Below are positions 1-27,328 of a stretch of DNA of 27,328 bases, piece after piece (within the stretch, counting starts at the first letter, position 1; each line of letters begins with the position of its first letter). The translations under genes were made by a program, and so were the position numbers. The DNA is taken from the IMG/VR virus record IMGVR_UViG_3300009788_000265, positions 1 to 27,328 of that record; one strand, given 5' to 3'. The DNA is from a virus. The notes under the pieces were generated by a model, which saw only the letters and a program-made list of their open reading frames with translations, was not told where the DNA came from and did not search any database.

Positions 1-1
1 A

Positions 2-2674
2 GAGAAGCTCGTAGGCGTCAGCATCGGCGAGCTTCGTCGGCAGTTCGAGACCGATCCGACCGGCGCGTTTGTCACGTTCCTCGAGGGCATCGATCGCCAA
101 GGGAATCGAGCGTCGCAGGCCCTCGCGAAGGTTGGGCTTGCCGGCGACGAGACGCTTCGCGTTCTCATCCCGCTCGCGTCGAGAACCGATCTGTTGACGA
201 GAGCGCTCGATACCGCCAACGAAGAGTGGGAACTCAATTCCGCGCTGATCGACGAATCGAATCGCGCGGCTGACACGATTGAGGGGACGTTCCAGCAAGT
301 AAAAAACGCAGCATCCGAGGCGTCCCAGGCGCTTGGCGAGGCAGGTCTCACGGACTCCATAAAGACCCTGAACGAGTCGCTGGCTGACCTTATAGGATTG
401 GCTCCCGGTGCGGCGGGTGCTCTCGCGAAGCTGATAGATGTTCAGCTTCAGGTGTTGGAAGCTACGAGTCCCCTAGGAGGCGCCATTGCAGGAAGCGGAT
501 TATTTTCCAATCTTTTCAGGAGGGGTCCCACCGAAAGTGGATTCGATGATGAAGATTTCTCTTCTTTCCTTGGCGATATTGAGACCGGCGATCAGCTTGA
601 TTTACTAAATAGGGTTCTTGCGGAAGCATCCTTCACGGCTTTTGATTCGGGAACGATCAATCAACTTGGCGCCCGACTCTTGGTTGGGCTGGAGGACGCG
701 CTGGCTTCCGGTAATGTGACCACGGGCGCGGCGCTCGCCGTCACTGAGACGCTCCAGGAAATCATGAAGGCCGGTTTTTCTGATCCGGCAGCGCTGGAGG
801 AAGCGCGCAAAGGATTTGAAGCGATATTCCGCGCGGCATCCGACGTAGACATTCCACCCGAGCTTCGAACCGCGATTGCCGAATTGATCGGAACCGCGGG
901 GATCTTCCCTGGAGACCAGGGTACGCGTTCTGAGATTCAACGCGCGCTTGGTCAAGATCTTGAAGCGAATACACGTCGGGTCAATGAGCAACGGTTGGCG
1001 GCGTCCGAACTAGGCCAGGCTTTTCGTGGCGCGTTCCGTGCCGGAGAAGTCGAAGCTGAGCGCATAGGCACGGTGATCGACGATCTCACAAGGCGTCTGG
1101 CGCAAGCGCAGAACCAGGCCAAGGCGTTCGTTGGGAGTCTTTCGGGATTCCTTGAGGGCGGTGAAAGGGCAATTGCGGGCCGCACACAGGCGGGGATCCT
1201 TGGGCTGGCCGAGGCGGACATTGCGCGCGTTCAACTGGCGATCGATACAAACCGGCAGCTCTTTCTCGATGCGGGCATCAATGACATCGAGGACTTTTTC
1301 GATCGATACGTCGCTGTCGTGCGTGACGGAGCGCAGCAGGCTATCGCGCGGCTCGACGCATCCAACGCCGACCTTCAGCGCGCAATCGGGCAAGCGGCGG
1401 GAGCGTCACAACTTTTGGAGACTCGCGAACGCGCGGGCCGCACGCCGACCGAGCAGGCCCTCGTGGACATTCGGGAGCTGAACCTCGCGGCGGCGGAGTT
1501 CCCACAAGCCTTTAGCGATGTGAACCTTGAAGCCGTCTTCGGTGCGATCCGCGCGAGTGCGCAGGAAGCGACGCAGGAGATCGAGCGGCAGAATCTAGAG
1601 AGCGCCCAGGCGTCCGCGGATGCTTGGCATAATGCACTTGTTCGAATTCGCGACGCGGCGGCCGGCCTCGCCGAGGCTCCGCTTGAGGCTCAGGCCAACC
1701 TGATCGAAAGCCAGCTTCGCGACTTCGAGGAATTGCAGCGGCTCAGGATCCAGAACGCGACGGGCGAGGCTGAGCAGCGGCAACTCGAGCAGGAACTAAC
1801 GGCGCGCACACTCGATACACGACGCGAGACGTTGGCGATCGATCTCCAAATTCTTCGTAGCTCTCTCGCCCTTGCCGAGGCGCGACGCGACGAAGCGACC
1901 GGGGTAGAGCAGGCTGAGCAACAACGCCAGATCATTCTTCTCAACGGTCAGATCGCGGAGACCGAGGCGACGATTGCGAACCAAGGGGCGATTGCCGAGG
2001 AGCAGATGCGGCGCCTCAACGAGACCCTATCCGTTCAGGCTCCAATCGTTCGTAACCTTGCAAGCGCGATCGATAGTAGCCTCACCAATTCACTAATCGG
2101 AATCAGGCTGGGAACGCAAGACGCCGAAGGTGCGTTTAGGAATCTAATCAATACGATACTGAATGAGATCACCCGTTTTCTTGTAAGCAACGCAGTCTCG
2201 GATTTCTTCGAGTTCCTCGCGGCAGCCAACAGCACGGGCGGTGGCGGTGGGTTCCTCGGTTCTCTGGTCGGCGGTCTCTTCGGCTTGCTCGGTGGCGGCG
2301 GTGGCGCAACTATCGGAACAGTAGACAACACACTTGGCGTAATTGCTAACCAGGGTGTCAGTAGAGGTGGCATTGCCAATACGCCAACGAAAATCTCATC
2401 GTTCGGAGGGGGCGACATCAACGATGCCGTCTTCCCCCTATCAGACTCTCTTGTAAGCCCGCTCGGTGCCCGGCGACGCGGACAAGTCGGCGCAGACGAA
2501 GAAGCAAGGCAGACCGTTATCAATAATAATTTCTTTATTCAGGCGCTAGATCAGCGGGGTGTTCAAGAGATATTCTTCGAGAACAAAGATTCTCTCCTCC
2601 AACTCGTCGGGCAAGGGATCGATGGCGGCGACGTTGCGCTACGTGACTCCGTTCGATCAGTAAGGGGCGGATAG
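2..2674 (+). CDS. Phage tail tape measure protein, C-terminal part (5' end outside window)
   Basis: The frame is open from base 2, so the gene begins before the window; the TTG at 194 is only the first internal start-like codon. About 890 residues are visible. The start (TGAFVTFLEGIDRQGNRA, then an alanine-rich helical stretch with ETLRVLIPLAS) resembles the tape-measure core of TP901/lambda-H type proteins. Long Gln/Glu/Ala-rich helices follow over roughly two thirds of the length, as expected for a rod that sets tail length. A Gly-rich hydrophobic patch lies near base 2240-2310, and the end is a small domain with GGGDINDAVFPLSDSL, like the C-terminal domain often seen in tape measure proteins. 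It is the first visible gene of the tail operon and ends one base before the GTG of the next gene. Tape measure is confident from length, composition and position; the exact subfamily is not. Confidence 0.85.
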   Translation, partial: EKLVGVSIGELRRQFETDPTGAFVTFLEGIDRQGNRASQALAKVGLAGDETLRVLIPLASRTDLLTRALDTANEEWELNSALIDESNRAADTIEGTFQQVKNAASEASQALGEAGLTDSIKTLNESLADLIGLAPGAAGALAKLIDVQLQVLEATSPLGGAIAGSGLFSNLFRRGPTESGFDDEDFSSFLGDIETGDQLDLLNRVLAEASFTAFDSGTINQLGARLLVGLEDALASGNVTTGAALAVTETLQEIMKAGFSDPAALEEARKGFEAIFRAASDVDIPPELRTAIAELIGTAGIFPGDQGTRSEIQRALGQDLEANTRRVNEQRLAASELGQAFRGAFRAGEVEAERIGTVIDDLTRRLAQAQNQAKAFVGSLSGFLEGGERAIAGRTQAGILGLAEADIARVQLAIDTNRQLFLDAGINDIEDFFDRYVAVVRDGAQQAIARLDASNADLQRAIGQAAGASQLLETRERAGRTPTEQALVDIRELNLAAAEFPQAFSDVNLEAVFGAIRASAQEATQEIERQNLESAQASADAWHNALVRIRDAAAGLAEAPLEAQANLIESQLRDFEELQRLRIQNATGEAEQRQLEQELTARTLDTRRETLAIDLQILRSSLALAEARRDEATGVEQAEQQRQIILLNGQIAETEATIANQGAIAEEQMRRLNETLSVQAPIVRNLASAIDSSLTNSLIGIRLGTQDAEGAFRNLINTILNEITRFLVSNAVSDFFEFLAAANSTGGGGGFLGSLVGGLFGLLGGGGGATIGTVDNTLGVIANQGVSRGGIANTPTKISSFGGGDINDAVFPLSDSLVSPLGARRRGQVGADEEARQTVINNNFFIQALDQRGVQEIFFENKDSLLQLVGQGIDGGDVALRDSVRSVRGG

Positions 2675-2675
2675 C

Positions 2676-3602
2676 GTGGCGCTCACGACTGATACCTCTT
2701 GGGACTTCAACGCCTCGGCCGGCCATACGTTTGACGCCGCCGACGTGGAGTTCGTGAACGTCGGCGGTGCGGATATCGCTCGCGCGAAGGTCGGGTTTTC
2801 CGGCAACACGGTCATCGTTGCACCGGTCACTTCACGCGCCGGGTTCGGCGATATCCACGAGCTCCAACTTACGATCAAGGAAGAGGTTGGATACTTCCAC
2901 ACGTTCGCATTCGCGTTTGGCGTCGACGGTTCCGGCGATCCACTCTGGCAAACCATTATCGGCGGTGAGTGGCGTACGCTCACCATCCTGGATGCATCGG
3001 ATTTGAACGCGAACGCCGCGGATCAGGTGGAGATTCTCACGTTTGGGCTAGGACGAAACGAGTTGATAAACAATCGATTCTGGCTCGGCGGGAGTGTGAT
3101 TTACGTCGCCGTTGGCATCTCCATGGTGGCCGGCGCGACCCAAGGCCAGATAGACCAGATTTCTCTTTTGCACGGGACTACGGTAACGAGCATCTTAGGT
3201 TCCGAGGGAACGCTTGATCTACTTCCCACGTTGGCGAGTGGAGAGCGCGCTGAACCAGAGCTTCCTATTGATCGAGAATTCCTTCACGCTGCGAACGCAG
3301 CTCGAGGCTCGGACGGAACGACGACCGTCATCGCGGATCGGACTCGGATTCGTGCGCGTTACCAAGAGCTCAAGTGGCTCCTTGATTCCGCGGCCGATCG
3401 AACTTTGGTTAAGGACTTCTTGGAGGCTCATCAGCAAACGCCGTTCGAATGGTCGCCGCCAATCGTCGAGGCGCCCCGTAGGTTCTGGGCCGACGACGTT
3501 ACCGAAATACTTATTCATCCTGGCGCAGCATTCGAGATCTCGGCAACCTTGGTTGAACAATTCGCCGGCGAGTTCCCGGATGCTTTGGGACCACTTTCGT
3601 AG
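2676..3602 (+). CDS. Minor tail protein, lambda gpM-like C-terminal domain
   Basis: 308 residues from a GTG placed one base after the tape measure stop; no ATG gives a comparable start. The N-terminal two thirds are beta-rich and I do not recognise them. The last ~80 residues (DRTLVKDFLEAHQQTPFEW, SPPIVEAPRRFW, then a FEISATLVEQFAG strand) follow the pattern of lambda gpM: a long helix, a F-W-pP turn, and a closing strand with a phi-x-ATLxEqF motif. gpM-type proteins sit at the tail tip between the tape measure and gpL. Position here, directly after the tape measure and before a gpL-like gene, agrees. It is about three times longer than gpM (109 aa), so the N-terminal extension is an extra virion domain of unknown role. 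The family match was made from memory without alignment software. Confidence 0.65.
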   Translation: MALTTDTSWDFNASAGHTFDAADVEFVNVGGADIARAKVGFSGNTVIVAPVTSRAGFGDIHELQLTIKEEVGYFHTFAFAFGVDGSGDPLWQTIIGGEWRTLTILDASDLNANAADQVEILTFGLGRNELINNRFWLGGSVIYVAVGISMVAGATQGQIDQISLLHGTTVTSILGSEGTLDLLPTLASGERAEPELPIDREFLHAANAARGSDGTTTVIADRTRIRARYQELKWLLDSAADRTLVKDFLEAHQQTPFEWSPPIVEAPRRFWADDVTEILIHPGAAFEISATLVEQFAGEFPDALGPLS

Positions 3603-3619
3603 GGAGGGGACATGACAAT

Positions 3620-3856
3620 ATGGAGTCTATCGAAAAGCAACGAAAGAGATTTAACCGGGAGGTGAAGAGATTTGATGAAGAACATAGGCGAAAACAAGAC
3701 TGGAGGAGGGATGCAGATCGATGGAATAAGGAGTGCGATAAAAGAGAAGCAAGCGAGGATCGGCGGGCGAGGTATATAGCGGGCAGCTTGTGTGTCGCAC
3801 TGGTTGCGGGTCCGACAATCTTCGTGCTTATAAAAAGAATGCTCTTAGGGCATTAG
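3620..3856 (+). CDS. Small tail-anchored membrane protein, coiled-coil N-terminus (unknown function)
   Basis: 78 residues. The ATG at 3620 has an AGGGAGGGG ribosome site 10 bases upstream. Residues 1-50 are extremely charged and helical (Arg, Lys, Glu, Asp), predicted to form a coiled coil or extended helix. Residues 51-70 (YIAGSLCVALVAGPTIFVLI) form one hydrophobic membrane segment followed by KR, so the protein is probably a C-tail-anchored cytoplasmic protein. It interrupts the otherwise canonical M-L gene order and is more AT-rich than its neighbours, which suggests a later insertion (moron). The stop is two bases before the next ATG. I do not know its function; a lysis accessory or superinfection-exclusion factor is possible but unsupported. 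Confidence 0.6.
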   Translation: MESIEKQRKRFNREVKRFDEEHRRKQDWRRDADRWNKECDKREASEDRRARYIAGSLCVALVAGPTIFVLIKRMLLGH

Positions 3857-3858
3857 CT

Positions 3859-4467
3859 ATGAAAGCACTCGACGCATCAGTCCTTCGTCGGATCAACGAG
3901 CAAGAGGGCGTTGATCCGTTCTTTTGGTTGTTAGACTTCCTCCCCTCTGCCACCGAGTCCGTCTTCATGACGAACAACAACGACAGCGTCACGTTCGAAG
4001 GGCGAACCTACGAGCCATTCCCGTTCGACGTGGGTCAACACGTGACCGACGCAAAGGGGAACCTCTCCGACCTGGTGCTCGACGTAAAGGATGTGACCGG
4101 CGACATTGCGGACCTGGTGCGCAAGTATTTCGGGTTCGGTGGTCAGAAGGTTATCCTTCGGCTCGTCCTAAAAAAGCTTTCGTCAGGCGTATCAACCGAG
4201 GCGACGAAGCTGACGTTCGAGGTTGGAACGTCCGCGGTCGAGGGAGATAACGCGAAATTCATTCTAGGCAAGATCGCGCTCATGCGGCATGTCTTTCCAG
4301 TGGGCCGATTCTGGCGTGAACGTTGTCGCTTGAACTACAAGGGGGCGCTGTGTGGTTACGTCGGAACGCTTCCAACGTGCGATTTCACCCTCGGCGCGCC
4401 TAATGGATGTCAGGCGCACGACATCACAATCCGCTTTGGAGGTTTTCCGGGGATACCTGCACAATGA
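3859..4467 (+). CDS. Minor tail protein, lambda gpL-like, with four conserved cysteines
   Basis: 202 residues from ATG 3859, two bases after the previous stop; the upstream in-frame TTG at 3790 would overlap the preceding gene and is rejected. The N-terminal part (residues 40-85: VTFEGRTYEPFPFDVG, then DLVLDVKDVTGDIADLV) matches the beta domain of gpL/DUF2163-type tail proteins, where a strand-rich fold carries the phrase f.g..Y.p.pi. The C-terminal part has Cys156, Cys165, Cys174 and Cys184 in a spacing like that of lambda gpL, which is reported to hold a 4Fe-4S cluster. It ends RFGGFPGIPAQ, as gpL ends GFGGF. The protein is expected at the tail tip with gpK and gpJ. The stop overlaps the next start (ATGA). 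Confidence 0.85.
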   Translation: MKALDASVLRRINEQEGVDPFFWLLDFLPSATESVFMTNNNDSVTFEGRTYEPFPFDVGQHVTDAKGNLSDLVLDVKDVTGDIADLVRKYFGFGGQKVILRLVLKKLSSGVSTEATKLTFEVGTSAVEGDNAKFILGKIALMRHVFPVGRFWRERCRLNYKGALCGYVGTLPTCDFTLGAPNGCQAHDITIRFGGFPGIPAQ

Positions 4468-4784
4468 CCGAGCCAAAGCCGAAATCGAGCTGTCGAGATT
4501 GCGGGTTGGATTACGCCGTAGACTCATTCGCGGATTTACTAATTGGCCAAGATCAATGGAACATTATTACGATCGACGATGGACCTGAGATTCTACTTTG
4601 TCCGAACTGTATTTGTCGGCGAATAGCTAAGCTAGAAATGACGAACGTCCCCTGTGCCTTCGTGTCTGGGGGGCTACTATCAATGAGTCGCACTGAGCTT
4701 TCTTCGTTGCTCGGCGTTCATCGCCTTCAAAAAGAACTAGATAGGCTGAACGATCTAATCAAGGAGCTATCGACACGACAATGA
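4464..4784 (+). CDS. Hypothetical zinc-ribbon-like protein inserted between gpL and gpK genes
   Basis: 106 residues; the ATG overlaps the previous stop (ATGA), so translation is probably coupled. Cys10-x2-Cys13 and Cys46-x2-Cys49 (CRDC, CPNC) form two knuckles 32 residues apart, a layout typical of small zinc ribbons; Cys51 follows directly. The last ~25 residues (LQKELDRLNDLIKELS) form a leucine-heptad helix that could dimerise. No virion family is recognisable, and lambda-like operons normally have nothing between the L and K genes. Base composition is lighter in GC than the flanking tail genes. I read it as an accessory gene riding in the tail operon; its function is unknown. Confidence 0.6.
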   Translation: MTEPKPKSSCRDCGLDYAVDSFADLLIGQDQWNIITIDDGPEILLCPNCICRRIAKLEMTNVPCAFVSGGLLSMSRTELSSLLGVHRLQKELDRLNDLIKELSTRQ

Positions 4785-5203
4785 TCGATCGAATCACCAG
4801 GCCGGCCATCGAAGTCATCAACGAGCTTATCGTGGGCGCCGTTCCCTTCAAGCTCTGTGGTCGATCGCCCGAGGAAGGCTTCGATTGCCTCGGGGTTGGG
4901 ATTTACTACTACCTCCACGTACATGGAATCCAGATATTCGATCAGCTCAGCATAGATCCGGAAGCGGTTCAGCAACGCGCGTTCATGGAGCAATGGACGA
5001 AGATTGAAGAATCCGAGCTTGAGTGTGGAGTGCATTACAAAACCCTGACTGACGGCTACCATCTAGGCGTGAATACTCCGCACGGTGTTCTTCATTCTGG
5101 GGGAGATCTTGGTGTCGTATGCACTCCAATGCGCAAGTTTCGGCTTTCTATTCGGGGCTTCTATCGAAACAAGATCTACGCTGAACGGCTGGGTCTCAAA
5201 TGA
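4781..5203 (+). CDS. Tail-tip NlpC/P60-like cysteine peptidase (lambda gpK-like)
   Basis: 140 residues, ATGA overlap with both neighbours. Cys36 lies in GRSPEEGFDCLGVGIYYY, matching the NlpC/P60 active-site phrase g.sp..gfDCsGlv.y.y. His94 (DGYHLGVNT) fits the catalytic histidine, and His105 in GVLHSGG fits the usual fiHa strand. It therefore looks like the peptidase half of gpK, without the N-terminal Mov34/JAB-like half found in lambda gpK (199 aa in the mature protein). Such proteins sit at the tail tip and cut peptide cross-links of the cell wall during DNA entry or take part in tip assembly. Position between gpL-like and gpJ-like genes supports this strongly. The Ser after Cys, common in the family, is Leu here. 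Confidence 0.85.
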   Translation: MIDRITRPAIEVINELIVGAVPFKLCGRSPEEGFDCLGVGIYYYLHVHGIQIFDQLSIDPEAVQQRAFMEQWTKIEESELECGVHYKTLTDGYHLGVNTPHGVLHSGGDLGVVCTPMRKFRLSIRGFYRNKIYAERLGLK

Positions 5204-7842
5204 TTCGCGTCCGCCACGTTACCGATCTCATGAGCAAGCGCAAAGAAGCGCAACCATACGACCAGCCCTACGGCCAGACGCTCGCACAACTCGCCCCGGA
5301 AGACGTACGGGTCGCTATGCTCGACTCGCATCTCGTGACGGTCAACGACGACGAATGGAACGCACGCATTCCCGAACAATCGACCGTTTGCTACATCACA
5401 ACTTATCATAGTGTTGGCGCGGTTGTCGCCGCGATCGTCGCCGCAGCGCAGTTCGTTGCGACAGCGGTAGCCGCCTTTGCTGTAAGTGGATTCGGTCAGC
5501 TCGTCATTGGTCTTGGCCTAAGTCTCGCCGCGAATAAGTTGCTTGCCCCGTCGGCGGCTGGGCTCCCAAATTTCAAGCAAGATTCAGACGACACGTCCGC
5601 GGCATTCGGGTTCGACGCGATTCAGAACGTAGTCGAAAACGGGTCGGTCATCGGCGCTGTTTATGGAGAACACTTGGTCGGCGGGGCCATCATCGCTGCA
5701 TGGAGGACCGGCGATCCCGAATTCAATACGATCCTCCATGTGATTTTTGCGCTCGGTCATGGGCCGATCGATCGTATTGGCGTCGGAACGAATGAATACT
5801 CTACATCGACCAACGACATCGAGGCCGACAGTCTCCCCAGCGGGATGTTGATCAACGGCATTCCGGCCGACACGTACGAAGACATCGACGCACACGTTCG
5901 AATGGGCGAGGCGACCGAAACGGTGATGCCAGGCTTTGAGGAAGTCTTCACGGAATACGAGCAAGAATTCCGCCTCGATGAAGATACGATCGAGTGGACC
6001 ACCAAGGACGCCGTCAACGGTGTTGGCTTTCTCGTTACATTTCCGGGCGGGCTCTGGGACACGGATAGCAGAGGCAAGATCGGACACAAGACGCTTGACC
6101 TGATCGTCACGGTTACGGAGCTGGACGGCGCCACGATCATCACAACGGATGTTGTTCGCTTCAGGGAAAGGAGGCGCTACCAGATTTGGGCTTCTCAGCG
6201 ATACGACGATCTAAGCGAAGTCGACAACGGTCCAGGCGCGCAGGGACCGCGCCGCATGATTATCAAGGTAAAGCGTGATCCGTCCTTTCTTCCGCCCGGA
6301 TACTTGAGCACCGGAAGCAAGGTCAAACAGGATCTTTGCGACCTCATAGCTTTTCACGAGATCCGATATGCGGCCATCGCCTATAACGGGGTGGCAAAGT
6401 TTGGTGCGCACATCCGAGCAACAGGGCAACTAAGCGGTACCATACCGACGATTTTAACGCTGATGCGAGGATTAAAGATCGAGGTTGGGACGGCGGCCGT
6501 AGGATCGCCGCCAGCCTTTACGACGGAATACTCAGCTAACCCCGCGTGGATCGGTCGTTCGATCTTGACCAACAAAGTCTTCGGAATGGGGAACGTCATT
6601 GCCTCGACCGATCCAGATTACGACGACTTTAAGCTATGGTCCGAATACTGCGATGCGCTCGTGCCCGAGTTCACTGGCTCGGTCGATACGGAAAAACGGT
6701 TCGTTTCCGCGATGGTCTATGATTCACAGCGCCAGGGCTGGGAATCCTTGCTATTGATGACCGGGATCTCTCGCGCGCTTCCACTCACCGTAGGCGACAC
6801 CATCAACGTCAAGTTAGAGAATCAGCGGGCCGTCACGCAAAACTTTGGGGCGGCCGAGATCGAAGACGATTCCTTCGCGTTCGGGTTCATCTCCCCGACC
6901 GAACGATTCACGGCGATCGAAGCACGGTTCCGAAACGCGGCCAATGAGTTTGAACAAGATTCGATCAGGGTTGAAATCCCCGGTCTTGATGAAACGCTCG
7001 GAGACACGCGCGGCAATACGACCGAGGCCTTTGGGTTGGTGAAGGATACGATCGTCAAGCGGCTCGTATCGTTCTGGCTTCGTCAAGAACGATTCACCCG
7101 CGGCTACTTCCGTTTCCGTTGTCCGCTCGCGGCGATCGCGGCCGAGCCGGGCGATGTGATCGGCGTCTCGCACAGGGTCCAGCGATGGTCGGTCAGCGGC
7201 CGGACACGTGGCCAGCAGGTCGACGCGTCCGACGCCTACGTGAAGTTGGATCAGTCCGTTGTACTCGAAACGGATGTGATCTATACCTACAAGGAGCGAC
7301 GCAAGAAAGACTCCACGGATCTATCGACCGACTTTACCGTTCCGGCGCCCGTTACCGTTACTGACCTCATTCAGATCCACGCTGGGTTTCTCACGGTCGT
7401 CAACTACCTTAACATCGGAGGCGATACGATCTCGCTGTCGATCGACGGCGCAGCGCCGGTCGTCCTTACCGAAGGCGTAGAGTGGACCGCTTCGGTGGAC
7501 AACGCGACGACGATGGGCTCGATCGCGACGGCAATCAACGCGCTCGTAGGTGTGAGTACGTTGGGGTCAGGCGTCTCGCGCGCGATCGAGGTTGATGAAG
7601 GGAGCGTCCTTGATCTCCTGGTCACGAGCGCCGCCTTTGCCGATCTCAACTTGGACCATGAATCAACCGGAGAGATCGGCGCTAGCTTCATTCTCGGGCA
7701 TCGATCGACGATCACACAGCAAGGTGTGATCATGGCGATCACAGCGGGTAAGAAGGGGACCGATCGGTCGATCGAGTGCCTGGATTATCATCCGCACGTT
7801 TATACCGATGATTCCGAGCCTCTTGAAACGGCGCCTTTCTAG
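5200..7842 (+). CDS. Tail tip attachment protein, gpI-gpJ fusion-like, first part of a split gene
   Basis: 880 residues from an ATG overlapping the previous stop. Residues 1-70 (VTVNDDEWNARIPEQSTV, then cYIT) resemble the end of the gpI ubiquitin-like domain. Residues 70-115 hold two hydrophobic Ala/Val-rich segments, as at the gpI/gpJ boundary. From about residue 135 the phrase NVVENGSVIGAVYGEHLVGG matches the start of gpJ-type tip proteins (pvpi.YG...vGG), followed by the long beta-rich tip body. The reading frame stops at 7842 after ETAPF, but the -1 frame is open from 7827 and continues in the same style to 9455 with no ATG or GTG start. gpJ proteins are usually over 1100 residues, so this is probably the first two thirds of a single protein. 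It should form the central tip that contacts the host receptor. Confidence 0.8.
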   Translation: MIRVRHVTDLMSKRKEAQPYDQPYGQTLAQLAPEDVRVAMLDSHLVTVNDDEWNARIPEQSTVCYITTYHSVGAVVAAIVAAAQFVATAVAAFAVSGFGQLVIGLGLSLAANKLLAPSAAGLPNFKQDSDDTSAAFGFDAIQNVVENGSVIGAVYGEHLVGGAIIAAWRTGDPEFNTILHVIFALGHGPIDRIGVGTNEYSTSTNDIEADSLPSGMLINGIPADTYEDIDAHVRMGEATETVMPGFEEVFTEYEQEFRLDEDTIEWTTKDAVNGVGFLVTFPGGLWDTDSRGKIGHKTLDLIVTVTELDGATIITTDVVRFRERRRYQIWASQRYDDLSEVDNGPGAQGPRRMIIKVKRDPSFLPPGYLSTGSKVKQDLCDLIAFHEIRYAAIAYNGVAKFGAHIRATGQLSGTIPTILTLMRGLKIEVGTAAVGSPPAFTTEYSANPAWIGRSILTNKVFGMGNVIASTDPDYDDFKLWSEYCDALVPEFTGSVDTEKRFVSAMVYDSQRQGWESLLLMTGISRALPLTVGDTINVKLENQRAVTQNFGAAEIEDDSFAFGFISPTERFTAIEARFRNAANEFEQDSIRVEIPGLDETLGDTRGNTTEAFGLVKDTIVKRLVSFWLRQERFTRGYFRFRCPLAAIAAEPGDVIGVSHRVQRWSVSGRTRGQQVDASDAYVKLDQSVVLETDVIYTYKERRKKDSTDLSTDFTVPAPVTVTDLIQIHAGFLTVVNYLNIGGDTISLSIDGAAPVVLTEGVEWTASVDNATTMGSIATAINALVGVSTLGSGVSRAIEVDEGSVLDLLVTSAAFADLNLDHESTGEIGASFILGHRSTITQQGVIMAITAGKKGTDRSIECLDYHPHVYTDDSEPLETAPF

Positions 7843-7934
7843 TTCCGCAAGGCGATCTACCAGCCGATGTCGACTGGGTCCAAGTCACGATCTCCAACGC
7901 CACCACTCTATTCGGAAGCGGCGTATCGCTTTTC

Positions 7935-9455
7935 TTGAATATCAACCGAACGATTTACCAGTTTGAAGAGGGCGCCAACTTTACCGTCGTATCTGGCGAC
8001 GAAGAAACTACGGCAGACAATCTGAAGACTGCAATCGAGGCAGCGGATTCTGACTTCGTCGTTACGCGCGTCGACGAGGGAGGCAATGCGCACGTCCAGA
8101 TCAACCGTGCCTCCAGCGTCGTTCGCCGCTCAGACTTTCAATTGCTCGAGGCGAACGGTGGATGGAGCGTCGGGTTCTTCACGCTTGTCGAGTCGGCGAG
8201 CACGAAGACGAACTTTTCCAAGTTCACGCTGAGTTGGGTGGCGCCGGAGGTTGGCGCGGGCGAGGCGGCGCCATCGGCCTATCAGGTATGGATCCGCGTC
8301 GACGACGAAGCTTGGCGACGGTTCGGCGAGTCGACAACGAGCCTTAGCAAGGTCGTCGAGGTTCGTTGCCACTTCAACACCGTCTTTGAGTTCGCGGCTC
8401 AAGCCCTGACGATCACAGGGCGCCGCAAGCCGATCACGAGCGCGCCGACGTTCACATATCTGACCGAGCGCATCGACTTCGATGCCCAGGTCTTCGCCAA
8501 GGTGCCAGCGAACGTTCAGAATTTTGCTATCGCCTCATCGTCGGGAACGACCTACAACCTCACGTGGGATGCCGTGGTCAACGACAAGAACGGGGACGCG
8601 TTGGGCGTGGCGGTGCGCTACGATGTTCGTGTCGGCGGCTGGACGGCGGGGTCTACGCTGATCGATACAGCGGGACTGTCGGCGCTGATCAATGTGAACA
8701 GCTTGGCCCAGCCGATCCATATTCGCGCTTACACGAAGCCCCACGCCAAGCACTTTATTTACTCCCTTGAGAAGACCACGGTCACAACGCCCGTCGTGGC
8801 GCCGACGGGGTTCACGGTCGAGCACTTCGACGAATATATCGACTTTGAGTTCCCGACGGCGCAGGTCGTCGTTCCGGATCTGGGAACGGGGATTCTCCAG
8901 TTCGACGTTCCGGGTGAGATCCAGAACGCCGATCTCATCGAATGGGTCTGGGCGAACAATCGGATCGATGGCCGGGCGCTCAAGCAGATCGACAAAAACG
9001 TTAAGATGATCTTCGTCTCTCGGTCGATCAATCTTGGATCCGCGGCCGATACGTTCATCAGCTTTGCGCTCAACATCTTCACGGGCTACACGTTCCGAAT
9101 CGATCAACTCGACTACAATACGAGCATGGATGCCTATTCGCGCTTCGGGCCGGTCAGCGGTCATCGTATCCCGGAAGAACGCCAGATGCGCTGGACGCTC
9201 TGGATCGAAACGTCGAACGATGGTATCACATGGACCAGGCAAAACGATTTCGCCAACGCGATGATGGATCGGCGCGACTTGAGCTGTAATGCTCAGTATT
9301 TCAGGATCAGACTTGAAGCGTTGGGCGATCGGGTAGATACTCCATTCGACTCGAGGCAGGACGACGACGATCTGATCGGAAGACAAGAGCAGCGTATCGG
9401 CCGAGCGATTTTGAAGGAACTAAAGATGGCGCTCCACCGCGAGGTGGTCGTCTAG
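7935..9455 (+). CDS. Tail tip attachment protein, second part (FN3-like), in the -1 frame
   Basis: 506 residues counted from TTG 7935, the only start-like codon early in this frame; no ribosome site is visible before it. The frame is open and coding-like from 7827, encoding LVPQGDLPADVDWVQVTI just before the TTG. The content is beta-rich with FN3-like strands: FTLSWVAPEVGAG at about residue 95, YNLTWDAVVNDKNGDALG at about 210, and proline-initiated linkers (VPANVQNF, VAPTGFTVEHF). This is the pattern of the C-terminal half of gpJ. The final ~180 residues (WTLWIETSNDGITWTRQ) look like a carbohydrate-binding or receptor-binding beta domain. It may be made as a fusion by frameshift, as a separate protein by weak initiation, or the break may be a one-base error. 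Confidence 0.7.
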   Translation: MNINRTIYQFEEGANFTVVSGDEETTADNLKTAIEAADSDFVVTRVDEGGNAHVQINRASSVVRRSDFQLLEANGGWSVGFFTLVESASTKTNFSKFTLSWVAPEVGAGEAAPSAYQVWIRVDDEAWRRFGESTTSLSKVVEVRCHFNTVFEFAAQALTITGRRKPITSAPTFTYLTERIDFDAQVFAKVPANVQNFAIASSSGTTYNLTWDAVVNDKNGDALGVAVRYDVRVGGWTAGSTLIDTAGLSALINVNSLAQPIHIRAYTKPHAKHFIYSLEKTTVTTPVVAPTGFTVEHFDEYIDFEFPTAQVVVPDLGTGILQFDVPGEIQNADLIEWVWANNRIDGRALKQIDKNVKMIFVSRSINLGSAADTFISFALNIFTGYTFRIDQLDYNTSMDAYSRFGPVSGHRIPEERQMRWTLWIETSNDGITWTRQNDFANAMMDRRDLSCNAQYFRIRLEALGDRVDTPFDSRQDDDDLIGRQEQRIGRAILKELKMALHREVVV

Positions 9456-9487
9456 TGGGTAGAGTTTCTAACGGCCAGTCAACATTC

Positions 9488-9516
9488 TTGATTCAGGGAA
9501 GCTTGATGTGTAGGAT
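9488..9516 (+). promoter_or_regulatory. Candidate sigma70-type promoter before the 9549 gene
   Basis: TTGATT (9488-9493), 17-base spacer, TAGGAT (9511-9516). It lies in the only gap of about 90 bases inside the tail module. The -10 starts an inverted repeat TAGGAT-GATTA-ATCCTA (9511-9527), which could be an operator. A ribosome site (TTGGGGACG) follows before ATG 9549. Confidence 0.4.
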
Positions 9517-9548
9517 GATTAATCCTAATATTTTCTTGGGGACGCATC

Positions 9549-10100
9549 ATGCCATTACACTTTGAAGTTCAATCAAGATACAATAGGTCATTCGAGATTA
9601 CCCCGAACGACAACAGCGACATTTTTTCAGAGATCAAGTCTGACGGAAATATTGGCAACGGCATTCTAACTGGGCTGATGATCGATGCAAAGCTTGCGGA
9701 TGTACACGATTGGGAGATCGAATGCATTGAAGCCGTACCACTCGGCGGTGTCTTTGAGGTCAAGGGGCTTCACAGAGGGGTGGTTCGCAAGGGACCCATA
9801 GAAGTGCCTGTGGGGGTATCTCTGAATTCTGAAGGTACACAGTTTACGTTGGTCGCCGGCGCGCTGGATTTTGTGGTTGGAGATAAGTTCAAGTTCATGA
9901 CGTCTCGAGGATGCGCCTTGAGAGTTGTTACGCAGGGGGTTATGAAAGAATTGGTGGTTGACTACGACTCGCCGTCCGTCGAGGCCACACGACAAACCAT
10001 ACCTGCTTTCGACGGCGTGATGGACATAATGGTGAATCGCGTCTACGCTACCGGCACCACGGTCAACCAAGTCTTTGCTCTATGGAGAGACGGTCTATAA
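9549..10100 (+). CDS. Putative virion or fibre-associated beta-sandwich protein
   Basis: 183 residues; CTTGGGGAC lies 6-11 bases before the ATG. Residues 30-115 follow a pattern I know from phage decoration-type domains: a GNGxLTG opening (NIGNGILTGLMID), a W-E-I-E-C-I-E strand, GGVFEVKGL, and the closing FTLVAGALDFVVGDKFKF. Domains of this kind occur in several phage surface proteins. The C-terminal 60 residues are unassigned. It sits between the tip and fibre genes, with its own candidate promoter, and is visibly less GC-rich than either neighbour, so it may be a recently acquired module. Role as a virion surface protein is inferred from the motif and position only. Confidence 0.55.
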   Translation: MPLHFEVQSRYNRSFEITPNDNSDIFSEIKSDGNIGNGILTGLMIDAKLADVHDWEIECIEAVPLGGVFEVKGLHRGVVRKGPIEVPVGVSLNSEGTQFTLVAGALDFVVGDKFKFMTSRGCALRVVTQGVMKELVVDYDSPSVEATRQTIPAFDGVMDIMVNRVYATGTTVNQVFALWRDGL

Positions 10101-10124
10101 GCCGCCGAACGAGGAGAAAGAACC

Positions 10125-11105
10125 ATGGTCCAGAACTATCCAATTCCGATCTCCGAGGAGAGTCTCGGCAAGGAAGCCGTGGACATCGACAACGCGTTCG
10201 AGGCGTTGCGTACCAACTTCGCGGCGGCGTCGTTCCCGACAACGCCGGCGCCGGAAGACGGTCAAACGTTTTGGCACAATACGCGCAAGATCCTTTACGT
10301 CTTTGATGGGCTCCTTTCCACGTGGCTCCCTCTTGCTGGAACGATGTTCAGCAAGACGATCACGAACGCAGACACGCCCTACACTCACGGACTTGCCGAC
10401 GGAACGATCTTCGCCGACATGGCGACGGGAGCAATCACGATCAACCTCGCGGCCGCGGCAACTGCTTTCGCTGGCTACCGAGTGACGATTCTACGTAGCG
10501 GCGACGCAGCGAATAATCTGACGATCGATCCGAACGGAGCCGAGACGATCAACGCTGCGGCGACGCTTGTGATTGGCGTTGAATATGAGGGTGTAGTGCT
10601 TGAGTCGAACGGAACGAATTGGCGGATCGTCGCGCAGCATGGGTTTATCCAAGGCGGTCAGAATGTAAGCGGAACCACGTCGATAGCCGGCGACCTCAAT
10701 GTGACGGCTGGCGGGGCTTCTGGGGTTTCGCAGCACAGCCTTCTTGCGGTCAATTCCTGGGAAGGGCTGCCGCCTGATAGTCCGGCACAATTAACGGGCG
10801 ATCAGAATGACTACGCTTTGGGAACCAGGGTCTGGCAGCGTCTCAGTTCTGATGCGTCGAGAACAATAACGGGATTCGTGGCGCCGGCAACTGGCGCTAT
10901 CGAGGAGCCGAGGCTTTTGACGAACGTCGGGTCTAACGATATCATCCTGGCAAACGAAAATGCTGGAAGTTCGGCAGACAATCGAATCATCACGGGGCAG
11001 GCGGCCAACGTCACACTCCGGAGCGATGTTGCCGGTAGCGCCGGTTCGATTTGGATGCTCTACGACGATCTGACCGCTCGGTGGCGCTTGCTCGGCAACC
11101 TATAG
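10125..11105 (+). CDS. Tail fibre-like protein
   Basis: 326 residues; strong ribosome site GAGGAGAAAG before the ATG. The N-terminus (residues 1-60, ISEESLGKEAVDIDNAFEAL, then DGQTFWHNTRKILYVFDG and TWLPL) is a pattern often seen at the start of small phage fibre or collar proteins. The rest is Gly/Ala/Thr/Asn-rich and strand-rich, with two related segments (about residues 80-165 and 235-320) that both run through a NxLTIDPNGAETI- or NDIILANENAG-type strand and end in a W-R-I/L-x-x phrase (NWRIVAQ, RWRLLGNL). This resembles parallel beta-helix or trimeric fibre repeats. Last gene of the tail module; likely receptor-binding or fibre component. Confidence 0.65.
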   Translation: MVQNYPIPISEESLGKEAVDIDNAFEALRTNFAAASFPTTPAPEDGQTFWHNTRKILYVFDGLLSTWLPLAGTMFSKTITNADTPYTHGLADGTIFADMATGAITINLAAAATAFAGYRVTILRSGDAANNLTIDPNGAETINAAATLVIGVEYEGVVLESNGTNWRIVAQHGFIQGGQNVSGTTSIAGDLNVTAGGASGVSQHSLLAVNSWEGLPPDSPAQLTGDQNDYALGTRVWQRLSSDASRTITGFVAPATGAIEEPRLLTNVGSNDIILANENAGSSADNRIITGQAANVTLRSDVAGSAGSIWMLYDDLTARWRLLGNL

Positions 11106-11155
11106 CCCTTGACTTCCGTTCAGGCTTAACCTGGCCGTGGCGCCGCACGACGTTT

Positions 11156-11530
11156 TTACGTTGCTCTGGTCGCCGACGGATCAAGACTGAAAGTGCGCGG
11201 GGATCGTTCACACCTGGCCAGCCATGCGTCGATCCACCCGAGCAGCACGCGGAGGCGGCGGTTGTTCTTCGGGGTAGCGCCGGGGCGAATGCCCTCTATG
11301 AACGTTTCGATTGCTAGCTCCTCACCTGACGGCCTGAAGAGATAGAAATCCTTAAAATGGATATAGGGTCCTGGCGCTGCCAGGTGCGCCAGGACACAGC
11401 GCGAGTCGCCATCGATCAAGGCCGCATCAATCATCCCGGCCCTCACCGCGACCCTCAGCCTTTGGACGTCGGGCGCGGTGACAAGGTCGAAGCACTTGAA
11501 CGCGTCTTCACGGACGGTTTTGAATCTCAT
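11156..11530 (-). CDS. Hypothetical protein, second gene of the leftward operon
   Basis: 124 residues. The start at 11530 is chosen over an upstream in-frame ATG at 11554 because AAGGAGG lies six bases before it; it begins one base after the stop of the upstream gene (TGAAATG), so translation is coupled. The sequence is a compact alpha/beta mix: RLRVAVRAGMIDAALIDGD, SRCVLAHLAAPGP, then SGEELAIETFIEGIRPGA and a C-terminal helix RRLRVLLGWIDAWLARC. I have the impression of a conserved phage family with the I.pGd.P..n......l.Wi..wl ending, but no function is known to me. It is transcribed against all surrounding genes from the operator-containing promoter at 11798-11826. Confidence 0.65.
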   Translation of the reverse strand: MRFKTVREDAFKCFDLVTAPDVQRLRVAVRAGMIDAALIDGDSRCVLAHLAAPGPYIHFKDFYLFRPSGEELAIETFIEGIRPGATPKNNRRLRVLLGWIDAWLARCERSPRTFSLDPSATRAT

Positions 11531-11531
11531 T

Positions 11532-11744
11532 TCAGGCCTCCTTCTTTTCCGCATTAAGTTCGTCCAGGGCTTTATCGCAGGCTTCCATCAGCGCTTGGAG
11601 GGCCTTTCGATCGAGCATCAACTCTACGGCTCCCCTGTTCGAAATGATGTAAATACCTACTTGCCCGATGCGACTGCCAATTGTTTTCACGATCTGAAGA
11701 TTGTCCCTCTTGAGTCCGACCAAGTTCAGCACGCATTTCATCAT
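11532..11744 (-). CDS. Hypothetical small protein, first gene of the leftward operon
   Basis: 70 residues, with two adjacent ATG codons (11744 and 11741). On the reverse strand GGAGG lies 10 bases before the first. Predicted as four beta strands (VLNLVGL, LQIVKTIG, GIYIISN, AVELMLD) followed by one long amphipathic helix (ALQALMEACDKALDELNAE). No helix-turn-helix is visible, so it is not an obvious repressor, although it is the first product of a promoter with an operator-like palindrome. The 5' leader is about 47 bases. Function unknown. Confidence 0.65.
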   Translation of the reverse strand: MMKCVLNLVGLKRDNLQIVKTIGSRIGQVGIYIISNRGAVELMLDRKALQALMEACDKALDELNAEKKEA

Positions 11745-11797
11745 GTCGCCCGATCCTCCATTGGTTCCTGGTCAACCGTTGATAACCATCGCTCCAA

Positions 11798-11826
11798 ATA
11801 TTAGCGTTTGCGCAAAAGATACGCAA
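11798..11826 (-). promoter_or_regulatory. Leftward promoter with palindrome in its spacer
   Basis: On the reverse strand: TTGCGT (-35, 11821-11826), a 17-base spacer, TAATAT (-10, 11798-11803). Expected start near 11791, about 47 bases before the 11744 gene. The spacer carries the operator-like sequence described at 11803-11820. Same geometry as the rightward promoter at 12076. Confidence 0.6.
11803..11820. promoter_or_regulatory. Operator-like palindrome, left copy
   Basis: AGCGTTTGCGCAAAAGAT matches the perfect palindrome at 12082-12099 at 16 of 18 positions. It fills the space between -10 and -35 of the leftward promoter, where a bound repressor would block polymerase. Confidence 0.55.
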
Positions 11827-11868
11827 GATCTTTTTTTGATCGCACCCGGCCGCCCCGTCTCATGGCCC

Positions 11869-11898
11869 TTGACCTACGATCGCTGTTCCGGGTAGACT
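11869..11898 (+). promoter_or_regulatory. Possible rightward promoter for a short untranslated RNA
   Basis: TTGACC (11869-11874), 18-base spacer, TAGACT (11893-11898). A transcript starting near 11905 would reach the terminator at 11962-12005 and be about 100 bases long, with no convincing reading frame. Weak -10, so tentative. Confidence 0.3.
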
Positions 11899-11904
11899 TT
11901 TCTT

Positions 11905-12005
11905 CGAGCAAGATCTCCCGCTGAGTTCCCGCTCACCTTTCGTTCCGCTCCACGTTGCGCGAGCGCCCCGGCTTCTCCCCTCCCCGGCCGGGGCGCTTTC
12001 CTTTT
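11905..12005 (+). ncRNA. Candidate small RNA between the divergent promoters
   Basis: The interval is bounded by a promoter-like sequence (11869-11898) and a strong hairpin terminator (11962-12005). It holds no supported gene and is C-rich. No known RNA family is recognised. The call rests only on the promoter-terminator pairing. Confidence 0.25.
11962..12005 (+). terminator. Rho-independent terminator
   Basis: AGCGCCCCGGC (11962-11972) pairs perfectly with GCCGGGGCGCT (11987-11997), an 11-bp stem with a 14-base loop, followed by TTTCCTTTT. The T-rich tail is on the plus strand only. It would stop rightward transcription entering the control region from the tail side, or end the candidate small RNA. 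Confidence 0.7.
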
Positions 12006-12075
12006 GGCCCAACTGCCCCCAATCTTGGCCGCAATATGACGGCGCAAATAATTCTTCGATAATCGAAAATAGTCC

Positions 12076-12104
12076 TTGCCAAGCGTTTGCGCAAACGCTA
12101 ATGT
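12076..12104 (+). promoter_or_regulatory. Rightward early promoter with perfect palindrome in its spacer
   Basis: TTGCCA (-35, 12076-12081), a 17-base spacer, TAATGT (-10, 12099-12104). Expected start near 12111. The first well-supported gene start is at 12160, giving a leader of about 50 bases. It heads the rightward run of early genes. Confidence 0.6.
12082..12099. promoter_or_regulatory. Operator-like perfect 18-bp palindrome, right copy
   Basis: AGCGTTTGCGCAAACGCT reads identically on both strands and occupies the promoter spacer, its last base being the first of the -10. Related copies are at 11803-11820 (16/18) and 24875-24892 (14/18). Confidence 0.65.
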
Positions 12105-12159
12105 ATTGGTCATGGACACGAAGATGACAGCGCAGACGATGGAGAAGAAGGGGGACGAG

Positions 12160-12504
12160 ATGGGAGCCGGAGAAACCAAGGTGAGGATGATTCGTTTCGC
12201 GGACGGCGGCGAAGAGCATGCGCCGTTCGTAGCGTTGATGATGGATGCGCTAAAGAGATTGTTCGATGAGGAGCCCATGGCGTTCCTGGAGTTCGTCGAG
12301 AAGTGCCGCGACTCGGGCCACAAGTTGTTCGGCAACTCATTTACATTACTCAGGAGGCATCAAGATCTTTTCATTTCGCACGACGGCAAAATCAACGATT
12401 CAATTCGTCGAATCGTTCTCCATCAAGTGACGGGCGAAGGTCTTGGAATGACCATCAGTCCGATAATCGCCGCACCGGTCGAGGAGATAGGGGGTCCACG
12501 ATGA
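12160..12504 (+). CDS. Hypothetical protein, first gene of the rightward early operon
   Basis: 114 residues from ATG 12160, chosen because GAAGGGGGA lies five bases before it; in-frame ATGs at 12112, 12124 and 12139 have no comparable ribosome site, and 12112 would be nearly leaderless. The middle (ALKRLFDEEPMAFLEFVEKC, then HKLFGNSFTLLRRHQDLF and DGKINDSIRRIVLHQVTGEG) alternates helices and a strand in a way I have the impression of seeing in other phage early proteins of unknown function. The DG..hd.iR.Ivl..v.G phrase resembles a small winged-helix ending, but this is only suggestive. Its position directly after the operator-bearing promoter makes it a candidate immediate-early product. Confidence 0.6.
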   Translation: MGAGETKVRMIRFADGGEEHAPFVALMMDALKRLFDEEPMAFLEFVEKCRDSGHKLFGNSFTLLRRHQDLFISHDGKINDSIRRIVLHQVTGEGLGMTISPIIAAPVEEIGGPR

Positions 12505-12746
12505 ACGCACAACTACAAATCCCGCCAGGGAGCATCGAGACGGCGCACGAGCTGCGCGGTCTCTTGAGCGACGATCAAGGGGTCTCGCTGGAAGAGGAAG
12601 CCTTGCCGCTCTGGCGCGCGGCGTTACGGCACGACTTTCAAAATCAAGATCGATCGGGGCCGAGTCGCACGTCTATCGCCGATCGCGAGCGGCTGACCGC
12701 CGATCATCTGGCCGAGCGCGAGCTTTTTTGGGGAAGCAGATCCTAA
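12501..12746 (+). CDS. Hypothetical small protein
   Basis: 81 residues, ATGA overlap with the upstream gene and a TAATG overlap with the downstream one, so it is embedded in a coupled translation unit. The sequence is acidic and helical (IETAHELRGLLSDDQGVSLE, then EEALPLWRAALRHDF), with a C-terminal helix (SIADRERLTADHLAERELF). No domain recognised. Confidence 0.5.
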   Translation: MNAQLQIPPGSIETAHELRGLLSDDQGVSLEEEALPLWRAALRHDFQNQDRSGPSRTSIADRERLTADHLAERELFWGSRS

Positions 12747-13345
12747 TGAATCCCCCAGGCAAACCAAGAGAGTGCGAGGGCTGTAAGATGCCGAAGGAGA
12801 TGTGGCGGTCGGTAATGTTCAAAAATCGCGAGCAGCCTTACGAAGTAAGCGATCGTGGACGTGTTCGACGATCCCTTGTGGCTCCCCAACAAATGGGATC
12901 GGTCCCTGGAAGAATTTTGAAATTAACCATTACCAAAAACGGCTACAATCGCGTCAACCTACAGTATCGATGGAAGAGTAAGGTATACCTCGTCCATCGA
13001 CTAGTCGCGACAGCTTTTATTTCTCCGTGCCCACGCCGACTTCAAGTGAATCACCTTAACGGCAAGAAGACAGATAACCGATCAGAAAACCTAGAGTGGG
13101 TTACGCCAAAGCAAAATATGCGGCACGCATTCGAGATCGGATTGATTCCTGATCGACGCGGAGAGGGTTCCAACTGTTCAAAACTTACAAACAGAGAAGT
13201 ATACGAGATCAGGCGGCGCGTTAGGGCTGGAGAATCGCAAACTCATCTAGGGAAATGTTTTAGGATCTCAAGATCTAGTATATGGCTCATAGCAAACAAG
13301 AGAACCTGGACGCACTTGCCTGAGGTTGAGAAGGAAAGGATATAG
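12746..13345 (+). CDS. HNH homing endonuclease with NUMOD4-like motif
   Basis: 199 residues from ATG 12746, whose first base is the last base of the previous stop; GGGGAAG lies upstream. Residues 20-42 (W...MFKNREQPYEVSDRGRVRR) match NUMOD4, a DNA-binding motif of homing nucleases. Residues 82-120 carry the HNH core: VHRLVATAFI with His84, VNHLNGKKTDN with Asn102-His103, and ENLEWVT with Asn115. Residues 146-189 (SKLTNREVYEIRRRVRAGES, then SRSSIWLIANKRTW) look like a helix-turn-helix that adds sequence specificity. The gene is clearly less GC-rich than its neighbours and is free-standing, with no sign of an intron, as for selfish endonucleases that invade phage genomes. Confidence 0.88.
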   Translation: MNPPGKPRECEGCKMPKEMWRSVMFKNREQPYEVSDRGRVRRSLVAPQQMGSVPGRILKLTITKNGYNRVNLQYRWKSKVYLVHRLVATAFISPCPRRLQVNHLNGKKTDNRSENLEWVTPKQNMRHAFEIGLIPDRRGEGSNCSKLTNREVYEIRRRVRAGESQTHLGKCFRISRSSIWLIANKRTWTHLPEVEKERI

Positions 13346-13351
13346 ATTCCA

Positions 13352-13813
13352 ATGATACCCACAACGGTGAGGTGCGCACTCGGCAGCGGCGATGCCCGCG
13401 GCAACATGGAGGATCACGGCACGGCGCTCTGGTACGAGCAAGGGTTGATCGCCGGGGAAAGGGGGGATGATTACGACGCGAATACGACGTCGGGAGAGGT
13501 GAACCACTTCGAGTTTGCCTACAAATATGGATATGACGACGGCAGGAAGAAGATGCGTTTTGGAGATCCCCATTCTTCCGATACGTTGGTAAGTACAAGT
13601 TTGGATCGATTTTTTTCTGCTTTCGGACTCGGGTTCTTCGCTGGCTACAAGCTCATCCCGCCGCAATTCTCCGCCACGTATCTCGACAGCATGGAGTCGA
13701 ATAGTTCGACCCGATACGACGAAGGCTGGAACATCGGCGCGGGGCTTCGGCTCTCGCGACTGCGCGGCGGCGATCCTGGGGCGCAAATCCAAATCCAAAG
13801 CGAAAGGGGGTGA
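13352..13813 (+). CDS. Hypothetical protein
   Basis: 153 residues from ATG 13352; GGAAAGGA lies about 12 bases upstream, a rather long spacing, so a start at the later ATG in NMEDHGTALW is possible. The middle is aromatic and glycine-rich: WYEQGLIAGERGDDYDANTT, FEFAYKYGYDDGRKK, FGLGFFAGYKLIPPQF and RYDEGWNIGAGLRL. Three related phrases of the form Y-x-x-G-hydrophobic-x-x-G occur, suggesting an internal repeat of short helices. No known family recognised. It lies between the HNH gene and another small gene in the same orientation. Confidence 0.5.
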   Translation: MIPTTVRCALGSGDARGNMEDHGTALWYEQGLIAGERGDDYDANTTSGEVNHFEFAYKYGYDDGRKKMRFGDPHSSDTLVSTSLDRFFSAFGLGFFAGYKLIPPQFSATYLDSMESNSSTRYDEGWNIGAGLRLSRLRGGDPGAQIQIQSERG

Positions 13814-13819
13814 TAACGG

Positions 13820-14062
13820 ATGGGCGATCTAAGGCGATACGTTGATCTTCTGATCGCCGGACGAATCCTCAATTTCCAAAAACAATGGCCCTGGGAATTC
13901 AAAGGCGACTATCCCGGTGGCTATTCGGAATGGGTTAGGCGTTCCGCTCAGAATCATCAATGCAGCGAGCAGGGGATCCGCGATTGCGTCGACTCCGCGA
14001 AAAAACGATTCGCCGAGATGGATAATCCAGGCCGAGAAGAGGCCAACCGACTACAAATGTAG
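13820..14062 (+). CDS. Hypothetical small protein
   Basis: 80 residues; AAAGGGGGTGATAACGG before ATG 13820 is a strong ribosome site, and the start lies six bases after the preceding stop. Helical, with a WPWEFKGDYPGGYSEWVRR aromatic segment (residues 23-41) and a C-terminal helix QGIRDCVDSAKKRFAEMDN. No domain recognised. The stop is two bases before the parS-like palindrome. Confidence 0.55.
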   Translation: MGDLRRYVDLLIAGRILNFQKQWPWEFKGDYPGGYSEWVRRSAQNHQCSEQGIRDCVDSAKKRFAEMDNPGREEANRLQM

Positions 14063-14064
14063 GC

Positions 14065-14082
14065 ACGTTTCACGTGAAACGT
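14065..14082. promoter_or_regulatory. parS-like centromere palindrome
   Basis: ACGTTTCACGTGAAACGT is an 18-bp perfect palindrome. Its inner 14 bases, GTTTCACGTGAAAC, are identical to the core of the chromosomal parS site bound by ParB (bacterial consensus TGTTTCACGTGAAACA); only the outermost pair of that 16-mer differs (C and G instead of T and A). No parA or parB gene is in the window. Confidence 0.6.
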
Positions 14083-14107
14083 CGGGCGCCATCCGGCCGA
14101 GCGCCCG
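14083..14107 (+). other. Intergenic hairpin after the parS-like site
   Basis: CGGGCGC (14083-14089) pairs with GCGCCCG (14101-14107) across an 11-base loop. There is no T-run, so it is not a typical terminator. It is followed by the leader repeat before the 14169 gene. Confidence 0.4.
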
Positions 14108-14120
14108 GATCGAGATCGAC

Positions 14121-14180
14121 GGCCGAATTTCAGCGCATAGCGCAACATCAACAACGGGAGATGGAACCATGACCGAAGAG
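14121..14180 (+). repeat. Gene-leader direct repeat, copy 1
   Basis: A stretch covering the ribosome site and first codons of the 14169 gene is repeated at 14478-14533. Both copies contain GCGCATAGCGCAACATCAA in full and share GGCCGAA before it, an AACG-rich GGAG site after it, and ATGACxGAAGAG-like first codons. Confidence 0.7.
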
Positions 14181-14426
14181 CAAGCCGAAGGGCAGGGCGA
14201 GGACCAGGGCGAGGACACGGACGAGCCTCTTGATTTGCCGGAATCGGAACCACCATTTCTTAGGAGGTGGGGGGTGTGGGCGACGGTAAAGAATCTGGAC
14301 GGAACCGAAATCCACGTTTCCTTCGGATCGCATGGGAATCAGGGTGGGGATGGCGTCGGATTGGACCACCTTGGGCGGTTTATCGAGGCTCGCCTCGAGG
14401 CAGCCACGGAGAGCGTGAGGTCGTAA
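14169..14426 (+). CDS. Hypothetical acidic small protein
   Basis: 85 residues from ATG 14169, preceded by GGGAGATGGA. Residues 1-30 are strongly acidic and low in complexity (EEQAEGQGEDQGEDTDEPLD). The second half (WGVWATVKNLDGTEIHVSFG) predicts a small beta hairpin, then a helix LGRFIEARLEAATESV. No family recognised. Its leader and first codons are duplicated before the next gene. Confidence 0.5.
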   Translation: MTEEQAEGQGEDQGEDTDEPLDLPESEPPFLRRWGVWATVKNLDGTEIHVSFGSHGNQGGDGVGLDHLGRFIEARLEAATESVRS

Positions 14427-14438
14427 CGAAAGCGCAAT

Positions 14439-14467
14439 GCGCGCAGTTCTCGGCCAACTGCTCGCGC
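14439..14467 (+). other. Intergenic hairpin
   Basis: GCGCGCAGTT (14439-14448) pairs with AACTG plus CGCGC (14456-14460, 14463-14467), with a two-base bulge and a seven-base loop. No T-run follows. It precedes leader copy 2. Confidence 0.35.
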
Positions 14468-14477
14468 GAAGATCGAA

Positions 14478-14533
14478 GGCCGAACAGCGCATAGCGCAAC
14501 ATCAAGAACGAGGAGCGATCACATGACGAAGAG
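14478..14533 (+). repeat. Gene-leader direct repeat, copy 2
   Basis: Second copy of the leader at 14121-14180, about 355 bases downstream, again spanning the ribosome site (CGAGGAGCG) and first codons of a gene (14523). Confidence 0.7.
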
Positions 14534-15083
14534 TGGCGAACCCAAGACGGCGGGCAAGAAATCCATGGACGAGCACATTGCCGAGGAGTTCAAGGCAGAA
14601 TCGCCTCCCAGGCTCGCGCTCGTCGCGCGGCACGACGACGGTGGCAAGATATCGATCGGTATCGAGAGGTGGGATTCCGACAGCTTCACCCTGTCGCCTG
14701 TAGTGTCGGAGCATAAATCAAAGGGCGGCATTGACAGCGAAATTCGTATGATTCTTGGCGCTATCAAGGATCCCCCACTCCCATATTTCGTTTTCGATAG
14801 CGATGGAAGCTATGACCGCTTCCTAGAAGCGGTGACTCTGTTACGACTCGCGAAGAGTTTGCACTCTCTCCAAGGTCGATTCGATCGTATCGCCGAAGAC
14901 TACGGCGCCCCGGCAACCCGCGAGGACTGCGTCAAGCGGCTTCTTTCGCGCGTCGCGGTGGCTTCGGCCGACCCCGAGAAGAGTGAAGACAAGAAGGCGG
15001 ACCGGCTACTTGTGCGCGTCGAGGCGGGCGGGACGGATAACGGCGCCCAGTGCGACACCATCGCGGCGCTCGTCAAGGTCTAG
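14523..15083 (+). CDS. Hypothetical protein
   Basis: 186 residues; ACGAGGAGCG lies before ATG 14523. A lysine-rich disordered start (residues 1-25) is followed by a beta-rich segment (RLALVARHDDGGKISIGIER), then a helical middle (YDRFLEAVTLLRLAKSLHSL) and a C-terminal strand region (ADRLLVRVEAGGTDN). No known family. It lies in the early run of small genes and is followed by a small hairpin (TCCGAT-CTT-ATCGGA at 15090-15104) and then the poly-G gene. Confidence 0.5.
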   Translation: MTKSGEPKTAGKKSMDEHIAEEFKAESPPRLALVARHDDGGKISIGIERWDSDSFTLSPVVSEHKSKGGIDSEIRMILGAIKDPPLPYFVFDSDGSYDRFLEAVTLLRLAKSLHSLQGRFDRIAEDYGAPATREDCVKRLLSRVAVASADPEKSEDKKADRLLVRVEAGGTDNGAQCDTIAALVKV

Positions 15084-15138
15084 GCGGGATCCGATCTTAT
15101 CGGACTCGATAATTTTCGAAGCAAAGGAACCCGCTAAA

Positions 15139-15433
15139 ATGACACTGTTTATTTGGAAGTATCCAGTTGAAATAATTGACGGCCCACAGAGGTTCGACAT
15201 CCCTGATGGTGCGGGGGGGGGCGCTTCTTTCTATGACCGTGCAGGAGAACAGGCCAGTCCTCTACGCAGCGGTAAACCCCGAGGCCGCAAAAAAGGTGCC
15301 CATAGAGGTTCTTGTCAAGGGCACGGGGCACCCGATTTCGGAGCAGGAGTGGCGCGACTACAAGTATCTAGGCCTCGCGAACCTTAGCGGCGGCGCCTTG
15401 ATCTTTCATATCTTTTGGCGGTTTGCCTCATGA
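15139..15433 (+). pseudogene. DUF7352-like phage protein interrupted at a G9 tract
   Basis: ATG 15139 (after AAAGGAACCCGC) reads MTLFIWKYPVEIIDGPQRF then DIPDGAG. The frame then runs into nine Gs (15213-15221) and continues into nonsense (SPLRSGKPRGRKK). Removing one G, or adding two, restores ALLSMTVQENRPVLYAAVNP, then IEVLVKGTGHPISEQEWRDY, YLGLANLSGGALIFHIFW, ending at 15433. The joined ~97 residues match a family of small phage proteins I know as DUF7352 (name from memory), with wKYp, iP.GA..LSv..q...p.Lya.Vdp, GTGHP and GGalvfHlF. So the gene is real and the break lies in the homopolymer. It may be a sequencing error, a natural mutation, or length-variable switching. Confidence 0.7.
15213..15221. 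repeat. Poly-G tract (G9) at the frame break
   Basis: Nine consecutive Gs inside the DUF7352-like gene, exactly where the coding frame changes from the first to the second part. I noticed no other G run this long in the window. Confidence 0.85.
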
Positions 15434-15472
15434 TTCGCAGCCTCCGTGCGCTGACGATCGACAATCGAGACA

Positions 15473-15506
15473 CCTCGCCCGGCGTTCATCGAAGGGCCGG
15501 GCGAGG
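15473..15506 (+). other. Strong intergenic hairpin
   Basis: CCTCGCCCGGC (15473-15483) pairs perfectly with GCCGGGCGAGG (15496-15506), an 11-bp stem with a 12-base loop. The next bases are CATCCATCAACAAC, not a T-run, so it is more likely an RNA stabiliser or processing element than a terminator. Confidence 0.5.
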
Positions 15507-15543
15507 CATCCATCAACAACAAGAAGAATAAAGAGGCGGTAAA

Positions 15544-15966
15544 ATGATGGACAAGACTTACATAACGATCGAACCCGTCGGAGCCCATCGTGTGGTGGTC
15601 GCCGCTACGAGTGCGGGGAGCGACGGAATCCGCGACATGTTGTACGTCAAGCTGGCGAGTCGTTCGGGGGAGGGTCGCATCGTTGGTCTCACGCTTCACT
15701 CGCAAGATCATCGTGGAGGGAAGGTCGTTGTGAGAAAGGCGGGGATCGCAAAGGCGAGAACTTTTGGCGATCTTCGCCGTGGGGAACCGGTCCTGGCGAC
15801 GGAGGACGGGAAGGTGATACCGATTCGTTATTTCCACGGCATGGGTGACAATTCGGTCTCCCCTTCGCAAGTCGAGTGTCTAGGCTACGCCGAAACAGGG
15901 CAGGATGAACCGGGCAAGACGGTCGAGGTCATGATCTCGTTACACGGAAGGGATCTGACGATATGA
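15544..15966 (+). CDS. Hypothetical beta-rich protein
   Basis: 140 residues from ATG 15544 (an adjacent ATG at 15547 is equally possible); AAAGAGGCGG precedes. Strand-rich throughout: YITIEPVGAHRVVVAATSAG, MLYVKLASRSGEGRIVGLTL, GGKVVVRKAGIAKART, then EPVLATEDGKVIPIRYF and a final strand KTVEVMISLHGRDL. No family recognised. It follows a strong hairpin and the CATCAACAAC leader, and its stop overlaps the next start (ATGA). Confidence 0.55.
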   Translation: MMDKTYITIEPVGAHRVVVAATSAGSDGIRDMLYVKLASRSGEGRIVGLTLHSQDHRGGKVVVRKAGIAKARTFGDLRRGEPVLATEDGKVIPIRYFHGMGDNSVSPSQVECLGYAETGQDEPGKTVEVMISLHGRDLTI

Positions 15967-16367
15967 CGCAAGAACCCTGGAAGACCGAACCGGACGAGAA
16001 ACGCTTCGAACACGCTGGGTTGCCGTGTTGGATTTTACGCGGAGAGCAGGGCTTCCTTTTCGGGGATGTTGGGGTTCCCAGGAGTCATCCCATGTTTGGC
16101 AAGCAGAGCCACTCGACTCATACGTGTGAGATCGAAGCTCATTGCGGCATAGATCGCGCTCGCCACATCGAAAACGACCAAGAGCGCTGGTGGCTCGGTT
16201 TTGACTGCGGGCACAGTGGGGACGTCATACCTAAGCACCCAGAGATGGCGGAGCATTTTGCTTGCTACAGGACAATAGCTTACGTCGAAAGAGTGACGCG
16301 AGATCTTGCCAGACAGCTTGCGGCAATGACGGGCGTAAAAACGGAGAGCAGCATTCATGGAAGTTAA
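15963..16367 (+). CDS. Conserved phage protein of unknown function (FDCGHSGD motif)
   Basis: 134 residues, ATGA overlap with the previous gene. It contains GYV-type and HP phrases: VGVPRSHPMFGKQ, IEAHCGIDRA, then WWLGFDCGHSGDVIP and a C-terminal helix YRTIAYVERVTRDLARQLAA. I recognise the order vp..HP.yg, v.vHgGit, W.GFDCaH.gD, Y.....v..E...La.Ql from small proteins common in many phages, whose function is unknown. The Cys and His residues (DCGH) could bind metal. It overlaps the next gene by 11 bases. Confidence 0.65.
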   Translation: MTQEPWKTEPDEKRFEHAGLPCWILRGEQGFLFGDVGVPRSHPMFGKQSHSTHTCEIEAHCGIDRARHIENDQERWWLGFDCGHSGDVIPKHPEMAEHFACYRTIAYVERVTRDLARQLAAMTGVKTESSIHGS

Positions 16368-16695
16368 ATGGCTCGAGATCCGAGACCGAGGAACGCTGAT
16401 CCCGGCGTTCGCGTTCACGACGGCGCAGTTCTACGAGGCCAAGGATGCGGGGCTGATCAAGCAGGCGGGCTTCGCCATCGGAGAGCACTACGTCATCCTC
16501 GGACGTTTTCACGAGAGCGCAATGAATTGGGACTCTGAGGAGTGGGGTGATGTACGAGCATGCCCACCCGAGCGCACGATGACCGTCGCGCATCGATGGA
16601 TCAGCAGGAATTGGGCTGGAATCCAGAGTGGCGACGTGATCGACGTCGAGTTCATCCTCGGCGATACGGACCGACCCAAGACCTCGGATGTTTAA
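16357..16695 (+). CDS. Hypothetical protein
   Basis: 112 residues; ACGGAGAGC lies before ATG 16357, which is inside the end of the upstream gene, suggesting coupled translation. The sequence starts with a strand-turn-helix unit (VKWLEIRDRGTLIPAFAF, then AQFYEAKDAGL), continues with EHYVILGRF and WDSEEWGDVRACP, and ends with IQSGDVIDVEFILGD, a strand. Rich in tryptophan (6). The RDrgT.ipv.a.....LlrrAGy phrase resembles small phage proteins of unknown function. Confidence 0.55.
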   Translation: MEVKWLEIRDRGTLIPAFAFTTAQFYEAKDAGLIKQAGFAIGEHYVILGRFHESAMNWDSEEWGDVRACPPERTMTVAHRWISRNWAGIQSGDVIDVEFILGDTDRPKTSDV

Positions 16696-16707
16696 TAAAT
16701 CCTCTTG

Positions 16708-16728
16708 CGTATGCGATACTAGCATGCG
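16708..16728 (+). other. Intergenic hairpin before the 16765 gene
   Basis: CGTATGC (16708-16714) pairs with GCATGCG (16722-16728) with one G-U pair and a seven-base loop. It is followed by CATCAACAAC (16736-16745) and AGGGAGAAG before ATG 16765. Confidence 0.35.
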
Positions 16729-16764
16729 AAAAGATCATCAACAACGATAGGGAGAAGCGGCTAC

Positions 16765-17025
16765 ATGCTAGACTTTGAAAAACGACGGTGCGACGTTTGC
16801 GGCCGACCGGTCGAGATCAAGAAGGGGATGGCAAACCCTCTACTCAGGTTGTACGTGGCGATCAGCACGATCGACGGGCCTGATGATACGAATAAGTACG
16901 AAAGGAAAGTCAACGAAGAAGAGACCTGCGAGACGTGCAGGGATGGGGCCGTTGAGGCAGCCCAAACATGGTTAGCCGTGCGCCGCGAGATGCGCAAGGA
17001 ATATGGAACCCCTTCGGGTGAGTAG
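16765..17025 (+). CDS. Hypothetical zinc-ribbon-like small protein
   Basis: 86 residues; AGGGAGAAG before ATG 16765. Cys9-x2-Cys12 (CDVCGRP) and Cys54-x2-Cys57 (CETCRD) are the two knuckles of a likely zinc ribbon. The end is a helix AAQTWLAVRREMRKEYG. It overlaps the start of the helicase gene by 23 bases, so it probably belongs to the replication transcription unit. A DNA-binding or adaptor role would fit, but nothing in the sequence proves it. Confidence 0.6.
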   Translation: MLDFEKRRCDVCGRPVEIKKGMANPLLRLYVAISTIDGPDDTNKYERKVNEEETCETCRDGAVEAAQTWLAVRREMRKEYGTPSGE

Positions 17026-18817
17026 CGCCGCGACAGAAATAGCCGGCGTTGTTCAGGCGCACCCGCACCAAGGCGTGATCACGATTGCGCGGTGCTTCCC
17101 GGTAAAGGACTTGCTAAAGACGCATCGAGCGGCGAAATGGGAGAACCAGGCGAAGGTTTGGACCGTGCCCCACACACTCCACTCGGCCTTTGAATTGGTC
17201 TCCATCCTTGGCGGGCACGAGATCCAGTGGGACGACGCTACGGCAAAGATGGTGGAGACCTACGGCGAAGCGTTGCCGCTCTTCAACGGCGAAGGGTGCG
17301 ATGAGATCCTGGAACGGTTCCCGGAGTATTCGACGCGGATCAAGAATGAATTCAAACGCACGCACATGCAGCATCAACTCGTCGGGGCGCTGGCGATCAT
17401 CATGCGCGATGCCGTTTATCTGGCGTTTGAGCCCGGCACAGGCAAGACGTTTACCGTTATCACGGCTTCGGACCTTCTCAACCTAAAGCGTGTGCTGGTC
17501 GTCTGCCCCAAGAAGGTCATCCGGGAATGGCGCGCGGAGTTCGCCGAGACGACGATCCGCGCAACCGACCGGCGTATGGAGTTTGTTGGGTTGGATCGAA
17601 ACTCCATCAAGCGCCGCGCAGAACTACTTCAGACCAAGATCGATAGCGAACTTCCGATCATAACCGTCGTCAATTACGAGAGTGTCTGGCGCACCGACCT
17701 AGCGCGGGTCGTCGAGAGCGTTGCCTGGGATATGATCGTCCTTGACGAAGGGCATCGCATCAAGGATTCTCGTGGCGACGCCTCTAAATTCTTTCGTCAC
17801 GAAGGCAAGCTGAAGACAAAACGCCGCGTGATCTTGTCGGGAACTCCTCGGCCCAATAACGTCCTGGATCTATTCGGCCAGATGCGATTCCTCGAGCCGT
17901 CGCTCTACGGAAAATGGTTTACGCAATTTCGAACTCGCGTCGCGATCATGGGCGGATACGGGAGCAAGCAGGTCGTAGCCTTCAACAAGGCGGCTGAAGA
18001 CGAAGCGGTTTCTCGATTCCATCGAATCGCGTTGGTTGTAAACAAGCGCGACGTACTCGATCTACCCGAGATCCAGTTCGTGAATAAATACGTTACGCTC
18101 CCGCCGAAAGCTCGGGCCTTGTATCAGGAAGTCGAGAGCGATCTTTGGGTCGAGTTGGGAGGGGGCGGCGCTATCTTGATCTCCAATATCCTCGTCCAGA
18201 TGATGAAGTTGCACCAGATTGCATCGGGCACGTTGAAGGACGACGATGGCAAGCTTCATGTGTTGCACACGGAGAAGGAAGACTTGTTGGCCGAGTTACT
18301 GGAAGACTCGCCGGCCACTAGTCCAATGATAACCTTCTCCCGGTTCCACCCAGATCTCGACGCGACCAAGAGCGCGTGCGCGCGATCGGGGCGAACGTGC
18401 TTCGAGTTGTCAGGGCGCGTCGATCAAGTCGACGAATGGAAGGCGGCGACCGGCGGCGAGATTCTAGCCGCGCAGATACAGGCCGGATCGCTCGGCCTCA
18501 ACCTGACGCGTGCAAGTTATCTCACTTTCTTCTCGATTGGTTTCTCCTACGGAGACTGGTATCAGGCCATCAGCCGTATCGAGCGCAAAGGCCAGACAGA
18601 GCCGATGACGATTTACAACTTCATCGCAGAGGACACGATCGACGAGAAGATCTACGCGGTAATCAAGGCTAAGGAAAAGGGATCCAAGAATTTGATGGAG
18701 AGGAGGAACGTTACGAGTGGATCGTTCGTACGAGCGATCTTTGACAAGATGGAACCGACGGAAGCCGCGCGCAGTTCGCGCAACCCGCGCCCGGCGATCA
18801 TCAACGATTTGGACTGA
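17003..18817 (+). CDS. SNF2-family DEAD/DEAH-type helicase
   Basis: 604 residues from ATG 17003 (AAGGA five bases upstream). An N-terminal ~115-residue domain (GVITIARCFPVKDLLKTHRA, then KWENQAKVWTVPHTL) resembles the small HARP-like domain before some phage SNF2 ATPases. Motif Q includes HQ at 124-125; Walker A is FEPGTGKT (142-149); motif Ia is VLVVCPKKVIREW; motif II is DEGH (248-251); motif III is SGTP (279-282). The second RecA lobe has QAGSLGLNLTRAS and YQAISRIERKGQ with the arginine finger, then MTIYNFIAEDTIDEKI. Length and motifs are complete. ATP-driven dsDNA translocation in phage replication or recombination is expected; the exact role is not known. Confidence 0.92.
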   Translation: MEPLRVSSAATEIAGVVQAHPHQGVITIARCFPVKDLLKTHRAAKWENQAKVWTVPHTLHSAFELVSILGGHEIQWDDATAKMVETYGEALPLFNGEGCDEILERFPEYSTRIKNEFKRTHMQHQLVGALAIIMRDAVYLAFEPGTGKTFTVITASDLLNLKRVLVVCPKKVIREWRAEFAETTIRATDRRMEFVGLDRNSIKRRAELLQTKIDSELPIITVVNYESVWRTDLARVVESVAWDMIVLDEGHRIKDSRGDASKFFRHEGKLKTKRRVILSGTPRPNNVLDLFGQMRFLEPSLYGKWFTQFRTRVAIMGGYGSKQVVAFNKAAEDEAVSRFHRIALVVNKRDVLDLPEIQFVNKYVTLPPKARALYQEVESDLWVELGGGGAILISNILVQMMKLHQIASGTLKDDDGKLHVLHTEKEDLLAELLEDSPATSPMITFSRFHPDLDATKSACARSGRTCFELSGRVDQVDEWKAATGGEILAAQIQAGSLGLNLTRASYLTFFSIGFSYGDWYQAISRIERKGQTEPMTIYNFIAEDTIDEKIYAVIKAKEKGSKNLMERRNVTSGSFVRAIFDKMEPTEAARSSRNPRPAIINDLD

Positions 18818-18833
18818 GAGGAGCGGAGCGAAG

Positions 18834-19346
18834 ATGGGGGAAACTAACTTAACATTTGGGGGCGAAACGCTCGACGTATTTACGGCACGAAATTCACTTG
18901 ATGAGCGAACCGCGGGCGGGCTGGCTGGGGCGGCGGCGACAAACATCGCGCGAGTGCTTGTATCGGCACACGCACGTGCTTTCGACCTGAAGGCTGAACT
19001 GGACAAGGTAAAGAAACTAAAAGACGAACTGGCCGAACTAACGATCAAAGCGCTCTCCACCGAGGGCGTGGACGGCGTCAAGATTGGCGGCTTCACCGTC
19101 TCGGCCTTCGTTCAGATCTGGCCGAAGTTCAAGGACGGATGCGGGAAGACCGAGGTCTGCGAGGCACTGGAGAAGTGTGGCAGCGGTGACATGGTCGCCT
19201 TAAATTATAACGCCAATTCGCTCGCGGGGCTCATCCGAGAGATGGCCGACCCGGAGTCGGGCGAGATTGTCATGCCCGACGATCTCGCCGCCGTTCTCAC
19301 GACGAGCGAGGTCGCGAAGATCAGCATCAAAAAGTCGAAGGCGTAG
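18834..19346 (+). CDS. Conserved replication-module protein of unknown function
   Basis: 170 residues; GAGAGGAGCGGAGCGAAG lies before ATG 18834. The start is a beta turn (LTFGGETLDVF), followed by a coiled-coil helix pair (AHARAFDLKAELDKVKKLKD), a strand domain (GVKIGGFTVSAFVQIWPKF), and an ending VMPDDLAAVLTTSEVAKISI, KKSKA. The conservative spacing between the SNF2 helicase and the Cys-rich protein suggests a shared function. I do not recognise a named family. Confidence 0.6.
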   Translation: MGETNLTFGGETLDVFTARNSLDERTAGGLAGAAATNIARVLVSAHARAFDLKAELDKVKKLKDELAELTIKALSTEGVDGVKIGGFTVSAFVQIWPKFKDGCGKTEVCEALEKCGSGDMVALNYNANSLAGLIREMADPESGEIVMPDDLAAVLTTSEVAKISIKKSKA

Positions 19347-19394
19347 ACGATCGAACAACGAACACTCAACACAAAACGATGAAAGGGAACCAAG

Positions 19395-20207
19395 ATGGGA
19401 AAGAAGAATGGGAACGAAAGCAAAGAGCTTGTGCGAGTGACAAGCGAATTCGCGATTATCAAGATGGATCAGCAGACCATCCAGGAGACCGTGACCGATA
19501 ATCTTGGATCTTCCGGGATCAGCGCATTCACGCTGCCTCGGGTCAAAATCCCCGCCGGCGGCGCGCAAAGTTGGGAGATGCCGACGCTGGGCGAGGATGA
19601 GCCCAGTTCGACAAGATCGTTCGACGCAGTGCCGGTTTTGTTTCACGGCGCCCGTCGCTTCTATGCGAAGAAGCTCAAAGATCGAACCAAGGATGATAAC
19701 CCGATGCCCGACTGTTGGTCCCGCGATGGTATCACTGGATGCGGCAACTTCGGCACGGGGCACGAGGACCACCGGAACTGCCTGGGGTGCTCGATGAACC
19801 AATGGGGATCGGCTCGCGACGAAGGCAAAGGAAAGGCATGCGCCGAGCAGCGCTACCTCTATCTGCTCCGTAAAGACGACGTGTTGCCGGTGCTCTTGAT
19901 CTTGGCGCCGAGCAGCCTTAAGGCGCACGGACTGTTCAACGTCAAGCTCTCACAGAAAGCCATCCCCTACTGGCAAGCGTTGACTCGATTTTCTCTCGCT
20001 TCAGTTCCTGATGGGCCGAGCGGCCCATACTCGACCGTGACCATGTCGTTCGTCGAGCGGGTCGACGCGAAGGACCATCAGCGGTTGCGCGAATACCAAA
20101 AGAGCCTCAAGGCGTTCGTCGCTACGATGGACTTCGAAGACGCGGAAGGTTCGGCGCCAGTCGATGCTGAAGTTGAAGCCGGCGCCGAAGGTCATCCGCT
20201 CGGTTAG
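19395..20207 (+). CDS. Cys-rich conserved phage protein, possible ssDNA-binding protein
   Basis: 270 residues; AAAGGGAACCAAG before ATG 19395. After a charged start the fold is beta-rich. Cys107, Cys116, Cys129, Cys132 and Cys149 lie in PDCWSRDGITGCG, HRNCLGCSMNQWGSA, and EGKGKACAEQRYLYLL, a zinc-knuckle-like insertion followed by strand-rich VLPVLLILAPSSLKAHG. I recognise the C.s.DG..g......C..CplnqWGsa..GkgKaC phrase from phage proteins located next to replication genes, which some annotations treat as ssDNA-binding. The C-terminus is acidic (DAEVEAGAEG), as in many ssDNA-binding proteins. Function is inferred from neighbours (helicase, primase) and the acidic tail. Confidence 0.6.
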   Translation: MGKKNGNESKELVRVTSEFAIIKMDQQTIQETVTDNLGSSGISAFTLPRVKIPAGGAQSWEMPTLGEDEPSSTRSFDAVPVLFHGARRFYAKKLKDRTKDDNPMPDCWSRDGITGCGNFGTGHEDHRNCLGCSMNQWGSARDEGKGKACAEQRYLYLLRKDDVLPVLLILAPSSLKAHGLFNVKLSQKAIPYWQALTRFSLASVPDGPSGPYSTVTMSFVERVDAKDHQRLREYQKSLKAFVATMDFEDAEGSAPVDAEVEAGAEGHPLG

Positions 20208-20210
20208 ATC

Positions 20211-20246
20211 CGTGGCCGGGGCCTCGCTCGCTGGGCTCCGGCCACG
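20211..20246 (+). other. Intergenic hairpin before the primase gene
   Basis: CGTGGCCGG (20211-20219) pairs perfectly with CCGGCCACG (20238-20246), a 9-bp stem around a GC-rich 18-base loop. No T-run follows, so it is not a standard terminator. It begins four bases after the previous stop. Confidence 0.45.
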
Positions 20247-20289
20247 CGCCTCGGGGCGTAACCTTGATGAAGGTAATGGAGGGTAGGGG

Positions 20290-22089
20290 ATGGCGAACGG
20301 ATCAACCGCGGCTTCGTTGTTTCTCTCGGCACTATTCGGTCCCACGCTCAAGATCGCGCCGGAGCTCAAGCTCTACATCTGGACGCATCCGAACCGGCTA
20401 TCGAAGTTTTTCGACGATACAGGGTCAGCCGCCAAGTTCGCAACCTCGGGGAACAACAAAGTATCGAACGTCTATTTTGGAATGTGCCTGAGCAACAAGA
20501 CAACAACGGCGAACAGAAGGCCGACGGCGGAAATGGCCGGGGCGCTCTCGTGCCTCTGGGCCGATATCGATATCGCGCACGACGTTCATAAAAAGAAACG
20601 GCTCCCTACGTCGGTCGACCAAGCCATGGAGATCATCGAAGCCGTGAGGGCCGAGCCAACCATCATCGTTCACAGTGGTCACGGTCTCCAAGCCTATTGG
20701 GTTTTCAAGGAGCCGATCCTAATCAAGAATGCGACCGACGCGCAGGCGTGCGCCGATCTATCGAAGAACTGGGGCGATACGGTTCGATTTTGCGCTTCTG
20801 GTCTGGGCTTCGAGGCTGACGCGGTCCACGACCTGGCGCGTGTGATGCGCGTTCCAGGGACCATGAACGTAAAGCAAGACCTTCACGTCGACGTTCAAAT
20901 CTATAGCCCACAGATTGTCGGCGGCTCCTTTGAGGCCGGATTGGATCTTTACACCGAGGTCGAGATCGATGGCTTTCTTGTTCCTCAAAGTTTCACATCG
21001 GCCGCCGGGGCGGCGAACCTTCTCGTTAAAGTAGACCCGGTGCTCCCGAATGCGAAGGCGAAGGAGCCGCCGGCGATCGTTGCTATCATGAGAGAGAATG
21101 ATCGGCGTTTCGATCTTACGTGGAAACAACAAAGGCTAGACTTGGGCGATAGCAGTCCGAGCGGCTATGATCAGTCGATCGCCACGCAGCTCGCGATGGC
21201 CGAGGCGTCGGACCAGGAGATAGCCGACGCGCTGTTCTGTTGGCGGTCGTTACATAGGATCGACACGACAAAACTCGCGCGACGCGACTACATCATGCGG
21301 ACGATCAAGAACGCCCGCAATGCCGCGGGCAAGGTTTCCGCGGCGTCGGAGTTGTTGACCACGACCGACGATCCTAGCGATATCCAGAATCCAAATGTTG
21401 CGGAGAAAAACAGGCAAAAGATCCTCAAAAACCTGAGCAACTTGATCGGCGTTCGCGTTATCGAACTCGCGAAGATCGGGAAGGATCAGGCGGTCTACAC
21501 GTTGAAACTAGCCGACGGGTCGAGTGTTGAGTTGGGCCGGATCGACGGGCTTCTCGAGCTTCGAAAGTTTCGGAGCGCGATTGCCGATGCGACGGGGAAG
21601 GTCATTCCCGGAATGAAGGCCGATAAGTGGCACCAAGTCGTTGAGCGCATCCTGGGGGTGTGTGTTGAGATCGAATCCAGAGAACTAGATCGAGATGCCT
21701 TCATCCATGACACGTTGGCGGCTTATTTCGAGGTTTATCGAGTGGAGACTCGGCGCGATGAATTGGCGATCAATCTGCAAATGAGCCAGCCATTTATATA
21801 CAAAGGCCTTCTTCATCTCAGCGCGGTTCATCTTAAACGATGGATGGAGACGCGCAACAAAGACAACGCCAACCGTTACCAGCTACAGGCTTTACTCTCA
21901 CTAGCCGGCATGAAATCAAAGAAGGTCAGCCTATGGAGCCGCCTCGACAAGAAAACGGTCTCACGCAGCTTGTGGGTTGGGCCAACCGCGCTCGCGGCGC
22001 CGGCGCCGGACGCCGAAGACCCGGAAGACGAGGACGAGCCGGTGGGGAAGAGCTCAAAAATAGTAAATATCGGCGGAGGAAAGGATTAG
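20290..22089 (+). CDS. Primase-polymerase, archaeo-eukaryotic primase (AEP) type
   Basis: 599 residues; GGAGGGTAGGGG directly before ATG 20290. The N-terminal 200 residues carry the AEP signatures: motif I WADIDI with Asp92 and Asp94 (metal ligands), motif II SGHGLQAYW (129-137, with His131), and motif III DLARVMRVPGT (181-191). A helical middle follows, then from about residue 365 a domain unlike the helicases normally fused to such proteins; the C-terminus (LHLSAVHLKRWMETRN, then YQLQALLSLAGMKSKK) may bind DNA or a partner. No Walker motif is visible, so the helicase function must be supplied in trans, for example by the SNF2 or SF1 gene. It lies directly before the candidate origin. Confidence 0.82.
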   Translation: MANGSTAASLFLSALFGPTLKIAPELKLYIWTHPNRLSKFFDDTGSAAKFATSGNNKVSNVYFGMCLSNKTTTANRRPTAEMAGALSCLWADIDIAHDVHKKKRLPTSVDQAMEIIEAVRAEPTIIVHSGHGLQAYWVFKEPILIKNATDAQACADLSKNWGDTVRFCASGLGFEADAVHDLARVMRVPGTMNVKQDLHVDVQIYSPQIVGGSFEAGLDLYTEVEIDGFLVPQSFTSAAGAANLLVKVDPVLPNAKAKEPPAIVAIMRENDRRFDLTWKQQRLDLGDSSPSGYDQSIATQLAMAEASDQEIADALFCWRSLHRIDTTKLARRDYIMRTIKNARNAAGKVSAASELLTTTDDPSDIQNPNVAEKNRQKILKNLSNLIGVRVIELAKIGKDQAVYTLKLADGSSVELGRIDGLLELRKFRSAIADATGKVIPGMKADKWHQVVERILGVCVEIESRELDRDAFIHDTLAAYFEVYRVETRRDELAINLQMSQPFIYKGLLHLSAVHLKRWMETRNKDNANRYQLQALLSLAGMKSKKVSLWSRLDKKTVSRSLWVGPTALAAPAPDAEDPEDEDEPVGKSSKIVNIGGGKD

Positions 22090-22120
22090 TAAGGTATAGT
22101 AAGGTATAGGAAAGATTAGG
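22081..22120 (+). repeat. Four tandem 10-bp iteron-like repeats
   Basis: AAGGATTAGT, AAGGTATAGT, AAGGTATAGG and AAAGATTAGG follow each other without gaps. The first overlaps the end of the primase gene. An inverted copy of the two unit types combined (CCTAATCCTATACC) lies at 22277-22290, a further GGTATAGG at 22444-22451, and AAGGATTAGG at 23062-23071. Confidence 0.75.
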
Positions 22121-22526
22121 TTTTTGCCCTCGCGCGAGCCGTGCACGCGTGTATGCGCGAGCCGCGCGCGCCCGCACATGCAGGACGCGCGCGGGAGAAA
22201 GTTTTTGGAGTGCCTGTTTTTTCTCAGTATTAGGTTAGAGGTCTAGGTGTTGATTCTATTTAACTTGCATGACATTCCTAATCCTATACCAAGGTGCAGT
22301 ATTGATTATATTTGGCTTACGAAACGGGGAGCCTCAAGCTTCTCTAGGACGCGTTCTGCGGCGCTTTCTCGGGGTATGTGTCGCTCAGCCGCGAGAAAGG
22401 GCCGATCGTCGATCCTACCCCTACGCTCGCGCGATTCTTGGGGGGTATAGGCCCCTCGGTTGGAGGCGTTTTCGGGATGTTGGATGACTATTCGGGACGA
22501 CGGCAAACGAACAAGGGGGAGAGACG
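22090..22526. other. Non-coding region, candidate replication origin
   Basis: 437 bases without a convincing gene. It contains iteron-like repeats at its left edge, two copies of GCGCGAGCCG (about 22131-22140 and 22156-22165), a GC hairpin (22162-22194), an AT-richer segment about 22200-22320 that stands out from the surrounding GC-rich DNA, and an inverted repeat CTTTCTCG / CGAGAAAG (22364-22371, 22392-22399). Location between the primase and a small gene fits an origin. The short open frames here lack ribosome sites and family resemblance. Confidence 0.5.
22162..22194 (+). other. GC-rich hairpin in the candidate origin
   Basis: CCGCGCGCG (22162-22170) pairs perfectly with CGCGCGCGG (22186-22194), a 9-bp stem and 15-base loop. 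GAGAAAGTTTTTGG follows, so it could also act as a weak terminator for the primase transcript. Confidence 0.45.
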
Positions 22527-22754
22527 ATGAAACATTTGGATATCGACTTGACCGAGGACGAGGCCAACGCATTGACGATTGAGCTGAATATGCGGCTGCG
22601 CGATTGTGGGGGCCGGCTTGAGCGAGACCACTTTCGGCTTGGGCCATCTGGCGCATCGGCGATGAACAAGATTTTCGCCGCGCTGGTGGGTGGGGATCAC
22701 GACATCTACGGTAAGACCTTCGTCGTAGGGCTGGAACGAGAGGAAATAGGATGA
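22527..22754 (+). CDS. Hypothetical small protein
   Basis: 75 residues; AAGGGGGAGAGACG before ATG 22527 is a strong ribosome site. One helix (DLTEDEANALTIELNMRLRD) is followed by LGPSGASAMNKIFAALVGG and a closing strand. The first 20 residues resemble small proteins with a T.eEa..L...L phrase. Function unknown. Its stop overlaps the next start (ATGA). Confidence 0.55.
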   Translation: MKHLDIDLTEDEANALTIELNMRLRDCGGRLERDHFRLGPSGASAMNKIFAALVGGDHDIYGKTFVVGLEREEIG

Positions 22755-22900
22755 ACGTCGAGCTTCCAGGCATCTGGGGAGTGTTCTGCTTCACCTTCTA
22801 CTGGGGGTGCTGGATCTTCGCGGCCCTTCTGGGCGCCGCGATTCCGGCCAGTTTCATAGCGTACTTGGCCGTGAGCTTGGGGATCGGCAAAAAGTCATGA
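22751..22900 (+). CDS. Small membrane protein (49 aa)
   Basis: ATG 22751 overlaps the preceding stop in ATGA form, and GAGGAAATAG precedes it. The 49 residues are almost wholly hydrophobic: IWGVFCFTFYWGCWIFAALL then AAIPASFIAYLAVSLGIG, ending KKS. This gives two probable membrane segments joined by a short Pro-containing turn and a basic C-terminus. A holin-like or other membrane role is possible, but it is 49 aa, and it is not next to the endolysin gene, so function is left open. Confidence 0.5.
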   Translation: MNVELPGIWGVFCFTFYWGCWIFAALLGAAIPASFIAYLAVSLGIGKKS

Positions 22901-22939
22901 GGACCAAGGCACGAGGAGAGGCTCGATTTCGTGGAGAAA

Positions 22940-22969
22940 TTGATTTAAAAACGTCACAGTCAGTATAAT
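22940..22969 (+). promoter_or_regulatory. Sigma70-type promoter before the SF1 helicase gene
   Basis: TTGATT (22940-22945), 18-base spacer, and a perfect TATAAT (22964-22969). Expected start near 22976, leaving an untranslated leader of about 105 bases to ATG 23081. The leader holds a T7 run (TACGTTTTTTTCTCC) and one AAGGATTAGG. Confidence 0.65.
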
Positions 22970-23080
22970 GCAAGCCGATATGGCACGTAAGTCCAATAGA
23001 TTCACCGAACAGACCGACGCATGCGACCCATACCACTTGCGTTACGTTTTTTTCTCCGCGTAAGGATTAGGTTCTTAGGA

Positions 23081-24850
23081 ATGACACGATACGAAGGTGA
23101 CTACATCGTCTGGGGTCCGCCCGGCACCGGCAAGACGCACTTCCTTACCAAGCAGGTCGAGGCGATCGGTATGACCGATCCGCCGCCCGGCTACGAGCCG
23201 CCGGTTCTGATCTGTTCGCTCACGCATACCGCGGCGTCCGAGATCGCAGCCCGTAACCCAATCCTTCGCCGATCGAGACGCGTCGGGACGCTCCATTCGC
23301 ACGCATTCAGAGCGCTCGGCAATCCCAAGATGGTCATGCCGCTCATTCCGGAGTGGAACGAACAACACCCAGGCCTACGGTTAAGCGAGAAGGAATCCTC
23401 GAGGATCGAAGACGCGGGTGACGATTGGTCCGGCGATACGGCGGCGGATGTTCTCCTCTCGCGCTGCCAACTTGCGCGGGCGAGGCTCGTCGCTCCTCAC
23501 ATCTGGGCGCGGGAGGTCCAGGAATTCAGCGCGAAGTGGGAAGCGTTCAAGGAAGAGCGGGGCGTTATGGATTTCACGGACCTCATCGATCACGCGAACC
23601 TAGATGAGACCGACCCTCCGGTAAGATGTGACATCGTCATTGCCGATGAAGCGCAGGACTTGTCAGCGCTTGAGTTTAAGCTGATAACACGCTGGAGCAA
23701 GTGGGCGGGCGCCGGGATCTTCGCCGGCGATCCATGGCAAGCGCTCTACACGTGGCGCGGAGCTCATCCGGAGTTGTTCGAAAACGAAGACATCCCGCCC
23801 GAGAAACGGCGCGTTCTAAAAAAGAGCTGGAGAATTCCGAGATCAATCCAGGATTTTTCGATGCGATGGGTTCGTCGGTTGTCGACCTATAAGCCGCTTT
23901 CGTATGAGCCACGCGACGGGGACGACGGGTCGATTGAGGAGAATACGTCGGCAAGCTGGAAGTTCCCGGAGCCGGCGATCGACGACACTGTGAGGTGCGC
24001 GGAGCGAGGCGAGACCTCAATGATATTGGGGTCGTGCGCATACCTCATGACCCCGACAGTGAACACGCTTCGTGCTAACGCGGTTCCTTTCTCGAATCCA
24101 TGGAGGATCAGAAACGGAGCATGGAACCCGTTAGCTAGAAGAAAAGGAACGAACAGCGCGGCGGATCGATATCTTGCGTTGATGAAGATCGATAAAGGGA
24201 TGTTCGGCGATCAGGCCGGCCAGTGGTCTGCGTGGGACGTTGTGTTGTGGGCCTTCGCGCTCGGTGCTGGAGGGATCATGAAGAGGGGAGGTAAGAAGCG
24301 CATCAACGATCTTCGTAAGTCGGCAGGAAGTCGAGAGTCGGCGGAACAGATAAGGCAGGAACTTAGAGGAGCGCCCGGAGATGTATTTGTCGATGAGGTT
24401 TTTTTGCCGGCCGTTTCAGAGATGCTCATGGACCTGAGCCTTCAATGTGAGATCGGTAAGGACAGCGCGGAAAGGTTGGGACTCGGCGAAGACCCAGCAA
24501 GAACGTTGTCTCGATGGTATGAAGATCATTTATCGACGACGATGCGCCGTGTTAGTGAATATCCTATCCAGGTAGCGAAGCGGCGCGGTGTCTTGGCGGT
24601 GACGGATACGCCAAAGATTTACGTCGGAACGATTCACTCCTTCAAGGGGGCTGAGGCTGATAACGTCTTTATCTTCCCAGACCTCAGCGCGGCCGCAAGC
24701 GTGGCCTGGTCGGGCGAATCATCGACGGAGGCGAAGGACAGCGTCGTGAGGATGTTTTACGTTGGGATCACGAGGGCAAAGAAGCGCCTGGTTATCTGCG
24801 GCCATGCCAGCCCGCAGCACGTTCCCCTAGACGAAGCACCGAGGGCTTGA
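23081..24850 (+). CDS. SF1 DNA helicase, UvrD/Rep-like
   Basis: 589 residues from ATG 23081 (TTAGGA before it); an in-frame ATG at 23021 is less likely because its product starts with a non-conserved basic stretch. Motifs in order: Walker A GPPGTGKT (12-19), motif Ia VLICSLTHTAASEIA, motif Ic GTLHSHAFRALG, Walker B and motif II DEAQD (189-193), motif III GDPWQALYTWRGA (216-228), motif IV KKSWRIPRSI, motif V VGTIHSFKGAEAD, motif VI YVGITRAKKRL (about 560). All are intact, so an active 3'-5' translocase is expected. It would supply unwinding for the primase or a recombination function. The last codon and stop overlap the promoter of the next gene. Confidence 0.92.
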   Translation: MTRYEGDYIVWGPPGTGKTHFLTKQVEAIGMTDPPPGYEPPVLICSLTHTAASEIAARNPILRRSRRVGTLHSHAFRALGNPKMVMPLIPEWNEQHPGLRLSEKESSRIEDAGDDWSGDTAADVLLSRCQLARARLVAPHIWAREVQEFSAKWEAFKEERGVMDFTDLIDHANLDETDPPVRCDIVIADEAQDLSALEFKLITRWSKWAGAGIFAGDPWQALYTWRGAHPELFENEDIPPEKRRVLKKSWRIPRSIQDFSMRWVRRLSTYKPLSYEPRDGDDGSIEENTSASWKFPEPAIDDTVRCAERGETSMILGSCAYLMTPTVNTLRANAVPFSNPWRIRNGAWNPLARRKGTNSAADRYLALMKIDKGMFGDQAGQWSAWDVVLWAFALGAGGIMKRGGKKRINDLRKSAGSRESAEQIRQELRGAPGDVFVDEVFLPAVSEMLMDLSLQCEIGKDSAERLGLGEDPARTLSRWYEDHLSTTMRRVSEYPIQVAKRRGVLAVTDTPKIYVGTIHSFKGAEADNVFIFPDLSAAASVAWSGESSTEAKDSVVRMFYVGITRAKKRLVICGHASPQHVPLDEAPRA

Positions 24851-24876
24851 CATGGGACGAGGTCTATGTATATTAT
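24847..24876 (+). promoter_or_regulatory. Strong promoter for the HTH-like gene, overlapping the helicase stop
   Basis: A perfect TTGACA (24847-24852) includes the helicase TGA stop; after an 18-base spacer comes TATTAT (24871-24876), five of six to consensus. Expected start near 24883, inside the operator-like palindrome. Confidence 0.65.
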
Positions 24877-24892
24877 CGCTTGCGCTGACGCT
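24875..24892. promoter_or_regulatory. Operator-like palindrome, third copy
   Basis: ATCGCTTGCGCTGACGCT matches AGCGTTTGCGCAAACGCT (12082-12099) at 14 of 18 positions. It overlaps the last two bases of the -10 and the start of transcription, where a repressor could act on its own gene. Confidence 0.5.
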
Positions 24893-24918
24893 AACCGTTG
24901 GCGAGGAAGAAGGGTAGG

Positions 24919-25170
24919 ATGGGAAAGAAAAAGAAGAGGGGACCGCCGACGCTTCATGAGAAGATCGTTGCCGCGCTTGGATATGACAGGGAAGCACCCA
25001 AGAGCTACGATGTCGTGACTTCTACGTTCGAGGCAATGAAGAAAAGGAAGGATCTTCCCAACTATTCGCCGAGCGCGATCTATCGATACCTGAGAGGTGA
25101 GTCAGGTGGATCAACGAGGTTGATCGGGGCGCTGATGGATCTCGCGGGTTTGTCGGTGGTATCGAAATGA
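24919..25170 (+). CDS. Small helix-turn-helix-like protein, candidate Cro/CI-type regulator
   Basis: 83 residues from ATG 24919 (AGGAAGAAGGG upstream); a TTG at 24898 would add seven basic residues. A Lys-rich start (residues 2-10) is followed by an all-helical body. The segment NYSPSAIYRYLRGE, then STRLIGALMDLAGLSV, has the form of a Cro/CI-type unit: a S.saI.rylrGe recognition helix, a loop, and an L..la.llGv helix. Scoring by eye only; the match is suggestive. It has its own strong promoter with an operator-like palindrome that also occurs at the divergent promoters, so it may be the regulator of all three. Its stop overlaps the next start (ATGA). Confidence 0.55.
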   Translation: MGKKKKRGPPTLHEKIVAALGYDREAPKSYDVVTSTFEAMKKRKDLPNYSPSAIYRYLRGESGGSTRLIGALMDLAGLSVVSK

Positions 25171-25544
25171 ACGATCCGATTCTTGCCGGCGCGGATCAGT
25201 TCGGCCCAATCGTAAATAAGTTCGGCCCGTTCGACGCGAGTTTGCCGCTCCGGACGGTGACCCTTTACGAGCACGGGATGACGATGGATACGCATAAAGG
25301 GGTTTTGCTTCATGTAAGCGGAGCGGCGGGACAAGGCGTCTCGGATTTTATCTTCATCATTCTCCTTGACCATTCGCAGAAGATCGAGCAAGCGAAGAAG
25401 CAACTCGAAGAGGCGGAAGGAATCATCAATGCGCAGGCGGCCCAACTCCGCAAGCTGACGGAGGATCTTTTGTCGCGAAAGAAAAAGGCTTCGACGGTTC
25501 GGGGAGTCGGGCGGGTTCCGGGGTTGGGAGGCAAGACCTTATGA
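25167..25544 (+). CDS. Hypothetical protein with C-terminal coiled coil
   Basis: 125 residues, ATGA overlap with the regulator gene and with the endolysin gene. The first 70 residues are beta-rich (LRTVTLYEHGMTMDTHKGVL, then SGAAGQGVSDFIFIILLD). Residues 70-105 (QKIEQAKKQLEEAEGIINAQ, then AAQLRKLTEDLL) form a clear coiled coil, and the tail is basic (SRKKKASTVRGVGRV). Translational coupling to the endolysin hints at a lysis-related or virion role, but no membrane segment strong enough for a holin is seen; FIFIILL alone is short. Function unknown. Confidence 0.55.
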   Translation: MNDPILAGADQFGPIVNKFGPFDASLPLRTVTLYEHGMTMDTHKGVLLHVSGAAGQGVSDFIFIILLDHSQKIEQAKKQLEEAEGIINAQAAQLRKLTEDLLSRKKKASTVRGVGRVPGLGGKTL

Positions 25545-26452
25545 GGCTGGACTGGAACGAGCGCAAGAAATACTTGAGGCTTTGGAACGAACTCGAAGCG
25601 GCGGAAGACGAAGGTATTGTGCGCATTATCCACAACATCGCCAGAGCGCCAAACTCGCACCAGTACGATAACGTTTCAAAAAAGATATGGTGGAATTTGG
25701 GTATCCCCTTTCCCCCGATCCTCGTTGGCATCCTTCATCGGATGGAGAGCGACGCGAATTTCGCCACGCATCTTCACAACGGCGACCCGATGTGGGATTC
25801 GCCGCAAGGAGAGGGCGGGCCAGACTATCCTCTAGCGACGACGAGTGAGCCGAAAGGGCGGGGTCCGTTTGGGTCTTGGGAAGAGAGCGCATTCGACGCA
25901 ATCCAGATGAAGCTCAGCCGCGCAGATCTTTCGCCACTCCGGTTCAAGCGTGTCGACGAGGTTCTTTACTTCTTTGAGGCTTACAATGGTTTTGGCTATC
26001 GAAAGCATGCGATCAACTCGCCGTATCTTTGGGGACGAACAAACCACTACAGAAGGGGAAAATACACTGTCGACGGGGCCTTTGATGCCACGTCAGTTGC
26101 CATGCAGCCACGACCAGGGCAGGTTGGAGCCGCATCCGTTACCGCGCAGATCGGCGCGGCATCCGTTACCGCGCAGATCGGCGCGGCGGCGATCTTCCGG
26201 GCGTGGTTGGATGGTGGGTGGAACAGCGAACACTATGAGGACGGGGTTATCTGTAACGATCCGCCGCTCCTCACCGCGACGATCGGCCCCGACGAGATCG
26301 AGGATCTACAAGAATTGATCAACGATACGATCGAAAGATTACGACGTACCGCCGATGGGTTTGTCGGTGAAATCTTGATGGTAGACGGCAAGGTCGGACC
26401 GAAGACGCGCACGGGATATAAGCGCACGTTCGGCGTCGATTTGTTGTGCTAA
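25541..26452 (+). CDS. Endolysin: lysozyme-like catalytic domain plus peptidoglycan-binding-like C-terminus
   Basis: 303 residues, ATGA overlap with the upstream gene. Residues 50-190 carry the hallmark phrases of a lysozyme-like family found in phages: ILHRMESDANFATHLHNGDP (Glu69 is the probable catalytic acid), WEESAFDAIQMK, and EAYNGFGYRKHAINSPYLWG, then HYRRGKYTVDGAFD. Residues 197-214 are a duplicated nine-residue unit. The final ~75 residues (LQELINDTIERL, then MVDGKVGPKTRTGYKRTFGV) match the peptidoglycan-binding pattern (vDG.vGp.T...l..F). Function: cell-wall degradation for lysis, cytoplasmic until released. The export route is not visible here; no signal peptide. It is far from the tail genes. 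Confidence 0.85.
   Translation: MRLDWNERKKYLRLWNELEAAEDEGIVRIIHNIARAPNSHQYDNVSKKIWWNLGIPFPPILVGILHRMESDANFATHLHNGDPMWDSPQGEGGPDYPLATTSEPKGRGPFGSWEESAFDAIQMKLSRADLSPLRFKRVDEVLYFFEAYNGFGYRKHAINSPYLWGRTNHYRRGKYTVDGAFDATSVAMQPRPGQVGAASVTAQIGAASVTAQIGAAAIFRAWLDGGWNSEHYEDGVICNDPPLLTATIGPDEIEDLQELINDTIERLRRTADGFVGEILMVDGKVGPKTRTGYKRTFGVDLLC
26132..26185 (+). repeat. Perfect 27-bp tandem duplication inside the endolysin gene
   Basis: The unit at 26132-26158 (starting GCATCCGTTACCGCGCAGAT) is repeated exactly at 26159-26185. It keeps the frame and encodes two copies of ASVTAQIGA. Confidence 0.9.
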
Positions 26453-26660
26453 AGAGAGGAATTCGGTTAGCTTGATGACAGAGACGGGCGAGGCGGGATC
26501 TAAGACACCCTTCCTCTGAGTCGCGCAAGCGGCTCGCCTTTAGCGGTCGAATGATCTAGGCCGCGCCACTAACCCGGCGAACATTCTGTTTGCCAACCTC
26601 ACCGGCCTCGCCCGTCTTCATCTTCACTAAAACATTTTTCGAGAACGAAAGGGGGTGGGT
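26453..26660. other. Non-coding region with a long-range inverted repeat
   Basis: 208 bases with no supported gene. AGACGGGCGAGGC (26482-26494) is exactly complementary to GCCTCGCCCGTCT (26605-26617), enclosing 110 bases, and would form a 13-bp closing stem. The right arm is followed by TCATCTTCACTAAAACATTTTTC, so the 3' side could also end transcription weakly. A structured RNA or leader for the protease operon is possible; no known family recognised. Confidence 0.45.
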
Positions 26661-26945
26661 ATGAGCGAGAAAAACATTTGGGCTCAAGCGATGGACATCG
26701 AGGACCAAGCCGAAGCCGACGCCTTCTATGAAAAGATGGTGGCCTTCGTGCAGACGAACCCCAAGTATCCAGCCCGGGAAGCAGCCGAAGCGGTCGTGAA
26801 GCTCAACCTTGGCTACTTTTCGGGCTACTACGACGAAGAAACCATAGAGCGAGCGGACCGCCTCTTCGGCTCCAGCCGCGCGGCGTCCATGGGATGCGCT
26901 GTAATGGAAGCCCAGAGGCAACTTGCGAAAATGAAAGAAGGGTAA
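26661..26945 (+). CDS. Hypothetical protein upstream of the subtilase
   Basis: 94 residues; AAAGGGGGTGG before ATG 26661 (a GTG six bases earlier is inside the ribosome site and is rejected). All-helical: NIWAQAMDIEDQAEADAFYE, then PAREAAEAVVKLNLGYFSGY and ETIERADRLFGSSRAAS, and a last helix EAQRQLAKMKEG. No known family. It ends one base before the subtilase start and probably shares its transcript; its all-helical fold is unlike a subtilase propeptide (alpha/beta), so a partner role is only a guess. Confidence 0.6.
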   Translation: MSEKNIWAQAMDIEDQAEADAFYEKMVAFVQTNPKYPAREAAEAVVKLNLGYFSGYYDEETIERADRLFGSSRAASMGCAVMEAQRQLAKMKEG

Positions 26946-26946
26946 C

Positions 26947-27328
26947 ATGCCTGATCGATCCGACGAGCAATATCCGATGCTTCCGCCGTTCAAGGTCAAC
27001 TGGCTAATGCGATCAATGAGCCAGACGGTGGACAAGGGACACGCGATCCATAACATCCCGGCCGCGTGGAAGCGAGCGCGGGGGAAGGGGATTAAATTTG
27101 GGATTGCGGATACGGGCCGTCCCGTGCATCGGGATTTAGAGCCGAACATCGCTTCAACGAATAACCTAACGAACGATCCGCTGGAGGATCTCGTTTCAGG
27201 GCATTCGACTCATTGCGCAGGAATTATTGCCGCAGTCGATAACGACGAGGGTGTGGTCGGTGTTTGTCCCGAGGCGCGGCTCTTCTTCGCGAAGGTTCTT
27301 AACGATAACGGAAGCGGCTCGGATCGTC
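26947..27328 (+). CDS. Subtilisin-like serine protease (S8), 3' end outside window
   Basis: 127 residues visible from ATG 26947 (AGAAGGGTAAC before). There is no signal peptide. WKRARGKGIKFGIADTGRPV with Asp55 is the catalytic aspartate block of S8 peptidases (usually aiiDTGi...Hpdl, here VHRDL). GHSTHCAGIIAA with His86 is the catalytic histidine block. VVGVCPEARLFFAKVL matches the gvaP.a.l...kVl segment. The catalytic serine lies beyond the window. The start is short for a prodomain, so the enzyme may be made active in the cytoplasm or loaded into the virion. Possible roles are head-maturation, host-protein cleavage, or a defence-related effector; the window does not decide. Confidence 0.85.
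   Translation, partial: MPDRSDEQYPMLPPFKVNWLMRSMSQTVDKGHAIHNIPAAWKRARGKGIKFGIADTGRPVHRDLEPNIASTNNLTNDPLEDLVSGHSTHCAGIIAAVDNDEGVVGVCPEARLFFAKVLNDNGSGSDR

Follow-up and report, generated by a model that had tools for sequence, protein, structure and literature searches.

The window analysed here is the entire IMG/VR record IMGVR_UViG_3300009788_000265, a linear stretch of 27,328 bases that is probably a fragment of a phage genome and has a GC content of 56%. A rightward block of large open reading frames (ORFs), extending up to position 11105, includes tail genes (tail-tip J, minor tail protein L and fibre/baseplate). It is followed by a leftward unit of two small ORFs (11744-11156), the second of which is convergent with the tail genes. 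A 415-base gap separates these leftward ORFs from a second rightward block, which encodes an HNH nuclease, an SNF2-type helicase, and primase-like and UvrD-like helicase genes. Both promoter candidates described below sit in this gap. A tRNA search found none, and a host search with the tail-tip protein yielded no host from proteobacterial, Acidobacteriota-side or actinomycete samples.

11156-11554, minus strand: second ORF of the left unit, 132 aa; no above-threshold family match
11532-11744, minus strand: first gene of the left unit, 70 aa, ATG at 11744 after GGAGG; no above-threshold family match
11798-11826, minus strand: left promoter candidate, TTGCGT (11826-11821), 17-nt spacer, TAATAT (11803-11798)
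11803-11820: left operator candidate, AGCGTTTGCGCAAAAGAT, a 16/18 match to AGCGTTTGCGCAAACGCT
11963-12005, plus strand: terminator-like element, a GC-rich hairpin followed by TTTCCTTTT, T-rich
12076-12104, plus strand: right promoter candidate, TTGCCA (12076-12081), 17-nt spacer, TAATGT (12099-12104)
12082-12099: right operator candidate, the perfect palindrome AGCGTTTGCGCAAACGCT with a CG centre
12160-12504, plus strand: first gene of the right unit, 114 aa, ATG at 12160 with AGAAGGGGG upstream; no above-threshold family match

The two promoter candidates face outward, the left on the minus strand and the right on the plus strand. Both are called promoters by sequence resemblance only, because their hexamers are weak and a consensus promoter scanner lists neither of them. 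In each, the palindrome spans all 17 nt of the spacer and the T that opens the -10, at an identical offset to the -10. In the left copy the half adjoining the -10 is intact, and both of the two changes fall in the far half. An earlier note on this DNA had described two divergent promoters with the same palindrome in a 17-nt spacer at the same -10 offset, and our analysis confirms this arrangement, with one exact and one 16/18 copy. The note had also remarked that neither first gene encodes an obvious helix-turn-helix (HTH) protein; this too holds, as family searches gave no HTH match for the first gene of the left or of the right unit. A structure model of the right-unit first gene was too poor for use (pLDDT 45).

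The start codons at 11744 (minus) and 12160 (plus) are both preceded by Shine-Dalgarno-like sequences and lie at similar distances from the operator centres, ~68 bp on the left and ~70 bp on the right. Assuming that transcription starts ~7-8 nt past each -10, the leaders would be ~47-48 nt on both sides. If translation began instead at an in-frame ATG at 12112, the right transcript would be almost leaderless and the right operator would lie ~22 bp upstream. Inside the gap, the stem of the hairpin at 11963-12005 is present in both the MFE and the centroid structures, and the single Rfam match over it, to 6C, is sub-threshold; the hairpin could insulate the right promoter from rightward read-through out of the tail genes. 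As a separate observation, a consensus-like plus-strand promoter, TTGACC-N18-TAGACT, lies at 11869-11898, with the strong hairpin and its T-rich tail ~65 bases further on; the stretch 11869-12005, between the divergent promoters, is thereby a possible small RNA of ~100 nt.

Repetition of the palindrome in register

Perfect 18-bp palindromes are expected at ~0.1 per 27 kb and two are present in the window. A lone one is unremarkable; the significance of the palindrome studied here rests on its repetition in register. At up to three mismatches, only these two copies occur in the 27,328 bases and none in 100 dinucleotide shuffles, and the pattern TTGC-N19-TAATNT is likewise confined to the two promoter candidates, with no third occurrence in the window. 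An inverted-repeat search further showed that the window's longest inverted repeat is formed by the two promoters themselves (41 nt at 80%), with the following arms:

11800-11840: left arm, comprising the operator, the -35 and the upstream A-rich tract
12062-12102: right arm

Within a 606-bp region, the best ungapped inverted-repeat score was 25, as against a maximum of 14 among 300 shuffles. Identity between the left and right sides is 16/18 over the palindrome and 5/6 over the -10, then 11/22 over the upstream A-rich tract and ~16-30% farther out. The two in-register copies, with none elsewhere, and the longest inverted repeat count for a pair of operators as the most likely reading. That one factor acts on both promoters, as the earlier note had proposed, is also the most economical account of the register, the uniqueness of the copies, the 41-nt inverted repeat and the shuffle test.

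A palindrome of this kind could also be coincidental, carried along when a promoter was duplicated by inversion, with no factor acting on it. The expected frequency of perfect 18-bp palindromes given above speaks for this possibility, and the second copy could stem from duplication of the whole promoter, as the 80% identity over 41 nt would allow. However, conservation is highest precisely over the palindrome and the beginning of the -10, with an unbroken run (TTTGCGCAAACGCTAAT), whereas the neighbouring sequence has diverged to ~50% or less; we consider coincidence quite improbable. It is highly improbable, in our judgement, that the inverted pair serves as an origin of replication or as a recombination element rather than as a pair of operators. 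Such an element would be in keeping with the long inverted repeat, the A-rich tracts, the large divergent gap adjoining replication genes and the change of sign of the GC skew over 11001-12000. Nevertheless, the similarity is confined to the promoters (-45 to -10) in a promoter-like register, there are two copies only and these are not iterons, and the skew changes sign because of the two leftward genes, which counts against an origin. The origin was set aside on these grounds.

Searches for relatives of the region had little to offer. Among viral contigs, DNA patterns and five protein queries returned only unrelated palindromes or homologues of ~26-35% identity; among phage genomes, neither a blastn search with the region nor a tblastn search with the right-unit first gene gave a match; and among plasmids, the one tblastn match to the same gene was weak and not significant (E 0.3). 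Sixteen unrelated viral stretches contain the palindrome's 16-bp core, one exact copy in each and without the promoter arrangement, and we read these occurrences as chance. No viral contig has the core joined to TAATNT.

The window's second perfect 18-bp palindrome, ACGTTTCACGTGAAACGT at 14065-14082, is intergenic and lies directly after ORF 13820-14062. Its 14-bp core, GTTTCACGTGAAAC, is identical to that of parS, the bacterial ParB centromere site; no ParB gene was recognised among the window proteins scanned. The parS-like sequence CGTTTCACGTGAAACG occurs in at least 119 viral stretches with many different flanks, compared with 16 stretches for the 16-bp core described above, and such sites look over-represented in virus contigs, mostly with one per locus. 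Two further features lie downstream. A 26-bp direct repeat, CAGCGCATAGCGCAACATCAA(C/G)AACG, is 96% identical between its copies at 14131-14156 and 14485-14510, each just upstream of the ATG of one of two neighbouring genes, and is a possible repeated leader element. The open-ended ORF 26947-27327, which reads GHSTHCAGIIAAV... and lies where the fragment ends, resembles a subtilisin-like serine protease, as judged by eye from its motif.

Candidate factors for the two sites

Two findings go beyond the earlier note, namely the identity of the palindrome with operator-like sites of the LacI family in actinomycetes and the presence of a small XRE-like HTH protein at 24919-25170. Each leads to a specific version of the operator-pair explanation that names the factor.

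The exact 18-mer AGCGTTTGCGCAAACGCT was searched for in 84,980 bacterial and archaeal genomes and occurs in 84 genome stretches. In 66 of these, which do not amount to 66 independent events as the Amycolatopsis matches are largely one orthologous promoter, a LacI-family gene begins 27-139 bp downstream of the 18-mer. The stretches come nearly all from actinomycetes, mostly Amycolatopsis and other Pseudonocardiaceae, and also Actinomadura, Actinotalea and Streptomyces. Pfam searches on the loci checked found LacI HTH and sugar-binding domains, with a divergent sugar-binding protein in two loci. By way of control, a LacI-family gene was nearby in 0/27 unrelated viral loci and in 0/60 loci carrying near-matches in two proteobacterial classes. 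The 18-mer is a conserved element at some LacI-family gene promoters, and its position there suggests that in actinomycetes it serves as the LacI protein's own operator. A survey of LacI-family motifs describes the typical site as an even palindrome of 16-22 bp, centred on CG and located 30-140 bp from the start codon (PMC4052901). The phage sites fit these features, being even 18-bp palindromes with a CG centre, ~68-70 bp before start codons. The likeness to the putative LacI/GalR-family operators of actinomycete repressors of sugar transport extends from the identical 18 bp to its even symmetry, CG centre and distance of 30-140 bp before the start. The setting is different: in actinomycetes the element precedes the LacI gene itself and is often extended to GCAAGCGTTTGCGCAAACGCTTGC, whereas the phage has two sites in the -35/-10 spacers of divergent promoters and no LacI gene in the fragment.

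The factor may therefore be a sugar-responsive LacI-family repressor, encoded by the host or by the phage outside the fragment, which would hold both units off until a sugar signal arrives or repressor is lacking. We see this as conceivable, if unlikely. Besides the position of the 18-mer in 66/84 stretches, the LacI-type repressors and divergent sugar-binding proteins at the loci checked and the fit to the surveyed motifs, there is a precedent for host metabolic control in the repression of phage T1 promoters by cAMP-CRP (PMC6737242). However, no LacI domain was found among the proteins of the window, and the matching sites belong to high-GC actinomycetes, to which no link of this 56% GC phage was found. 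The match of a CG-centred palindrome to a LacI operator could also have arisen by convergence. A LacI regulon of proteobacteria sharing this operator was rejected: in samples of alpha- and gammaproteobacteria, 2-mismatch sites only modestly exceed a reversed-pattern control, and 0/60 loci read lie near a LacI gene. In an open-access subset of the literature, we found no report that ties a LacI-family repressor to the control of phage promoters.

The second candidate is encoded by the phage itself:

24919-25170, plus strand (that of the right unit): small XRE/Cro-like HTH protein, 83 aa, candidate trans-acting factor

Its profile match to HTH_31 (E 0.0084) is below the cut-off, and an AF2 single-sequence model reaches a pLDDT of 75. 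The top structural matches of this model are mostly XRE proteins, among them HipB, C.Esp1396I, ClgR, TP901-1 CI and Aca1, at Z ~3.7-5.8, where values below 8 are not conclusive and lie under the level that the tool calls safe; Foldseek gave no match with E below 0.001. We regard it as possible, though doubtful, that this protein is expressed from the right unit and acts as a negative feedback regulator of the Cro or Aca kind, shutting both promoters. The HTH_31 hint, the model, the predominance of XRE proteins among the best structural matches and the location of the gene on the right unit's strand, downstream of the right promoter, are consistent with such a role. On the other hand, the gene lies 13 kb from that promoter, the structural scores stay below 6 and Foldseek adds nothing significant, and the 5' end of the gene carries no copy of the palindrome.

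A putative two-site switch and its known counterparts

We envision the locus as a divergent operator-promoter pair, in which one dimeric protein on the spacer palindromes probably blocks RNA polymerase at both sigma70-type promoters and so switches the two units together. From the sequence, we infer that the promoters are active, that the palindrome is an operator, that its occupation is repressive and that a single factor is responsible at both sites. A dimer on the palindrome would span the -35/-10 spacer entirely, together with the first -10 base, and would thereby exclude RNA polymerase. One factor would then jointly switch the two leftward genes and the rightward early/replication unit. 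Because the right site is perfect and the left site matches it at 16/18, the right site would be bound more tightly and the right (replication) unit is predicted to be more strongly repressed. Candidates for the factor would be a LacI-family repressor of the host or of the phage outside the fragment, the XRE-like protein at 24919-25170, or another repressor encoded in the missing part of the genome. Against a pair of operators stand the silence of the promoter scanner at both promoters, the absence of a LacI gene from the fragment and the lack of any relative found. Alternatively, an activator or a nucleoid-type protein could just as well use the spacer palindrome.

The earlier note had likened the locus to a lysis-lysogeny or early-late switch, a comparison that finds no support here. 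No integrase, partition, immunity-repressor or adjacent repressor gene is seen in this incomplete fragment, the right unit leads into helicase/primase-type genes, and the left unit consists of two small ORFs without a family match. Divergent operator-promoters are a known arrangement in themselves. In mycobacteriophage BPs, OR is located between the -10 and -35 of PR (PMC4557955), and the OR/ORep region shares with the present locus its divergent phage promoters and a palindromic operator in the -35/-10 spacer of an early promoter. However, in BPs the repressor gene adjoins the region, the operator is a 12-bp palindrome accompanied by a variable second half site, and sites are scattered across the genome, whereas the fragment has only two 18-bp sites, one per promoter, and no adjacent repressor gene. 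Lambda OR/OL likewise places divergent units under promoter-overlapping operators, but the fragment has no adjacent cI/cro pair, no tripartite operators and no lysogeny genes seen. Phage T1 under cAMP-CRP (PMC6737242) would be comparable in function, should both units be under a host sugar regulator; there the regulator is CRP, not a LacI-type protein, and control is experimental in T1 but inferred for this fragment.

What is new at this locus is the identity with a LacI-promoter sequence and that no obvious cognate repressor lies nearby. The phage may have adopted the operator of a LacI-type sugar repressor in both promoters, with a host or captured LacI coupling early transcription to the sugar status of the host, an idea that we put forward as speculative and rather improbable. 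If the sites are real operators, they would represent a compact two-site switch in an uncultured phage for which no close relatives were found. If the factor is the phage's own XRE protein, this would amount to ordinary feedback control. If it is a LacI-type sugar repressor, the phage would be a rare case in which early genes are tied to host carbohydrate status via LacI rather than via CRP or SOS.
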